Shown: positions 1 through 64,000 of the stretch, in pieces
Position numbering within the stretch: position 1 is the stretch's first letter
How the letters are laid out: each line of letters starts with the position of its first letter
Program-made: the position numbers and the translations under genes
Notes under the pieces: model-generated
Database searches by the model: none
What the model saw: only the letters and a program-made list of their open reading frames with translations
What the model was told of the DNA's origin: nothing
NCBI GenBank assembly: GCA_028874215.1
Contig: JAPPLF010000077.1
Location: 1-64,000, forward strand
Length of the DNA: 64,000 nt
Reading direction: 5' to 3'
Origin: Acidobacteriota bacterium
Lineage (GTDB): Bacteria; Acidobacteriota; UBA6911; RPQK01; JAJDTT01

Positions 1-184
1 AAACAAATTGTCTTATTCCGAAGAGGAAGAGGAAGAGGAGATCCATGATGATCAGCGGCCGATCGACAGGGACTTGGCGGTGTGTATCACTCGGGTAATC
101 CGGTTCCATGCGCGATGCCAACCGATCGAAGAACAGCGTCCGTGACAGCCCTGTTTTCGGACAGCTTCCAAGGGGAAGAGAACC
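1..184. other. Upstream region of the serine protease gene, no gene seen
   Basis: This stretch holds no convincing coding frame. It opens with a purine-rich run of GGAAGA units near 22-40 and ends with the ribosome site of the next gene (AGGGGAAG at about 171-178). I saw no convincing -35/-10 pair. An antisense frame of about 117 codons crosses it and the start of the protease gene, but it has no recognisable features and is treated as a shadow. Confidence 0.4.
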
Positions 185-3100
185 ATGTTCAAAGGGAAGC
201 CTGACGAATCCACAACCTGGGTGAGTGCCGCAGTTTCACCGGTGTTATGGCGCCGGGGAATATTCCTGGTCCTGACACTTGCCATGCTGTCGCCGCCGGG
301 CTGGGGCCAACGGATCGGGCCCCTGGTTCTGGAAGAACAACGGCGTTCGAAGGTGGAAGCGGTCAGACCACCCAGCCTGCGACTGAGCCTTCCATTGCCC
401 GCCACGGCTACTCTGCCACCACTGGGCCCGGACGATTTGCAGCGTTTGCAGACGCAACGGGGCCAGCCTCCCGTAATCGGCGTTCACCGTCAGTTGCCAC
501 CGGGCGCGGTCCGGTTGAACTTCTCCGGGGAGACCGTCAAGACAACCGCCGAGGGAGCGTGGCAATCGACCTCGGCCGGACCCGTCTGGCGCCTGAAGGT
601 GTCCTCTCCCAGTGCTCGCGCCATGCGAATCCACTTTCAGGATTTCGCCGTCGGGGCAGGCCGTCTCTGGCTTCACTCGGAGAGCGGTCAGATCGTGGGG
701 CCATACAGCGGTTCGGGCCAGTACGGGGACGGAGACTTCTGGAGCGGCATCGTTTTCGGCGATAGCCTGACAATCGAATATCTGCCGGGTGAGCCGGCGG
801 CGGACGAAGCCGTGCCGTTTCAAATTGTCGCCATCAGCCATATCTGGGACGACGCCTTCGGAACCGGCGTGGAAACGGCGGCAAATTCAGACCGCCCGGA
901 ATGGGAAAAACGATTGTTTGCTGGTCCGATCGAGGCTGCGGCGGGAACAGGGTCGGGGTCGTCGTTGCTGGACAAGCCGAAACAGCCGGTCAAGCGGTCC
1001 ACCTCCCTAGAAACGCCACGCGCGAAAGCGGCAAGGAGGCTCACGCCCGGGCGTCCCGTCGAATTCCGGATAGGTCCGGTTGAGAACCCGACAATATTCA
1101 CCGGAGACAACTCGTTCCGGCTGGAGGTTCCCGACAATGCCACCCAAGTCACATTCACGCTGGAATCTGCCGATTCCGAGGTCGACGTGGATTTGTACGT
1201 CCGCTATGGCGAGGACAACGAAGTTCAGGATGGGAGGGTTGTCTATGATTACGCTTCGCGGGGAGACACGGGCGACGAGGAGATCGTCATTACCCCTGAT
1301 TCCGACCCGCAGCTTCAAGCCGGGGCCTACTTTGTCTCGGTACTTCTCTATGATACCGGCGTCACAGCCGAATGCACGCTCACCGCGGAAGTGGAACGGG
1401 ACGATGACGGAGAGGATCCGGAGCCGATCGGCGGTGGACCGCTCACGCCCGGGCAACCGTCCGACTTCCGTTTGGGTCCGGTTGACAACCCGACCCTGTT
1501 CGCGGGGAATCGCTCGTTCCGGCTGGAGGTTCCCGAGGCCGCCACTCTTGTAACCCTTGTCCTGGAATCCGATGCCGATGTGGCTCTGGTTCTCCGCCAC
1601 GGCGAAGACAACGGCATTCAGGATGGAAGACTCGTCTTTGACCACGGATCCCGCGACCCCTCGGGTGACGAACGAATCGGTATCACCCGGCGCTCCGACC
1701 CGCCGCTTCGAGCCGGAACCTACTTCGTCTCCATCGTTGTTTTTGATACGGGCGCCGTCGCCGAGGGTACGATCACGGCGACCGTGGATACGGACGCGGT
1801 GGACTGTCACCTGGATGTGACCTGCCACTCGGAATGGGCGAGTGCCGCGACTGGAGTCGCGAGAATATTCATTGAGACGAGCGAAGGCCGCACCCGAGCC
1901 TGCTCGGGTACGGTGCTGAACAACAGCCGGCAGGACTTCACGCCCTTCTTCCTGACGGCGGCCCACTGTGTGCAAACCGAGGCGGAAGCGCGTAGCGTGA
2001 CGGCGGCTTGGTTTTACCAGACACGAACCTGCAACGGAGAACCCCCGGATATACGGAGCGTGCCGCGTACCGAGGGGGCGCGTCTGCTCGCCACGACAGG
2101 GCACTCTGAAATCGGGCAGCCCGAGGGCGATATGACGCTGCTGCGGCTCGAAGGCGATCTGCCGGACGGCGTGATGTTCCAAGGCTGGGACGCGGACCCG
2201 CAACCTGTCGGCGCGCAGGTCGCCGGCATTCACCATCCTGCAAGTGATTGGGGCGAATTCAAGCGGATTTCCTTCGGTGAGGCCATTCCCGACCCAGGGT
2301 TCGGCTTTTCCGACGATACCTACTTGAACGTCTCCTACCCATTGGGACAGGGCTACACGGAAGGGGGCTCTTCCGGGTCCGCCATCTTCGGCAGCCCTGG
2401 AACCCTCGTGGGGGCACTGAGCGGCGGCGACGTTGGGTCTGCCTGTCCGACCCGTCCTTCTCGTGACATCTACACGCGCTTTTCGGCTTTCTACCCCCAG
2501 ATCCGACAGTTCATCGACGAGGACTTCGCGCTGGAATTTGCCCATTTCGCCAATGGTTCTTCCATCAGCTCCGACGTGGTGTTGTTGAACGTTGCGGCCA
2601 CGCCGATCCGTCCCACCCTCTACTTTGCCGATGACGAAGGCAATCGGATTGACGCCGGATCGCTGGTGGAGATCACTCGAGATTTGGAGGTGCTTGAAAA
2701 CGGAGCTTTGAGCGTAAGAACCGAGATGGCGCCGCTGGAAGAGCTGACGATTTCGACCCACGGCCGGGGGGACCTTGTCGTGGGATCGGTGCGGGTGACA
2801 GCGGACGGATCCATCGGCGGGGTGCTGCGCTTTGACGCGCCCGGCATAGGAGTGGCGGGAGTCGGGGCCAGTGAACCCCTCAATGACGCCCTCTTCCCCG
2901 CGCGCCGCCAAGCGGGAGGCGTCAACACCGGAGTGGCGCTGCGCAACCTGGAATCGGACGGGATGACGGTGTCCTGTTCCTTGATGCGGAGGGGCTCCGT
3001 GCTGGAAGACGAGGAGATCCAGCTGGACGCCGGCGGGCAGACCGCGCAGTTCATCAATGAGATCTTCCCCGGCGTGAACACGTCCGATTTCGTGGGATCA

Positions 3101-4828
3101 GTGAGGTGCACCGCGCCTGAAGGGAGAAGGTTCGCCGGGATAGCCTTGGAGATGGATGCCAACGACGGCATCTTCACAACTCTGCCGGTGGTGGCTGTGG
3201 ACCAGACGGGAGCCGGAAACGGGGAAACCTCTCTGGAGTTTGCCCATTTCGCCAATGGTTCGTCCATCACCTCCGATGTGGTGTTGTTGAACGTCTCGAC
3301 CCAGCGGATCCGTCCCACCCTCTACTTTTTTGATCAGGATGGCAATGGGATAGAGCCGGATTCAGTGGTGGATACCGGAAACAGCCTGGAGATACGTCCG
3401 GACGGAGGCCTTCGTGCGCGTCAGGCGCTGCCGCCATTGGGAGATCTCACGATTTCGACCCACGGCCGGGGGGATGTCGTGGTGGGATCGGTGCGGGTGA
3501 TATCGGACGGGCCGATCGGCGGGGTCCTTCGCTTTACGCTCCCAGGTGCGGGAGTGGCGGGGGTTGGGGCCAGCGAACCCGTCGCTGACGCCCTCTTCCC
3601 GGCTCGCCGCCAAGCGGGAGGCATCAATACCGGCGTGGCGCTCCGCAACCTGACCGCGGAAGAAATGACGGTGTCCTGCAACTTGATGCGGGGAGGCTCC
3701 GCGCTGGAAAGCGTAGATATCCCGTTGGACGCAGGGGGGCAGACCGCCCGGTTCATTGATGAGATCTTCGCCGGCGCAGGCACGTCGGAGTTCGTGGGTT
3801 CAGTGAGGTGCCTGGCGCCGGTCGGGGGAAGGTTCGCCGGGGTTGCCTTGGAGATGGATTTCGACAACGGCATCTTCACGACGCTCCCGGTGGTGCCGGT
3901 GAAGGGCGGGACCCGCCCCGAAGTGCCTCGGACGGCCCCGACGGTGAGCCTGTCGGCATCGCCCACGTCCATCGAGCGGGGCCAGAGCGCGACCCTGAGG
4001 TGGTCATCCACCAACGCGACCAGCGCGTCCCTCACGCCAGGGATCGGCACGGTCCCGACCTCCGGATCGCGGCGAGTTTCCCCCACCAGAACGACGACCT
4101 ACCGCATCACCGTCCGCGGAGCCGACGGACAGACCGCCTCGGACTCAACGACCGTCACCGTGACCGAGCCGCCAGCATCGCTGGCTCCCGCCGATCAAGA
4201 CGCGTTCAACGAAGTCTTCGTTGGCAAGCGCATGTTGACGAGCTATCCGGACTACCACATCGATTTCATCCGTCCCGGCCGCTTCGAGGAAACCGAGGAG
4301 TCGGACGTCTATCCCGGAGACTATACGTATCGGAATTCAGGTTCGAATACGGGAACGTTGACGCTGAATTATGACGACGGCGATCGCTGCACCTTCGAAC
4401 TGACGTTCGCTTCCGAAACGTCGGGAACGTTCACCTACAGTTGCATCGACGGAGAGAGCGGAAATGCCAGTTGGCGCTTGGCGGATATTCCTTCCGATGA
4501 TGAAGATGACGACACGAGCCAGGTGTGCGCTGCCGGTAGCACGATCCAATCCGGAAGCGAATGCGCCCTTCAGTTCCCCGAAGGGACTCCCGACGCGGGC
4601 AATACGTTTGGCCGGTTTGCCGTCGGCGAATTCTTCGGATCGGAGAAGGGTTGTCTGTTTATCAGCAGTGGTTTCCAGAGTTGTGGTTCCAGCAACGTCA
4701 GCTTACCTGCTGACTCTGTGTTGAACACACCGTCGGGTAACAAGTATTCGATCGTTTTCTCCGCGAACATGATCGAGGACAGCTCCAGTTGGACGATCTC
4801 CGAGCTCTCGATAACGCAGGAGGAGTGA
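185..4828 (+). CDS. Secreted trypsin-like serine endopeptidase with PPC domains and tandem C-terminal repeats
   Basis: A 1547-residue exported protease. A hydrophobic signal segment lies at about residues 24-42 and ends in GWGQ. Two bacterial pre-peptidase C-terminal (PPC) domains occupy about 286-404 and 420-534. The trypsin-like domain (about 540-775) shows all three catalytic residues: His594 in TAAHC, Asp649 in GDMTLL, and Ser730 in GGSSGS. The GGSSGS form resembles lysyl endopeptidase (Achromobacter protease I) rather than GDSGG trypsins. Two copies of an unrecognised unit of about 220 residues follow, starting at residues 783 and 1017 (offset exactly 234 codons) and both opening with LEFAHFANGSS. 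An Ig-like segment (about 1251-1332) and a Cys-containing tail complete the protein. The protease assignment is firm. Substrate specificity is not shown. The repeats and Ig-like module may anchor or display the enzyme outside the cell. Confidence 0.9.
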   Translation: MFKGKPDESTTWVSAAVSPVLWRRGIFLVLTLAMLSPPGWGQRIGPLVLEEQRRSKVEAVRPPSLRLSLPLPATATLPPLGPDDLQRLQTQRGQPPVIGVHRQLPPGAVRLNFSGETVKTTAEGAWQSTSAGPVWRLKVSSPSARAMRIHFQDFAVGAGRLWLHSESGQIVGPYSGSGQYGDGDFWSGIVFGDSLTIEYLPGEPAADEAVPFQIVAISHIWDDAFGTGVETAANSDRPEWEKRLFAGPIEAAAGTGSGSSLLDKPKQPVKRSTSLETPRAKAARRLTPGRPVEFRIGPVENPTIFTGDNSFRLEVPDNATQVTFTLESADSEVDVDLYVRYGEDNEVQDGRVVYDYASRGDTGDEEIVITPDSDPQLQAGAYFVSVLLYDTGVTAECTLTAEVERDDDGEDPEPIGGGPLTPGQPSDFRLGPVDNPTLFAGNRSFRLEVPEAATLVTLVLESDADVALVLRHGEDNGIQDGRLVFDHGSRDPSGDERIGITRRSDPPLRAGTYFVSIVVFDTGAVAEGTITATVDTDAVDCHLDVTCHSEWASAATGVARIFIETSEGRTRACSGTVLNNSRQDFTPFFLTAAHCVQTEAEARSVTAAWFYQTRTCNGEPPDIRSVPRTEGARLLATTGHSEIGQPEGDMTLLRLEGDLPDGVMFQGWDADPQPVGAQVAGIHHPASDWGEFKRISFGEAIPDPGFGFSDDTYLNVSYPLGQGYTEGGSSGSAIFGSPGTLVGALSGGDVGSACPTRPSRDIYTRFSAFYPQIRQFIDEDFALEFAHFANGSSISSDVVLLNVAATPIRPTLYFADDEGNRIDAGSLVEITRDLEVLENGALSVRTEMAPLEELTISTHGRGDLVVGSVRVTADGSIGGVLRFDAPGIGVAGVGASEPLNDALFPARRQAGGVNTGVALRNLESDGMTVSCSLMRRGSVLEDEEIQLDAGGQTAQFINEIFPGVNTSDFVGSVRCTAPEGRRFAGIALEMDANDGIFTTLPVVAVDQTGAGNGETSLEFAHFANGSSITSDVVLLNVSTQRIRPTLYFFDQDGNGIEPDSVVDTGNSLEIRPDGGLRARQALPPLGDLTISTHGRGDVVVGSVRVISDGPIGGVLRFTLPGAGVAGVGASEPVADALFPARRQAGGINTGVALRNLTAEEMTVSCNLMRGGSALESVDIPLDAGGQTARFIDEIFAGAGTSEFVGSVRCLAPVGGRFAGVALEMDFDNGIFTTLPVVPVKGGTRPEVPRTAPTVSLSASPTSIERGQSATLRWSSTNATSASLTPGIGTVPTSGSRRVSPTRTTTYRITVRGADGQTASDSTTVTVTEPPASLAPADQDAFNEVFVGKRMLTSYPDYHIDFIRPGRFEETEESDVYPGDYTYRNSGSNTGTLTLNYDDGDRCTFELTFASETSGTFTYSCIDGESGNASWRLADIPSDDEDDDTSQVCAAGSTIQSGSECALQFPEGTPDAGNTFGRFAVGEFFGSEKGCLFISSGFQSCGSSNVSLPADSVLNTPSGNKYSIVFSANMIEDSSSWTISELSITQEE

Positions 4829-5000
4829 CAGAACGGATGGTGACCTGCCCGGGGGTGTGGTGAGACCCCGGAGGCAAACCCGGTAGGACGCTAATGGAGT
4901 CGATGCCGTTCTGATCATGCTGCGCCGTATCTGGCCGGTTATCTGGTGAGAAACGGGCAATGCCACGGAGCGGTTCAACCGAACCGTTCGCGATTTTTCC
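4829..5000 (+). other. Candidate structured RNA between the protease and the CehA-like gene
   Basis: Immediately after the protease stop, CAGAACGG (4829-4836) is perfectly complementary to CCGTTCTG (4906-4913). Inside this outer helix, CCGGG (4849-4853) can pair either with CCCCGG (4866-4871, using CCGGGG 4849-4854) or with CCCGG (4879-4883). The second pairing can be extended by CCT 4844-4846 with AGG 4885-4887. These alternatives are mutually exclusive. Further on, AGCGGTTC (4969-4976) pairs with GAACCGTT (4981-4988), and a T-run follows five bases later. The layout could be a terminator region for the protease gene or a leader with switch-like folding for the gene at 5088. It matches no riboswitch class I can name with confidence. 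Confidence 0.35.
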
Positions 5001-5087
5001 TTCGCCACTTCCGGTCAATGCCGTGGTGACTTTGGCCCCGGACTGCTAGAATCCGGGCCGGATTCGGGCTTCAAAGGTCACCTGTTC

Positions 5088-7295
5088 ATGGAAAAACCAA
5101 TGCATCCATCGCTGTTCGTCCTGCTACTGCTTCTTGCCGCCGGTTCCGGCTCGATCAGGGCGGAGACCAAAGAGGTTCCTCTGACCCAGATCCCCCTGTT
5201 GGGCAACTACGTCATGAACAAGCCGGTGGCTCCCCACCTGGGGGACGCCGCAGAGTTCGCCATCCGGCTGCTCCAGTGGTCGGATACGAATCGGCCCTCC
5301 ATCCTCAAGGTTCAGCGCATCATCAAGGGAGAGACCTACGCCCAGGAATGGGGGGCCAATCTGAACTACAACCCGCTGCCCTTGGAGGGCGTGGTCGACC
5401 TGATGAGCGACGCCTATCAGCAATTGGAGAGTCCGCGACTGGTGAAACTGGAGATCTCGGACCGGATCGAAGTCCTTCAGGCGCCCGAACGTTTGGATCT
5501 CCTGCAATCGCTGGTGATTCCCGTCCCCTTTGTCGTCAGAAATTCGGGAACCGGTCAGGTCCAGGTGACGGTCCGTAGCGGGACCGAGGGTGTGAAAGTC
5601 CAGGAAGAACTCCGAACTCTGGGCGCGGGACAGAGTCTGGGTTGGTTCGTCCCTGTCTCACTGGAAGGATGGAGCGGCGGCGCCGTAGGTTTGAAGCTCG
5701 ATGCCGGAGCTTTGTCGCAGGAGATTTCGCTTCCCACCCGGGCCTGGGACTCGGGGACGGTGAAGGTCAGAGTTCTGGATGAAAACGGACGGCCGACCCA
5801 GGCCCGCGTGTATCTCAACGGACCCGATGGAAAGTCGTACACACCCGCGGGAGCGCAGCCTCATATCACCAACGGCGACTACCGTCAGCCCTATGGCGGC
5901 GAGTATTACTTCTATGCCGACGGCGGTTTCGAAGCGGGCGTTCCGGCCGGGACCGTCTCTCTGGAGGTGGTCAAGGGCCTGGAATACGCCCCGTTGGCCC
6001 GAAAGGTCCAGGTCGCCAAGGGACAGGCCAAGAAGGTGGAGTTCCGGTTGAAACGGACCTGGGACATGGGCGCCAAGGGTTGGTGGTCGGGCGACACCCA
6101 CCTGCATGCCAATCTCTTCCACGATCCCATCACCGGCGCGGACGATCGGATCAAGCCGAAGGACGTCCTCCTCGTGGTGAAGGCCGAAGATCTGAACGTG
6201 GCCCATATGCTGGCCTGCAACAGCGAGGACGGTTACGTCTACGAGCGCAAGCGCGTGGAGGGCCGGCCCAACGCGCTGTCGGAAGAGCGGCACATCCTCT
6301 ACTGGAACGAAGAGATGCGCAACCTGCGCCTCTACGGTCACATGGGCTTTCTGAGGATCAAGAGCTTCGTGGAGCCGGCCTTCGTGGGCTGGCCCGGCAC
6401 CACCCATCCCCAGGACGACCCGGCCAACTACTACCAGGCCGTCAAGGCCAAGGCGCAAAACGCCGCCGTCATCTACGTCCACCCTGGTCTCCCCAGCGAG
6501 TACCCGGTGGACATCGCCCTGGGAGTCGTGGACACCATAGACGTCATGTGCCAGGGCGACGAAGAGAAGAACACGGCCCACTGGTACCAGCTTCTGAACG
6601 CGGGATTCCGCTGTCCCATCTCGGCCGGGACCGACAGCTACCTCGACCTGCCCTACCATCTCATTCCGGGGGCGGGGCGGGTCTATGTGAAGTCGGGTCC
6701 CCGGCTCGACTATTCCGACTGGATCGACGCCTATCTGGAGGGAAAGAGCTTTGCCACCAACGCCCCCATGGTCACCTTCACAGTGAACGGCCGGGAGGCG
6801 GGTTCGGTGTTTACGTGGGAGAAGGGGGCGCTCCAGGTTAAGGTGGAGGCCGAGGCCGAGTCCCACATTCCCATGTCCAGCATCGAACTGGTGGTCAACG
6901 GGCGCGTGGTGGAGACCGAAAAGGCGCGTGACGAGGGCAAGCGGGTCCGTTTGAGGAAGGGTCTGGAGGTCACGGACAGCTGCTGGATGGCGGTCCGGGT
7001 CCGGGGCGAGGCGCACCGGCTTCTTCCCAACGACGCCGCCCTCTATGCCCATACCAGTCCCGTATACCTCAGCTTCAAGAACCGGCCTGTCCGTTCCCAC
7101 GCCGCCGCCCAGTTCTTCGTCGAGCAGATCGATCTCTTGATCCAGCGCGTCCACGACAGAGGCCAGTTCAGCCACGAGCGGGAGAAACAAAAGACCGTAG
7201 ACCTCTTCCGGAAAGGGCAGGCGATCTATCGGGAGATGCTGGAAGAGGAGGAGACTGAAGCGGTCCCGGTGCGCTTCGGGCACTATTCCAGATAG
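5088..7295 (+). CDS. CehA/McbA-type secreted metallohydrolase (PHP-like)
   Basis: A 735-residue exported protein with a signal peptide (LFVLLLLLAAGSGSIRA). Beta-rich segments occupy about residues 40-320. A PHP-like metal-dependent hydrolase core begins at GWWSGDTHLHANL, whose His338 and His340 (HxH) are the usual first metal ligands. Further candidate ligands are in VAHMLACNSEDG, YVHPGLPSEY and SAGTDSY. CehA/McbA proteins hydrolyse carbamate or phosphate-type esters in characterised members; the substrate here is unknown. ATG 5088 is used, and ATG 5100 (MHPSLF) is equally possible. A paralog lies at 48887-51040 on the other strand, and the DUF3604 protein at the window end shares the GDxHxH signature. 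The gene is followed at short distance by two propeller genes and may be transcribed with them. Confidence 0.82.
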   Translation: MEKPMHPSLFVLLLLLAAGSGSIRAETKEVPLTQIPLLGNYVMNKPVAPHLGDAAEFAIRLLQWSDTNRPSILKVQRIIKGETYAQEWGANLNYNPLPLEGVVDLMSDAYQQLESPRLVKLEISDRIEVLQAPERLDLLQSLVIPVPFVVRNSGTGQVQVTVRSGTEGVKVQEELRTLGAGQSLGWFVPVSLEGWSGGAVGLKLDAGALSQEISLPTRAWDSGTVKVRVLDENGRPTQARVYLNGPDGKSYTPAGAQPHITNGDYRQPYGGEYYFYADGGFEAGVPAGTVSLEVVKGLEYAPLARKVQVAKGQAKKVEFRLKRTWDMGAKGWWSGDTHLHANLFHDPITGADDRIKPKDVLLVVKAEDLNVAHMLACNSEDGYVYERKRVEGRPNALSEERHILYWNEEMRNLRLYGHMGFLRIKSFVEPAFVGWPGTTHPQDDPANYYQAVKAKAQNAAVIYVHPGLPSEYPVDIALGVVDTIDVMCQGDEEKNTAHWYQLLNAGFRCPISAGTDSYLDLPYHLIPGAGRVYVKSGPRLDYSDWIDAYLEGKSFATNAPMVTFTVNGREAGSVFTWEKGALQVKVEAEAESHIPMSSIELVVNGRVVETEKARDEGKRVRLRKGLEVTDSCWMAVRVRGEAHRLLPNDAALYAHTSPVYLSFKNRPVRSHAAAQFFVEQIDLLIQRVHDRGQFSHEREKQKTVDLFRKGQAIYREMLEEEETEAVPVRFGHYSR

Positions 7296-7352
7296 GCGCA
7301 TCTCGTATTCTGTCTATCGCCCTTAGGAGCCCCAGTTACGGGGGAAGTGGAT

Positions 7353-8981
7353 ATGGAGCGCAGGAGTTTCTTGAGACTGTTGGGATCCGGGGGTGCGGCT
7401 GCCTCGGCGCTGCCGACGCCGGTCCGAGGCGCCGTCCACGCCGAGCCGTCGAGAACACCCCTGGAGATCGGTCAGGAGAGACAGCTCTTCCTGGACGACC
7501 ATGTCGTCGAGACCATGGAGCCCCGAGTCTTCCGGCTCCTGAACCAGCCGGTTCGGTACCGAGACAATCCGGTGATTCCGTTGGGAACGGACTGGGAGCA
7601 AAAAGGAGGACTGTCCCACGGGGGCGACGCCGGAGCCGTCCTCTACGACCCGGAACGCAAGCTCTATCGGTTCTACGGCTGGATGATTCCGTGGCCTCCC
7701 CTGGGAAGTTCGGTTCGGAAGTTCATCTTCTACGCCGAGTCGGAGGACGGTCTCCACTGGCGGAAACCGCCGCTGGGCCAAGTTCGTTACTTGGGGTACG
7801 ACACCAATTTCATCCGACTGCCCTTCCTGGGAGACGCATCTCCCGGCAACCTCGGCGTTTTCCGGGACCCGGCGGCCCGAAGGCCCCAGGAACGGTACAA
7901 GATCGTGTTCCAAGGCAAACAGGACGGGGCGGGGGGGCTCTATCCCGGTTATTCCGCCGATGGCATCCGCTTCCATCGCTATCCCGTCTCCCGGCCCATC
8001 ATTCCCTTCTACAGCGATACCAACAACAACGCGATCTGGAATCCGGGGACCAACGAATACCTGGTCTACCATAGGACCTACCCGAGACTGGATCGTTGGT
8101 TTCAGCCGGAACCCGTCTATCCTGAGGGTGCGCGGGCGCGGACGGCGGCCTGGGCGGCCAGCCGGGACTTCCTGGACTGGGACGGTCCCAGCGACAAGCA
8201 GGAGCCGGAAGAGCGGTACTTCTGTTTTCATGCTGACGCCGCCGACCGCATCGGGGACCGGGATTTCTACACCTTGGAGGTGCTCCCTTATGGTGGCGGG
8301 CTGGTCGGTTTCACCTCGGTCTACCATAATCTGATGGGCCAAATTCCCGCCGGGACCGATTTGGGCAAAGCCCGGAGCCCATGGGTGGACCGGATCGACG
8401 TTCAACTGCTGTGGAGCCGGGACGCCCGCCGCTTCGAGCGGGTCGGGGACCGTAGGGTGTTTCTGCCCAACGGTCCCGAGGGCAGCTGGGACGAGCATCT
8501 TTGCTACACCGTCCAGGCGCCCATCGTTCGAGAGGACCTGGGGGAGATCTGGATCTACTACGAGGGTTTCGGCGGCCGGCACGTCTTCAACCAGCGGGGC
8601 GAGCAGCAGCGAGGCCAGATCGGCCTGGCCATCCTTCGTCTGGACGGGTTCGTCAGCATCACCGGCGCGGGCTCGCTGACCACGCGGCCCCTGGTCTTCG
8701 AGGGCAACCGCCTCCGCATCAACGCCACCGGGCGGGACCGGTACGCAGGCGATGGCTACGGGACGGTCAAGGTGGCGTTGTTGGATGGGGAGACCGGCCG
8801 GGCCCTGCCCGGATACGGCCTGGACGATTGCCGGGTCTTCGGGGGAGACAAAATCAGCCACACCGTGAGCTGGCGTGGAAACGCCGAAGTCGGCGCTCTG
8901 GAGGGGAAGCCGATCCGCGTACGGTTCCAGGTCCAACGGGCCAAACTGTTTTCCTTTCAATTCACACGGGAGCCGGTCTAA
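7353..8981 (+). CDS. Tat-exported glycosidase-like five-bladed beta-propeller protein (paralog 1)
   Basis: About 542 residues. The N-terminus MERRSFLRLLGSG is a twin-arginine signal. ATG 7353 is preferred over GTG 7347 because GGGGAAG (7341-7347) lies five bases before it. The mature part opens with the block LFLDDHVVE...NPVIP, seen in all four paralogs of this window. Repeated propeller-like strand motifs follow (YAESEDGLHW, YSADGIRFH, WSRDARRFE). The protein closes with a beta-domain of about 110 residues ending in KPIRVRFQVQRAKLFSFQF. The layout resembles clan GH-F/J propellers (GH32, GH43, GH62-like), but I cannot point to a proven catalytic triad. It is probably a carbohydrate-active or carbohydrate-binding exported protein, and forms a tandem with the next gene. 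Confidence 0.7.
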   Translation: MERRSFLRLLGSGGAAASALPTPVRGAVHAEPSRTPLEIGQERQLFLDDHVVETMEPRVFRLLNQPVRYRDNPVIPLGTDWEQKGGLSHGGDAGAVLYDPERKLYRFYGWMIPWPPLGSSVRKFIFYAESEDGLHWRKPPLGQVRYLGYDTNFIRLPFLGDASPGNLGVFRDPAARRPQERYKIVFQGKQDGAGGLYPGYSADGIRFHRYPVSRPIIPFYSDTNNNAIWNPGTNEYLVYHRTYPRLDRWFQPEPVYPEGARARTAAWAASRDFLDWDGPSDKQEPEERYFCFHADAADRIGDRDFYTLEVLPYGGGLVGFTSVYHNLMGQIPAGTDLGKARSPWVDRIDVQLLWSRDARRFERVGDRRVFLPNGPEGSWDEHLCYTVQAPIVREDLGEIWIYYEGFGGRHVFNQRGEQQRGQIGLAILRLDGFVSITGAGSLTTRPLVFEGNRLRINATGRDRYAGDGYGTVKVALLDGETGRALPGYGLDDCRVFGGDKISHTVSWRGNAEVGALEGKPIRVRFQVQRAKLFSFQFTREPV

Positions 8982-9026
8982 CCCTGTGCCCGTGCCACTG
9001 ACTTTCAATTCGAGAGGGGATGCATC

Positions 9027-10544
9027 GTGAAAAATCCGGGGAGATTCGCAACGCTCCTTTTGGTCGCCTGCCTTTTTGGCGCGCTTTCCTGTACTTCCGA
9101 ACCTGCAGAGCAGGGACCGGCTCCCATCGAAGTGGGACCGGGTACCCACCTCTTCGTGGACGATCGCCTGGTGGCGGAGACGGACCGGGTCTGGCGCTCC
9201 CTGAATCGCCCGACCAAGCACCGGGAGAACCCGGTGGTGAAGCCGGACCGGCCCTGGGAGGGCTACCTCGTGCTCCAGCCCGGAACCGTGATCTGGGACG
9301 AGGAAGAGCAGCTCTTCAAGATGTGGTACAACACCATCGGCACCCACAAACGGCCCTACGTCGAAGACTACCTCTGCTACGCCACCTCCCGGGACGGCCT
9401 CGCCTGGGAAAAACCGGATCTTGGGCTGGTGGAGTTCAGGGGATCCAAGAAAAACAACATCTTCCTCAAGTGGTCGGGGTGGACCCACGCTCTCCTGAAG
9501 GACTCTTCGGATCCGGATCCGAAACGGCGCTACAAACTGCTGTTTTGGCAGACCCATGACATGGATCGATGCGGCATCTCGGTGGCCTTCTCGCCCGATG
9601 GGAAGGAGTGGACCGAGTACCCGGAGAATCCGGTGGTGCCCTGCTGGGCGACCGGCGACACCTTTTCGATAACCCAGGATCCGGACAGCGGCCAATACCT
9701 GCTCTACCACAAGACCATCAGCCGGCCGATCCGCAAGGTCTCCCGCCTGGTGAGCGACGATTTCATCCATTGGAGGGATTCCCAGCAGGTCCTGGACCCG
9801 GACCCCTATGATCCCCCCGACACCGAGTTTTACGGTCTGTCGGCCTTTCCATACGCCGGCCAGTACCTGGGGGTGCTCTGGATCTACCACACCTACACCC
9901 AGTTCATGGACTCCCAACTGGTCTCCAGCCGGGATGGCCTCGAGTGGGAGCGCTCCGTGGGCCGCCGGCGCTTCATGAAGCTGGCGCCGGACGGGAACTA
10001 CCGCAACGACACCTTCGACAGCGGCATGGTCTACCCGTCCAGCAGTCCCTTCGTGAAGGACGGCAAGGTCTGGATCTACTACTCCGGCTTCACCAATCTG
10101 CACAATGCTCCCTCCCGGGACCACAACGGCCAGATCGGGCTGGGGACATTGCGCCAGGACGGGTTCGTCTCCTTCGACGCCACCAGCGAGGGTTCGATCC
10201 TGACTCCACCGCTGAAGCTCGGGGGAAACACGTTGTCGGTGAACATGTCCTCCATGACCGAGATGCGGCCGAACTTCCAGCGGGACAGCGGCAAGGAACT
10301 CTACAGCAAGCTCTACAGCAAGAATCCATCGGCTCGGGGCTACGTGCGGGTCGAGGTCCAGGACACGGGAGGGAATGCGCTGCCTGGATATGAGGCCTCC
10401 AACTGCACGCCCGTGCACCACGGAGACCTCTACCAGAAGGTCACCTGGGAAAGGGGCCGCGATCTGTCGGGCGTCGGCGACCGCCCGGTCCGCCTGAAGT
10501 TCGTACTGGGCAACACGAAGCTCTATTCCATCAAGGTGGAATAG
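9027..10544 (+). CDS. Lipoprotein of the glycosidase-like beta-propeller family (paralog 2)
   Basis: 505 residues, starting at GTG 9027 with GAGAGGGG seven bases upstream. The signal segment ends in FGALSC|T, so Cys22 is a probable lipid-modified residue and the protein is likely membrane-tethered. It shares with its upstream neighbour the entry block (HLFVDDRLVAE...NPVVKPDRPWEG), propeller motifs such as YATSRDGLAWEKPDLG and SSRDGLEWERS, and the C-terminal domain ending in RPVRLKFVLGNTKLYSI. The tandem position 46 bases after paralog 1 suggests duplication and joint expression. Enzymatic activity is inferred only from fold resemblance to GH32/43-type propellers. Confidence 0.7.
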   Translation: MKNPGRFATLLLVACLFGALSCTSEPAEQGPAPIEVGPGTHLFVDDRLVAETDRVWRSLNRPTKHRENPVVKPDRPWEGYLVLQPGTVIWDEEEQLFKMWYNTIGTHKRPYVEDYLCYATSRDGLAWEKPDLGLVEFRGSKKNNIFLKWSGWTHALLKDSSDPDPKRRYKLLFWQTHDMDRCGISVAFSPDGKEWTEYPENPVVPCWATGDTFSITQDPDSGQYLLYHKTISRPIRKVSRLVSDDFIHWRDSQQVLDPDPYDPPDTEFYGLSAFPYAGQYLGVLWIYHTYTQFMDSQLVSSRDGLEWERSVGRRRFMKLAPDGNYRNDTFDSGMVYPSSSPFVKDGKVWIYYSGFTNLHNAPSRDHNGQIGLGTLRQDGFVSFDATSEGSILTPPLKLGGNTLSVNMSSMTEMRPNFQRDSGKELYSKLYSKNPSARGYVRVEVQDTGGNALPGYEASNCTPVHHGDLYQKVTWERGRDLSGVGDRPVRLKFVLGNTKLYSIKVE

Positions 10545-10600
10545 GCGGCGGCTTTCTTGCCGCCGAAGCGGAGCGGCGGTTTCCAACCGCCGAATCTTCG
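10545..10600. repeat. Intergenic palindrome pair, GGCGG-type element
   Basis: Directly after the lipoprotein stop are two adjacent hairpins. The first is GGCGGC...GCCGCC around a TTTCTT-containing loop. The second, at about 10574-10592, is an eight-base perfect stem CGGCGGTT/AACCGCCG around TCC, preceded by GGAG. The second unit is the reverse complement of the elements near 18507, 22301 and 11905. The gene for the phosphotriesterase-like protein converges from the other side, so the element may also act as a shared transcription end. Confidence 0.6.
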
Positions 10601-10670
10601 CTCTCAGACGAGACAAAAAACCGCACCTGCCGCATAACGAAGGCAAAGAGGGAGGCCAAAAGGGCCGTCC

Positions 10671-11837
10671 CTACTGGCGGCGCGCAACGAAGGTCAGGAT
10701 CCGCTGCGGATTCTCGTAGATCAGGGTCCGGATCTGCTCCTCAGCGACGCCCTTGTTCCTGAGGTGGGGAACAAACTTTTCCAGGACGAAGGTGTAGCCC
10801 ATCCCTCCGTAGGCCTTGAGGTCGATCTTCTGGTCCACGTTTTGGGAGAGGAGGATCCGCTCCAGGTATCCGCGCTGGATCAGTTTTACGATACCGTCCC
10901 CAACGTGGGCCGCCGTCGCCGCCTGCCGCAGCATGTGGAATTCCGATATCCCGTCGAACTCCACGTAGACCCCCCGCTTCAGTAGACCCAGTAGGGAGGG
11001 CAGATCCCGAACTAGGTTGTCGCAGTGTCCCAGGATGACCCGCCCCAGCTCGGCCCCTTCCGCCGCCAGCAGGTCCAGCATCGCATGCGTGCTTTCGCTC
11101 CCGCTCCCGCCGCTGTGCAGAGAGACCGGGGCTCCGGTGATGCGGCTGGCGCGGGCCGCGGCTCGGATCGCTTTGGTCGCCACGGGAGTAAGAGAGTCTC
11201 CGCCGGTGGCCACTTCGCCGATGATTCCGGATCGGATGCCGCTGTTTCCGACGCCCACGGTCACGTCACGCACGATTTCCCTGGTCAACTCGCTCAGAGA
11301 GCGATCCGCCAGGTCGCGGGAATCCAAGGCGCGGGTGTCCCAGCCCGTGCCCATGACCACATGCACCCCGGAAGCCCGGGAAACACGCCGTAACGCCGCG
11401 GGGTCCCGTCCCAGGCCGATGCTGGTCACGTCCACCAGGGTTCCACCGCCCCGTTTGCGATAGTCCGTCAGCTCCTGAAGGGCAGTCGTTTCATCCCCCA
11501 GGATCAGGTTGTCCCGATTCGGATAACCCATGGTCACCGCTCCCAGCATGTCCATGGTCAAGGGCTTGAGATAGAAACGGACCCGCGTGGCTGTGGTCGG
11601 CACCGGCCGGTTGGGATGGTTCCGGTTGATGAAGATGTGTTCGTGCACCATGGTGGCGCCCAGAGAATCCGGGTCTACCGGGCCGTTGACCGTCAGGACC
11701 ATGCCAGCGAGGTCGGGAACATGTTCCGGGGCCTCCTGGGCCCGTAACCCCGGTGGTGAAAACAGCACGAAGAGCAGACCGGTCAGGGTCCACGCGGTAC
11801 GAGCATTCCTGAGAACTCCTGGAGGCGTGTGCAGCAT
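10671..11837 (-). CDS. Phosphotriesterase-family metal-dependent hydrolase/lactonase, exported
   Basis: About 388 residues from ATG 11837. The frame is open for 67 more codons upstream, but that part is Arg/Pro-rich, overlaps a repeat element, and lies beyond a good signal peptide (WTLTGLLFVLFSPPGLRAQ). The enzyme part starts with the family's two metal-binding histidines in GATMVHEHIF. It continues with GGGTLVDVTSIGLGRDP, the candidate metal site SLHSGG, and VILGHCDNL near the fifth beta-strand. The C-terminal NPQRILTF is typical of the PTE/PLL (phosphotriesterase-like lactonase) group. Likely substrates are lactones or phosphotriesters. An exported location is unusual for PTE-like proteins but fits the secretory character of this window. 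It is transcribed away from the TonB receptor gene. Confidence 0.85.
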   Translation of the reverse strand: MLHTPPGVLRNARTAWTLTGLLFVLFSPPGLRAQEAPEHVPDLAGMVLTVNGPVDPDSLGATMVHEHIFINRNHPNRPVPTTATRVRFYLKPLTMDMLGAVTMGYPNRDNLILGDETTALQELTDYRKRGGGTLVDVTSIGLGRDPAALRRVSRASGVHVVMGTGWDTRALDSRDLADRSLSELTREIVRDVTVGVGNSGIRSGIIGEVATGGDSLTPVATKAIRAAARASRITGAPVSLHSGGSGSESTHAMLDLLAAEGAELGRVILGHCDNLVRDLPSLLGLLKRGVYVEFDGISEFHMLRQAATAAHVGDGIVKLIQRGYLERILLSQNVDQKIDLKAYGGMGYTFVLEKFVPHLRNKGVAEEQIRTLIYENPQRILTFVARRQ

Positions 11838-12055
11838 TTCTGTCTTCAAATCGAAAATCCTAACCCTGGAAAAACCAGGCGTTCTACTGGCGCGACCATT
11901 GGAATCGGGCGGTCGGAAACCCCCGTTCCCCTCCCCGCGCTCCCGTCGGGGGGACATTGTAGACTTCACCTGTTCAACAGGCCAGAGTTCGGGTTCCCAT
12001 CCTGTTTGTCCGGAAAAAGGTTCGAACCAGTCGCGCAATTATTTTCCATCGGGAT
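11838..12055. repeat. Divergent intergenic region with a degenerate GGCGG-type repeat
   Basis: Between the phosphotriesterase gene and the TonB receptor promoter lies a copy of the dispersed element: GGCGGTCGGAAACCCCCG near 11908-11926, followed about 25 bases on by GGGGGGACATTGTAGAC near 11948-11964. The order of the two motifs is the reverse of that near 18473-18530, and this copy is more degraded. Apart from this and the start of the phosphotriesterase leader, I see no gene in this stretch. Confidence 0.5.
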
Positions 12056-12084
12056 TTGAATCGAAGGTCGGAATGCCCTAAAAT
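12056..12084 (+). promoter_or_regulatory. Sigma70-type promoter of the TonB receptor gene
   Basis: TTGAAT (12056-12061) and TAAAAT (12079-12084) are separated by exactly 17 bases. The expected start of transcription near 12091 gives a leader of about 70 bases before the ATG at 12160, which has a perfect AGGAGG at 12145-12150. Confidence 0.65.
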
Positions 12085-12159
12085 GCGCGGCTGGTAGTTC
12101 TTCGCAGACGTGCATCCCAAGTGCTCGAAGTTTGTTTCTGCATTAGGAGGTTTTGAGTA

Positions 12160-15100
12160 ATGCGAAAGTGGAAAATCCTCTTGGTTGTCATGCTCCTGGC
12201 GCCATTGGCTGCCGCGCCGCTCTGGGGCCAGGGAGCATACGCGAGCCTCAATGGCCGCGTGATGGACAACACGGGGGGCGTGATTCCCGGCGTCAATGTG
12301 ACCGCTAAGAACACGGCCACCGGTCTCGACTATCCCACGGTCACCAATGACACGGGTCTCTACCGGGTTGATTTCCTGGTGCCCGGTCCCTACGAGGTGA
12401 CCGCGTCGCTTCCCGGATTTCAGACCCAGATCCAGCCGGTGGAACTGAGCACCGGTGACGACCCGACCTTGGATTTCACGATGGTTGTGGGTGAGGTCAC
12501 CGAGCAGGTGACGGTCCAGGCTCAGGCGCCGCTGCTCCAGTCGACCAACGCCACCCTCAGCAACCTGATCGAGGCCGAGCAGATCGAGACTCTGCCCATG
12601 GCCCAGGGCAATCCGAGCCACCTGCTGGTCATGGCCCCCGGCGCCTCCAGCCCTCCGGGCGGAGGATGGAAGTGGGACGAGCCCGGGTGGTCCATCACCA
12701 CCGGCTTCTACTTCCACGGGAGCCAGGGCAACGCCGTCGGCTTCACCCTGAACGGCATCAACAACGTGGGGACCATTTTCGGTGGCGCCCAGCAGGCCCA
12801 GACGGCTCCGTCGGCAGAGGCGGTCAAGGAAATCCGGATCGCCCACGACTACACGGCCGCCCGGGGACACCACAACGGCACCACCATGGACGTCACCCTG
12901 AAGTCCGGCACCAACGACTGGCATGGATCGGTCTACGGCTTCTTCCGCGAGAGCGAGTGGGGCGCCAATGCCTTTTTCGTGAATCGGGCCGGTGGCGCCA
13001 AGTCCGATACTGCGTACCGGCGCACCGGGGGCGCGGTGAACGGTCCCATCTTCCAGGATCAGACCCATTTCGCCTTCAGTTGGGAACGCACCTTCCAGCG
13101 GACCCTGGAATTCTACGGCGCCCGGACGGTACCGACGGCGGCCATGCGGGCGGGTGACTTCTCGGCCCTCCTGGCAGTGGGGCCCGAGTACCAGATCTAC
13201 GACCCCTCCACCATCCAAGCCACCGGGGACGGGTTCTTCTCCCGGATGCCTTTTCCAAACAACGTGATCCCTTCCAATCGGATCCACCCCATCTCCTCGC
13301 AGCTCATGAGCTACTACCCGGAACCCAATCTATCGGGTGGCAGCGACTTCAGCAGCAATTTCGAGCCCACTGCCTCTTCGCCCACCCAGTGGGACCAGTG
13401 GACGCTGCGGGTCGACCACAGCTTCGGACCGTCCAACCGGATTTTCGGCAGCTACACCAAGCTCGACAACTGGTCGGGGGAGTGGAGGGACTACTACGGC
13501 AACGGCGCCACCGGGTTCCACGAATCCATCATTCGTGAGACCTTCGGATTGGACGATGTCTGGACCTTGAATCCCAACGTCATCCTGAATTTTCGCGGCG
13601 GCTACAACCGGGGATCCGACCCCAGAGTGCACAAGAGCCACAGCCTGCACCCGCGGGGAGAGCCCTTCGACATTTTCTCGTTGCCCTTGGCCGATTCGCT
13701 CAAGGCTCAACTCGATCCGGCTCAATCGGCTCTGCCTCACATCCAGATCGAAGGATTCAGCGGAATTCATGACGAGACCCGGAACAACTTCGATTTCTCC
13801 ACCTATGTCTTCGGAGAGGCGTCCACCGACATCCACGAGGGCAATCACAACGTCAAGTTGGGCGTGGAGGCTCGTGCCAATTATCTGAACCGGAACGATC
13901 AGCGCTGGTCCAACCCGGTCTACCGTTTCCGGTCCATCTTCACCAACGGCCCGCTGAACACCTCTCCCAGCGCCCAGGGGCAGGGGTTTGCCGCCTATCT
14001 GTTGGGACAGCCCTCCGCGGGCTTCGTCAACCGGAACGACAACTACGCCGCCCACCACAACTATTACGCCTGGTTCATCCAGGACAACTGGAAGGCGACG
14101 CCTGAGTTGACCTTCAACATCGGTGTCCGCTGGGAATACTTCGGCCCGCTCACCGAGCGCTACAACCGGAGCGTGGGGGGGTTCGCGTTCGGCACGGCCA
14201 GTCCTATTGCGGCCGCTGCCCAGGCGGCCTACGCCATGAACCCCATTCCTGAGATCGCAGCCAGTGAGTTCGCCGTGAACGGCGGAATCACCTACGCCGG
14301 AGTCGGAGATACGCCGCGGGCGCTGTACAATGTCCCCTCGAACATCTTCGCTCCCCGTTTCGGCTTCGCCTATCGACTGGGCGAGGAGACGGTGATTCGT
14401 GGTGGCTACGGCATCTTCCATCAGCCCATCGGGATCCTGGGGAACAGCGTTTCACCCATTCTGACCGGGTACAGTCAAACTACGGATCTGGTGCCGACAT
14501 TGGACAACGGGCTCACTTTCCGGGCTGACTTTGCCAACCCGTTTCCGGATGGGATTCGCCTGCCTATCGGCAACGCCAGAGGACTGGCGACGAACCTGGG
14601 TCAGAGCGTCAGTTTCTTCAACCAGAACAACCTGAAGGTGCCCTACAACCAGCGCTGGTCGCTCACGGTTCAGCGTATGCTGGGCAGCACCATGCTGGAG
14701 TTGGGTTACGTCGGGACACGAGGTGTTCGCATCATCGGCAGGCGAAATCTGAACGTCCTGCCGGACCGGTACCTGAGTTCGGCCAATGAGCGGAACAATG
14801 CGAATCACGCCTACCTGAACACGCAGGTGCCGAATCCCTTCGCCGGCCTGGTGCCTGGTACTGGGCTCAACACCAACACGGTTTCACGCAGCCAGCTTCT
14901 CCGGCCCTTTCCGCAGTTCTCAGGCGTGACGTTGAATCAGACCAACCAGGGATATTCCTGGTATCACGCCTTCGAGAGCCGTCTCGAACGGCGCCTCTCC
15001 GGCGGATTCAGCTACAGCCTCGGCTATACCTGGTCCCGCTTCCATGAGGCGGTCCAGTTCCTGAACGCCAGCGATCCCGTTCCCGTCGAAGTGGTGGCCC

Positions 15101-15606
15101 GCTCCGATCGGCCCCATAACTTCAAGTTGAGCGGCATCTACCAGTTGCCCTTTGGGAAGAACAGCCGGTTCGGAGGTTGGCAGGTTTCGGCGGTGTGGCA
15201 GCTCCAGAGCGGCTTCCCGCTGAACTTCGGCGACGTCTTCACCACGGACAGCTTCAGTCCCGACCGTCTTGGCGGCGGTGGCACGGTGGAGCGGTGGTTC
15301 AACACCAACGCCGGATTCGTACGCAATCCCAGTGACGCGCCGGAAGGGACCCACAAGCGGACCTTTCCTCTCCGCTTCGCGCAGTTGCGTTCGGACATCG
15401 TTGATTTCTGGGATCTCAGCATCATCAAGGACACTTTCATCAACGACACTCACAAGATCCGTTTCCAGGCCCAGTTGCTGAACGCTTTGAACCATGCGAG
15501 CTTTGGGAATGCCAACACCAATCCCACCAGCGGCAGCTTCGGCGTTGTCGGGTCGGACGTGACTTGGCCGCGGCGCGTCATGTTCAGCGTCAAGTGGATG
15601 TTCTAG
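12160..15606 (+). CDS. Oar-like TonB-dependent outer-membrane receptor with carboxypeptidase-regulatory-like domain
   Basis: 1148 residues with a signal peptide ending in APLWGQ. Residues about 27-112 form a CarboxypepD_reg-like beta-sandwich (SLNGRVMDNTGGVIPGVNV through YEVTASLPGFQTQ). A plug-like region follows (about 115-240, with QIETLPMAQGNP). The rest is a large barrel with many aromatic strand ends, closing with VMFSVKWMF, a C-terminal Phe suitable for Bam-dependent insertion. Such Oar-type receptors are expanded in Acidobacteriota and are thought to import large substrates such as oligosaccharides or peptides. Strong promoter, perfect AGGAGG and an efficient terminator enclose this gene as a single-gene unit. 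The substrate is unknown; the nearby propeller proteins make a carbohydrate plausible. Confidence 0.92.
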   Translation: MRKWKILLVVMLLAPLAAAPLWGQGAYASLNGRVMDNTGGVIPGVNVTAKNTATGLDYPTVTNDTGLYRVDFLVPGPYEVTASLPGFQTQIQPVELSTGDDPTLDFTMVVGEVTEQVTVQAQAPLLQSTNATLSNLIEAEQIETLPMAQGNPSHLLVMAPGASSPPGGGWKWDEPGWSITTGFYFHGSQGNAVGFTLNGINNVGTIFGGAQQAQTAPSAEAVKEIRIAHDYTAARGHHNGTTMDVTLKSGTNDWHGSVYGFFRESEWGANAFFVNRAGGAKSDTAYRRTGGAVNGPIFQDQTHFAFSWERTFQRTLEFYGARTVPTAAMRAGDFSALLAVGPEYQIYDPSTIQATGDGFFSRMPFPNNVIPSNRIHPISSQLMSYYPEPNLSGGSDFSSNFEPTASSPTQWDQWTLRVDHSFGPSNRIFGSYTKLDNWSGEWRDYYGNGATGFHESIIRETFGLDDVWTLNPNVILNFRGGYNRGSDPRVHKSHSLHPRGEPFDIFSLPLADSLKAQLDPAQSALPHIQIEGFSGIHDETRNNFDFSTYVFGEASTDIHEGNHNVKLGVEARANYLNRNDQRWSNPVYRFRSIFTNGPLNTSPSAQGQGFAAYLLGQPSAGFVNRNDNYAAHHNYYAWFIQDNWKATPELTFNIGVRWEYFGPLTERYNRSVGGFAFGTASPIAAAAQAAYAMNPIPEIAASEFAVNGGITYAGVGDTPRALYNVPSNIFAPRFGFAYRLGEETVIRGGYGIFHQPIGILGNSVSPILTGYSQTTDLVPTLDNGLTFRADFANPFPDGIRLPIGNARGLATNLGQSVSFFNQNNLKVPYNQRWSLTVQRMLGSTMLELGYVGTRGVRIIGRRNLNVLPDRYLSSANERNNANHAYLNTQVPNPFAGLVPGTGLNTNTVSRSQLLRPFPQFSGVTLNQTNQGYSWYHAFESRLERRLSGGFSYSLGYTWSRFHEAVQFLNASDPVPVEVVARSDRPHNFKLSGIYQLPFGKNSRFGGWQVSAVWQLQSGFPLNFGDVFTTDSFSPDRLGGGGTVERWFNTNAGFVRNPSDAPEGTHKRTFPLRFAQLRSDIVDFWDLSIIKDTFINDTHKIRFQAQLLNALNHASFGNANTNPTSGSFGVVGSDVTWPRRVMFSVKWMF

Positions 15607-15659
15607 TTTCTGGATGAGGCTGTCCCGGACAGCCTTCCGGAACGATCCGTTGAAAGAAG

Positions 15660-15690
15660 AGGGGCGGGAGGCGACTCCCGCCCCTTTTTT
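15660..15690 (+). terminator. Rho-independent terminator of the TonB receptor gene
   Basis: A perfect 11-base stem AGGGGCGGGAG (15660-15670) / CTCCCGCCCCT (15675-15685) around GCGA, followed by a run of T to 15690. It lies 54 bases after the receptor stop codon. Confidence 0.92.
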
Positions 15691-15734
15691 GTCTTGGCGT
15701 TTTGAACGCTGCCCCGGTTGGGGGAGGAGAGGCC

Positions 15735-16973
15735 TTGCCGATTCCGTTTGTTGTGTCGGCGCTGTTTTTGCTGCTCGCCGGTCCCAATCCGGTTCTCCAG
15801 GAACAGGGGGATCCTGCGCGTCATTACCAGCAGGCCAGTGAGCTGTTGGCCCAGGGGGAACTCTCCCGGGCCGAGGCGGAGGTTCGCCTGGCCTTGGCCG
15901 CCGCTCCGCGTTGGCCGGCGGCCCTGAATCTGTGGGGGATCATTTTCCGGCGCCAGGGTCGAGTGCAGGAGGCCGTCCGGAGCTTCGAGCGGGCGCTGGC
16001 CCTGAACCCGGATCACGTGGCGGCCGGGAGCAACCTGGGCTACGCCCTGCTTTCTCTGGGACAGCACCGGCAGGCCCTGGCTTGTTTCGATCGGGTCCTG
16101 GAGTTGGACTCGAACCATTCGGCGGCTTGGGCCGGGCGTGCGCGGGTCCTGTTGGCCCGAGACGATCTGCGGGCGGCTCTGCCGGCGGCTCTTAGAGCCG
16201 AGAAGTCGGCTCCCGGCGATCCGGAATTACTGCTCCTGCTCTCCGAGATCCTCTTCCGAAGCGGCCAGAAGGACCAGGGTTTGAAGCGTGCCCGGCAGGT
16301 TGCAGCGCTGGCCCACGACAACGGTCCCGGCCTCAGGCTTCTGGGCCTTTTTCTCCTGCAACAGGGACAATCGGAGGCGGCCCTCCCACACCTGGAGCGG
16401 GCCCTGGAACTGGGGACTCGCGACGGGCAACTGCTCCAGTCGCTGGGTTACGGCTATCTCACCTCCAGCCGCCTCGCCAAGGCCGTTCCGTTGCTGGAAA
16501 GGACGATCCGGATGCATCCGGAGCGGGCGCACCCGTACTACCTGCTGGGGATCGGATACGAGATGCAGGGCCGGCACCGCGAGGCCGTCCGCCAGTTGGA
16601 GAAGGTTCTGGAGCGGGAACCGGATCATCTGGAGGCCACCCATCGCTACGGAATCAACCTCTACAAGAGCGGTTCGCCGGAAGCGGCCTGGGAACCCTTC
16701 GGCGGGGTCCTCCGGGAAGACCCTGAGCGGATCGAGGCGCTTTACTACCGCGCCCAGATCCTGTGGCTCAGGAACGACTACCGGAAAGCGGAACTCCTGC
16801 TGAACCGTGTCCTGTCCCTGGATCCCAAACACGCGGCCGCCCACTTCAAGCTGGCCCAGGTCTACACTCGCCTGGACGAGCCGGAAGCGGCCTCACGCCA
16901 TAGGGGGAAGTACCAGAGCCTCCGGGCCCAATACTCCACTCATCTGAAAGAAGTGATCTTCCGTATCCCCTGA
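15735..16973 (+). CDS. Tetratricopeptide-repeat protein with signal peptide
   Basis: About 412 residues. TTG 15735 is preferred because a strong GGGGAGGAGAGG (15721-15732) precedes it and the product then begins with a clean signal segment (PIPFVVSALFLLLAG). An upstream TTG at 15702 would place the ribosome site inside the gene. The whole mature protein is built of 34-residue TPR units, for example NLGYALLSLGQHRQALACF, LLGIGYEMQGRHREAVRQL and YRAQILWLRNDYRKAEL. No catalytic domain is seen. It probably acts as a periplasmic scaffold. It converges with another TPR gene on the opposite strand. Confidence 0.82.
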   Translation: MPIPFVVSALFLLLAGPNPVLQEQGDPARHYQQASELLAQGELSRAEAEVRLALAAAPRWPAALNLWGIIFRRQGRVQEAVRSFERALALNPDHVAAGSNLGYALLSLGQHRQALACFDRVLELDSNHSAAWAGRARVLLARDDLRAALPAALRAEKSAPGDPELLLLLSEILFRSGQKDQGLKRARQVAALAHDNGPGLRLLGLFLLQQGQSEAALPHLERALELGTRDGQLLQSLGYGYLTSSRLAKAVPLLERTIRMHPERAHPYYLLGIGYEMQGRHREAVRQLEKVLEREPDHLEATHRYGINLYKSGSPEAAWEPFGGVLREDPERIEALYYRAQILWLRNDYRKAELLLNRVLSLDPKHAAAHFKLAQVYTRLDEPEAASRHRGKYQSLRAQYSTHLKEVIFRIP

Positions 16974-16987
16974 TCGGGATACCGGAA
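16959..16987. terminator. Hairpin between convergent TPR genes, likely bidirectional terminator
   Basis: TTCCGTATCCC (16959-16969) pairs with GGGATACCGGAA (16976-16987) with one bulged C. The stem overlaps the end of the + strand gene and nearly touches the stop codon of the minus-strand gene. A short TTT follows on the + side. It is probably a shared end of transcription, though the U-tract is poor. Confidence 0.45.
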
Positions 16988-16988
16988 T

Positions 16989-18545
16989 TTACTGAGCGGT
17001 TGGAGCCCGGCCTCCCAGGGTGCGAACCCCTGCCAAGCTCAGATCGAAGGCATGGTCGATCTTCAGCTCATCACCCTGGCGCACCAGGACCAGGAGCGGC
17101 AGCGGCTCGCCCCACGCCGTGACCAGTTGGCAGAAGATCCTCTTTCCCAGGGTGTTGCCGTCCCGGATTCGGCTGCCCGCGATCCGGTCTCTCGACCGGC
17201 CGTCGCCGTAGACGGATGAGGCAATGGACCGGAAGCTCTGAAAGTCGCCGTAGAGAGCCTGTGAAGACGGCGTCAGCAGGTCCCAGATCTCCCGGTACCT
17301 GCCGTGAAGCAAAGCCTGCTTGTAACGGAGATAGAACCGGTTCACCGCCCGGGCCACCCGGGAGCTTTCTCTGGGGTCAACCTGGACCGAGCCGGGCAAG
17401 AGAGCCCGCCGCGACCGTTGCCGCTCGAATGCCTTGACCTTTTGGAACCGGTCCAGGATCTTCCGGGCCTCCTCCGACTGGCCCAGCTTTCGGTGCAAGG
17501 TCCCCAAGTGAAACAGGGCTGCTTCGTGGTCCGGCTCCCGGTCCACGACTGCAAGGAACGCGGCCAGAGCGTCTTGGTCCCTCCCAGCGGCGGCGAATGC
17601 CTTTCCCAGCAAGAGGCGGGAGTTGACCGAGCGCGGGTTGAGCCGTAGCGCTCCCTCCAGCTTGGAGATGGCCTCCTGGGGCCGGTCCAGGTCCAGCAGC
17701 GTCGATCCCAGGAAGTAGTGGCCGGCGTAATCGTCCGGGTCCTGACGGACGCACTCGGCGTAGGTTTCCCGCGCGGGTTCAACTCGTCCTTGTGAGGCCT
17801 GGGCATACCCCAGGTGAAGGCAGGCGCCCTCGGCGTCCGGGTCCAGCTCCAGGGTTCGGGCGAAGGCCGTTTCCGCCTCCCGGAAGCGTTTCATCTTGAG
17901 CCAGGTGCGTCCCAGGGCGTCCTGCAGCAGAGGCGAGACCGGATTGGCCTGGATGCCGGCGGAGAAGACCGCCGACGCAGCTTCAGGAAGCTCGTGGACC
18001 AGGAAAACACCCCCCAATGAGAGGAATTCGTGCTCTTCCGACCGCAGTGTTGCGGCAAATTGCTTCAATTCCTCCCCGATGGGAGCTTGGTGGAAAAAGC
18101 TCACGGCCGGTGTTGCCGGAGCCGTGGATCGGACCAGACGCGCGAACTGTCCGGCGGCGGCCGAGCTTTGTCCCAAGCGGAGATAGGCGAGCGCCAGGTT
18201 CAACCGGGCGGTGGACCAGTTGGGGCGCAGTTGCAGGGCGCGCAGATAACAGGAGGGAGCCCGGGCCGTTTCTCCCGCTCTCTCCCGGGTGGTTCCCAGA
18301 AGGTTCTGGAGCGAGGCATCAGGCGGGGCCGTCTGAATCAGGGCCTCCAGGGAGCGCGCCGCCTGGGCATAGGACTCGGAACGAAGCAGGGAATAGACCT
18401 CAGCCAGCCTTTCCTCCGTCGTTTGGGCGAAACCTGTGGGGCCCAGGACTCCCAGGATGAGCACGCATAGGAGGGGGGACTTTCTTGTCCCCCATATTCT
18501 CGGAATCGGCGGCTGGAAACCCCCGCTCCTATCGATTCGAGTCAT
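16989..18545 (-). CDS. Tetratricopeptide-repeat protein, exported, coupled to a CRTAC1 gene
   Basis: About 518 residues from ATG 18545, whose first bases overlap the stop of the upstream CRTAC1 gene (ATGA), suggesting translational coupling. The signal peptide hydrophobic core is LLCVLILGVLGPTGFAQ. The n-region before it is encoded by a dispersed repeat element, which is unusual. TPR units run from about residue 40 to 400 (for example NLALAYLRLGQSSAAAGQF and FLGSTLLDLDRPQEAISKL). A C-terminal segment of about 120 residues outside the repeats (RFYLRYKQALLHGRYREIW through GEPLPLLVLVRQGDELKID) may be an NTF2-like or similar small domain. No enzymatic motif is visible. CRTAC1 and TPR genes paired this way probably act together outside the cytoplasm. 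Confidence 0.8.
   Translation of the reverse strand: MTRIDRSGGFQPPIPRIWGTRKSPLLCVLILGVLGPTGFAQTTEERLAEVYSLLRSESYAQAARSLEALIQTAPPDASLQNLLGTTRERAGETARAPSCYLRALQLRPNWSTARLNLALAYLRLGQSSAAAGQFARLVRSTAPATPAVSFFHQAPIGEELKQFAATLRSEEHEFLSLGGVFLVHELPEAASAVFSAGIQANPVSPLLQDALGRTWLKMKRFREAETAFARTLELDPDAEGACLHLGYAQASQGRVEPARETYAECVRQDPDDYAGHYFLGSTLLDLDRPQEAISKLEGALRLNPRSVNSRLLLGKAFAAAGRDQDALAAFLAVVDREPDHEAALFHLGTLHRKLGQSEEARKILDRFQKVKAFERQRSRRALLPGSVQVDPRESSRVARAVNRFYLRYKQALLHGRYREIWDLLTPSSQALYGDFQSFRSIASSVYGDGRSRDRIAGSRIRDGNTLGKRIFCQLVTAWGEPLPLLVLVRQGDELKIDHAFDLSLAGVRTLGGRAPTAQ
18473..18535. repeat. Dispersed palindromic repeats inside a coding N-terminus
   Basis: GGGGGGAC (18473-18480) and GTCCCCC (18487-18493) form one palindrome. 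The adjacent GGCGGCTGGAAACCCCCGCTCC (about 18508-18529) is a copy of the GGCGG-type element. Both lie within codons 4-25 of the TPR gene on the minus strand, so intergenic repeats have become part of a signal-peptide n-region. Confidence 0.6.
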
Positions 18546-20260
18546 CGGTCCTTCCCCGGCCTCTTTTGGATCACTCCTTTTGTTTCCTGCACCGTGTAGA
18601 AGTGGTTGGCTTCCAAATTGGGAAGCTCCTGGACCCGGCCATCCGGCCATCGGATTGTCACCTGGGCAACAAGACCGTCTCCCAGGCCGAAGTGGGTTCG
18701 GAGATCGTTGTGAGACATGAAGCTGGCGCCGCTACGGACCTCCCTCATTTGCCGGACGTCACCGGTTTGGACTTGAATCCGCGCTCCGACGCCGTCCCGG
18801 TTGCTTCGAGTTCCCATCAAACGGAAGGAGATGAAATTTCGCCGGTTGCCACCCCGATTCTCCAACAACTCGGGCAGCCCGTCGATATTGGTCACCACCA
18901 CGTCCAGGTCCCCGTCGTTGTCGTAGTCGGCGAAAGCGGCTCCCCGCCCGCCGTTGGGACGGGTCAGGGCCGCCCCCGCCTCCCGGGTGACCTCGATAAA
19001 GTGGCCGGCTCCAGTGTTTCTGAACAGTAGCTTGGTCTGGAGGTACTTGTAGTCGAGCCGCTCCGCCTCGGGGTAGAGATGGCCGTTGACCATGAACAGG
19101 TCCAGCCAGGTGTCATTGTCGTAGTCGATGAAACCGGCTCCCCAGCCCAGGTGGAGCAGACTGGGGGCGCCGAGTCCCAGCGGACCCGTGCGGTCCGAGA
19201 AGGTTCCGTCGCGATTCGCCTTGAAGAGCGTGTTGACGTCGCCGGAGAAGTTGGTCGTGAAAATTGAGAGATGTCCGCTGTGGTCGAAGTCGCCGGCGTC
19301 GACCCCCATCCGGGCCTGTTCCCGGCCGTCCTCGCTGAAGGCGCATCCGGCCAGCACGGCGTTGTCGGTGAAGGTGCCGTCGCCGTTGTTGCGCCAGAGG
19401 TTGGCCGGAGTGGCGTCGTTGGCTACGTAGATGTCCTGGAGGCCGTCGTTGTCGTAGTCCAGAAAGAGGACGCCGAGGCCGTTGTAGGGCTCACCGCTCC
19501 GGATGCCTGCAGAGATGGAGACGTCCTGGAAGGTGCCGTCGCCGTTGTTGCGATAGAGCAGGTCGGGGCTCCCCGCGTAGCGCCGCGGACCGCAAGTGAC
19601 GCGCAGACCGGAAAAGAGGCATGCGGTGGGATAGCTCTCCGGCGAGAACTCCACATACCGGGCTACGTAGAGATCCAGGAAGCCGTCCCGATCGTAGTCG
19701 CCGAAGGCGGCTCCGGCGGACCACCCGCCACCCCGGACCCCGGCTTCCTCCGAGAACTCCTGGAAGGTTCCATCTCCCTGGTTCCGGAAGAGGAGATTCC
19801 GTCCGTAGCCGGTGACGAACAGATCGAGGTCTCCATCATTGTCAATGTCGGCGGCCACGGTCCCCATGGCCCAGAGGTCGCCCCCGGATACACCGGCACG
19901 GCGGGTCACGTCCTCGAAGGTCCCGTCGCCGCGATTCCGATAGAGCGCGCCTCCTGGAGGCGGCTCCGGGTCCCGTCCGCGGATCTTGTCCAGGGAAGAC
20001 CCGTTGGCCAGGTACAGATCCACCCAGCCGTCTCTGTCGTAGTCGAACCAGGCGGCACCGTGTCCGAGAGTTTCCAACAGGGCGTCTTTCTTGGGTCCCC
20101 CCGAGAGGTCTTCCAGGATGACGCCTGCCGGAGTGGCCCGGTCGACGAAGGTGACTTGGCCAGAATGGCCCCATGCCGGAGCGAGCGACACCAATGCGGC
20201 GATGAGAAATGGACGTCGAGCCGCCAGGAGACGGTCTGTAACGATCTGGATCAGGCCCAC
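18542..20260 (-). CDS. CRTAC1-family protein: FG-GAP/VCBS propeller with ASPIC/UnbV domain
   Basis: 572 residues with a signal segment (RRPFLIAALVSLAPAWG). Multiple FG-GAP/VCBS calcium-binding-like repeats give a seven-bladed-propeller pattern, each with a DxDxDG-type loop: FDYDRDGWVDLYLANG, DIDNDGDLDLFVTGYG, DYDNDGLQDIYVANDA. The last about 90 residues are an ASPIC/UnbV domain (GVGARIQVQTGD...HFGLGDG...IRWPDGRVQELPN). These proteins are exported and probably bind ligands or other proteins; no enzymatic role is established. The GTG start at 20260 overlaps the end of the molybdoenzyme gene by ten bases, and the stop overlaps the TPR start. A second CRTAC1 protein lies at 22330-23985. Confidence 0.88.
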   Translation of the reverse strand: MGLIQIVTDRLLAARRPFLIAALVSLAPAWGHSGQVTFVDRATPAGVILEDLSGGPKKDALLETLGHGAAWFDYDRDGWVDLYLANGSSLDKIRGRDPEPPPGGALYRNRGDGTFEDVTRRAGVSGGDLWAMGTVAADIDNDGDLDLFVTGYGRNLLFRNQGDGTFQEFSEEAGVRGGGWSAGAAFGDYDRDGFLDLYVARYVEFSPESYPTACLFSGLRVTCGPRRYAGSPDLLYRNNGDGTFQDVSISAGIRSGEPYNGLGVLFLDYDNDGLQDIYVANDATPANLWRNNGDGTFTDNAVLAGCAFSEDGREQARMGVDAGDFDHSGHLSIFTTNFSGDVNTLFKANRDGTFSDRTGPLGLGAPSLLHLGWGAGFIDYDNDTWLDLFMVNGHLYPEAERLDYKYLQTKLLFRNTGAGHFIEVTREAGAALTRPNGGRGAAFADYDNDGDLDVVVTNIDGLPELLENRGGNRRNFISFRLMGTRSNRDGVGARIQVQTGDVRQMREVRSGASFMSHNDLRTHFGLGDGLVAQVTIRWPDGRVQELPNLEANHFYTVQETKGVIQKRPGKDR

Positions 20261-21414
20261 CGACTCGCTCCGCGGGGGCTGATGGCATCGGCTTGATCGC
20301 GGCGTCTGACGGTGCAGCGGACGGTTTGTATCCAGCGGTTGTCGTAGCGGTTGATCCGGCCCAGGTCTTCCTGTGGCGGTTGGGTCTGGCCGTGATCATC
20401 GAAGGCTCTGACCTGTAGCGCATATGGACCGGTCCGGGAAGGCTCCCAGGTGTGGTGCCAACGGACCCAGGCGCATGGTTTAGGTGTGTCCTGGAGTTCG
20501 GCCCGGGTCCAAGACCTGCCCCCGTCGCTACTGACCTCGACCCTTTCGACGGTCCGGCATCCGGCCCAAGCCCGGCCCCGGACGACGTGAGAACCGGGAC
20601 TCAGGGTCTCGCGGTCGACGGGGGAGTCAATTTGGGACTTTACGCCCATGCGCGTCACCGGAGTCAAGACCGGTTCTCCCGTGTTGGGATGGCGCCGGGC
20701 CGTGAAGTAGCGTTTGGCCATGTAGAAACCCCGGAACGGCTCGGCCACCACCCGGATTCGTGTCAGCCACTTGACGTGGGCCATTCCATACCAGCCGGGG
20801 ACGATGGCCCGGGCCGGATGGCCGTGCTCCGGGGTCAGGGGCTGACCGTTCATCTCCAGAGCGACGAGAGTCCCGGCAGCCACGGCGTCCTCCAGAAGCA
20901 GGCTTCGCGCATAGGTCACGGGGACCATCTCCAGTTCGTCCAGGCCCCGGTCGGCGCCCTCGAGGACGACTTCTTGGGCGTCATCCTCGACGCCGGCCTC
21001 CTCAAGAAGCCGGGCCAGGGGCACGCCCCGCCACTGGGCGTTTCCCACCAATGAACCACCGGGGAGGTTTTCGGCGCACTCTACGGTGACGGTGCGGGAT
21101 TCCTGCTCCATATCTCGGAGCTGAGACCACGTCCACTCCCGTGGCCGGAGGACGTTTCCGTCCACCGCAAGTCGCCATTCATCGCGATTGATGGAAGGAG
21201 TCCCCAGGTGACTCCGGACGAAGAAGCGCTCCACCGGGGTGAGCCAGTCCGATGTGGGGGATTCAGTCGGTGGTGGAGTCGGGGAGGCGCGCAGGGTAGG
21301 CCAGGCCGGCGCCATGGCCAGCCCCATTGCTTTCAGGAAGGTACGGCGACAGGCCCTCCCCAAGGGAGTCGCGATCGTCGGCCGGGCCGAACCGTGAGTC
21401 GCCATCCCGGTCAT
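20251..21414 (-). CDS. Tat-exported sulfite-oxidase-family molybdopterin enzyme
   Basis: 387 residues from ATG 21414, which overlaps the stop of the acetyltransferase gene (ATGA); the longer open frame upstream is read-back into that gene. A twin-arginine signal is present (CRRTFLKAMG, Arg23-Arg24). The molybdopterin domain has the family's Mo-ligand cysteine at Cys113, in VECAENLPGG, where most sulfite oxidases have a CAGN/R-type loop. Typical cofactor-domain features follow (LTPEHGHPARAIVPGWYGM, VKWLTRIRV). The C-terminal Mo-co dimerisation domain contains GRAWAGCRTVERVEVSSDGG. No heme or cytochrome b5 domain is attached. The reaction may be sulfite to sulfate or a related oxo-transfer; electron acceptors in this locus could include the multiheme cytochrome at 26463-28616. 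Confidence 0.88.
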   Translation of the reverse strand: MTGMATHGSARPTIATPLGRACRRTFLKAMGLAMAPAWPTLRASPTPPPTESPTSDWLTPVERFFVRSHLGTPSINRDEWRLAVDGNVLRPREWTWSQLRDMEQESRTVTVECAENLPGGSLVGNAQWRGVPLARLLEEAGVEDDAQEVVLEGADRGLDELEMVPVTYARSLLLEDAVAAGTLVALEMNGQPLTPEHGHPARAIVPGWYGMAHVKWLTRIRVVAEPFRGFYMAKRYFTARRHPNTGEPVLTPVTRMGVKSQIDSPVDRETLSPGSHVVRGRAWAGCRTVERVEVSSDGGRSWTRAELQDTPKPCAWVRWHHTWEPSRTGPYALQVRAFDDHGQTQPPQEDLGRINRYDNRWIQTVRCTVRRRDQADAISPRGASRWA

Positions 21415-22229
21415 TCCCCAGATCTCGGGTGAAGGTCCGTCTTCTTCCGGGCGTGAGTGCAAAAATAGCAACAGGGATTGGAGCAGAGCAGGGCGTCGGA
21501 CCGTTCCCTGAGGATTTCCATCGTGGTCTCGATGACGTCCAAGCCTCTCACCAACTGGCACTTCGCGGCCTCGATCTTGAAGTCCCGGATCAAACCCTTC
21601 TGTCTGAGGGGCATCTCGATGACGCCAAATCCGGTGCTGCAGCCCGGCTCGTCGTTCAGGTCCACGTTCACCACCTCGCCGGAAGGCGTCCTCACCGGGG
21701 CCGATCGGGGAAAGTTGGGATCGTAGGGGACGCCCCGGTAGGGAACTTGGGCGTAAGCCTCGCCGACGTGCATGGTGGAGTCGGTATCGTGTTTCACACC
21801 CAGCAGCAGGATGAATCCGCCGGCCCGGGCGATCCGGTCGATGGGTGAGTCGATGCCCGTGGATTCCGCGTTCCAGTGTTCCCGGGTGAATTCGGCGGCC
21901 TGACGGCCGATGGCGGCCACCGAATAGGTGGGATGGAGGCTTCGCACGGCGTCCGGGCGTTTGCGAAGGGTGTTGGTGATTAGGCCGGTCTGGGAATGTA
22001 CGGTCGCGGGATCGAATACGTCCATCTCCAGGACGTAGTTGAAGGTGGGGACCATCAGCGTGCCGTCCTCTCCGAGGACCTCCAAGACGGCGTCGATCAC
22101 GGTCTCGGCGCCGTCTTCGACCCGGCCCAGACTGTGAAGAGAGCTGTGCATCATCAGGAGGCGGGTCTGGTCCACGCCCCCTGCACGGAGAAAATTGACC
22201 AGATCGGATTTTTGGAGCAACCTCTTCAT
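21411..22229 (-). CDS. AAC(3)-family aminoglycoside N-acetyltransferase-like protein
   Basis: 272 residues, the usual length for this family. Characteristic blocks are LLMMHSSLHSLGRVEDGAE at the N-terminus, GTLMVPTFNY, and RSLHPTYSVAAIGRQA with the conserved His/Pro region, then ILLLGVKHDTDSTMHVGE. AAC(3) enzymes transfer acetyl from acetyl-CoA to the 3-amino group of 2-deoxystreptamine antibiotics. Many chromosomal homologs act on other amines, and the operon context here (molybdoenzyme, CRTAC1, TPR) argues against a dedicated resistance role. The C-terminal end is unusually cysteine-rich (CSNPCCYFC), which could bind a metal. It is the first gene of the overlapped block 22229->16989 and is separated from the CRTAC1 gene upstream by a repeat element. 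Confidence 0.85.
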   Translation of the reverse strand: MKRLLQKSDLVNFLRAGGVDQTRLLMMHSSLHSLGRVEDGAETVIDAVLEVLGEDGTLMVPTFNYVLEMDVFDPATVHSQTGLITNTLRKRPDAVRSLHPTYSVAAIGRQAAEFTREHWNAESTGIDSPIDRIARAGGFILLLGVKHDTDSTMHVGEAYAQVPYRGVPYDPNFPRSAPVRTPSGEVVNVDLNDEPGCSTGFGVIEMPLRQKGLIRDFKIEAAKCQLVRGLDVIETTMEILRERSDALLCSNPCCYFCTHARKKTDLHPRSGE

Positions 22230-22269
22230 TTCAGCGGCCGTTTCCTGTGTGTTCTATTGTTTCATTGGA

Positions 22270-22325
22270 GTCCGGCGGCAGGAAAGCCGCCGGTCCCGGT
22301 CGGCGGTTAGGAAACCGTCGCTCCA
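22270..22325. repeat. Tandem palindromes of the GGCGG-type family between two operon blocks
   Basis: CCGGCGGC/GCCGCCGG (about 22272-22293) and CGGCGGTT/AACCGTCG (about 22301-22320), the latter followed by CTCC. This matches, in the opposite orientation, the pair after 10544. It sits in the 100-base gap between the CRTAC1 gene (ends 22330) and the acetyltransferase start (22229), where it may moderate read-through or mRNA decay. Confidence 0.65.
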
Positions 22326-22329
22326 CAAC

Positions 22330-23985
22330 TCATGGGACGGTTTTCTCCCGAACCGTCAGGATCTGATTGGCCGTGACGTTGTGGAGACTCTGCAGGTTCC
22401 CCGAGGGCCAGTGAATTTCCACCAGCTCCACGACGTCCGAGTGGCCGAGTCCCAGATGCACCCTGGGGTCGTGGCTGGAAAGGTAGCTGGCCGCCCGTTG
22501 GACCTCCCGGTGCAGTTCCCGGCCCCCGACACGGACCCGAATCCGGGCCCCCAGCCCGTCCCGATTGCTGTCGACTCCTTCCAGCCGGATCAGGAGCCAA
22601 TGGTTCCGGTTGACTGAATCGTTTCGCAGCAGGTTGACGGGCCCCCCGTTGTTCGTGACCACGATGTCTATGTCGCCGTCGTTGTCCAGGTCTCCGAAGA
22701 CGGCGCCCCGGCTCAGGTCCCGCACCTGCGACCAGGAGCCGGCCTCGCCGGAGCGTTCCCGGAAACTGCGCTCCCGATTCTCGTACAGCAGGTTCTCCTG
22801 GCGAAAAAAGACGTAATCGCGGAGCTGGTTGATGGTGGGATCGATGTGGCCGTTGGCGACGAACGCATCCAGGTCTCCGTCGTTGTCGTAGTCGAAGAAA
22901 CGGGCCCCGAATCCCACCTTGACGTAGCTTTTCTCCAGGATGCCCGACTGGTAGGTGACCTCGTTGAAGTAGGCCCCGGCCCTGCGGAAGAGGGCGTTCC
23001 CCTCGTCAGCGAAATTGGTCACCAGGAGATCCATCCGGCCATCTCCGTCGTAGTCGCCGAAGTCGACCCCCATTCCGGCCCGGGGATGGCCGTTCTCGTC
23101 CAGAGCCACCCCCTGGTCGAAGCCCACCTCCTGAAACGTGCCGTCGCGGTTGTTCCGAAACAGGAAGTCCGCCACCGTGTCGTTGGCCACGAAGACGTCC
23201 GGATATCCGTCCGGCTCCAAGTCGGTGAAGGCCACGCCCAAGGCTTTCCCTTGCGCGTGGCCAATGCCGCTGCTCTTGCTCCGGTCCTGAAACCTGCCGT
23301 TCCCCTGGTTCCGGTACAGCACGCTGGCATCGGTCTCGAAGGTCGTGGGGTGGCAGTAGTTCCTGCGGCCGGCGGTGTGACAGGGAGTTTCGTCGCCGGG
23401 ATCGTAGCCGACGTAGTTGCAGACGAACAGATCCAGGAGTCCGTCCCGGTCGTAGTCGAAGAATCCGGCGCTGGAGCCCCAGTGCCCCGCATTTTCGACG
23501 CCCGCCTCTCGGGAGACGTCCCGGAAACGGCCGTCTCCCTGGTTCCGGAACAGGTAGCTCCGGGGATACCCGGTGACGTAAAGGTCGGGGTCGCCGTCGT
23601 TGTCGTAGTCTCCGGCCGCCGCCCCCATCCCGTAGGTTCGAATCAGCAGGCCGGACGACTGCGTGACGTCCCGAAACGTGCCGTCCCCCCGGTTCCGGTA
23701 GAGCCGGCTGCGGGATTCTTCATTGTTTCGTGGAGGGATACTGCTTCCGGCGACGACAAAAAGGTCCAGGTAGCCGTCTCCGTCGAAGTCCAGGAGGGCG
23801 GCGCCCGATCCCATGATCTCCAGCAGGTGGTACCCGCCATCGGCGCCCTTGTAATGGCGGAAGTCTATTCCAGCCTCCCGCGTCCGGTCCGAAAACCGGG
23901 GAACACCCTCCTGGGTCTCCGCGTTGGCCAGGCCGTCTCCGGACGCAACCAGGGAGAGGATCAGGAGACTGGGGCCGAATCTCAT
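22330..23985 (-). CDS. CRTAC1-family protein: FG-GAP/VCBS propeller with ASPIC/UnbV domain (second copy)
   Basis: 551 residues with a signal peptide (SLLILSLVASGDGLANA). FG-GAP/VCBS repeats with acidic loops include LDFDGDGYLDLFVVAGSS, DYDNDGDPDLYVTGYP, DYDRDGLLDLFVCNYV and DYDGDGRMDLLVTNFA. The ASPIC/UnbV end reads GLGARIRVRVGGRELHREV...HLGLGHSDVVELVEIHWPSG. Its ATG overlaps the stop of the symporter gene (ATGA). It is the last gene of the block 29977->22330. It shares the domain plan of the CRTAC1 protein at 18542 but differs widely in sequence, so the two are probably not a recent duplication. Confidence 0.88.
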   Translation of the reverse strand: MRFGPSLLILSLVASGDGLANAETQEGVPRFSDRTREAGIDFRHYKGADGGYHLLEIMGSGAALLDFDGDGYLDLFVVAGSSIPPRNNEESRSRLYRNRGDGTFRDVTQSSGLLIRTYGMGAAAGDYDNDGDPDLYVTGYPRSYLFRNQGDGRFRDVSREAGVENAGHWGSSAGFFDYDRDGLLDLFVCNYVGYDPGDETPCHTAGRRNYCHPTTFETDASVLYRNQGNGRFQDRSKSSGIGHAQGKALGVAFTDLEPDGYPDVFVANDTVADFLFRNNRDGTFQEVGFDQGVALDENGHPRAGMGVDFGDYDGDGRMDLLVTNFADEGNALFRRAGAYFNEVTYQSGILEKSYVKVGFGARFFDYDNDGDLDAFVANGHIDPTINQLRDYVFFRQENLLYENRERSFRERSGEAGSWSQVRDLSRGAVFGDLDNDGDIDIVVTNNGGPVNLLRNDSVNRNHWLLIRLEGVDSNRDGLGARIRVRVGGRELHREVQRAASYLSSHDPRVHLGLGHSDVVELVEIHWPSGNLQSLHNVTANQILTVREKTVP

Positions 23986-25508
23986 GTCCTCTTTCGATCC
24001 CCGAAGGTGAGGCCTTGGATCTTCTCAGGCGAGGGCCGGCGGAAGAGAAAACCGCCCAGCCCCGCCACGATCATGCCCAGGGTGAAGGAGAACGGGATTC
24101 CCCACATCCAGGAGATGGCCCTTTCCATCCCGAACCATTCCTTGCTGAAGCTCACGAACAGGGAGACGGACGCCGCCAGGAAAAAGCCCAGCAGGATCGC
24201 TTGCGGTCCGACCCTGCGAAACAGGATGCCTCCGAAAAAGAGGACGGCGATGGGACCCACGAAGACATCGTTGACCCGGCCGCTCAGGTCCAGGATGTTC
24301 CAGTCGGTCCGGCTCATGACCACGGCGATGATGACGGCCACTCCGATTCCCAAGACGCCGGCCCCGGCGGCCACTCCCTTGTCCAGCAGCAGGCCCCGCC
24401 GGGAGCCCTTGCGACGGCCGCCGAAATGGGTCGTCAGGACGCCGGAGATGGAGTTGATGGCCGAGCTGAGGCTGGACATGGCCGCCGACAGCAGGGCCGC
24501 CATGACCAGGCCGGAAACTCCGGTGGGCAATTGCTGGGCGATGAAGCGCGGCATGAGCCGATCGCCCTCGGGAGCGATCTTGGCCTGGAACTCCGCCACC
24601 GGAAGGTTGGAGATGTGGGCGTAGAAGGCGAACAGGGCCAGGCCGCAGATCGCCAGGGTCGTGTAGAGGACGACGTTGGACCAGGCGTAGACCCAGACGG
24701 AGCGACGAGCCGCCTTGACGGAGGGAGTCGAAAGATAGCGCTGGATTGCCACCTGGTCGCCGCCGTTGGCGCAGATGTTCCAGAACAGGATGTTGAGCAT
24801 GATGCCGACGATGGTGATGCGAACCGTGGGATCGAAGCTGAAGACCTGCATCTCGCCCCGTCCGGCTTCGGAGAAGGTCTCCCACCATCCCATGGGTCCC
24901 GTCCCCACCAGGTAGTAGACGTAAATGGGGATGGAGAGCGCGCCCGCCAGCAGGATCCAGAGCTGCAGGTTGTCGGTCCAGATGACGGTCCGAAACCCCC
25001 CCACGCTGGTGTAGAAGGTGGTGATGATCCCCAACAGGATGATGGTGGTGAACAGCCCCAGGCCCGAGATTTCGGAGAAGGCGAAGCTGGCCGTGTAGAT
25101 GATGATCCCGGACCAGATCAGGGTCCGGAAGACGAACAGGGTGGAGGCCAGGGTGCCGGTGCCCCGGTCGAATCGCCGGCCCACGTATTCGTAGGCGCTG
25201 GTGATCTCGAGCCCCTTGATGGTGGGGATCAGGATCCGGTTCACGATGGGGATCACCAGCGGCGCCACGATCAGGCCGAAACAGTAGGCGAAGCCGTAAC
25301 GGATCACTTCTCCGGGAACCGAGAGGTAGCTGATGGTGGAGAGGATGGTGGCCAGGACGCTGCCGCCGGCCAGAAACCAGAAGACCTTCCGGTCGCCCAG
25401 GAAATACTCGTCACGGGATTTCTGGCGGCGCGAAAAATAGATTCCGATGAGCGAGAGGCATCCCATGTAGGCGATGATGACCAGGATATCGATGGGGTTG
25501 AGATTCAT
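23982..25508 (-). CDS. Sodium:solute symporter (SSS family)
   Basis: 508 residues, entirely membrane-embedded with about 13 hydrophobic segments. The family's N-terminal signature is clear: YFLGDRKVFWFLAGGSVLAT, then TISYLSVPGEVIRYGFAY. SSS proteins couple Na+ entry to uptake of sugars, amino acids, sialic acid or carboxylates. The neighbouring DHDPS-family aldolase and class III aminotransferase suggest that the transported compound is the substrate of that pathway; N-acetylneuraminate-type or other keto-acid compounds are possible. It lies 43 bases after the aldolase gene with a modest AGGAC ribosome site. Confidence 0.9.
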   Translation of the reverse strand: MNLNPIDILVIIAYMGCLSLIGIYFSRRQKSRDEYFLGDRKVFWFLAGGSVLATILSTISYLSVPGEVIRYGFAYCFGLIVAPLVIPIVNRILIPTIKGLEITSAYEYVGRRFDRGTGTLASTLFVFRTLIWSGIIIYTASFAFSEISGLGLFTTIILLGIITTFYTSVGGFRTVIWTDNLQLWILLAGALSIPIYVYYLVGTGPMGWWETFSEAGRGEMQVFSFDPTVRITIVGIMLNILFWNICANGGDQVAIQRYLSTPSVKAARRSVWVYAWSNVVLYTTLAICGLALFAFYAHISNLPVAEFQAKIAPEGDRLMPRFIAQQLPTGVSGLVMAALLSAAMSSLSSAINSISGVLTTHFGGRRKGSRRGLLLDKGVAAGAGVLGIGVAVIIAVVMSRTDWNILDLSGRVNDVFVGPIAVLFFGGILFRRVGPQAILLGFFLAASVSLFVSFSKEWFGMERAISWMWGIPFSFTLGMIVAGLGGFLFRRPSPEKIQGLTFGDRKRT

Positions 25509-25551
25509 TTAGTCTGTCCTGAAGGTCAGATGCGCTGCATTTTCTGATAAA

Positions 25552-26466
25552 TCAGATCAAGTTTCGGAAATACCCTTCACTCCGGATCACGTCTCGGGCC
25601 CACTCCTTCTCCGGTTCCGAGACCGGCTTCAGCGGAGGCCGGGGAGCGCTGGACTGGAGGAAGCCGAAAGCTTCGATCAGTGCCTTGTCCACGGCCACGT
25701 CGGTATAGCCGCGCCGGCTCAGGGGCCAGTAGATCTGGTCCATGCAGCGGTCGAATTCCACCTGCATCGCTTCGGCCCGTTCCCATTCCTGGTCCTTGCA
25801 GGCCTGGTGCCAGGTCTGGGCGAAACGGGGCGCCAGGCTGGTCAGGAGGGAGAAGGCCCCGTAGCCGCCCTGCTTCATGGAGCGGACCATCCAGTCGTCC
25901 AGGCTGAGGTGCCTCAAGGAAGCGGAATGCTCCTGCAGCCCGTCCCAGAATTCTTGTGACAACTGCCCCTGCTTTGTGCCCCAGAGGTTGGGCACGTCCA
26001 GCAACGACGCGTATTCGTGAGGCTCGAATTTCACCTCCGGGGCGTAGCTGGTGTTGTAGTGGACGATTCCCAGGGAAGGACAGGCGTTGGCGATGGCGCG
26101 CAACGCACCGCCGCGCTCCTCGACGCTCAAGGGAATGAAGTGGGGCGGAATGGCCAGGACCGCGTCGGCGCCGGCCTCGGCCAGCCACTGGACCGTCTCC
26201 AGGATTCCGCCCAATCGAACCGAGGTCGCCCCCACCACCTTGAGCGTCTCCGGTCCCGCCTCCTCGACGAAGATCCTCACGGCTCGCCGGTACTCGTCGG
26301 GAGAAACGTTGAAGAGCTCACCGCTGGTGCCCAAGAGGTACATGGCCTCGAGGCCCTCGCCGCGGTAGGCGCGAATATTATTCCGGAGGGCGGTCTCGTC
26401 CATGCTCCAGTCGGCGTTGAAGCACATGGGAATGTTGGCGATCACGCCCTGCAATCTTTCTTTCAT
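25552..26466 (-). CDS. DHDPS/NAL-family class I aldolase
   Basis: 304 residues, the normal size for the (beta/alpha)8 dihydrodipicolinate synthase/N-acetylneuraminate lyase superfamily. The pyruvate-carboxylate loop is GTSGE (46-50). The catalytic Tyr is Tyr137 in IVHYNTSY. The Schiff-base Lys is Lys165 in LWGTKQGQ. Residues specific for DHDPS or NAL are not obvious, so the substrate is open: lyases for keto-deoxy sugars, 4-hydroxy-2-oxoglutarate or sialic acid belong here. The start overlaps the stop of the cytochrome/TPR gene (ATGA). Its place between a cytochrome and an Na+ symporter suggests a catabolic role rather than lysine synthesis. Confidence 0.87.
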   Translation of the reverse strand: MKERLQGVIANIPMCFNADWSMDETALRNNIRAYRGEGLEAMYLLGTSGELFNVSPDEYRRAVRIFVEEAGPETLKVVGATSVRLGGILETVQWLAEAGADAVLAIPPHFIPLSVEERGGALRAIANACPSLGIVHYNTSYAPEVKFEPHEYASLLDVPNLWGTKQGQLSQEFWDGLQEHSASLRHLSLDDWMVRSMKQGGYGAFSLLTSLAPRFAQTWHQACKDQEWERAEAMQVEFDRCMDQIYWPLSRRGYTDVAVDKALIEAFGFLQSSAPRPPLKPVSEPEKEWARDVIRSEGYFRNLI

Positions 26467-28616
26467 GGGGATTCGGGCTCCTTTCCGAGCTTCGCTTCGA
26501 GTTGCTTGATCTGCTCCATCAGGAATTCGTCGCCGGGCTTCAACTTCAAGGCCGCCCGGATGGCATCCAGGGCTTCCCGGAGATGTCCCAGAGAAGCGAG
26601 TGACAGGCCCAAGTTGACTTGAGCCGCCAGCAGACCCGGTTCGATCTCCAGCGCGCGGCGAAAGGCCTCGACCGCCTCTTCCACCTTTCCCGTGGCTGCC
26701 AGCGTCGCCCCCAGGTTGGTGTGGGCGGTCGCCATTTCGGGAGCCAGCGCAATGGCTCTGCGGAAAGAAGCGATGGCCGGTCCGGCCGCCCTCGCTGCGT
26801 AGTGTTGAAGCCCCAGATTGTAGTGGGCGCTGGCGAAATTGGGCTCAAGACGGATCGCTTCCTGGAAAGCCTTCGTGGCTTGTGGTCCGAGATTCTGCCG
26901 GGACAGGGCCAAGCCCAGGTTGTTGTAGGCATCGGGAAGATCCGGGTCCAGGCGCAAGCTGGATTGCAAGACCTGTGTGGCCTCTGTCAGCCGACCCAAT
27001 TCCAACAAGGCATAGCCCAGTTGCGTCAGGCTGACCGTGTCGTCCGGCTTGACCGCAAGGGTGTTTCGAAGCATGGCCAGACCCTGTTCCAGGGATCCTT
27101 GCCCCGACAGCGCCAGCCACTGGTTGCGCAGGGCCGGCAGGTAGTCTCGTTGCCGGCGAAGGGCATCCTGGTGGAGGCGGACGGCGTCCTTGAACCTGCC
27201 CTCCGCCAAGTAGGCGTCCCCCAACTCGAAGTAAAAGCCTGCGTGGAGAGGACGTTGGGCCTCCAGGACCTTTTCCAGCCTGGGAATTCCGGACTTCAGG
27301 TTGGCGTCCTGTTTGACTTGAGCCAGCGCGTCGTAGAGCTCGATCCGGCCTGATTCGGCGGGACCCGGCGGATAGTAGCGGATGACCTCTCCCAGGATCA
27401 CCTCTTGGTGGGATTCGGCCAGCGCCGCCAAGAGGTCGCCTTCGGGCGGACGGCGGGCAATCCGGTGATCGGTCATGACGGCGTGGACCACGTCCTGGGT
27501 CCTGCGCCGGGGCATGTGGCAGAGCAGGCAATCCTCGTCCGCCGGGTGCTCTCCCGCAGCCACCAGAGATTCCACGTGGCTCGCATGGCAACGATTGCAG
27601 GCATCCCGCGACGCGGTCCGCGACTCGGGTGCCGACGCCGGCCGGTGGGGGTCGTGGCAGGTCACGCAGGTGAACCGGCCTTCGCTCTCCTGGAAGCAGG
27701 CCGACCTCAGGAACCGGTACCCGGCGTGATTCACCTCGAACCGTTCCTCCGCCTCTATCTGATCGGAAGCGTCAAAGTGGAGGATGTAGTCCGCCAGCGG
27801 CTCCCCCGGCCGGTATGAGAAGACCTCCCGGTCGTAGTTGCGAATCATCGCCGGGAGGCCCTTGGTGGTGGACTCCAGGTGGCACTGGAGGCAGACCTCC
27901 ATCTGCCGGACGGGATCCAGCCTGGCCGGATTCACGATGGACGCGCGGATGGCGTCCTTGGAGGCGCGGCTGCGAACCGCCTTCAAGTGGGCGTTCCCGG
28001 GCCCGTGGCAGCGCTGGCAATCGATGCCGTTGGGGAGTTCTTCCGGGAAGAGGGGATCCTTGCCGTTGGCGTCGTCTCCCGGCGGCAGTTGCGGGTAGGC
28101 GTTGTGGCAGAACATGCAGGCATAGTCGATCCGCCGGCTGAAACCCTTGTGGTCGGGGCGGTCGTAGCCGGGACTCATGCCCCAGTGTCCACCCTCTTCC
28201 GAATACCAGGCCAACGGCAACTGGTAAAGGGCGCCCCAAGCGGTCCGGTGGAGATAGGTCCGGCCCCGGTTCCCGGACCCCAGGACGTAGTGGATCTCCT
28301 TCTCCACCCGGTTGACGGTCTTCCCCTTCTCGTTCAATTGGTGCCGGCTCAAGTAGTACGAGCCGTTCCTGCGGGCGACCGTGTAGTGCCGGTCGGAGGC
28401 CGGGTGGTAGTAGGTCGCCTCCTCCTGTCCTTCTCCCAGCGTGTTGGCGGGATCGGGGAGCGAGAAGGCGCGGCCCATCCCGGTGGTCTGGTGGGAGTCG
28501 TAGATCTCCAGGTGGCAGGAACGGCAGTCTTCACTCGAGCCTCCCTGGGAATGGACAGGGAGGGAGAGGAGGACCAGGTGGCAGCACCAAACGGCGAAGC
28601 GGTGGCGAACATCCAT
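26463..28616 (-). CDS. Seven-heme cytochrome c fused to a TPR domain
   Basis: About 717 residues from ATG 28616, which gives a signal peptide (FAVWCCHLVLLSLPVHSQG); the frame is open further upstream only across the end of the previous gene. Seven CxxCH heme sites are at residues 31, 167, 200, 242, 317, 340 and 363. The last is followed by MPRRRTQDVVHAVMTDHRI, a pattern seen in periplasmic multiheme proteins with TPR tails. From about residue 410 to the end are TPR units (for example YNNLGLALSRQNLGPQATKAF and NLGATLAATGKVEEAVEAF). Probably a periplasmic electron carrier or redox enzyme with a protein-binding tail. It could serve the molybdoenzyme at 20251 or receive electrons from the local catabolic enzymes. 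Confidence 0.88.
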   Translation of the reverse strand: MDVRHRFAVWCCHLVLLSLPVHSQGGSSEDCRSCHLEIYDSHQTTGMGRAFSLPDPANTLGEGQEEATYYHPASDRHYTVARRNGSYYLSRHQLNEKGKTVNRVEKEIHYVLGSGNRGRTYLHRTAWGALYQLPLAWYSEEGGHWGMSPGYDRPDHKGFSRRIDYACMFCHNAYPQLPPGDDANGKDPLFPEELPNGIDCQRCHGPGNAHLKAVRSRASKDAIRASIVNPARLDPVRQMEVCLQCHLESTTKGLPAMIRNYDREVFSYRPGEPLADYILHFDASDQIEAEERFEVNHAGYRFLRSACFQESEGRFTCVTCHDPHRPASAPESRTASRDACNRCHASHVESLVAAGEHPADEDCLLCHMPRRRTQDVVHAVMTDHRIARRPPEGDLLAALAESHQEVILGEVIRYYPPGPAESGRIELYDALAQVKQDANLKSGIPRLEKVLEAQRPLHAGFYFELGDAYLAEGRFKDAVRLHQDALRRQRDYLPALRNQWLALSGQGSLEQGLAMLRNTLAVKPDDTVSLTQLGYALLELGRLTEATQVLQSSLRLDPDLPDAYNNLGLALSRQNLGPQATKAFQEAIRLEPNFASAHYNLGLQHYAARAAGPAIASFRRAIALAPEMATAHTNLGATLAATGKVEEAVEAFRRALEIEPGLLAAQVNLGLSLASLGHLREALDAIRAALKLKPGDEFLMEQIKQLEAKLGKEPESP

Positions 28617-28642
28617 GAATGACGTCGAGTCCGCCCCGGCAG

Positions 28643-29977
28643 CTAGAGTTCTGACAGGACTTCGTCCAGGGCATCCAGCGTGCGGTCGATGTCCGAGTCG
28701 GTGTGGGCCGCCGAGATGGAGCATTGCTTGGTGGCCACCGGGAAGAAGTAGATTCCGCGCTCGATCAGGGCGCGCCGCATGGCCAGGTCCTGGTTGAAAT
28801 CGTGGTTTCCGGCCAAGTCGTGCCAGTCCACCGGCTCGTGGTCCATCAGGTAGAGGCAGAAAGCGGATCCCTGCCGGGCCACGGTCCCGGTGATCCCCCG
28901 GGAACTCAGGATCGACTCGATCCCGGCCTGACAGCGTCGTCCCAGCCGGTCGATGTGGCGGTACACCTGTCCGCCGCCTTCCAGCAGCCGTTCGATGGTG
29001 GCGATGGCGGCGCTCACCGAGACGGGATGGCCGTTGTAGGTTCCGGAGACGATGGGCCGCTTGGAGGGATCGGGATGAGCGAAATGTTCCAGGAATTCCC
29101 TCTTTCCGCCCAGTGCCGAGAAGGGATAGCCGTTGGCCACCGCCTTGGCGAAGTAGACCAGATCGGGTGTCACACCGCTGACTTCGCTGTAGCCGCCCAC
29201 CGAGTACCGGAATCCGGTCTTCACTTCGTCGAAGATGAGCAGGAAGCCGTACTCGTCGGCCAGCTCCCGGAGCCCTTCCAGGTATCCGGGGACCGGCTTC
29301 ATGATGCCGATGTTCTGCAGGATGGGCTCGGTCACCAGGGCGGCCACTTCGTGACGCTCACAGACATAGCGGACCGAATCCAGGTCGTTGAAGTTGATGA
29401 CGTGCACCAGTTGGGCGTGAGCGTCGGGGACCCCGGGTCCCAGCGGAATGTAGCGGTACTCGCCGGGAGAGACGCGAGGGCCGATCTGGTCCAGAGGCGT
29501 GAGAACGTTGCAGGCCACGTCGTTGTGGGAACCGTTGAAGCCTCCCTGCGTGACGATGACATGGTCGCGGCCGGTGGCGGCGCGGGCTAGGCGCACAGAA
29601 GCCATGGAGGCCTCGGTGCCGGTGTTTAGGAACTCCACCATTTCCACCGCCGGAACGTGGGTGCAGAGCATTTCGGCCAGACGGCCCTCCAACTCGTTGG
29701 TCCCGCTGCCGTAAAGGCTGGCCCCGGCGTCGATGGCCTTGCGGACCGCCTCATTCACGTAGGGGTCGTTGTGGCCCAGCACGATGGGGGCGAAGGCCGC
29801 GTGGTAGTCCAGGTAACGGTTGCCGTCCACATCCCAGATGTAGGCCCCCCGGCCCCGGGCGAAGGCCAGGTCAGGCTCCGCTTTGCGGACGATGGAGACC
29901 ACTCCGCCGGGGATGTAGCGTTCATTGAAATCCAGCACCTGAGCGGACTTGGAGCGAATGGTTTCGAGGACAGTCAT
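28643..29977 (-). CDS. Class III aminotransferase, glutamate-1-semialdehyde aminomutase-like
   Basis: 444 residues. The PLP fold type I features of class III enzymes are present: NTGTEASMASVRLARAATGR, LIFDEVKTGFR with Asp250, and the PLP lysine Lys278 in YFAKAVANGYP. It resembles HemL-like glutamate-1-semialdehyde 2,1-aminomutases, but no heme-synthesis gene is nearby and such paralogs often transaminate other substrates. It is the first gene of the block 29977->22330 and diverges from the SDR gene. The ribosome site AAGG is seven bases from the ATG. A role in degrading an amino compound imported by the SSS transporter is an inference from position. Confidence 0.87.
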   Translation of the reverse strand: MTVLETIRSKSAQVLDFNERYIPGGVVSIVRKAEPDLAFARGRGAYIWDVDGNRYLDYHAAFAPIVLGHNDPYVNEAVRKAIDAGASLYGSGTNELEGRLAEMLCTHVPAVEMVEFLNTGTEASMASVRLARAATGRDHVIVTQGGFNGSHNDVACNVLTPLDQIGPRVSPGEYRYIPLGPGVPDAHAQLVHVINFNDLDSVRYVCERHEVAALVTEPILQNIGIMKPVPGYLEGLRELADEYGFLLIFDEVKTGFRYSVGGYSEVSGVTPDLVYFAKAVANGYPFSALGGKREFLEHFAHPDPSKRPIVSGTYNGHPVSVSAAIATIERLLEGGGQVYRHIDRLGRRCQAGIESILSSRGITGTVARQGSAFCLYLMDHEPVDWHDLAGNHDFNQDLAMRRALIERGIYFFPVATKQCSISAAHTDSDIDRTLDALDEVLSEL

Positions 29978-30098
29978 GGCGTTACCTTGAATCGATTCCT
30001 TTCCGTTGATAGCTTCCGAACACCTTGTTACTTGTGCCCTCTGAGGGCCGGTCTGTCAAGTGATCGGCGGCGTAGAGACGAAGGAGTCGAGCTACGGG

Positions 30099-30869
30099 AT
30101 GTCCCTGAAATCGGCGGTGGCGGTGGTCACGGGGGCGGCGGAGGGCATGGGCCGGGCCATCGCCTGGAAGCTCGGCAGCGAGGGCGCCCGGGTCGCTATC
30201 TGCGATCGCAACCGGGAGGGGCTCGAGGCCGCCGCCGGAGCAATGGCGGCCGGCGGCATCCGGGTCCTGGCCAAGGTCTGCGACGTCAGCGACAGCCGGC
30301 AGGTGGAGGACTCCATCTCTGCCGTCACCGGGGAATGGGGCCGGATCCGGATCCTGGTGAACAACGCCGGGATCTCGAAACGGAATCCCATTCTGGAACC
30401 GGGCGACGAGACCTGGCACGAGGTGCTGGCCACGAATCTGACCGGCGTCTACTACTGCACCCACCGGGCGCTGCCCCATTTCCAGGACGGCGGCCGAATC
30501 GTCCACATCTCGTCCATCTCGGGGAAGGTGGGAACGGCCGGGTACAGCGCCTACTGCGCTTCCAAGCATGGGGTGATCGGCCTGACCCGGGCGCTGGCCC
30601 TGGAGCTGGCTCCCCGCGGGATCACGGTCAACGCCGTCTGTCCCGGCTGGGTCCGGACTCCCATGGCCCGCAGGGACCTCCGGGAGACCGCCCGCCTCGA
30701 GGGCGTGAGCGTCGATGCAATGCGGCAGCGTATCCTGGACGGAATTCCCTTGGGAACCATGATCCGTCCCGAAGAGGTCGCCAATCTGGTGCACTTCCTG
30801 GTGTCGCCCTCGGGGGCGGCCATCACGGGACAGGCTGTGGACATCTCGGCGGGGGAGGTGATGTCGTAG
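30099..30869 (+). CDS. Short-chain dehydrogenase/reductase (classical SDR)
   Basis: 256 residues from ATG 30099 (MSLKSAVAVVTG), preceded by AAGGAG at 30081-30086. A GTG at 30060 is possible but adds a non-conserved extension. The NAD(P) fingerprint is TGAAEGMG, followed by LVNNAGIS. The catalytic Ser is in HISSISG, and Tyr and Lys are in YCASK. The closing GQAVDISAGEV matches the FabG-like C-terminus. The substrate is unknown. It diverges from the aminotransferase block and could oxidise a hydroxy intermediate of the same pathway. Confidence 0.88.
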   Translation: MSLKSAVAVVTGAAEGMGRAIAWKLGSEGARVAICDRNREGLEAAAGAMAAGGIRVLAKVCDVSDSRQVEDSISAVTGEWGRIRILVNNAGISKRNPILEPGDETWHEVLATNLTGVYYCTHRALPHFQDGGRIVHISSISGKVGTAGYSAYCASKHGVIGLTRALALELAPRGITVNAVCPGWVRTPMARRDLRETARLEGVSVDAMRQRILDGIPLGTMIRPEEVANLVHFLVSPSGAAITGQAVDISAGEVMS

Positions 30870-30893
30870 GAGGGGGGACAGTCTTGTCCCCCT
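30870..30893. repeat. GGGGGAC..GTCCCCC palindrome
   Basis: GGGGGGACA (30872-30880) and TGTCCCCC (30885-30892) flank a GTCT loop directly after the SDR stop codon. It is the same palindrome as at 18473-18493 and near 46101-46152. Confidence 0.6.
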
Positions 30894-30932
30894 CTTCGAA
30901 ACCGACCCGGAGCTTGCGAGGGACTACATAGA

Positions 30933-33900
30933 ATGATTGGAATCGGTTTCATCGTTTCTTTCCTGCTGTTCACGGGATCAGTATGGGGCTCCACCCCGGA
31001 ATCGAAACCGCGTTCCTTAGGCGACCTGACCGGCCCCTGGGAACTGGTGGTGGACGATCACCTGATCCAGGAAAAGGAGGGATTGGTCCGCCGCTATCAC
31101 CCGTTTCAAAAGCATTCTGAGAACCCCGTCCTGAAGCCCGACCGGCCCTGGGAAGGACAGGTGGCCTACCTGCTGGGAACCGTCCTCCCGTCGCCCGAAG
31201 GCAAGGGTTACCGGATGTGGTACCACACCGCGAATCCGGACGCCGACCCGAACGAGCAGTACCGCAACCTCTACGCCGAGAGCCGGGACGGCGTCCAGTG
31301 GACGAAGCCGGATCTGGACATCGTCCGGTATCGGGGTTCAGGAGCCAACAACATCTTCCTGGACCGGATGCGGGAGAGCCACATCCCGCTGGTGATCCAC
31401 ACCCCCTGGGACCCGGACCCCGACAAGGAATACAAGCTGGTCTACTACGACTACGGGCGCACCGATCCCCATCACCGGGTCAGCGGCTACTACGGGGCCT
31501 GGTCCAGCGACGGCATCCACTGGAGCCCGATTCGGGAGGAACCCCTGTTGGCGGATCCCGGAGACGTGGGCAATTTCGTCTGGGACCCCCATCAAGGCCG
31601 CTATCTGGGCTACGCGAAGATATTCGTGCCCAACGGCGGGCACCGGCGGCGGGCCATCGGCCTGACCGCCACCACCGATTTCCTCAACTGGCCTCCGACC
31701 CAACTGGTCCTGGCGCCGGACGCCGTGGACGACCGGTGGGTCACCGCCGACCGGCAACATACCGATTTCTACGGTCTCTCCGCCTTCGCCTACGAATCCA
31801 TGTACCTGGGTTTCCTCTGGGTGTTCCGGATCGACGACGGGCACAACGACGGGACCATCCACGTGGAGCTGGTGAGCAGCCGGGACGGGATCGAGTGGAA
31901 ACGGGAAGAGGGCGACCGCCCGCCTCTGCTGGAGCTGGGAACCTCCGGCCAGTGGGACGACGGCATGCTGCACACCCCGAGTCAGCCGTTGGTGGAAGGG
32001 GACGAGATCAAGCTCTTCTACGGAGCCTCGGACCAGACCCACGTGAGCCCGGTGGCGGGCGGATGGGGCAATTGCGCCATCGGATTGGCCACCCTGAGGA
32101 AGGACGGCTTCGCTTCCCTGGACGCCGGGGACGAAGCGGGTTCCTTCACGACACGCCGTCTGCGTCCTTTTGCCGGGCCTCTGCGCGTCAACGCCGACGC
32201 CGGCCGGGGTTGGTTGCGAGTCGAACTGCTGGACACATCCGGAAACATCATCCCGGGTTTCGGCAAGGATCAATGCGACCCGCTGACGGACGACGGCGTC
32301 GACCAGGTCGTCCGGTGGCAGGGGCGCGACCAGTGGCCGGTATCCGCGCGGCCCGCGCACCTGCGGTTCTACCTGAAAAACGCCTCGCTCTACTCCTTCC
32401 GGGCGGCCGGGCCCTTGGAGCCGGCGGACCAATCACCTCTCTTGGACGTCCTGCTCGATTTCGAGGCAGACGCGGAGAGCGCGGTCCAGGACAACCAGAC
32501 TGACGACGGTCGACAGGAGGTGCGACTGCACAATTCGGTTCGACTGGTCCGGGATCGGGAGCGGGCCGTCTCCGGCAGCGGAGTGGCGGAGTTCTACGGG
32601 GAAGGGAAGACCCACGACTCCTTGGAGATATTGGGAACCCGGTACCTGGGCACCCGTTTCACCCTGTCAGCCCGGGTGAAGCCGGCCCTGAAACGGCGCA
32701 TGCGCCTGTTCAGCAACTATCGCGGCACAGGCGATCCGGCCACCGGAGAGCTCATCTTCGACTTCAACCCCAACGGCGGCGATCTTCGTTTCGTCTGCAA
32801 CGGTCAGACCGTACACTCCCGGTCGGTCTCCATCCTCACCGACCGGTTCCACCTCATGGAGGCCACCTATGACGAGGGCCGGGTTCGCCTGTACCTGGAC
32901 GGCGACCTGGTCGGCGACGGACAGCTCATGGCGGGGACCTCCCACCTCTACTACGAACGTTCGATCGTCCGACATTTGACCCCTTCCGAAAAAGCTCCGG
33001 TCGTGGGGCTCTACCTGGCGTCCGATCTGAGGGTGGGACAGGACCTGGAAGGGCGCTTCATCACCTACCGCCACGAGGGGTCGAGCGATCCGGGGAGTCA
33101 GTTCGTCGGCCTGATGGACGAGGTTCGTGTCACCCGGCGAACCTCCGGCGCGGTGGGAACACCCGAGGATGGCCGGAAGACCATCCGGGAAATCGGGCCC
33201 ATCCGGCGCTACGGACCTGGAGGAGGATGGGGAGAGGGGGGATGGGCCCGATCCTTCCAGGCGCCGGACGGCACCATCTATTTTTACGGAGACAAGAAAA
33301 GCCTCGACGGCGGCAAGACCTTCGTGTCTCACGAGGGACCTTCCCTGCAGGAGGTCCTCCGCATTCCGGAGCGGGTCTTCTACGTCCGCAAAGGGCACTT
33401 CTTCGCACTGGGCGGGGCCGCCGACTTCCAGTCGCCGGGACTCTATACGGTCCGCTCCTGGCGCTCGCGGGACGATCTGGCGACCCTCCAGGAGGAGGAA
33501 TCGGTGATTCGGGTTCCCGGCGGTCCGCCGAGGGCTCGGGAAGAGGGCGAATGGTACGGACTCTACTTCTACCGGGACATGCTGGAGATGCCGGACGGGA
33601 CCCTCATGACCACCATGGAGGGGAACCTGGAAACTGACAACCTGCCGCCCACCGACCGGCGCAGCTCGTCGGAGACGCACTTCCAGCAGCGGACCTTCAC
33701 GCTGATCTCCAAGGACCAGGGACGGTCCTGGGACTACTTCTCCACCGTTGCCGCACCCAAGCCGGGAGACCCGGTGGGCGAGGGCTTCACCGAGCCGTCC
33801 CTCCTCCATCTGGGCGGAGGCCGGCTGCTCTGTATCATGCGGACCGGCCACTTCACGCCTCTGTTCGCCAGTTGGAGCGAGGATTGGGGCAAAACCTGGA

Positions 33901-34202
33901 GCGAGCCGGTCTACACCGGCCTGGACCGGGGCTGCGATCCCACACTCCTCAAGCTTCGCGACGGCAGGGTGTTGTTGAGCTACGGGCAAAGGTTCCCGGC
34001 CGGCACCCATCTCCAGCCCAGGGAGCGGGGGGCGCTGGTGCGGTTCGCCTTGAGCGAGGACGAGGGGAAGACCTGGGAAACCGTCACCGTGGCGGAGAGG
34101 ATGGGATCCTCCTACACCACCGTCATCGAGGTGGAGCCCAACGTCCTCTTCGTCCAGGTGGACGGCTGGTTCTGGCGGGTCAAGTTGTGGCCGAGGGAAT
34201 AA
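30933..34202 (+). CDS. Large exported fusion: glycosidase-like propeller, LamG-like domain and sialidase-type propeller
   Basis: 1089 residues with a signal peptide (GFIVSFLLFTGSVWGS). Residues about 35-500 are a full copy of the propeller family (paralog 3: ELVVDDHLIQE...NPVLKPDRPWEG, ending in RPAHLRFYLKNASLYSF). About 510-735 form a LamG/concanavalin-like beta-sandwich (VRLYLDGDLVGDGQL). About 755-1089 form a second propeller with three Asp-boxes of sialidase/BNR type: SKDQGRSWDY, SEDWGKTWSE and SEDEGKTWET. Sialidase-like propellers cleave or bind terminal sugars; I did not identify the arginine triad with certainty. It may be a bifunctional enzyme acting on a complex glycan. The start has GAGGGA about ten bases before the ATG. 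Confidence 0.8.
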   Translation: MIGIGFIVSFLLFTGSVWGSTPESKPRSLGDLTGPWELVVDDHLIQEKEGLVRRYHPFQKHSENPVLKPDRPWEGQVAYLLGTVLPSPEGKGYRMWYHTANPDADPNEQYRNLYAESRDGVQWTKPDLDIVRYRGSGANNIFLDRMRESHIPLVIHTPWDPDPDKEYKLVYYDYGRTDPHHRVSGYYGAWSSDGIHWSPIREEPLLADPGDVGNFVWDPHQGRYLGYAKIFVPNGGHRRRAIGLTATTDFLNWPPTQLVLAPDAVDDRWVTADRQHTDFYGLSAFAYESMYLGFLWVFRIDDGHNDGTIHVELVSSRDGIEWKREEGDRPPLLELGTSGQWDDGMLHTPSQPLVEGDEIKLFYGASDQTHVSPVAGGWGNCAIGLATLRKDGFASLDAGDEAGSFTTRRLRPFAGPLRVNADAGRGWLRVELLDTSGNIIPGFGKDQCDPLTDDGVDQVVRWQGRDQWPVSARPAHLRFYLKNASLYSFRAAGPLEPADQSPLLDVLLDFEADAESAVQDNQTDDGRQEVRLHNSVRLVRDRERAVSGSGVAEFYGEGKTHDSLEILGTRYLGTRFTLSARVKPALKRRMRLFSNYRGTGDPATGELIFDFNPNGGDLRFVCNGQTVHSRSVSILTDRFHLMEATYDEGRVRLYLDGDLVGDGQLMAGTSHLYYERSIVRHLTPSEKAPVVGLYLASDLRVGQDLEGRFITYRHEGSSDPGSQFVGLMDEVRVTRRTSGAVGTPEDGRKTIREIGPIRRYGPGGGWGEGGWARSFQAPDGTIYFYGDKKSLDGGKTFVSHEGPSLQEVLRIPERVFYVRKGHFFALGGAADFQSPGLYTVRSWRSRDDLATLQEEESVIRVPGGPPRAREEGEWYGLYFYRDMLEMPDGTLMTTMEGNLETDNLPPTDRRSSSETHFQQRTFTLISKDQGRSWDYFSTVAAPKPGDPVGEGFTEPSLLHLGGGRLLCIMRTGHFTPLFASWSEDWGKTWSEPVYTGLDRGCDPTLLKLRDGRVLLSYGQRFPAGTHLQPRERGALVRFALSEDEGKTWETVTVAERMGSSYTTVIEVEPNVLFVQVDGWFWRVKLWPRE

Positions 34203-34207
34203 TTTAC

Positions 34208-34633
34208 TTAACCTCCGCCATGCTCCGAATCGAGTTCCCGACGGGTCAATCCGCGCTCGGTCAAGTACCTGTGTATCCGTTCAAGGAACGCTTTCGCTCG
34301 CTCATACTCGTGTTTGGTTTCGTCTCGAGAGAAGTGCGTATGCAGACTGTAATCCGCCATCAGTCGATCATCCGAGCTCTCGGCAAGATCCCTTGCCCAT
34401 TCTCGTTCGATCTCACCGGTGCGTACAAGGTGAAGGCCGAACATGCTCCTCACTGCGGTATGACTGTATGTGGCAATATCGTGTACGAACAGAGCAGATT
34501 TGGCAGCGTGAAGAATCGCATAATAGGAGCGAGACACGGAGTCAGCTCGATAATCGGACTGTAGCAGAAGCTTGGCCGATCCGAGCGCTTGCACTGCGCG
34601 CTGCCATTCCCCAATGGAGGACTCTCGATTCAC
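34208..34633 (-). CDS. HEPN-domain (UPF0332-type) toxin of an MNT/HEPN toxin-antitoxin pair
   Basis: 141 residues. GTG 34633 overlaps the stop of the nucleotidyltransferase gene as GTGA; the frame upstream is only read-back into that gene. The UPF0332-type HEPN core is visible: RSYYAILHAAKSALFVHD, HTAVRSMFGLHLVRTGEI and the C-terminal helix RAKAFLERI. RSMFGLH fits the RX4-6H pattern of HEPN RNases. In characterised MNT/HEPN systems the nucleotidyltransferase AMPylates the HEPN toxin. Base composition is visibly less GC-rich than in neighbouring genes, which fits acquisition. The order antitoxin-toxin with overlapping ends is usual for the pair. Confidence 0.82.
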   Translation of the reverse strand: MNRESSIGEWQRAVQALGSAKLLLQSDYRADSVSRSYYAILHAAKSALFVHDIATYSHTAVRSMFGLHLVRTGEIEREWARDLAESSDDRLMADYSLHTHFSRDETKHEYERAKAFLERIHRYLTERGLTRRELDSEHGGG

Positions 34634-34965
34634 AGGACGGGGACCCCGTCGCGTTCGACGGCTTCTCTGAATGTTGACTGGAGGGTTGCCAGCCGTTCCC
34701 ACTCGGCCTGCGTGTAAGCCATGATCGAGGGCACTGCCCAAGAGGTCGCAGCCAGATCGTAACCGATTCGCCGTAGCGGGCGCTTGAGGCCGTTCGCTTC
34801 GTTTTTGACGATGATGAGCACGTCGATATCGCTGTCCTGGTGGGCATCTCCGCGTGCCTTGGAGCCGTATATGACCATGCGCAACACCGCGCCACGGTGC
34901 CTTTCTTTAAGGGCCTTCCGGTACTTTTCCAGCCAGGTTTGTTCTTCTGGATGAAGAGTCAACAT
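34630..34965 (-). CDS. MNT-type minimal nucleotidyltransferase antitoxin
   Basis: 111 residues from ATG 34965, with GAGGTG nine bases upstream; the longer open frame adds 13 poorly supported codons. The nucleotidyltransferase signature is complete: GSKARGDAHQDSDIDVLI, with Gly-Ser and the two metal-binding aspartates of SDxD. Such small proteins partner UPF0332/HEPN toxins and neutralise them, in studied cases by adding AMP residues. The pair lies between convergent neighbours and has no link to metabolic genes, as expected for a mobile defence or stability module. Confidence 0.83.
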   Translation of the reverse strand: MLTLHPEEQTWLEKYRKALKERHRGAVLRMVIYGSKARGDAHQDSDIDVLIIVKNEANGLKRPLRRIGYDLAATSWAVPSIMAYTQAEWERLATLQSTFREAVERDGVPVL

Positions 34966-35153
34966 GGGTTCACACCTCGATTGCATGCTCCTTCGTGATG
35001 ACACCCTCAGCGTAGCACACGGTTGTCAGATCGCATTCCTTTTTTACCGGATCCATTAACGTCGACCACCGGCATAGAGACATCTCGAAGGTTGAAGGGT
35101 CTGGGCTTGATATGATGATCGGGCGATTCCCGCTGGGGGCAAGGAGCGAGACC

Positions 35154-35525
35154 ATGATCAAGGGGGTTCATACCATTTTCTACTCGTCGGAGCCGGAAGC
35201 GTTGCGCGAATTCCTCCGCGACAAGCTGGGCTTCGACTCCTACACCGACGTCGGCGGCGGCTGGCTCATCTTCGACCTGCCGGAGGCGGACATGGGCGTA
35301 CATCCCACCGACCCCTCCGGGAAACACGGCAGTCCGGCCGGTACCCACGCCATCTCCTTCTACTGCGAAGACATCCGGGCCACGGTGGAGGATCTGGCGC
35401 ACCGGGGCGTCGAGTTCGACGGCGATGTGACTGACCAGGGCTTCGGACTCGTGACCTATTTCAAGATGCCCGGCGGCGTGCGGGTGCAGCTCTACCAGCC
35501 CTACTATCGCAAGGACGGACGCTGA
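35154..35525 (+). CDS. VOC-superfamily (glyoxalase/bleomycin-resistance-like) protein
   Basis: 123 residues from ATG 35154, with AAGGAG at 35141-35146; an earlier in-frame start at 35112 is less likely. Two beta-alpha-beta-beta-beta modules typical of the vicinal oxygen chelate fold are seen: VHTIFYSSEPEALREFLRDKL with FDLPEADMGVHP, then HAISFYCEDIRATVEDL with TYFKMPGGVRVQLYQP. Candidate metal ligands are His in VHTI and HAIS and a late Glu/Gln. Function within the superfamily (isomerase, dioxygenase or drug-binding) cannot be assigned. Confidence 0.82.
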   Translation: MIKGVHTIFYSSEPEALREFLRDKLGFDSYTDVGGGWLIFDLPEADMGVHPTDPSGKHGSPAGTHAISFYCEDIRATVEDLAHRGVEFDGDVTDQGFGLVTYFKMPGGVRVQLYQPYYRKDGR

Positions 35526-35592
35526 TCCGCCCCCATGGTCCGCTCCACCCGCCGTCATCCAGGCGATCCGGATCTGCGGACGGCCGCGTTTG

Positions 35593-35620
35593 TTGTACCG
35601 AACGGAGCAGCGGGTATAAT
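35593..35620 (+). promoter_or_regulatory. Sigma70-type promoter before the GWxTD gene
   Basis: A consensus TATAAT at 35615-35620 with TTGTAC at 35593-35598, spacing 16. Transcription would start near 35627, about 40 bases before ATG 35666. Confidence 0.55.
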
Positions 35621-35665
35621 GGATGGGGTCGGCTGTCTAACCCGGTCGGGATCTCCGAGGTGCTC

Positions 35666-37345
35666 ATGTCTGGAACCTTCGCAAGTCCTCCCATGCCGTT
35701 CAGGTTCGTTCTGCTTGCCTTGTTTCTGGCTCTGCTCCCGGTCCAGGCCAAAGAGAAGAAGCGGGACGACAAGGCCGTCCTCCAGGAAGAGCAGCAGGAC
35801 TACTACAAGAAATGGCTCAAGGAGGACGTCGTCTACATCATCACCGATGAAGAGCTGGCCGTGTTCAACGGCCTGGGCACCATGGAGGAGAAGGAGCAGT
35901 TCATCGAGCAGTTCTGGCGCCGGCGGGACCCGGACCTGAGAACCGCCATCAACGAATACAAGGAAGAGCATTATCGGCGCATCGCCTATGCCAACGAGCG
36001 CTTTCCCAGCGGAAAGCCGGGCTGGATGACCGATCGGGGCCGGGTCTACATTATTCATGGGCCGCCGGACCAGATTACTTCCCGTGCCGGAGGCGGCTTC
36101 TACGCCCGGCCCATGCACGAGGGGGGAGGGGTGACCTCCACCTATCCCTTCGAAACCTGGCGCTACCGCTATATCGAGGGTCTGGGACAGGAGATCGAAC
36201 TGGAGTTCGTGGACGCTTCTCTGAGTGGAGAGTACCGGCTCAGCCTGGACCACAATGAGAAGGACGCGCTGCTCTATCTTCCAGGCGGCGGCCTGACCCT
36301 GGCCGAGGAGATGGGCCTGGCCGAGAAGAAGGACCGCCCCTTCTTCTCCCCGGGCATGCGGGACAGCTTCCCTTACATGGCCACCCGGGCCCAGGACGAC
36401 GTGTTCGAGCGCTACGAGCGTTACGTCAGGATCAAGGCGCCGAAGCCCATCAAGTACGGCGATCTGAAAGGGCTCGTGGATGTTTCCATCGGCTACGAAA
36501 CGCTCCCCTTCCGGGTCCGGCGCGACTACTTCAAGCTGGGCGACGATCGGGTGGTGGTGCCGGTCACGGTGGAACTCGACAACGGCGAACTGTCGTACAA
36601 GCTGGAAAAGAATCAAAGTTACGTGGCCAAGGTGGGGGTCTACGGCGCTGTCACCAGCATGACCAGGGAGATCGTGGACGAGTTCGACTACGACCTGGTG
36701 CAGACCTACCTTCCGGAGGCCTACGCCGCCCAGAACCGGAAACAGGGCCGGTCCACCTACCAGAAGATCCTGGTCCTGGACCGCAAGCTGCGTTACCGCT
36801 TGGACCTGGTGGTCAAGGACCTGCGTAGCGGCAAGGTGGGAGTCAGCCGGACGGCCATCGTCCCTCCGGCCTTTGGCGGCGAGAACCTGAAAGCAAGTTC
36901 CCTGATCCTCACGGACCTGGTTCGGCAACTGGAGGACATGGAAAAGGACGAGATGTTCGTCCTGGGAAACGTGAAGGTGCGTCCCGTCCTGGATCACAAA
37001 TTCGCCGCCTCGGCGCCCCTGGCCGTCTATCTTCAGGTCTACAACGTGAACGCCGACCAGGCCACTCTGGTCCCGTCCATTGAGGCCAGCTACCGCATCT
37101 CCAAGGGTAAGAAGGTCCTCATGGAAGAAGTGGACGAGACGGGAGCGTCGATCCAGTATTTCTCGGGCCAGCGCATGGTCCTGGTCAAGAGCCTTCCCAT
37201 CCGGCAACTGAAGCCCGGCCGGTACCACCTGAACGTGAAGGTCCACGACAAGATCAGCGACCAGGAGGTCAGCGCCGGCCAGGGTTTTCAGGTGCGCGCG
37301 CCGTCTGGGGCCGACAGCCTGAACAAGACCGCATCTCTCCAGTAG
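35666..37345 (+). CDS. GWxTD-domain exported protein
   Basis: 559 residues from ATG 35666, chosen because GAGG (35656-35659) lies six bases upstream; ATG 35693 would also retain the signal peptide (RFVLLALFLALLPVQA). The N-terminal third carries the GWxTD domain named for GWMTD (119-123), followed by RGRVYIIHGPPD. It is preceded by the charged helical segment EEKEQFIEQFWRRRDPD. The rest is beta-rich. GWxTD proteins are common in Acidobacteriota and related phyla and have no established function; they are thought to be envelope proteins. The gene has its own promoter and is followed 29 bases later by the transporter gene. Confidence 0.88.
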   Translation: MSGTFASPPMPFRFVLLALFLALLPVQAKEKKRDDKAVLQEEQQDYYKKWLKEDVVYIITDEELAVFNGLGTMEEKEQFIEQFWRRRDPDLRTAINEYKEEHYRRIAYANERFPSGKPGWMTDRGRVYIIHGPPDQITSRAGGGFYARPMHEGGGVTSTYPFETWRYRYIEGLGQEIELEFVDASLSGEYRLSLDHNEKDALLYLPGGGLTLAEEMGLAEKKDRPFFSPGMRDSFPYMATRAQDDVFERYERYVRIKAPKPIKYGDLKGLVDVSIGYETLPFRVRRDYFKLGDDRVVVPVTVELDNGELSYKLEKNQSYVAKVGVYGAVTSMTREIVDEFDYDLVQTYLPEAYAAQNRKQGRSTYQKILVLDRKLRYRLDLVVKDLRSGKVGVSRTAIVPPAFGGENLKASSLILTDLVRQLEDMEKDEMFVLGNVKVRPVLDHKFAASAPLAVYLQVYNVNADQATLVPSIEASYRISKGKKVLMEEVDETGASIQYFSGQRMVLVKSLPIRQLKPGRYHLNVKVHDKISDQEVSAGQGFQVRAPSGADSLNKTASLQ

Positions 37346-37374
37346 TGCGCTCGCAATAGCTCCGGAGGTTCTCC

Positions 37375-38766
37375 CTGACCGCTACCCCGTCCTCTCCCCG
37401 GAGCCGGGTCCGCTACTCCGTCCTGGTCTGGCTCTGCGTGGCGGCCGCCATCGCCTACATCCAACGCAACTACCTCTCGGTGGCCGAGAGCACCATCCGG
37501 ACCGACCTGGGTCTGAGCAAGGAGCAGATGGGGTGGATCCTGAGCGGCTTCTTCTGGGTCTACGCCGGATTCCAGGTGCCTGCCGGCTGGCTCGGGGATC
37601 GCTGGGGCGCGCGGCGGACCCTCCCTTTCTACTCGGTGGTCTGGTCGGTCTGCACCGTGGCTTCGGCGGTGGCGGGTACGGCGTTGGCTCTCTGGCTGGC
37701 CGGCCCGGGTGGAGCGATTCTGGCGGCCTACCTCTGGCTGCTGGTTCCCCGCATGTTCTCCGGCGCGGCCCAGGCGGGCATCTTCCCCTGTTCCGCGGTC
37801 GTGCTGTCGAGATGGATGCCGGTGAACCGGTTGGCCGTTTCGAGCGGCTCTCTCGGCGCCGGGATGCAGATCGGAGCCATCCTCGTCGCCTTCCTGACCG
37901 GGATCCTCCTGGAGTGGGGCGTCACCTGGCGTTGGCTCTTCGTCCTCTACGCGCTCCCCGGGGGAGTCTGGGCGCTCCTGTTCTATCGCTGGTTTCGGGA
38001 CCGCCCGCGGGACCACGCCTCCGTTACGCCCGGCGAATTGGAATTGCTACTGTCCGAAACCAAGGCGGCGCAGGATTCGCAGGGGGACCCGGACGAAGAA
38101 CCGGACCGGAGCCGGCCGGTCAAGACGCCGTGGAAACATCTGGCCGCGAGCCCGGCCATGTGGGCTATCTGCGGACAGCAGTACTTCCGGGCCGCCGGGT
38201 ACATCTTCTACGCCAGTTGGTTTCCCACCTATCTGCAGGAGTCACGGGGTGTCTCGGTGGCCGAGTCGGGACTGCTGACGAGTGTTCCCCTGATCGCGAT
38301 TCTATTCGGAGGACCGTTGGGCGGCGTCGTCTCCGATTGGATCTACTCCAGGAGCGGGAACGTGGCAATGGCCCGGAAGGGGATGGCCTTGGGCTGCCTC
38401 ATGGTCGGCGTGCTGCTCACGGTGTCCGGATGTCTGGTTCACAATCCGTTGCTCGCCGTCTCTCTCATCGGGATCGGTGGCTTCTTCGCCGCTTTCGTCA
38501 GCCCCATCGTCAATTCGCTGACCATTGCCATGGGCGGAAACAACGTGGCGACCATCTTCGGCACCATGAACATGGCCGGAAACCTGGGAGCGGCAACATT
38601 TCCCGTCGTCGTCCCGCTGCTCCTGGGTCCGTCGGGCGACAACTGGACCCCCGTCTTGTGGGTGTTCTGCGGCGTCTACGTGGTGGCCGCTCTGTTCTGG
38701 CTGATGCTCAAACCGGAGGGCACCTTCGTCGGGCAATCGCTTCTTTCTCGGGTCCCGCCGTCGTAG
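37375..38766 (+). CDS. Major facilitator superfamily transporter, probable CTG start
   Basis: 463 residues if begun at CTG 37375. The frame is open from 37360 (stop at 37357), and a GGAGG at 37364-37368 lies six bases before this CTG. The first conventional codon, GTG 37438, falls inside the first transmembrane segment (VRYSVLVWLCVAAAIAYIQ) and has no ribosome site. The protein has 12 hydrophobic segments. It carries the MFS loop GWLGDRWGARRTLPF after TM2 and a central charged loop. It resembles the anion:cation symporter branch (hexuronate/glucarate/phthalate carriers), as suggested by YIQRNYLSVAES and LGLSKEQMGWILSGFFWVYA. The substrate is probably an organic acid or sugar acid. Confidence 0.83.
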   Translation: MTATPSSPRSRVRYSVLVWLCVAAAIAYIQRNYLSVAESTIRTDLGLSKEQMGWILSGFFWVYAGFQVPAGWLGDRWGARRTLPFYSVVWSVCTVASAVAGTALALWLAGPGGAILAAYLWLLVPRMFSGAAQAGIFPCSAVVLSRWMPVNRLAVSSGSLGAGMQIGAILVAFLTGILLEWGVTWRWLFVLYALPGGVWALLFYRWFRDRPRDHASVTPGELELLLSETKAAQDSQGDPDEEPDRSRPVKTPWKHLAASPAMWAICGQQYFRAAGYIFYASWFPTYLQESRGVSVAESGLLTSVPLIAILFGGPLGGVVSDWIYSRSGNVAMARKGMALGCLMVGVLLTVSGCLVHNPLLAVSLIGIGGFFAAFVSPIVNSLTIAMGGNNVATIFGTMNMAGNLGAATFPVVVPLLLGPSGDNWTPVLWVFCGVYVVAALFWLMLKPEGTFVGQSLLSRVPPS

Positions 38767-38783
38767 TAGACTGGGCGGCAACC

Positions 38784-39434
38784 ATGCGGGTCTCCCGGAA
38801 CATGAAGCATTGGTTGGCCTTGGGCATTCTGTTCCAGGTCTGCCAGAGCGTCGAGATCCAAGCCGGGTCCATTCCCAAGCCGCGGCCCCGCATTCCCTTT
38901 CAGGCGGTCCAGCCGGGCAAGGGGGTGTTTCTGGTGGCCAAGCAGGGGATGCTCGACCCTCGGTTTCGCCGCACCGTGGTCCTGCTCGTGGCCCACGGTC
39001 CGTCCGGTACGCTCGGTGTGATCGTCAACCGGGCGACCGACGTCTCCCTGGAGGAAGTCCTGCCTCAACTCGAGAAACCGGGAGGAAAAGCCCGCCTCTA
39101 CTACGGCGGTCCGGTGGGTATGGATACGCTCATGTTTCTGATCCGGAGCGAGGAACCTCTGGAGCAGACGACCAATGTAATGGGGGACGTCTATTTCGGA
39201 GGCGACAAGACCACACTGGAACGTCTTTTGGAAGAGGAGAGGGGTTCCCACCAGCTCCGCCTCTTCGTCGGACATTCAGGCTGGGCCCCGGGACAGTTGG
39301 ATTCGGAACTGGACCGGGGTGACTGGCGCCTCTTTCGGGCCAATGCATTCACCGTATTCGAGAAACGCCTGGACAGCATCTGGTCCGACTTCATGGAGCC
39401 GCCGAAAACCGAAAGGGAAGTGGCGGCCCGATGA
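38784..39434 (+). CDS. AlgH/YqgE (UPF0301) family protein with an apparent signal peptide
   Basis: 216 residues. The family core is unmistakable: LVAKQGMLDPRFRRTVVLLV, GTLGVIVNRATD, YYGGPVGMDTLMFLI, and VGHSGWAPGQLDSEL. Known AlgH/YqgE proteins are cytoplasmic and of about 185 residues. Here an extra N-terminal hydrophobic segment (HWLALGILFQVCQSVEIQAG) before the core suggests export or membrane anchoring. ATG 38784 or ATG 38802 may start it; neither has a strong ribosome site. The function of the family is unsettled (linked to alginate regulation in Pseudomonas). Confidence 0.85.
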   Translation: MRVSRNMKHWLALGILFQVCQSVEIQAGSIPKPRPRIPFQAVQPGKGVFLVAKQGMLDPRFRRTVVLLVAHGPSGTLGVIVNRATDVSLEEVLPQLEKPGGKARLYYGGPVGMDTLMFLIRSEEPLEQTTNVMGDVYFGGDKTTLERLLEEERGSHQLRLFVGHSGWAPGQLDSELDRGDWRLFRANAFTVFEKRLDSIWSDFMEPPKTEREVAAR

Positions 39435-39458
39435 GCAGTTCCGGATAGGAGGCGGACG

Positions 39459-40538
39459 ATGGGAAACGAACCCGGAGATCCATCCTACTCCCGCCGTCAG
39501 TGGATGGGACTGGCCGCGTTGGGCGGCGTAACGGCCGTCGCCGCCGGCCCGCGGCAGGCGCCCTCCGAACCACCGCCGGGTCCGCACCGTCTCGCGCTGA
39601 GGGCGGGAGAGCTGGAGGCCCTGGTGGTGGACAACCACGACGGACTGGCCGGCGAGGAACAGAAACACAGCCGGGCTTCGGTTCCCCAAGTGGCCGGGGG
39701 ACTGGGACGCCTGACCGTCGCGGTCCCCTTCGAGAGGCGCCACAATGGCTACAACGGGATCGCGCGCTTCAGTTCCGGTGGTTCGCCACACCCCTTTCTT
39801 CCGGTTGCTTCGGGCCTGAACTGCGAGTTCTTCTTCGACGGGACCGAGGGCACCTTCGAGCCCCGCTGGAGCGACCTGGAGAACTTCCGGGCCCAACCGT
39901 CGAGCCTGAAGCGGATCTCCGGGCAGGAGGCCTGGCTCCAGATCGAACCCGGCGAGCGATGGGGAGTCCATGTGGAGACCACGTTCAAGTTGGTAAAGCC
40001 GTGGTTCCTGGACGTGGAGCACGCCTTCACACCGACACGGCTGGACAGGATACGGACCCGGTATCTGGGCGTGTTCTGGGCCAGCTACATCCAGGCGCCC
40101 CGAAATCCGGGCTACTATCTCTGGGGCCGGCGGTCCAGCTTCGAGGCCCCGGCCTGGCACGGCATCTTTGACGCCCTGGATCTGTATGAATCGGGAGCGA
40201 TCCAGGCCGAGCGGGGTCCGGTCGGTGACGCGTTCCGGGGCCAGGGAAGGCGGCTGCTTTACAGTTTCGGCTCGGTTCGCTACGTGGAGCCGCTGATGGC
40301 CGGCAAGGTCCACGGCATGTTGCTGGCCTACCTGTTCCGCCCTTCGGACGAGTTGGAGATCCGCCCCGCCTTCAACGCCGGCGGTGGTGGCGTCGGCGGC
40401 CCCGCATGGGACTACCAGGCGGTGGTTCCGAACCCACAGGAGGGACGCCGTTACAGCTTCCGGCTGAGAGTCGTCTACAAGCCTTTCGAAGCTCTGGACG
40501 AAGCCCTGGACCTGCACCGGGATTGGGTCGCCGGATAG
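39459..40538 (+). CDS. Tat-exported conserved hypothetical protein
   Basis: 359 residues with AGGAGG (39447-39452) seven bases before the ATG and a twin-arginine-like leader (YSRRQWMGLAALGG). I do not recognise a named domain. Distinct motifs include HNGYNGIARF, SGLNCEFFFDG, GVFWASYIQAPRNPGYYLW and PAWDYQAVVPNPQEGRRYSF. Their alternating aromatic and polar pattern suggests a beta-sandwich, possibly sugar-binding. The 3' end of this gene (40356-40529) is duplicated at 41452-41625, on the far side of the higBA genes. Confidence 0.7.
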   Translation: MGNEPGDPSYSRRQWMGLAALGGVTAVAAGPRQAPSEPPPGPHRLALRAGELEALVVDNHDGLAGEEQKHSRASVPQVAGGLGRLTVAVPFERRHNGYNGIARFSSGGSPHPFLPVASGLNCEFFFDGTEGTFEPRWSDLENFRAQPSSLKRISGQEAWLQIEPGERWGVHVETTFKLVKPWFLDVEHAFTPTRLDRIRTRYLGVFWASYIQAPRNPGYYLWGRRSSFEAPAWHGIFDALDLYESGAIQAERGPVGDAFRGQGRRLLYSFGSVRYVEPLMAGKVHGMLLAYLFRPSDELEIRPAFNAGGGGVGGPAWDYQAVVPNPQEGRRYSFRLRVVYKPFEALDEALDLHRDWVAG

Positions 40539-40669
40539 TCTCGAACTGGAACCATCTTCTTCCTACAAGATTGACGGGTAGCCGAAACCCGTACGGAAGG
40601 TCGCGAAATCGTTTGATCGCAAACAAGCGCTGAAGGCGACAACCCCGCGAGATCGATGCAGAAATGGGA

Positions 40670-40984
40670 CTAAGCGGCCCTGGTCCCATGGGGAGTCACT
40701 TCCTTGTCGAGTCGATCCTTGAGAACAGCCTTCGCTGATTCGAGCTCGTAGCGTGACTGCAAATTCATCCAGAATCGAGCGGAGTTTCCGAAGTACCTGC
40801 CTAGCCGGAGCGCCGTGTCTGCCGTGATGGCGCGTTTCTCGTGAAAGATCTCGTTGATCCGGCGAGGCGGCACCGAGATGTCCTTTGCCAGCCGGTACTG
40901 GGTCAGGCTCAACGGCTTCATGAACTCCTCCCGCAGGATTTCTCCGGGATGGGTCGGTTTCAAGGTTTTGTCTCTCTGATCCAT
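40670..40984 (-). CDS. higA: HigA-family antitoxin
   Basis: 104 residues, the typical length. The HigA opening is present (PTHPGEILREEFMKPLSLTQ), followed by an XRE-type helix-turn-helix (YRLAKDISVPPRRINEIFHEKRAIT) and ALRLGRYFGNSARFWMNLQSRYELE, highly characteristic of addiction-module HigA proteins. It neutralises HigB and represses the operon by binding the promoter palindrome at 41303-41315. It lies 25 bases after the toxin gene, the toxin-first order typical of higBA. Confidence 0.92.
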   Translation of the reverse strand: MDQRDKTLKPTHPGEILREEFMKPLSLTQYRLAKDISVPPRRINEIFHEKRAITADTALRLGRYFGNSARFWMNLQSRYELESAKAVLKDRLDKEVTPHGTRAA

Positions 40985-41009
40985 TGATCAGTCCCTTTCC
41001 AGCCTCCTG

Positions 41010-41291
41010 CTAGTGATAGTCCACCACTTCCACGTCATAGGCGTCGCCGGTCTCCCAGTGAAAACAGATCCGCCATTGTCGATTGATCCGGACGCCATAT
41101 TGTCCTTTACGGTTGCCCGAGAGCGCCTCCAGCCGGCTGGAGGGTATCGCCTTGAGATCCCCGAGCGATTCGGCTGCGTCCAGCATTTCCAGCTTCCTGA
41201 GTGCGCCTTTCTTCAAAGCCGTCGGAAATTTCCTTTGGAGTCGTCTGTTGAAGAGCTTTTCGGTGTCCTTGCAGTGGAAGCTCTTGATCAA
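41010..41291 (-). CDS. higB: HigB/RelE-family toxin
   Basis: 93 residues from TTG 41291 (MIKSFHCKDTEKLF), matching the family's usual start and length; the frame is open further upstream only through the promoter. Core features are KDTEKLFNRR, RKLEMLDAAESLGDL and RINRQWRICFHWE with the arginine and aromatic residues used for ribosome-dependent mRNA cleavage. It closes with DAYDVEVVDYH. The predicted transcription start coincides with the TTG, so the mRNA is probably leaderless. The region is visibly AT-richer than its surroundings. Confidence 0.9.
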   Translation of the reverse strand: MIKSFHCKDTEKLFNRRLQRKFPTALKKGALRKLEMLDAAESLGDLKAIPSSRLEALSGNRKGQYGVRINRQWRICFHWETGDAYDVEVVDYH

Positions 41292-41297
41292 GAAGAA

Positions 41298-41326
41298 ATA
41301 ATAACGCGGTGCGTTAAGGTTGTCAA
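41298..41326 (-). promoter_or_regulatory. higBA promoter with operator palindrome
   Basis: On the minus strand, TTGACA (complement of 41321-41326) and TATTAT (complement of 41298-41303) are separated by exactly 17 bases. Between and touching them is a perfect inverted repeat AACGC-3-GCGTT (41303-41315), the likely HigA operator. The predicted start of transcription near 41291 falls on the toxin start codon. Confidence 0.75.
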
Positions 41327-41422
41327 ACGTTATGGTCTGGGAGGTGCCGGAGAAATCAGGTGGATTCAAGTCATTGATAACAGGAGAGTAATAAGATCCG
41401 AAAAAGCGATTGTCGTCGACCT

Positions 41423-41460
41423 CCGGCCGGTCAACGGAACCGTAGCGAATAGAGGTCCGC
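41423..41460 (-). pseudogene. Relic of a propeller-family gene 3' end
   Basis: These 38 bases match 42544-42581, the 3' end and stop of the propeller paralog at 42552, with three or four differences. On the minus strand they read the family ending DLYSLRFR followed by stop. No other part of such a gene is present, so it is a leftover from recombination. It joins the next relic at a shared GAGGTCCGC. Confidence 0.7.
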
Positions 41461-41625
41461 CCCGCCTTCAACGCCGGCGGTGGTGGTGTCGGCGGTCCCG
41501 CGTGGGACTACCAGGCGGTGGCTCCGAACCCGCAGGAGGGACGCCGCTACAGCTTCTGGCTGAGAGTCGTCTACAAGCCTTTCGAAGCTCTGGACGAGGC
41601 CCTTGACCTCCATCAGGAGTGGTTG
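41452..41625 (+). pseudogene. Duplicated 3' fragment of the hypothetical gene at 39459
   Basis: This 174-base segment is a near copy of 40356-40529 at a constant offset of 1096 bases. It encodes the same ending from RPAFNAGGGGVGGPAWDYQ to EALDEALDLH. It has no start or upstream part and is a non-functional duplicate. The stretch from 41626 to 41808 after it shows no recognisable gene. Confidence 0.85.
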
Positions 41626-41808
41626 AGCGGCCTACCGAAATCCCGGTTCGCCTTCTGGTTCAACCAGCGCCCGCGCGAGCGACGGAGGGCGGTGGCGTCG
41701 GAGCGTTGGCTGGCGGGAGGATGGGGGGCTCCAAGCGACCCGCACCGGCCCCGGAAAGCGCCCGCCCCCTGAGAAGCCGTGGACCGGATCCGCACGGGCA
41801 AGAGTCGG

Positions 41809-42468
41809 CTATTTCCTCCTCCGCGCCGCCGCGCGCATCGGCGGGACCACGTCGCCCCTGGCGCAGGAATCGATCAGAATCGCCAGGCGGCGCAGGCGGG
41901 TTTCTTCGCGTTTCGCGCTCACCACCCACCAAGTGACCTGCCTGCGGTACCAGGGCCGTTCCTCGTCCCAGTACTTCCACGCAGCGGGCACGGCCCTGAG
42001 CTGCCGCTCATACGCGGGCGGCAGGCTGACTTCGCCCTGTTCGTACGCCGCACGCTTCTCGTTCTCGGGGTCGCGGGCCCGGTAGGCGGCCAACCCCGCT
42101 CCGGTGACCAGCCCCGCCTCGATCAGGTCCTTCATGCGGCCGAGGTTGCGGGCGCTCCAGCGGCTGCTCTTCCTGCGCGGGGTGAAACGTATCTTGTAGC
42201 TCTCGTCGTCGACGGACTTCCTGATTCCATCGATCCAGCCGAAGCAGAGCGCTTCGTCCACCGACTCGGGCCAGGTGATGCTGGGCAGTCCGGTGGCCTT
42301 CTTGTAGTAGCCGACCCACAACTCGGCGGCGGTGTCGTGGTGCTCCACGAACCAGGCGCGCAGATCGGCCGGGGTGGGGAAGAAGCGCGGGTTGTCACTC
42401 GATGTGGTTCGGCGGTGAGAGTGGGTCGGAGGCCTGTCGCCGCCGCTACCTGGCCCGAAGAATGTCAA
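41809..42468 (-). CDS. YdeI/OmpD-associated-family protein
   Basis: About 219 residues if begun at TTG 42468; the start is uncertain because no ribosome site is visible and the open frame continues upstream. The family is clear from FFPTPADLRAWFVEHHDTA, ELWVGYYKKATGLPSITW, EALCFGWIDGIRKSVDDES, RKSSRWSARN and the basic C-terminus AKREETRLRRLAILIDSCA. Homologs are small cytoplasmic proteins of unclear role, one linked to bacteriocin or antimicrobial-peptide tolerance. The basic tail ends in AARRRK. Confidence 0.82.
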   Translation of the reverse strand: MTFFGPGSGGDRPPTHSHRRTTSSDNPRFFPTPADLRAWFVEHHDTAAELWVGYYKKATGLPSITWPESVDEALCFGWIDGIRKSVDDESYKIRFTPRRKSSRWSARNLGRMKDLIEAGLVTGAGLAAYRARDPENEKRAAYEQGEVSLPPAYERQLRAVPAAWKYWDEERPWYRRQVTWWVVSAKREETRLRRLAILIDSCARGDVVPPMRAAARRRK

Positions 42469-42551
42469 ATCAGAAGATTCTGGATGCCTCCGAGATGGCA
42501 CGGAAGTCCGGCGCCTGTTCAAAATAGCGGCGAAATCCTGATTCCGGCCGG

Positions 42552-44033
42552 TCAGCGGAACCGTATCGAGTAGAGGTCCGCGTCCTTCATCACGAAACGC
42601 AAGCGCACCGGTTTCCCCGAGATTCGCGCCAGGGGCTTGGACGTGCCCGCCCGGGCGTGACTCCGTTTCCACCGCACCGTGTGCTCGATCTCGTCCCCCC
42701 AGATCAGCGGAGACTCCTCCAGGGCGAATCCGGCCAGCGGCTGTCCCCCGGCGTCCTGGATCTCCAGCCGCATGCTCCCCGCCGCCGAGGTCGCGAAGTT
42801 CAACACGAGGTTCTCGCCCGTGAAGGTCAGCGGCCGGGTGATCAGTTCGCCTTCCGACGAGCCGGCATGGACCGACATGAATCCGTCGGTCCGGATCACC
42901 ATCCGTTCCAGGTAGTTGGTGGGGAACGTGTAGTGGCGCTGGACGAACAGGGAGATCTCATCCGGCGCCGTGGCCAGCAGGCCCCAGGCGGGGGTGTTGG
43001 AGCGATGGGACCAGTTGCGTATCTCGGTTCCCGGGCGAATGAACGCCTCCAATTGGCGGTTCCAGTGAACGGCGTCGCGGCTGGACATGAAGATGGCGTC
43101 GGAGCAACCGCCGGAATTTGCCTGATCGAAAGGAACCCGCGTCTTCCAGGGATGGAATCGCCGGGGGAAGGCGAAAAAGATGTGGGGCGCCCTGAAATAC
43201 GGCTGCGTCGCGTTGGTGTAGAGGTGTTCGGCGGGCGCATCCCCGAATTCGCCGAACTGGCCCGGCGTCCAGTTCCTGAAGTCGGTGGAAGTGGCGATCT
43301 TGATGGTCCGGACGCCGAGCTGGAAATCCCGGTAGACCGCAACGTAGCGCCCGTGGACCTCGTCCCAGAAGGCCAGATTGGGAGAGTCAAACGCACCGTC
43401 GGTGATGATGGGGTCCTCTCTCATTTCCTTCCAGTGGATCCCATCCGGGGATACGAAGGCGTACAGCTTCCGGCTGTCCGGCCCCACGGCCTTGTAGCGC
43501 TCGGAGGCAGGCGCCTCCGGATTCGAGTCCTTGAAGGGAAGGAAGGCCCCCGTGCCTTTTCCCATCCAGACGATGTTGTTGTCCCTGGATCCTTCGTACT
43601 CGTGCAGCCCCAGCGAGGGCCGGGACCAGTGGATGCCATCTCGACTCTCGGCGTAGCACGCGGTGTAGGGGTGTTCGGGGATCACCTCCTCGCCCGGTTC
43701 CAGGAGCGACTCCAAGGCGTACCCGGCGTGACTGCTGCCCCGGTAGTACATGCGGTAGAGGTCGCCGTCCTGGAAGACGACGGCCGTGCTTCCACTGGTC
43801 ACTCCCTCCCAGGGCCGGTCGAAGACCATGACCTTTCCGGCGCGCCGAGGGGTGTGGAGCTTGAGTTCCAGACCGTCGAGAGAGTCGATGAGGTAGTCGT
43901 CGACAAAGAGCTCCAGCCGGGAGTCGACATCCCGGACTTCGGAGTGAGCCGGCTGGTCGTGCCGGCCGCCTTCGAGGGCGGGGAGCGAGATCAGGAACAG
44001 GACGAGGAACGGGTATGGGAATCGGAATCTCAA
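42552..44033 (-). CDS. Exported glycosidase-like beta-propeller protein (paralog 4)
   Basis: About 493 residues from TTG 44033: GAGGAG lies nine bases upstream and the product then starts with a clean signal peptide (FPYPFLVLFLISLPALEGG). An ATG at 44060 in frame would overlap the previous gene. It contains the family entry block (ELFVDDYLIDSL...VFDRPWEG), propeller motifs (YAESRDGIHWSRPSLG, FVSPDGIHWKEM, MSSRDAVHWNRQ) and the C-terminal domain ending KPVRLRFVMKDADLYSIRF. It is the last gene of the six-gene minus-strand run starting at 52868. The activity is inferred to be carbohydrate-directed. Confidence 0.72.
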   Translation of the reverse strand: MRFRFPYPFLVLFLISLPALEGGRHDQPAHSEVRDVDSRLELFVDDYLIDSLDGLELKLHTPRRAGKVMVFDRPWEGVTSGSTAVVFQDGDLYRMYYRGSSHAGYALESLLEPGEEVIPEHPYTACYAESRDGIHWSRPSLGLHEYEGSRDNNIVWMGKGTGAFLPFKDSNPEAPASERYKAVGPDSRKLYAFVSPDGIHWKEMREDPIITDGAFDSPNLAFWDEVHGRYVAVYRDFQLGVRTIKIATSTDFRNWTPGQFGEFGDAPAEHLYTNATQPYFRAPHIFFAFPRRFHPWKTRVPFDQANSGGCSDAIFMSSRDAVHWNRQLEAFIRPGTEIRNWSHRSNTPAWGLLATAPDEISLFVQRHYTFPTNYLERMVIRTDGFMSVHAGSSEGELITRPLTFTGENLVLNFATSAAGSMRLEIQDAGGQPLAGFALEESPLIWGDEIEHTVRWKRSHARAGTSKPLARISGKPVRLRFVMKDADLYSIRFR

Positions 44034-44046
44034 GGGGGAATTCTCC

Positions 44047-44586
44047 TCAGGGTTTCCCATCGCCGCCGCCGGCATACAGCTCGAACCGAGCCCGGATCGG
44101 GCCGCCGGGATGGTTCTCATGGAAGAGGACCGAAACCGCTCCGGCCGGGTCCTCGCTGCGGTACAGGCGAAGCGTGGCGTTCCAGACTCGCGGCGTTTCC
44201 AGGTATTGGGGCATGCCGGTCTTGCTCTTGTGGCGCTCGGCGTCGGTGCCGATGGGGATGGACACAGGGTGAAGATGCACGGTTCCCGCCAGGGGCCATC
44301 CGGCGGCGGCGGTCCAATCCTCCGGGTCCACGGGCACACCCTGGAGAGAAACCGGCCCGGCCGATGGGGAGAGGAAGCGCAGCCGGATGCTGCCGTCCTC
44401 TGACCGCACCTCCACGTCGAAGGGCCCCTTCGGCAGAACGGTCCCCTCGGCGGTTCGAAGACTTACCGGCAGTCGAATCTTGCCGACGAAGGGAGCGCCG
44501 CTTTGGGGCAGGGGACCCGCGGCTGTGGCGGAGATCAGGCTCAGGAAGGCGATCGCCCGCCAAGCCTTCTCAGGACGAATGGCCAA
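44047..44586 (-). CDS. Small secreted protein of unknown function
   Basis: 179 residues from TTG 44586, with GGGAGG four bases upstream, overlapping the end of the DUF1501 gene by 17 bases. A signal segment is visible (AWRAIAFLSLISATAAG). The mature part is beta-rich and has no motif I recognise (for example RLPVSLRTAEGTVLPKGPFDVEV and GPIRARFELYAGGGDG). It lies between DUF1501 and the propeller gene in a tightly packed run, so a role in the same export or degradation process is likely. Confidence 0.65.
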   Translation of the reverse strand: MAIRPEKAWRAIAFLSLISATAAGPLPQSGAPFVGKIRLPVSLRTAEGTVLPKGPFDVEVRSEDGSIRLRFLSPSAGPVSLQGVPVDPEDWTAAAGWPLAGTVHLHPVSIPIGTDAERHKSKTGMPQYLETPRVWNATLRLYRSEDPAGAVSVLFHENHPGGPIRARFELYAGGGDGKP

Positions 44587-46042
44587 TGGACCTCCCAGTC
44601 AGCTTCCGGTACAGGTCCTCGCCGGCCTCGCCTGCTTCGCCGACTCCACTGAGGCGCCGGTCCAGCCCCTGGAAGAAGTAGGTCAGGCGGCGGTGGTCCA
44701 GGCCCATCAATCCCAGCATGGAGGCATGGAGGTCGTTGACGTGCATCTTGTCTTCCACGGCCACGAAACCCAGATCGTCGGTAGCGCCGATGGCCTGGCC
44801 GCCGCGAACACCGCCTCCCGCCATCCAGGCGCTGAAACCGAAGGGATTGTGGTCGCGTCCCTCCTTGCCCTGCATGACCGGAGTTCGGCCGAACTCGCCC
44901 GTGGAGATGACCAGAGTGCTCTCCAGCAGGCCCCGCTGTTTGAGGTCTTCCAGCAGAGCGGCCATGGGCTGGTCCGTCTTCCACGAGTTCTTCATGTGGT
45001 TCTTGTCGCACTCGCCGTGAGCGTCCCAACCGCCGCTGTAAAGATGCACGAAGCGGACGCCCCTCTCCACCATTCGCCGCGCCAGCAGGCACATGCGGCC
45101 GAACTTGCGGGTCTGATCCCGATCCAGGCCGTACATCCGCTTCACGTGCTCCGGTTCCCCGGAAAGATCGATGAGTTCGGGCGCCGCCATCTGCATCCGG
45201 AACGCCAACTCGTAGTTTCGGATTCTGGCCTCCAGGCGGCTGTCTCCGGGACGGGTCTCGAGATGGTTCCGGTTCCAGCCTTCGATCCGCTGGAGCAGGG
45301 CGCGCTGCCGGTCCAGGTCCATCCGGGACGGGGGCTTCAGGTTCTGAAAGGGCTGGCCCTCGGTGTTGATGAGCGTCCCCTGGTAGATGGCCGGAAGGAA
45401 GCCGGTGCTGAAATTGGAAGTGCTGGACCGGAAGATGCTGTCGGTCATCACGATGTAGGAGGGGAGGTTGTCCGTCTCGCTCCCCAGCCCGTAAAGGATC
45501 CAGGAACCCATGCTGGGACTCCCCAACTGCAGGCTTCCGGTGTGCAGGTAGGTGAGGGCGGGACCGTGGATGAACGACTCGTGGTAACAGGATCGGATGA
45601 CGGCCATGTCGTCGGCATGCCTGGCGAGCCCTTCGAAGAGATCCGAGATCTCGATGCCGGACCGGCCCCTCTGCTTGAAGGTGCGGCGGCTGGCCATGAG
45701 CTTGGACTCGTAGGGGTTGATCTGGGCCAGCTCCAGATCGGTGCGGAAACTGGAGGGCAGCGGTTGTCCGTCGTACCGCGCCAGAGCCGGTTTGGGGTCG
45801 AAACTGTCCACTTGGCTCAAGCCGCCCTGCATGAACAGGAAGATGACGCTCTTGGCCTGGGCCGGAAAATGGGGTTCCTTGGAAGCCAAGGGCGAAACAC
45901 GACCGTCGTTGGAGGCCAGAAGCCGGCCCTCCCGCTCCAAGAGGCCGCCCAGAGCGAGGGAGCCGAAACCGAAGGAGGATGCCTTCAGAAACTCTCGCCT
46001 CGTACCGACCTGAACGGCGCCCTGGCAATTATTGGAAATCAC
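44570..46042 (-). CDS. DUF1501 protein, Tat-exported
   Basis: 490 residues from GTG 46042, with AAGGAG six bases upstream. The Tat leader is TRREFLKASSFGFGSLALGG (Arg15-Arg16). The DUF1501 body resembles the sulfatase/alkaline phosphatase fold: VIFLFMQGGLSQVDSFDPKP, SCYHESFIHGPALTYLHTG, TLVISTGEFGRTPVMQG and GRDHNPFGFSAWMAGGGVRGG. DUF1501 genes are nearly always next to DUF1549/DUF1553 cytochrome genes, as here. The pair is expanded in Planctomycetes, Verrucomicrobia and Acidobacteriota and is suspected to act in polysaccharide degradation. Confidence 0.9.
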   Translation of the reverse strand: MISNNCQGAVQVGTRREFLKASSFGFGSLALGGLLEREGRLLASNDGRVSPLASKEPHFPAQAKSVIFLFMQGGLSQVDSFDPKPALARYDGQPLPSSFRTDLELAQINPYESKLMASRRTFKQRGRSGIEISDLFEGLARHADDMAVIRSCYHESFIHGPALTYLHTGSLQLGSPSMGSWILYGLGSETDNLPSYIVMTDSIFRSSTSNFSTGFLPAIYQGTLINTEGQPFQNLKPPSRMDLDRQRALLQRIEGWNRNHLETRPGDSRLEARIRNYELAFRMQMAAPELIDLSGEPEHVKRMYGLDRDQTRKFGRMCLLARRMVERGVRFVHLYSGGWDAHGECDKNHMKNSWKTDQPMAALLEDLKQRGLLESTLVISTGEFGRTPVMQGKEGRDHNPFGFSAWMAGGGVRGGQAIGATDDLGFVAVEDKMHVNDLHASMLGLMGLDHRRLTYFFQGLDRRLSGVGEAGEAGEDLYRKLTGRSIGHSS

Positions 46043-46098
46043 ATTCCACTCCTTGAATGAGTGCTCCTATTGAAGCCCCGCCAACGTGGCAACGTCAA

Positions 46099-46155
46099 CA
46101 GGAGGGGGGCCATTCCTGTCCCCCACCGGGAAAGTGGACATTCCTGTCCCCCAAT
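46099..46155. repeat. Tandem GGGGGAC..GTCCCCC-type repeats
   Basis: Between the two genes of the DUF pair, GGGGGGCCATTCCTGTCCCCC is followed by GTGGACATTCCTGTCCCCC. This is a tandem copy of the palindrome seen at 18473 and 30872. Confidence 0.6.
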
Positions 46156-46177
46156 TCCGGATCCGCGAGCATGCGCG

Positions 46178-48835
46178 TCAATCAACAAAGAGAAACTCAT
46201 TGAGGTTGAAGACGGCCAGGCAGAGTTCCGTCAGTCCCTGAGCATGGTTCCGCTCGATGGTTTTCAACTCCGGGGGAGCGCCCTCCGGCAACTCCTCCCA
46301 CCGTTCGCCCTCGGCAGACGCCAGAGTCTCCAGGGCGTCCCGGGTCTCCTGACCGGTGGGCGGACGTCCCAATGCAGTCCGCCAGGCCCGGTCCACCCAC
46401 TGGCCCGGCTCGGAACCCCCTTCCCGGACCAGGCGCCCGGCAAAGGCCAGGGCCTGCCGGAAGACGGCATCGTTGTTGAGGAGCCAGAGGGACTGGGGGG
46501 CCACGGTGGTCACGGAGCGCTCGGGACAACTGACGGCCGGATCGGGAGTATCGAATTTCTCGAACATGGGGAAGACGAAGTTCCGCCGCGAGAGGATGTA
46601 GATGCCTCTTCGGCTGTGCTCTGCGGGATCCGCCGGCACGGTCCACGCCCACTTGAGCCGGAAGCCGGCCAGTTCATCCTCCGACAGCGGCGGCACGAAC
46701 GGCCGCCCGTACATCTTGGAGTTCAGGGTGCCGGCCACGGCATGAATGCTGTCCCACAGGACCTCGGCCTCGACCCGTCTCCGATTGGCCCTCCAGAGGT
46801 AGGCATTGTCCGGGTCGGCGGCGGCATTGCGAGGGTCGTCGAACCGGCTGGTGAGCCGGTAAGCCGAGGATTGGACGATCAGCCGGTGCATCGCCTTGAG
46901 GCTCCAGCCCTGGCGGACGAACTCGGTGGCGAGCCAGTCCAGCAGCTCCGGGTGGGACGGGGGCTGCCCCTGGAGGCCGAAATCGTTGGACGTGGACACG
47001 AGCCCCCGCCCGAAGTGCCACTGCCAGAGGCGGTTGACCATGACACGGGCAGTCAGTGGATGATCGGGACGAGTCAGCCACAGGGCCAGGTGTTTCCGGT
47101 GACGGGGGCCATGGCCCTGGTTGGTGCGGAAGTCCACCCCTTTCCCCAGGATCCGGGGCAATCCGGCTCCCACCCGCTCCCCCGGACGGTCCAGATCGCC
47201 CCGCTCCAGAATGCGGGTCTCGGGGATCAGCTCTCCCTGGATGTGGCCCAGGACCGTGGCCGAGGGCGTGTCGTAAAATCCATCCCATCGGATGGCGTGG
47301 GAGCCGTCGGAGACGGGGACCTCCAAGACCTTCTCGGCGATGGCCAGAAGCAGCCGGGACCGTTCCGCCTTCTCTTCCGGCGTCAGGTGGTCCTTGAGCT
47401 TGAAGGTATTTCGATTGAAAAAGTCCGCCACGGCGTCCTGGACCGGAGCCGCCAGCATCCGCTCCTCTTCCGTCCGTTCCTGCTCCGGTTTTTCGTAGGC
47501 CCGGCGCGCCTCCGGTGAGAAACCCGCCTTCTGTTCCTCGGTCAAACGGCCCCGGACATTGGCCTCGAACATTTCGTGGGCCCGGCGCCGTTCGTCCAGG
47601 GCGATGGTCCGGGGGTAGTGCTCGTTCCGGTGAAACATGCTCATGGCCGTGACCACCGGGAGCGTCACCGGATGGGAGGGCGCGAAGATGGCCTGCATCC
47701 GGAAGTAGTCCTCTTGGGTGATGGGATCGAACTTGTGGTCATGACAGCGGGCGCAGGCCAGGGTCAGGCCCATGAAGGCCGCTCCCGTCATGTCCACCCA
47801 ATCGGTCAGGCGCTCGTAACGGAGCTTGGGGGCGTCCAGGGTGGATTCGCCGATGGAAGGCCCGAACCCGTAGAGGCTGGTGGCGACGCGGGCCTCCATG
47901 TGGGCCACCTTTTCGGGGCGAATGGCGTAGCTGGTGTCGTAGAGGTCCAGGTTGTCGGGCCAAAGCTCGTCCGCCGCGATCTGTTCCTGGATGAAGCGGT
48001 CGTACGGCTTGTCTTCGTTGAAGGACTTGATCACGTAGTCCCGGTAGCGCCAGGCGTTGGGATAATACTCGTCCGTCTCGAACCCGCCGCTGTCGGCGTA
48101 CCGGACCACGTCGAGCCAGTGCCGGGCCCAGCGCTCGCCGTAGGCGGGCGACTCCAGCAACTGGTCCACCAGCTTTTCGAACGCCTTGGGAGACTCGTCC
48201 CGGAGGAAGGACTCCACTTGTTCCGGGGTGGGCGGCAGTCCGATCAGGTCGACGTAGACTCTGCGGACCAGCTCCGGCCGGGCCGCTTCGGGAGCCGGTT
48301 TCAGGCGCTGGGCATGGAGCCGGGCCAGCACGAAGTTGTCGATGGGATTGCGCACCCGGTGCGCTGCCCCGGGGACTTGGGGAGGCTCGGGGCGGACCGG
48401 TGGGCGAAAGGACCACCAGGCGGGGCCGCCGCCGTCATCGCCGGCGGAGTCGGGCCAGGAAGCCCCGGCCTCGATCCAGGCCTTGAGGGTCTCCACGTCC
48501 CGGTCGGGGAGCCGTTTCTCTCCAGGAGGCATGGCCAGATCGCCCGCGTGGGCGACGGCCTGGTAGAGCAGGCTGGAATCGGGCCGGCCCGGGTCCACCG
48601 CCGGACCGCGGTTGCCGCCGCGCAGCATGCCCTCCCGGGACCGGAGATCCAGGCCCGAGGCGCGGATGGAGCCATGGCAACTCAGACACTCGTGCTTGAG
48701 GATCTCGGAGGCCCGGTCGGCAGGGCGGGACACGGAGGAACTCGGCCAGGCCGCTCCCCAACTGAGGGTCGCTGCGGCCACGGCCACCCGGAGGCAGCGT
48801 CCTGACGGAACGGAGATGGGGTGCCAATGGGTCAC
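46178..48835 (-). CDS. PSCyt1-DUF1549-DUF1553 exported cytochrome protein
   Basis: 885 residues from GTG 48835 with a signal segment ([15 protein letters not shown]). The N-terminal planctomycete-type cytochrome C domain has CLSCH at 50-54 and the axial-Met region [15 protein letters not shown]1549 follows (about 160-380: [40 protein letters not shown]), with a second heme-like site [12 protein letters not shown]. The C-terminal part is DUF1553 ([41 protein letters not shown]). It forms the usual pair with the DUF1501 gene downstream. Confidence 0.92.
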
Positions 48836-48886
48836 GGCTCGATCCGATCGAATGCCTTGGATCTTAACAGCCGTCGGCGACTCTTG

Positions 48887-51040
48887 TCATGGACCGGAGT
48901 CCGCAGCGTCGGCAGGAGGTTTGCGGGACCATTTCAGCCGCTCCCGGTAGATCTTCTCCGCTTCCGCCAACTGGCCCAGAACCTCGCGCTGCTGATGGAG
49001 GCTCTCGAAAGAGCCGCCGGCGAGGGAGGTCCGGCGCATTTCCCGGAACCTCTCCAGGAAAAATTCGAGGGCTTCGGGATCGGCGTAGGGCCGCCCTCCC
49101 ACCGTGAGATAGACCGGCGTTGTATGGGCGAAGAGTTCGGGATTGTTGACCACCAATGGATGCTCTTTTCCCCAAATCCGGGCAGCCATCCAGCCGCTGG
49201 ACGGAACCCGGATCGTCCCCCGATGATTCAATTTGGTGCCGTTTATCAGGGGAATCTGCTGCAGGACCTCGCTGTTGAAGAGGATTTCCACCTTCTCCAT
49301 GGGGATCTGGGAATAAGCCTCCAACTCCAACTCCACAGGTCCGGGTTCGTCCAGGGCGATCTCGCTTCCGGGAAGCCGGCCCTGGACCCGGAAGTAAAGC
49401 AGAGGCCCGTTGCTGACGAACGTCCGCCCCTGCTGCAGTGCGCGAACCCAGTCCTCGTAAGACAGCTTGTCCCCGGTGTAGGCGTAGACGCGATCCCCGC
49501 CCAGGACCTTGTGCCGGCGGACGTTGTTGAAGGCGTCGGTGCCGGCCACGGCGCTGAGGCGCCAACCGCAGTCGAGCAGCAGTCGATACAGGGTGTTGGT
49601 GCTATGGGTGTTGGACAAGCCGAGGATCTCCATGCCGTCGACGGTCCCGAGCGCGGCGTCCACCGGGATCCAGCGCTGCCGGCCCAGGGAAGGGTGGACG
49701 TAGAAGACGGCGGCCCCTTCCTTGCGAACTTCCCTGACGGCGGTGGCGTTGGACGGGTAGTCGAACGGGTAGAAGCTGGCGGGAAATCCGTTGTAGGGGG
49801 GCTCCAGAAAGCGTTTCAGGTTCAGGACGCCGATGTGGCCGTAGAGGGCCGGACGGAGCTCCTGGCTCCAGTAGAGGATGTGCCGCGATGTGCTCAGGGG
49901 GTGGGGAGCGCCGGTGAAGTGCTGCCGATCGTAGAGGACCGCGCCCTGCGAATTGCAGACCAGGAGGTTGGCAACATTCAGGTCCTCCGCCACCGTCTGG
50001 AGGCGGATGTCGGCGGGATTGATGACCTGGTCCATGGTCTTGTGGACCAGGTTGGGGTGGATGTGGATGTCTCCCGAGTACCAGCCGCGGGCGGCGGCGT
50101 CGTGGAAGCGCTCCAAGCGAAATTCCAGTGCGCCGGGGCCGGCGGGCTGCAGGTCGACGGTTCGTTCCTGGTAGCGGTGCTCGAATCCCCTCGCGACACG
50201 GATTCGGGCCTTTCCCGCCGGCAGGACCAGACTGCTGATTCCTCGCGTGTGGAAGTAGGCGTCCGCCCGCATTGGCGTGTAGCGGAGATAGGTTCCCGAG
50301 GGGGCCCGTCCCAGGCCGTCGGAACCGACCACCTCCACCCGGGCCGGGACATGCCGGCCGGACTCGTCCAGGACCCGGATCTGGAGACGACAGGCGGGAT
50401 TCCAAGCCAGGGGAAGACTCACCCGAAGAAGCCGGCGTCCGGATCGGACATTGAGTTCCAGGCTCTCTCCGTCCTCACCCCAGACTCGGACGATGACGGG
50501 ATGGACCTCCCCGGGGGCCAACCGGACTTGCCGGGGCCGGAAATACAACGGACCCTCCGCCGGTTCCAGGCTCACGTTCTGCCCGACTTGGGATCGATTC
50601 CGAACCAGGACCAACGCCCGATTCTCCAATCCCCGGGTGAACTGCAGGCGCGCCGGCCGGACCAGGACCACCGGCGGGGCCACATCGACCTTGAGCAGCT
50701 CCGGAGAAGAGAGGTTCCAAAGACCCGCGCTGATTTGAGCCCTCACGTTGGCCGCCGCCAAGACGGCCTGGTCGCCGTAGACGTTCCTCTGCAGAAGGGT
50801 GAGGGGCCGGACCTGACCGTAGACGGCGAAGGCCGCCTCTCGATCCACCCTCTGATTCAGAAGCATTGCCGAGAAGAACTCGACGAAGAGCCGATGACGG
50901 GAGTCCCGGATTTGGAGGCCGTCGAGGGTGTCTTCGGTCAGCCCGTAGGGATTGAAGAACGGCACTTCCGACTGAGCCGGAAGACTCGCCGGCAGAAGGA
51001 CCGACAGAATCGCGAGTTGAGCCCAGGGCCGCCGATTCAA
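48887..51040 (-). CDS. CehA/McbA-type secreted metallohydrolase (paralog of the gene at 5088)
   Basis: 717 residues from TTG 51040, supported by AAGGAG six bases upstream and a signal peptide (LAILSVLLPASLPAQ). The hydrolase core begins at GWYSGDIHIHPNLVH with metal ligands His326 and His328 and has NVANLLVCNSQG, FYVHPSLGRQRW and AVAGTDAFNN. The domain plan and about the same motif spacing as the protein at 5088 show paralogy, though the two are well diverged. It follows the TIM-barrel GH-like gene by 34 bases. The substrate is unknown; its place among glycan-related exported proteins suggests an ester or phosphate group on a polymer. Confidence 0.84.
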   Translation of the reverse strand: MNRRPWAQLAILSVLLPASLPAQSEVPFFNPYGLTEDTLDGLQIRDSRHRLFVEFFSAMLLNQRVDREAAFAVYGQVRPLTLLQRNVYGDQAVLAAANVRAQISAGLWNLSSPELLKVDVAPPVVLVRPARLQFTRGLENRALVLVRNRSQVGQNVSLEPAEGPLYFRPRQVRLAPGEVHPVIVRVWGEDGESLELNVRSGRRLLRVSLPLAWNPACRLQIRVLDESGRHVPARVEVVGSDGLGRAPSGTYLRYTPMRADAYFHTRGISSLVLPAGKARIRVARGFEHRYQERTVDLQPAGPGALEFRLERFHDAAARGWYSGDIHIHPNLVHKTMDQVINPADIRLQTVAEDLNVANLLVCNSQGAVLYDRQHFTGAPHPLSTSRHILYWSQELRPALYGHIGVLNLKRFLEPPYNGFPASFYPFDYPSNATAVREVRKEGAAVFYVHPSLGRQRWIPVDAALGTVDGMEILGLSNTHSTNTLYRLLLDCGWRLSAVAGTDAFNNVRRHKVLGGDRVYAYTGDKLSYEDWVRALQQGRTFVSNGPLLYFRVQGRLPGSEIALDEPGPVELELEAYSQIPMEKVEILFNSEVLQQIPLINGTKLNHRGTIRVPSSGWMAARIWGKEHPLVVNNPELFAHTTPVYLTVGGRPYADPEALEFFLERFREMRRTSLAGGSFESLHQQREVLGQLAEAEKIYRERLKWSRKPPADAADSGP

Positions 51041-51074
51041 GGGATGCTCCTTCTTCGTTCGAGCGGTTGGAAGC

Positions 51075-52868
51075 TCATTCGGGGAAATAGCTCAGGTCCC
51101 AATCTCCCAACTTCCATAGCGGACTGGAAGTCGACTGGGGTTCGGGACGGCCGGCCATGATCCAGCCGGCGATCTCCTCGTGGTGACCCAGACGGGCCAG
51201 TGTCTCCGAGGCCTGGCCCCCGGCAATGGCGGTGTCCCAGAAGGCCAGGTGCTCGACTCCCAGAGAGTAGAGCTGGCCGGCCTTGTTCCGATACTGTGTG
51301 GCGTCCATGTTTCGGGGCATCACATTGAGCGCCAACCGGCAATTTCCCGCACGGGCCATGCGAACCCAATAGGTGACGTCGGCTGCGTCTTCCCAGGCGG
51401 TCTCGAAGCTGAACAGGCTCCGGGCCGAGGTGTAGGGGATCAGGGTGTCCACCAGACCCTCCTGAACCCAACGCTCGATGTCGATCCCGTAAAGCAGGTT
51501 CTCCTCGCGGGAGCCGAACAGCCAGGCGGTGACCGGATACGGTGCGGACCGGCCCTGCTCCCGGGCGGCCTCAGCCAGTTCGGCCTTCAGGTCTTCCATG
51601 AAACCGGTGAGAATCCGGCTCTTGTAGGCCAGCCAGCGTGGATCCGTTTCGGGCAGGCGGCGGGGGTCCACTCCGAACTCCTCCTGGAAGCCCTCCACCA
51701 ACGGCCATTCGTATTCGAGGAAGGGGGGCTGACGGTTGTAGAGAATGGCGACGCCGTCGATGGGATAGCCGGTCATCTCCCGGATCAATGAGAGGACGTA
51801 GCGGCGGGTTTCGGGAAAGGCAAACGACAGGCCGAGGGAGGGCCGTCCGTCGCGGCCCACGCAACGGAGCTCGGGGCACTGGTCGTAGAGTCCGCCGCGA
51901 TTGAATTCGTCGAACGGCGGTGGCCAGTAGAAGGGTCGCCACCCGATTCGGTAACAGGCGTGGAACTCCATGTCGAGTTCGTGAGCGAAGTCTGCGGCGA
52001 CGCGGAAGGGATCGATTCCGCGTTCCACGTAGGCGTCCCAGGCTTCCCGGGCCAGGCGGTCGTAACGCCTGGGGGGATCCTGGGTCCGGATGCCCCGGCC
52101 GTCCCAGACCCGCCCGATGCGCGTCAGGTAGTTGCAGATGTCCCCGTGAGCGCCGTCCCAGTAGATGCGCCCGAAATCGGTGTGCCGGTAGGGTTCCAGT
52201 TGGGCCTGGATGGCCGTCTCTTCGGACCGGCCTCCCGGCATTCGGGAACCCCGGTCGCCGTCGAACCAGGAATCGTTGTAGGCGAACAGCCGGCGATTGG
52301 CCGGGTCGGACCTGTCGAGTTCCAGGTCTTCGACCTCTTCGCCGGTGAGGGGGACCAGCTTGATGTAGGCGAGCCAGACCTTGCCGCTGATGTTGCCGAA
52401 AGCCTGTTCGTCGGGCACCGCCCGCTGGCACGGTTGGCGGAACGCCACGGTCTGGCCTGTCAGGTCGGCGGTCTTCCAGAAGACGTCCTGGATTCTGGGG
52501 CCCTGTTTCTGATCGTCGGCCGGAACGCCCCAGGCGCGTTCGCTGGGGATCGGAAGATAGACGAGCGAGAACGCCGGATCTCCGCTGAGCCGGGCGAAGA
52601 CCCGTTGGGCCTCATAGGGGCGCCATGCGTTGTTGAAGAGGCCGATATAAATGTCGTGCCATCCTTGGACTTCAAGGGGATAGGTGATCTCGGCCGCTTC
52701 CGTCTCCTCGCCGGCGAAAAGGAGCGTTCCGGCGGCCTTGTCGGTCTCGAAGTCCAGCATTCGCCAGGCGAATCGGCGAGCCGTCCGGCTGAGGGCGCTC
52801 GCCGGCTGGCAGCGGTCCAGATCGGCGCGGTAGACAGGTTCGTTCCGCCTCTGGAATCGATCGAGCAT
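51075..52868 (-). CDS. Glycosyl-hydrolase-like TIM-barrel protein (GHL10-like)
   Basis: 597 residues from ATG 52868, with GGAG eight bases upstream. Unlike its neighbours it shows no signal peptide. The N-terminal part is beta-rich (about 1-190). The remainder looks like a glycoside-hydrolase-like TIM barrel of the family-10-like group: GWRPFYWPPPFDEFNRGG, the strand-end motif YPIDGVAILYNRQPPFLEYE, VEGFQEEFGVDPR and HLAFWDTAIAGG. Acidic residues in these strand ends are candidate catalysts, but none is proven. It heads the six-gene minus-strand run and diverges from the metal-ATPase gene. Confidence 0.65.
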   Translation of the reverse strand: MLDRFQRRNEPVYRADLDRCQPASALSRTARRFAWRMLDFETDKAAGTLLFAGEETEAAEITYPLEVQGWHDIYIGLFNNAWRPYEAQRVFARLSGDPAFSLVYLPIPSERAWGVPADDQKQGPRIQDVFWKTADLTGQTVAFRQPCQRAVPDEQAFGNISGKVWLAYIKLVPLTGEEVEDLELDRSDPANRRLFAYNDSWFDGDRGSRMPGGRSEETAIQAQLEPYRHTDFGRIYWDGAHGDICNYLTRIGRVWDGRGIRTQDPPRRYDRLAREAWDAYVERGIDPFRVAADFAHELDMEFHACYRIGWRPFYWPPPFDEFNRGGLYDQCPELRCVGRDGRPSLGLSFAFPETRRYVLSLIREMTGYPIDGVAILYNRQPPFLEYEWPLVEGFQEEFGVDPRRLPETDPRWLAYKSRILTGFMEDLKAELAEAAREQGRSAPYPVTAWLFGSREENLLYGIDIERWVQEGLVDTLIPYTSARSLFSFETAWEDAADVTYWVRMARAGNCRLALNVMPRNMDATQYRNKAGQLYSLGVEHLAFWDTAIAGGQASETLARLGHHEEIAGWIMAGRPEPQSTSSPLWKLGDWDLSYFPE

Positions 52869-52958
52869 GGACTGGGCTCCGGGAGGCGCCGGCTATCGGG
52901 GCTCCCCCTTGGGAGAGGGATTGTATCCAGCCCCGCTCAGGCGGAGCAAGCGGTCTCT

Positions 52959-52986
52959 TTGAACCGGCCAGAACGGCTTGTATAGT
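52959..52986 (+). promoter_or_regulatory. Promoter of the P-type ATPase/SPFH operon, near-leaderless
   Basis: TTGAAC (52959-52964) and TATAGT (52981-52986) are spaced by 16 bases. Transcription would begin near 52993, seven bases before ATG 53000. The GTG at 52985 lies inside the -10 element and so is not a plausible start for this transcript. Confidence 0.6.
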
Positions 52987-52999
52987 GGACGGCGCCATC

Positions 53000-55900
53000 A
53001 TGATCCCTCCCCTCGGACACACGTTCCATCTGGACGAAGGGGCCGTCTTCCGCTGGCGCTTTGCGGGACTGGTCCTGGGCGGCCTGCTCCTGGTGGCCTA
53101 CTGGCAGGAGTGGGTCGTTTCGCCTTTCCCCTGGGACCTGGGCATCGTCCTGACCTTCCTCTACGGGTACAGCACCTTCCACCGGGCGTTCCAGGACGTG
53201 ATCTCCCGGCGGATCAGCGCCGATCAGGCGGTGACTCTGGCGGCTCTGGCCGCCCTCTACGTGGGCGAGTACCTGGCCGCCGCCGAGGTGGTCTACATCA
53301 TGCTCGTGGGCGAGACGTTGGAAGCCTACGCCTCCCAAAGGTTCCACACCGACCTGACGCAGCTTCTCTCGATGTTGCCCCAGGAGGCCCACCGCTGGGG
53401 AGACGACGGCGAGGAACGGGTGGCTCTGGGAGAACTCCGGCCGGAGGACCGGGTGGTGGTCTATCCCGGCGAGAGGGTCCCGGTGGACGGCATCATCCTG
53501 GAAGGGGAGTCGCTCCTGGACGAGAGCTCCATCACGGGCGAGTCGGTGCCCCGGGAGCGGTCGGTCCGCGACCAGGTCTATGCCGGCAGCGTGAACCAGA
53601 CCGCCCGGCTCCTGGTCCGCGCCCGCCAGGTGGGCGAAACCACGGTGTTGAACCGGATCGTGGAGCTGGTGCGCCAGGCCCGGGAGAGCAAGGCTCCCAT
53701 CCAGCGGACCGCGGACCGCTACGCCCAATGGTTCCTGCCCCTGGTGCTGGGAATCGCGGTTCTCTGTTACGTGGTGACGGGCGACTGGATGCGCTCCGTG
53801 GCGATCCTCATCGTGGCCTGTCCCTGCGCCATGGTCCTGGCCACGCCGGCGGCGGTGCTGGCCACCATCAGCGCCCTGGCCCGGAAGGGGATCGTCGTTC
53901 GGGGCGGGGTCCAGATCGAGGAGCTCTCCAAGATCGACTGCTTCGCCTTCGACAAGACCGGCACCCTCACCCGGGGCCGGCCCGAGCTGGTCCGGGTGAT
54001 TCCCTTCGGAGAGTTCCGTCCCGATGCGATCCTGGGTTGGGCGGCCTCCCTGGAATTCTTCTCCGAGCATCTGCTGGCCAAGGCCATTCGGGAGGCGGCC
54101 GAGAGCCGCGGGCTCGACGTCTCGCCCGGGGAGTCGGTCCAAAGGCACGCGGGTCTGGGACTGGAAGGAACGCTGCCTTCCACCGGCGATGAGGCGGGTC
54201 CGACCGTACTCGTCGGCAGCGCCCGCTTCCTGGAACAGCAGGGAGTCGCCCTTTCCAAGCCGGAGCGGGACGTCCTGGATCAGGCCGCGTCCGAAGGAGG
54301 CATCGCCGTCCTGGTGGGATGGGAAGAGCGGGCCGCCGGCGTCCTCCTCCTGCAGGATCAGCCCCGGCAAGAGGCAAGCCGGGCGGTGGCCGAGTTGCGC
54401 GAATTGGGGATCCGGAAGTCTCTGCTCTTGACGGGAGACAACGAAAAGGCGGCCCTTCGGGTGGGCCGGGAGGTGGGGATCGCCCAGGTGCATGCCGGCC
54501 TGCTTCCCGAGGAGAAGCTGGCCCACCTGGAGGATCTCAAGCTCCAGGGCCTCCGGGTGGCCATGGTGGGAGACGGCGTCAACGACTCGCCATCCCTGGC
54601 CGCCGCCCACGTCGGCATCGCCATGGGGGACACGGGGACCGACATCGCAGCCGAAGCGTCGGGGGTGGTTCTGGTCGGGGATGGGGGGCTCGACCGCCTG
54701 AAACCGTTGATCCGCATGAGCCGCCGCGCCGTCAAGACCATTCACGACAACATCTTCTGGTTCGGTCTGGTCTTCAACCTGGCCGCGGTCATGGCCGCCT
54801 TCTGGGGGTACCTGAGCGCCGTGGGCGCCGCCGTTGTCCACCAGGGTTCCTCGTTCCTGGTCCTGATGAATTCCCTCAAGCTGCTGGATCGCCGGCCGTC
54901 GGAGCTTCTTCCCCACCGGCTTCGCCACCGGTTGCACCACCTGGGCCACCGGTACCACCACTTCCGCCACGACGTCCACCATCTCCAGCACGATGTGCTC
55001 CATTGGTTGCACCATCGGAATCCGGCCCATCTCTTCAGGCACTCCCTTCACTGGGCAGGCCATCGCAAAGGGTCCCTGCTGCGTTGGGCCGGGGCGGCTG
55101 CCGTCCTGGCGTACCTGCTCTCCGGGATCCGGATCCTGGCGCCCGAAGAGGTGGGAGTGGTCCAGCGACTGGGCCGGCTGGTCGAGGGTTCATTGGGATC
55201 GGGCCTTCACTACGTGGCGCCTTGGCCCGTGGAGACCCTCCACCGGCTCCGGCCGGCGCAGGTACGCACCGTGGAGCTGGGTTTCCGGATCTCCGACTCG
55301 GCGGCCGAGGTCGAAGGGGGGCCGGCCGCCTACGAGTGGAACATTCAGCATCGGCAGGGACGCTATCTGCGGAGGGAAGACGAGGCGCTCATGCTCACGG
55401 GAGACGAGTACCTGGTGGAGGTGAACGCGGTCGTCCACTACACCATCGCCGACTTCCATCAATACCTCTTCGCCAGCTCGAGCCTGGAATCCACCTTGCA
55501 GTTCCTGTGCGAGAGCGCCTTGCGCCAGGTGGCGGCCACCATGGAGCTGGACCGGATTCTGGCCCTCGACCGGCGCACCATCGAGAGCGCGGCGATGGAA
55601 ATGGTCCGATCGGAGGCGGAACGTCTGGGCTTGGGCGTTCGAGTCCAGGCCTTCCAGCTCCAGGACGTTCATCCCGCGCTGGAGGTGGTGGGGGCGTTCC
55701 GGGACGTGGCCAGCGCCTTGGAGCAGAAGAGCCGCATGATCAACGAGGCTCATGCCTACGCCAACGAGCGGGTCCCCATCGCGGCGGGTGAGGCCCAGGG
55801 GCGCCAGATCCAGGCCCGGGCCTATGCGGTCTCCCGGGTCCAACGTTCCGAAGGCGAGTCCCGCCGCTTCGATCTGCGCTACGGCGCGTATCGCCTGTCG

Positions 55901-56071
55901 CCCGAGACGACCCGGATCCGTGTCTACCTGGAGGCGGTCGAGGCGGGTTTGGCAGGGAAAAAGAAGTACATCCTGGACCAGAGCTCGGGACGCCGGAAGA
56001 TGCTGCTGTTCCGTAACTCGGTGTTCAATTTGGGAAACCTGGAGAAGGCGGTCTCCGCCAGTGGGAGATGA
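53000..56071 (+). CDS. P1B-type metal ATPase fused through a His-rich linker to an HflK-type SPFH protein
   Basis: 1023 residues from ATG 53000. Residues 1-637 are a complete P1B ATPase: four N-terminal membrane segments, TGES (179-182), Cys274-Pro-Cys276 in TM6, phosphorylation site Asp318 in DKTGTLT, hinge GDGVND (524-529), and two last membrane segments with VVHQGSSFLVLMNS. The usual SEHP motif reads SEHLL (355-359). There is no N-terminal HMA domain. Residues 639-688 hold 18 histidines in HH and HxxH patterns. A new membrane segment (about 693-713) and a full HflK-like SPFH domain follow (EEVGVVQRLGRLVEGSLGSGLHYVAP is its opening), ending in the HflK-type helical region with MINEAHAYANERVPIAAGEAQG-like sequence. 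The reading frame is continuous with no sign of frameshift. Probable role: metal export linked to an SPFH membrane assembly. Confidence 0.88.
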   Translation: MIPPLGHTFHLDEGAVFRWRFAGLVLGGLLLVAYWQEWVVSPFPWDLGIVLTFLYGYSTFHRAFQDVISRRISADQAVTLAALAALYVGEYLAAAEVVYIMLVGETLEAYASQRFHTDLTQLLSMLPQEAHRWGDDGEERVALGELRPEDRVVVYPGERVPVDGIILEGESLLDESSITGESVPRERSVRDQVYAGSVNQTARLLVRARQVGETTVLNRIVELVRQARESKAPIQRTADRYAQWFLPLVLGIAVLCYVVTGDWMRSVAILIVACPCAMVLATPAAVLATISALARKGIVVRGGVQIEELSKIDCFAFDKTGTLTRGRPELVRVIPFGEFRPDAILGWAASLEFFSEHLLAKAIREAAESRGLDVSPGESVQRHAGLGLEGTLPSTGDEAGPTVLVGSARFLEQQGVALSKPERDVLDQAASEGGIAVLVGWEERAAGVLLLQDQPRQEASRAVAELRELGIRKSLLLTGDNEKAALRVGREVGIAQVHAGLLPEEKLAHLEDLKLQGLRVAMVGDGVNDSPSLAAAHVGIAMGDTGTDIAAEASGVVLVGDGGLDRLKPLIRMSRRAVKTIHDNIFWFGLVFNLAAVMAAFWGYLSAVGAAVVHQGSSFLVLMNSLKLLDRRPSELLPHRLRHRLHHLGHRYHHFRHDVHHLQHDVLHWLHHRNPAHLFRHSLHWAGHRKGSLLRWAGAAAVLAYLLSGIRILAPEEVGVVQRLGRLVEGSLGSGLHYVAPWPVETLHRLRPAQVRTVELGFRISDSAAEVEGGPAAYEWNIQHRQGRYLRREDEALMLTGDEYLVEVNAVVHYTIADFHQYLFASSSLESTLQFLCESALRQVAATMELDRILALDRRTIESAAMEMVRSEAERLGLGVRVQAFQLQDVHPALEVVGAFRDVASALEQKSRMINEAHAYANERVPIAAGEAQGRQIQARAYAVSRVQRSEGESRRFDLRYGAYRLSPETTRIRVYLEAVEAGLAGKKKYILDQSSGRRKMLLFRNSVFNLGNLEKAVSASGR

Positions 56072-56078
56072 CCCGGAG

Positions 56079-57026
56079 ATGCACTACCCAGTGAAGGCGC
56101 CCGCGGACGGCGAGAAAAGCAGGCAATCGGTCGGAACCGGAAGGGTGATCCGAAGCAAGGTCTTCTGGATCGTGGTCCTGTTGATTCTGGCGTACCGGAG
56201 CCTGTTCACGGTGAACGAGGAGGAGATGGTCCTGGTGACCCAGTTCGGACGCCCCGTTGCCGAGTACAAGGAGGCGGGACTCCGGTTCAAATGGTTCTTC
56301 CAGGGGCTCACGCGCATCGACAAACGGTTGCATCTCTACAATCCCCGGCCTTCCGAGTATCTGACCCGGGACAAGAAGAATCTCCTGGTGGAGACCTACG
56401 TGATCTGGCAGGTCCAGGAGCCGCTCCGGTATCTGCGGGCCGTCGGGGATCGCTCCGGGGCCGAGATGCGCCTGCACGACATCGTGTGGTCGTCGGTCTC
56501 CGCCGATCTGGGCCGGACCGAGCTCTCCGAGCTGGTGGCCACGGACCCGGAACAGGTGCGCCTGGAACCCTTGATGGAGAAACTCACGCGCGAGTGCGAT
56601 GAAGTCTCCCGCCAACGTTACGGAATTCGGATCGCGTCGGTGGACGTGAAGCGGATCAACCTCCCCACCCAGAACCGGGAGAGCGTCTATGCCCGGATGC
56701 GGGCGGAACGGGACCGCATCGCCAAGAAATACCGGGCTGAAGGAGAGGAGGAGGCCCGCAAGATCCGGGCCGAGGCGGACCGCCAGGCCGAGGAACTGCT
56801 GTCGGCAGCCTACAAGCAGACGGAGATCATCCGGGGCGAGGCGGACGCGCAGGCCGCCCGGATCTACGGAAGGGCCTATTCGCGGGATCCCGAGTTCTAC
56901 CAGATGGTCAGGACGCTGGAAGCGTACCAGCGGATCCTGGACGACAAGACCACCGCGGTCCTCTCGGCCGACTCGGAGTTGCTCAAGTTGCTGACCGAAG
57001 GGCGGAACGGAAGGTTGGCCCGGTGA
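56079..57026 (+). CDS. HflC-like SPFH-domain membrane protein
   Basis: 315 residues from ATG 56079, seven bases after the fusion gene; a GTG at 56061 overlapping that gene is an alternative. A single N-terminal anchor (VFWIVVLLILAYRSLF) is followed by an SPFH domain opening with TVNEEEMVLVTQFGRPV. The long helix expected of HflC is present: ERDRIAKKYRAEGEEEARKI, then EADAQAARIYGRAYSRDPEFY and the conserved TLEAYQRIL. HflC and HflK form a cage around FtsH in E. coli; no ftsH is seen here, and the partner in this operon is more likely the ATPase-HflK fusion. The next gene overlaps it by GTGA. Confidence 0.87.
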   Translation: MHYPVKAPADGEKSRQSVGTGRVIRSKVFWIVVLLILAYRSLFTVNEEEMVLVTQFGRPVAEYKEAGLRFKWFFQGLTRIDKRLHLYNPRPSEYLTRDKKNLLVETYVIWQVQEPLRYLRAVGDRSGAEMRLHDIVWSSVSADLGRTELSELVATDPEQVRLEPLMEKLTRECDEVSRQRYGIRIASVDVKRINLPTQNRESVYARMRAERDRIAKKYRAEGEEEARKIRAEADRQAEELLSAAYKQTEIIRGEADAQAARIYGRAYSRDPEFYQMVRTLEAYQRILDDKTTAVLSADSELLKLLTEGRNGRLAR

Positions 57027-57946
57027 GAAACTGGTTGCGGCACAACAGCCTGCTGCTGTCGTCCGTGTTGGTCGCCCTGTACGTGGCGTCCGGGATCTAC
57101 TATGTCCCCACCGATCGGCAGGCGGTGAAGTTGCGGTTGGGCCGGCTGCTTCCGGAGCGGATCCAACCGGGTCTGCAGTACGCGGTTCCGTACCCTCTGG
57201 AAGAGGTGATCCTGTTGAAGACGAATGAGGCCCAGCGTCTCACCGTCGGGGGCACCGATCTGGACCGGGCCTTGGGAGTCCGGGTCCTGACGGAGGACGA
57301 CTCCCTGTTGAGCGGCGACCAGAACCTGGTCCAGTTCCGGGCCTCCATTCAGTACTACATCCAGGATCCGGGACGGTATCTGTATCGGTCCCGCGATCTT
57401 CCCCGGGTCCTGGAGGTCCTGCTCTATCGTTCCCTCTCTCGAGCCGTGGCGATCCGGGGGGTCGACGACGTGCTCACCACGGGCCGCATCGAGATCCAGA
57501 ATCGTGTCCGGGAGGATCTCCAGCAGGAGGCGGACCGCTTGGCGTTGGGCGTGGCCGTAACCGCCCTGGCCCTGGAACAGGTCCGTCCTCCCGAACAGGT
57601 CCGCGATGCCTTCCTGGAGGTGGCCAACGCCAGGGAGGACCGGAACCGCATCGTGCAGGAGGCCCGGGGATACGCCAGCGAATTGTTGCCTCGAACCCGC
57701 GGCCAGGCTCAGGAAAACCTCCAGCAGGCCCGAATCTACGGCCGGGAGGTGGTGGACCGGTCCCAGGGCGAGTCGCAGCATTTCCTGAGCCTGTGGGGAG
57801 AATACCGGCGCCATCCCACCGTCACCACGGCGCGCCTCTTCCTGGAGGCCATGGAGGAGATCCTGCCCCGCACCCGCAAGGTCATTTTGGACGATGCCGG
57901 AAGCCGGCAGGGCCTGGACCTGGATATCTTCGCCGTGGAGGAGTGA
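57023..57946 (+). CDS. HflK-like SPFH-domain membrane protein
   Basis: 307 residues from GTG 57023, overlapping the stop of the previous gene (GTGA). It has one N-terminal membrane segment (LLLSSVLVALYVASGIYYV) and an SPFH domain opening with PTDRQAVKLRLGRLLPERIQ. The HflK-type helical region contains AFLEVANAREDRNRIVQEA and the ending RLFLEAMEEILPRTRKVILD. It is a second HflK-like subunit beside the one fused to the ATPase, so the operon encodes three different SPFH chains in K-C-K order. Tight coupling suggests fixed stoichiometry in one complex. Confidence 0.86.
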   Translation: MRNWLRHNSLLLSSVLVALYVASGIYYVPTDRQAVKLRLGRLLPERIQPGLQYAVPYPLEEVILLKTNEAQRLTVGGTDLDRALGVRVLTEDDSLLSGDQNLVQFRASIQYYIQDPGRYLYRSRDLPRVLEVLLYRSLSRAVAIRGVDDVLTTGRIEIQNRVREDLQQEADRLALGVAVTALALEQVRPPEQVRDAFLEVANAREDRNRIVQEARGYASELLPRTRGQAQENLQQARIYGREVVDRSQGESQHFLSLWGEYRRHPTVTTARLFLEAMEEILPRTRKVILDDAGSRQGLDLDIFAVEE

Positions 57947-57982
57947 GGGAAGCCGGCGAAGCGGACCCTCGGGGAGACGGAG

Positions 57983-58456
57983 ATGGAACCCAGGAAATGG
58001 TTCTCCCTGCTGGCGATCCTCGGCTGTTTCCTCTATTTCGTCACACGCGAGACCCCCGTCAAGGACACGGAAAGGGAAGAGAATCCGGACGACGTCCTGA
58101 TCGCCATGGTCCAGGCCATGGAGCGCGGTGACGTCGAGGCGCTCAAGGAGTGCTTCGGCGGAGACCTGAGGAGGCGCCTGGAAGACCTGCTGGCGCGGGA
58201 CTCGGCGCCCTGGCTGTCGGAGTGGCTCCGGAGGCGCGGAAGCGCCGTCAAGGGTCTGGCCATTCTGGGCCAGGAGGAACTGAGTCCGGATCAGGTCCGC
58301 GTCTTGACCGAGACGGTCTACAACGACCGCAACACCCGCCAGTCCTTCCTGGTGGAGCGGGAGTTCGGATCCTGGAGGGTGACCCAGAGCGATTTCGAGA
58401 TGGTCAGCGACTGGGAAAACGAATTCGGGAAGTCGATTCGGGATGTGGGGCGTTAG
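57983..58456 (+). CDS. Small membrane-anchored protein of the SPFH operon, unknown function
   Basis: 157 residues, with GGGGAG (57971-57976) six bases before the ATG. An N-terminal anchor (WFSLLAILGCFLYFV) is followed by a soluble domain of about 125 residues. Its pattern DDVLIAMVQAMERGDVEALKE, then LTETVYNDRNTRQSFLVERE and GSWRVTQ, resembles small NTF2-like or DUF4878-type lipoprotein domains. The resemblance is of layout only. The position 37 bases after the second HflK-like gene makes it a likely subunit or accessory of the ATPase/SPFH assembly. Confidence 0.72.
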   Translation: MEPRKWFSLLAILGCFLYFVTRETPVKDTEREENPDDVLIAMVQAMERGDVEALKECFGGDLRRRLEDLLARDSAPWLSEWLRRRGSAVKGLAILGQEELSPDQVRVLTETVYNDRNTRQSFLVEREFGSWRVTQSDFEMVSDWENEFGKSIRDVGR

Positions 58457-58470
58457 TGATCTTAAAGATA

Positions 58471-58508
58471 TGTGTGGAAGCATCGCCGGGCCTCGCGATG
58501 TGAACACT
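58471..58508. terminator. Hairpin between the SPFH operon and recQ
   Basis: CATCGC (58481-58486) and GCGATG (58495-58500) form a perfect six-base stem, extended with mismatches by GTGT (58472-58475) and ACAC (58504-58507). There is no T-run, so it is only a possible end of the operon or a protein-binding palindrome. Confidence 0.35.
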
Positions 58509-58531
58509 TCGGTGCTTGATCTGGTTTCGAC

Positions 58532-60940
<2,409 letters not shown>

Positions 60941-60995
60941 CGTCCCATGAGCCGGTGTCCTCCGGCCGGCTCGAGCCAAAATCAGGTGAACCAAC

Positions 60996-61490
60996 ATGAC
61001 ATTCAGGAAGATTCTTTACCTGGCCAATCCGTACGGCTTTTCCCTGCAATTGCAGGAAGGGCCGCTGACCGGTCTGGTCGCTGCTCTGGAAGGGATCGGG
61101 GCGGAGGTCTGGGAACCCTTCGCGCGAAACGGGGAGGAGGACGTCTCAAGTCCAGGGTGGGCCTACCGGGTCGGTCAGGCCGATGTCAGAGACGTGAGGG
61201 AGGCGGACGGCTTCTTCGGGGTGGTCAACGGTTGTCCGCCAGATGAAGGGGTCATGGTGGAGCTGGGGCTGGCGATCGCCTGGAAGAAGCCGGTGTTTCT
61301 ATTCCGGGACGACTTTCGGCGCTGCACGGACAGTGAAACCTATCCGCTCAATCTGATGCTGTTCGCCGGCTTGCCGGAGACGGGCTGGGAGGCCTACTGG
61401 TACACGTCCATTGACGAGATCGCCGATCCGGGCAAGGCCTTGGTTCGGTGGTTGGAGGGAGGGGAAATTCCTCCGTCAGCGGCTCGTTGA
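60996..61490 (+). CDS. Nucleoside 2-deoxyribosyltransferase-family protein
   Basis: 164 residues, with AGGTG about seven bases before the ATG. Family features are ILYLANPYGFS at the N-terminus, the active-site region ADGFFGVVNGCPPDEGVMVELGLAIA (catalytic Glu in MVELG) and FLFRDDFRRC. Such enzymes exchange bases between deoxynucleosides or hydrolyse damaged nucleotides. The gene follows recQ by 55 bases, but a functional link is not evident. It converges on the DUF3604 gene. Confidence 0.87.
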   Translation: MTFRKILYLANPYGFSLQLQEGPLTGLVAALEGIGAEVWEPFARNGEEDVSSPGWAYRVGQADVRDVREADGFFGVVNGCPPDEGVMVELGLAIAWKKPVFLFRDDFRRCTDSETYPLNLMLFAGLPETGWEAYWYTSIDEIADPGKALVRWLEGGEIPPSAAR

Positions 61491-61545
61491 GCCGGGATGG
61501 CGGCGGGGCTCCGGACGGGCGCAGACTCCGTGAGAGGGGTCCGGT

Positions 61546-64000
61546 TTAACGTCGCGTGACCCAGATCGCTGAAGACCAGGCCATCATCTCGTCTTCCTGG
61601 ATGACCCTCACGTAGTAGTAGCTGGTCCCCGGTCCGGAGTCCTGGTCCAGGTAGGTCACCGATGCCTCCCTTTGGTGGGGACGGGTCTGATAGACGAACC
61701 TGTTGTCCTTGACCACGTCGATCTGGCGGATGGGTCCGGTTCCGATGGCCTTGATTTCCAGCTTCGGGGTCTCGGAGACGGTGGTTTCGTCCCCCATGAA
61801 GGCGTCGCCTATGCGGAAGTCGATGACGATATTGTCCGTGGAGGCCAGGGTGTGGCGCTGTTTCAGGCCCTGGAAGATTCCTTCCCGCGTAAACTCCGTG
61901 GCCCAGACGCCCGCGTAGGACATGTGGGTGGATTCGTGGTCGGAGCTGGCGATGACGCCGATGCGGTGTCCGCGGGCCAGGGCGTCCCACAACATGTGGG
62001 GTCCTTCGGGCCGGTTCCCCAGGGGCCCCCGGCTCTCCTCGGGGAGTGCGTCCGAGTGTTCGTAGGAGCGGCGGAAGCCCTGGTACATTTCCAGCACCGG
62101 CTGGCTCACCGGATCATGCCATTTCCAGCTCACCCGCGGTCCCAGCGGAGAGTGGGGGATGGAGATTCCGTCGGTCCCCTTGAGCCTTTCCCAGAGGCCC
62201 AGTGGAATGTTGTCCGAGGGGATCCCCACGTCGCCGGGGATCAGTTCGCCGCGCCGCTCGGGCCAGATCAGATTGCGGTGTCCCCCCGGGAATTCCATGC
62301 TCCGCTCGTATCCGAACAGGGATACGAAGCGGCCCGGAAACAGGTACATGTCCGCCACCTTCTGGGTTCGCCACCAGCCATATTCGCCCAGCGCGTCCTC
62401 CTTTCCGGCTTTTCTCTCCCCGCCCGCCACCATGTTGTAGGTCTGGTTGTGGTCCGTCGTGGCCATGAAATCCAGCTCCGCCCCGTCCAGCGCGTAACGG
62501 TACTGACCCGAGATGGAGAGGTCGGTCCAACCGTGACCGACGATATCGGTGTGGCGGTGCAGGTCGCCGTAATAGAGGCGATAGGTCTTGCTCCCCACCG
62601 TGGTCTCGTAGAGCTTGTTGGGTGTGGGCGAATAACTCGTCTCGGGCGCCGGGGCCGGTACCGGGCGCAGATCCACGGCCTCGCCCGTGGCCGGCGGCGC
62701 GGCCAGGCGCGAGGACCAGAGGTCCCACTGTCCCAGGCGCCGGTTTCCGCCCGCGCGGTAGTCGGTGGGATAGAGCACCCAGACGCTTCCGTCCGGGTGT
62801 GCGGCCGCGGGAAACTCCTGCGTCAAGCGGCCGCTGCTGAAGGCCAGTTCCCGGGGCCTGGACCAACGCCGGCTGTTGAAATGGACGGCGTACACGTTCC
62901 AGACCTCGTCCGGATACATGCGGCTGGTCCATTGGCGGAAGATGAGCCAGAGGTTGCCGTTTCGTCCCATCAGGAGCCGCGGCTGTTCCTGGAAGTTGAG
63001 AGGCAGGTCCAGGAAGCGGCTTGCAGGGTCCTGTCCCATCCGGTGCCAGTTTCCCTGACTTCGGCATCGAATCCGGATCTTGCGGTCGGAATGGAGCAGG
63101 GTCGCCGCGAAGTTGCTTTCCTGGGCGTAGTCCTTGCCCCACTTGGGCCCCGATTCCTCCCAGGCGACCCAGAGCCGGTCCCGGGAGTCGAAGACCACCG
63201 ACGCGTTGGCTTCGAAATAGCGCGTGGCTGAGACCGGTTCCACCTTTCCCAGGCGGCCCCTGGGGCCGATGGTTCTCAGATAGATGTCGTAGTCGCCGTT
63301 CCGGTAGGTGTCCCAGACGATGGCGGCCCCGCCCCTGGAATCGACGGCGACAGCCGGATGCCAGTCGGTCCCGGGATGCTCGGTGACGCGGATCTCGTCC
63401 GGCAGGCGGCGGAAATCGGAGATGGAGAGGGCGTAGATGTCGGAGTTTCCTTCTCGCAGACCCTGCCAGACCAGCCAGTTTCTCCCCCGGCCGTCGGAGG
63501 CGGTGACCGGGTTGATGTCGTTACCCGGGTGGCGGGTCAACTGGATGGGATCTTCCAGAGAGGGCTTCAGTTGACGGGCCCAGAGATCGAACTGGTCTCG
63601 TGCAAGTTGGTTGTAGATGATCCAAAGGCTCTCGCCGGGGCCCCCGGTGATCAGGACCGTTCCGTAGATGGGTTCCCCTCCGGCCGAAGGGATCCGGTGA
63701 GGCGGGCCCCAGCCGTTGCTGCCCAGCGTGCTGTGGTAGAGGTGATCGGCGCCGTCCTGGTATTGGATCCAGGCCGCGTGGAGCCGGCCGTCGGGACCGG
63801 TCACGACGGACGGGTAGTCTTCTTCTCCGGGCGAGCGGGAAACGGGAAGAGCCGCCGGGGATCTTTCCACCGAAGCGGCGCCGTCCAGAAACGACAGAGG
63901 ATCCATATCCGGAAGCTGGCCCAGGTCGACCTGGAAATCTCCCTGCATCGTGTTCACGTCCATCCGGGCGCCCGGAACCGAGTCCAGTTGCAGCCAGACG
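61546..64000 (-). CDS. DUF3604 metallohydrolase-like exported protein, N-terminus outside the window
   Basis: More than 815 codons. The first ATG in the window is at 63963, but the frame stays open to the window end with sequence that reads as protein (VWLQLDSVPGAR), so the gene is truncated here. The first half has propeller-like repeats (YPSVVTGPDGRLHAAWIQY, NPVTASDGRGRNWLVWQG, HPAVAVDSRGGAAIVWDTY). The second half is DUF3604, opening at YYGDLHRHTDIVGHG with the same HxH metal site as the CehA proteins, then EFTREGIFQGLKQRHTLAS. DUF3604 belongs to the PHP-like hydrolases; the substrate is unknown. The combination with a propeller suggests polymer binding. Confidence 0.88.
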   Translation of the reverse strand, partial: VWLQLDSVPGARMDVNTMQGDFQVDLGQLPDMDPLSFLDGAASVERSPAALPVSRSPGEEDYPSVVTGPDGRLHAAWIQYQDGADHLYHSTLGSNGWGPPHRIPSAGGEPIYGTVLITGGPGESLWIIYNQLARDQFDLWARQLKPSLEDPIQLTRHPGNDINPVTASDGRGRNWLVWQGLREGNSDIYALSISDFRRLPDEIRVTEHPGTDWHPAVAVDSRGGAAIVWDTYRNGDYDIYLRTIGPRGRLGKVEPVSATRYFEANASVVFDSRDRLWVAWEESGPKWGKDYAQESNFAATLLHSDRKIRIRCRSQGNWHRMGQDPASRFLDLPLNFQEQPRLLMGRNGNLWLIFRQWTSRMYPDEVWNVYAVHFNSRRWSRPRELAFSSGRLTQEFPAAAHPDGSVWVLYPTDYRAGGNRRLGQWDLWSSRLAAPPATGEAVDLRPVPAPAPETSYSPTPNKLYETTVGSKTYRLYYGDLHRHTDIVGHGWTDLSISGQYRYALDGAELDFMATTDHNQTYNMVAGGERKAGKEDALGEYGWWRTQKVADMYLFPGRFVSLFGYERSMEFPGGHRNLIWPERRGELIPGDVGIPSDNIPLGLWERLKGTDGISIPHSPLGPRVSWKWHDPVSQPVLEMYQGFRRSYEHSDALPEESRGPLGNRPEGPHMLWDALARGHRIGVIASSDHESTHMSYAGVWATEFTREGIFQGLKQRHTLASTDNIVIDFRIGDAFMGDETTVSETPKLEIKAIGTGPIRQIDVVKDNRFVYQTRPHQREASVTYLDQDSGPGTSYYYVRVIQEDEMMAWSSAIWVTRR

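Follow-up and report, generated by a model that had tools for sequence, protein, structure and literature searches.

The window, a 64,000-nucleotide stretch of DNA from an Acidobacteriota bacterium, encodes an operon that we consider rather likely to build a periplasmic assembly of three SPFH paralogues around a transporter of zinc or another transition metal, probably for conditions of metal scarcity. The joining of a transporter to an HflK-type scaffold appears not to have been described so far, and the genes concerned, mostly annotated as protease regulators, probably specify a dedicated machine for scarce zinc.

The first gene of the operon (52985..56071, forward strand, as for all features given here) encodes 1028 amino acids in an uninterrupted frame with no stop, composed of a P1B-type ATPase, a linker and an HflK-like SPFH protein. 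The ATPase core (53228..54883, residues 82-633) contains TGES at residue 184, the CPC of TM6 at 279, DKTGT at 323, SEHLLA at 360 and GDGVND at 529, and is matched by NCBIfam TIGR01525 over residues 82-633 with 544 bits against a cut-off of 346 (E 4.6e-163). It is a P1B ATPase by its TGES, CPx in TM6, DKTGT and GDGxND motifs and by this score, and both Foldseek (4bbj, 7r0g, 4umw) and sequence matches are to P1B ATPases. Like CopA and ZntA it has the full catalytic core and the TM6 CPC; unlike them it lacks an N-terminal metal-binding domain, carries a C-terminal SPFH chain and possesses an unusual TM8 motif, HQxxSxxVxxNSxRLL, of which the conserved HQxxS..N does not fit exactly any of the classical P1B-1/2/4 sets in a motif survey of TM7-8. 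The HflK-like half (55070..56068) comprises TM9, the SPFH domain, a coiled coil and a C-terminal strand region. It scores 176.9 bits against the TIGR01933 cut-off of 159.4 over residues 715-1006, and E. coli HflK structures match residues 801-1026 (E 9e-28). The AF2 model of the fusion, of moderate confidence (mean pLDDT 72, pTM 0.53), has helices at 695-712 and 899-971 in this half. A His-rich linker (54890..55084, residues 636-700) with 18 His in 65 amino acids connects the final TM helix of the ATPase to that of the SPFH part. It is restricted to the genus of the window, the linkers of the remaining P1B fusions containing 0-3 His, and it was therefore rejected as a general metal handover element.

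Seven nucleotides past the stop of the fusion begins, with ATG, an HflC-like SPFH gene (56079..57026, 315 aa; TIGR01932 198.5 bits, cut-off 134.4), whose stop overlaps by 4 nt a second HflK-like gene (57023..57946, 307 aa; TIGR01933 196.4 bits, cut-off 159.4). All three SPFH chains of the window operon thus exceed the curated NCBIfam HflK/HflC cut-offs. The fourth gene (57983..58456, 157 aa) encodes a small membrane-anchored protein with an NTF2-like domain (AF2 pLDDT 79; Foldseek matches to NTF2-like folds, e.g. 4ovm and 3fka, E about 1e-4). Among 26 P1B-HflK operons examined, from Acidobacteriota, Armatimonadota, Verrucomicrobiota, Kiritimatiellota and others, the order fusion-HflC-HflK is kept in all 26 and the small NTF2-like gene in 25. 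A preliminary description of this DNA had proposed that one frame joins a complete ATPase to a complete HflK-like protein, and that overlapping HflC-like and HflK-like genes and a small anchored protein follow; frame, motifs and NCBIfam matches confirm the former, and the latter holds as a conserved four-gene operon.

In the mechanism that we propose, one HflK-type subunit would carry the P1B ATPase covalently, N-terminal to its own membrane helix. The ATPase has eight TM helices and hence a cytoplasmic C-terminus, and the ninth helix that follows would consequently put the SPFH domain on the periplasmic side, where that of HflK also lies. The fusion chain would co-assemble with the HflC-like and HflK-like chains of the operon into a periplasmic ring or dome, with several pumps under one roof and their outer mouths toward a secluded space, comparable to HflK/HflC around FtsH; the NTF2-like anchored protein would be an accessory on the same side. 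Metal might be concentrated or handed over at the periplasmic mouth of the pump, and the role would be to cope with a shortage of zinc, or perhaps of copper or other transition metals, rather than bulk detoxification. We infer co-assembly, enclosure, periplasmic orientation, substrate and transport direction, the cage purely by homology. The E. coli HflK-HflC enclosure of FtsH consists of 24 alternating chains (PMC12048511). The trio chains of the window operon, each above its NCBIfam cut-off, are homologues of HflK and HflC, which suggests a similar enclosure here, but there are three SPFH chains instead of two, these belong to lineages of their own, there is no ftsH, and what they accompany is a metal transporter, to which one of them is fused. 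A conserved operon of an SPFH gene and a membrane partner is also known from the NfeD-SPFH operons, which involve SPFH1, 2 and 5, HflK/C (SPFH3) being without such a partner in that survey (PMC2636767); those are other SPFH subfamilies with another partner and no transporter.

The same trio occurs with other transporters. Its first gene has four arrangements: P1B-HflK, SO_0444-type permease-HflK, CDF-HflK, and a 6-TM domain fused to HflK and followed by a separate P1B ATPase gene (here termed T4). We tabulated 61 operons (26 P1B, 6 SO_0444, 12 CDF and 17 T4), and the order fusion-HflC-HflK is found in 61/61. Elsewhere in the window genome lies a second operon, whose HflK is joined to an SO_0444-type permease, the CDF-HflK type occurs also on a conjugative plasmid, and the fused CDFs retain the HxxxD/HxxxD pair in TM2 and TM5, like active zinc CDFs. 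In the SPFH tree the canonical HflK and HflC clades do not include the trio chains, which group separately by operon type; the F, the C and the K chains make up a clade apiece in the P1B type (support 97, 96 and 81) and likewise in the T4 type (95, 99 and 94). In the ATPase tree the fused P1B members form their own clade and the T4 ATPases another (support 100), which correctly predicted a 62nd operon of the same order (L214). No SPFH genes were found near five P1B ATPases from outside both SPFH-linked clades. A plasmid search with the whole fusion as query returned ordinary P1B ATPases only, and AntA-like plasmid ATPases were rejected as relatives of the system, having no SPFH genes beside them. 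The preliminary description had assigned three different SPFH chains to a metal pump, which is supported; as a whole its interpretation stands in part, and it overlooked that different types of pump can take the same place. We tentatively propose a modular class of machines from many phyla, in which a three-paralogue SPFH dome is combined, covalently or by operon, with one of several unrelated metal transporters (a P1B ATPase, a CDF, an SO_0444 permease, or a 6-TM domain that resembles a transporter and is accompanied by a P1B ATPase of its own gene) to form a periplasmic compartment for scarce zinc, and which would include the PaFlo5-7/HmtA operon of P. aeruginosa.

That P. aeruginosa cluster, PA2439-PA2438-PA2437-PA2436-PA2435(HmtA)-PA2434, contains PaFlo5-6-7 and the HmtA ATPase; PA2437-PA2439 and HmtA are described in PMC4542158. 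Zur binds the PA2439-PA2435 cluster in EMSA (PMC8531726), the genes are induced 5.6- to 14-fold in a znuA mutant (PMC4542158), their proteins increase under zinc depletion (PMC11761036), and they belong to the Zur regulon under NAC (PMC9431628). Like the window and T4 operons, the cluster holds three SPFH genes and a P1B ATPase gene in one operon, and T4 operons of Rhizobium, Paraburkholderia and Burkholderia plasmids have the same gene order; unlike in the window fusion, HmtA is encoded by a separate gene. The likeness was drawn from published descriptions, the sequences compared being those of the proteobacterial plasmid operons in its stead. The SPFH genes have been interpreted as FtsH modulators (PMC9431628) and their products treated as flotillin-like, without analysis of operon partners (PMC13086221); in the literature on the cluster we found no proposal of a physical link between the SPFH proteins and HmtA. 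Zinc uptake genes accompany other operon types as well. SO_0444-type operons co-occur with znuABC or znuD genes: znuA, znuC and znuB lie in the operon (L103), AztA/ZnuC and AztB/ZnuB overlap the trio (L101), or ZnuD is immediately upstream (L102). A Paraburkholderia T4 operon adjoins a zinc ABC operon and a gene for a GTP-binding protein. Near the window operon and the other P1B fusions no zinc genes were detected, nor, upstream, any Zur-like sites with three pattern sets, which perhaps do not match the Acidobacteriota Zur box, and substrate and regulation of the window operon are therefore carried over from its relatives.

The preliminary description took the pump for an exporter, which is doubtful, since the context of related operons, where it is informative, points to zinc uptake and HmtA is reported as an importer, import itself having been questioned (PMC10393844). 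In the alternative of a detoxifying exporter caged by SPFH proteins, the dome would gather the ions pumped out to the periplasmic side and either protect the periplasm from them or route them farther out. This would agree with the standard P1B motifs of the fusion, with the usual export function of P1B ATPases, CDFs and SO_0444 permeases, and with an Aquibium plasmid whose CDF-type operon has a heavy-metal ATPase and Nramp in its vicinity. We nevertheless regard this as unlikely: zinc uptake genes lie within or beside the operons of relatives, the P. aeruginosa relative is under Zur and zinc-starvation regulation, and the scanned neighbours include neither metal-resistance genes nor metal-sensing repressors; nor did the scan find a constant regulator. 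Somewhat more doubtful still is a metal-loading station, in which ions are moved under scarcity into the enclosed periplasmic space and metallate client proteins there. Exporter-type pumps and control by zinc starvation would then be compatible, and periplasmic PpiC-type isomerase genes adjoin CDF-type operons (L164, L172 and the Aquibium plasmid) while the P1B type has the NTF2-like anchored partner; however, no client protein is constantly encoded, and the isomerases occur in the CDF type only.

It is improbable that the SPFH trio governs FtsH turnover of the metal pump, as has been assumed in print for PA2437-PA2439. HflKC-FtsH complexes are known (PMC12048511) and the trio scores above the curated HflK/HflC cut-offs, but ftsH was absent near the trio operons at all 41 operon loci tested, and in the window genome its one copy is on a different contig. 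The downstream SPFH genes thus do not co-occur with ftsH in place of the ATPase, but ftsH is frequently distant from canonical hflKC too. The window genome also carries a canonical HflK-HflC pair separate from the trio, whose proteins lie in other clades, and an accidental fusion with the FtsH partner of the cell was rejected on these grounds.

To our knowledge SPFH proteins are universal, and the contents of their rings are known in few cases. Under the favoured reading of a transporter housed by its own SPFH assembly, the covalent fusion names the SPFH client, and does so repeatedly, for three or more families of transporter that are unrelated to one another; because the client is fixed by fusion, the idea that SPFH proteins house membrane machines becomes directly testable beyond FtsH. 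Many genes annotated just as FtsH protease activity modulator HflK or protease modulator HflC would gain a function, and the Zur-regulated PA2437-PA2439 genes of P. aeruginosa would be reinterpreted, their operon with HmtA being currently understood as one of FtsH modulators and a solitary importer. A secluded periplasmic compartment is a possible reason for the importer behaviour of HmtA, a member of a normally exporting family.

That the fusion is an assembly or frameshift artefact joining two genes deserves virtually no credence, as nothing was found in its favour and single frames of 930-1135 aa occur in many independent assemblies from several phyla. The window operon is 97/94/89% conserved in three congeners and about 48% in a different family of its class, the fusion being a single frame in each and nowhere split into two genes. 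Its likely start is the in-frame ATG at 53000, also named in the preliminary description, rather than the GTG at 52985, because the latter overlaps a -10-like TATAGT. This hexamer belongs to a promoter-like element, TTGAAC-16-TATAGT (52959..52986), the sole such match in 52800-58700, where shuffled sequence gives a mean of 0.5 against the 1 observed; the TTGAAC/TATAGT pair is at the same position in two congeners.

The single reading frame that the preliminary description had claimed for a P1B ATPase and an HflK-like chain does exist: it extends over 52985-56071 (+), is stop-free and encodes 1028 aa. A complete P1B ATPase occupies residues 82-633 (NCBIfam TIGR01525, E 4.6e-163) and an HflK chain residues 715-1006 of the same protein (TIGR01933, 176.9 bits; cut-off 159.4 bits), with Pfam in accord on both halves. 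The ATPase part carries the catalytic motifs TGES (residue 184), CPC (279), DKTGT (323) and GDGVND (529). Two SPFH genes come next, as also described, one HflC-like (56079-57026; 198.5 bits) and one HflK-like (57023-57946; 196.4 bits), and then a small fourth gene (57983-58456) whose product is predicted to comprise a single anchor helix and an NTF2-like domain. The spacing of 7 nt, a 4-nt overlap and 36 nt fits one operon. The sole promoter-like element within 52800-58700 lies at 52959-52986 and is preserved in two congeners; because of its position, the originally proposed ATG at 53000 is a likelier start than the GTG at 52985. The neighboring genes, a divergent 597-aa gene (51075-52868, -) and a downstream RecQ-like helicase (58532-60940, +), are also present in the congener locus L036 and show no metal link.

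An assembly error that splits into two genes in relatives can be dismissed, as the fusion is a single frame in three congeners, at 97, 94 and 89% identity, and likewise in a different family of its class (48%). Across 84,980 scanned species, the fusion adjoined by HflC and HflK turned up in Acidobacteria, Bryobacterales, Terriglobia, Armatimonadota, Abditibacteriales and Zipacnadia records, and also in Verrucomicrobia, Kiritimatiellota and one single-cell genome; a Lentisphaeria record stops within the SPFH half. Surveys of 396 Acidobacteriota and 289 Verrucomicrobiota-group genomes yielded further fusions, including those of 14 genomes of one acidobacterial genus, in 4 of which gene order was read. 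The conserved gene order expected from the window holds in all fully read P1B-type operons (26/26), and the fourth gene is present in 25 of them, the lone exception stopping at a contig edge. Among plasmid proteins, the window's ATPase is closest (about 40%) to P-type ATPases of Enterobacter AntR/arsenic plasmid islands (L112 7893-9839 and L113 7893-9827), which are without SPFH genes.

The SPFH trio is also joined to other transporters. Acidobacteriota and Rokubacteria have an SO_0444-type (ArsP_1) permease joined to HflK in one chain, and a CDF (Cation_efflux)-HflK fusion occurs in Acidobacteriota, Verrucomicrobiota/Kiritimatiellota, Kouleothrix aurantiaca (Chloroflexota) and on a conjugative plasmid of Aquibium oceanicum. 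The fused CDFs have invariant HxxxD pairs in TM2 and TM5, which in the CDF family are the ligands of the transported zinc. A further layout, here termed T4, occurs in Verrucomicrobiota and on Rhizobium, Paraburkholderia and Burkholderia plasmids: an N-terminal 6-TM domain is fused to SPFH, and HflC, HflK and a P1B ATPase as a gene of its own come after it. The 6-TM domain belongs to no Pfam family; hhalign links it distantly to the fused CDF (probability 94, E 1e-7), whose metal residues it lacks. The order fusion-HflC-HflK was found in 61/61 tabulated operons, two T4 rows having the third SPFH gene labeled as the fused chain owing to a long upstream frame.

The window's own genome encodes a second transporter-SPFH operon (L009 4225-10337; 68224-74336, minus strand, of contig C31), in which an SO_0444-HflK fusion cut by the contig end is followed by HflC, HflK and genes for a periplasmic binding protein and for a small membrane protein whose tail is His-rich. 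One Kiritimatiellota genome (G401) has P1B fusion, T4 and CDF fusion operons (L061, L171, L172). A Rokubacteria SO_0444-HflK operon is preceded by an additional HflC-like gene (L065 2681-3631), giving four SPFH genes, and PpiC-type peptidyl-prolyl isomerase genes adjoin CDF-HflK operons of different phyla (L164 435-2504, L172 188-2143, L108 10456-12150).

The alternative that the trio co-occurs with ftsH fares poorly: no FtsH homolog was found in any of 41 operon loci, and the single ftsH of the window's genome is on a different contig. In a fast tree of 147 SPFH domains, some deep forks of which are weak, the P1B-type chains form three clades (support 97, 96 and 81) and the T4 chains three more (95, 99 and 94), all separate from canonical HflK and HflC. 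About 10 kb downstream of the window operon, the genome has an ordinary HflK-HflC pair (L010 7638-9700; 67638-69700 of the window's contig), which falls in the canonical clades. T4 ATPases form one clade (100) and fused P1Bs another (90); a T4-clade ATPase of unread context then proved to lie in a T4 operon, and no SPFH gene was found near five P1B ATPases outside these clades. By lineage and gene context, the trio is dedicated to its transporter operons. Genome comparison shows, at the level of sequence, a covalent pump-SPFH chain, a constant three-chain operon, transporter exchange and independence from ftsH linkage.

The ATPase half resembles CopA and ZntA structures, and E. coli HflK is a sequence match to the HflK half. 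In an AlphaFold2 model of the fusion made with 20 homologs (pLDDT 72), the P1B membrane helices are followed by a linker helix at 644-674 and a ninth helix at 695-712, after which come SPFH strands and a coiled coil at 899-971. Because P1B ATPases have their ends in the cytoplasm and HflK is single-pass with a periplasmic SPFH domain (PMC2636767, PMC12048511), the fusion is topologically consistent, and SPFH domain and pump mouth would share one membrane side. From HflK/HflC structures, the three SPFH chains may form a periplasmic ring or dome with the pumps as built-in feet. Such an assembly would extend the known enclosure of membrane machines by SPFH proteins, and it may amount to a transport machine of a categorically new kind. 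A full-text literature search that took in only a minority of subscription papers, so that silence is not proof, gave no account of SPFH-transporter fusions or of a transporter-SPFH complex.

Beyond the pump itself, the window holds no clue to the metal. Among relatives, SO_0444-type operons run on into genes resembling znuA, znuC and znuB (L103), overlap genes of the AztA/ZnuC and AztB/ZnuB kind (L101) or are preceded by a ZnuD-like receptor gene (L102), and a Paraburkholderia T4 operon has as neighbors a zinc ABC operon and genes for a GTP-binding protein and PCu(A)C. The Pseudomonas aeruginosa PA2439-PA2435 cluster has the same composition as T4 operons; it is unfused and has been published piecemeal, its SPFH genes being read as FtsH modulators. 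Its promoter is bound by Zur (PMC8531726), its expression in a znuA mutant is 5.6- to 14-fold higher (PMC4542158) and its proteins are more abundant under zinc depletion (PMC11761036); PA2437-PA2439, within the Zur regulon (PMC9431628), are PaFlo5-7 (PMC13086221). HmtA is a reported Zn/Cu importer, for which reviewers want confirmation (PMC10393844). Taken together, the zinc context of relatives and the P. aeruginosa cluster make metal scarcity a better guess than detoxification for the purpose of the operon; the metal handled may be zinc or similar, and the aim economy, whether through import, through export or through metal loading of client proteins within the putative dome.

The motif YEWNxQHRxGRY (55322-55364; fusion residues 783-794), in a loop left unplaced by AlphaFold2, is nearly invariant across all P1B-fused SPFH chains and is not in the other two SPFH chains of the window operon.
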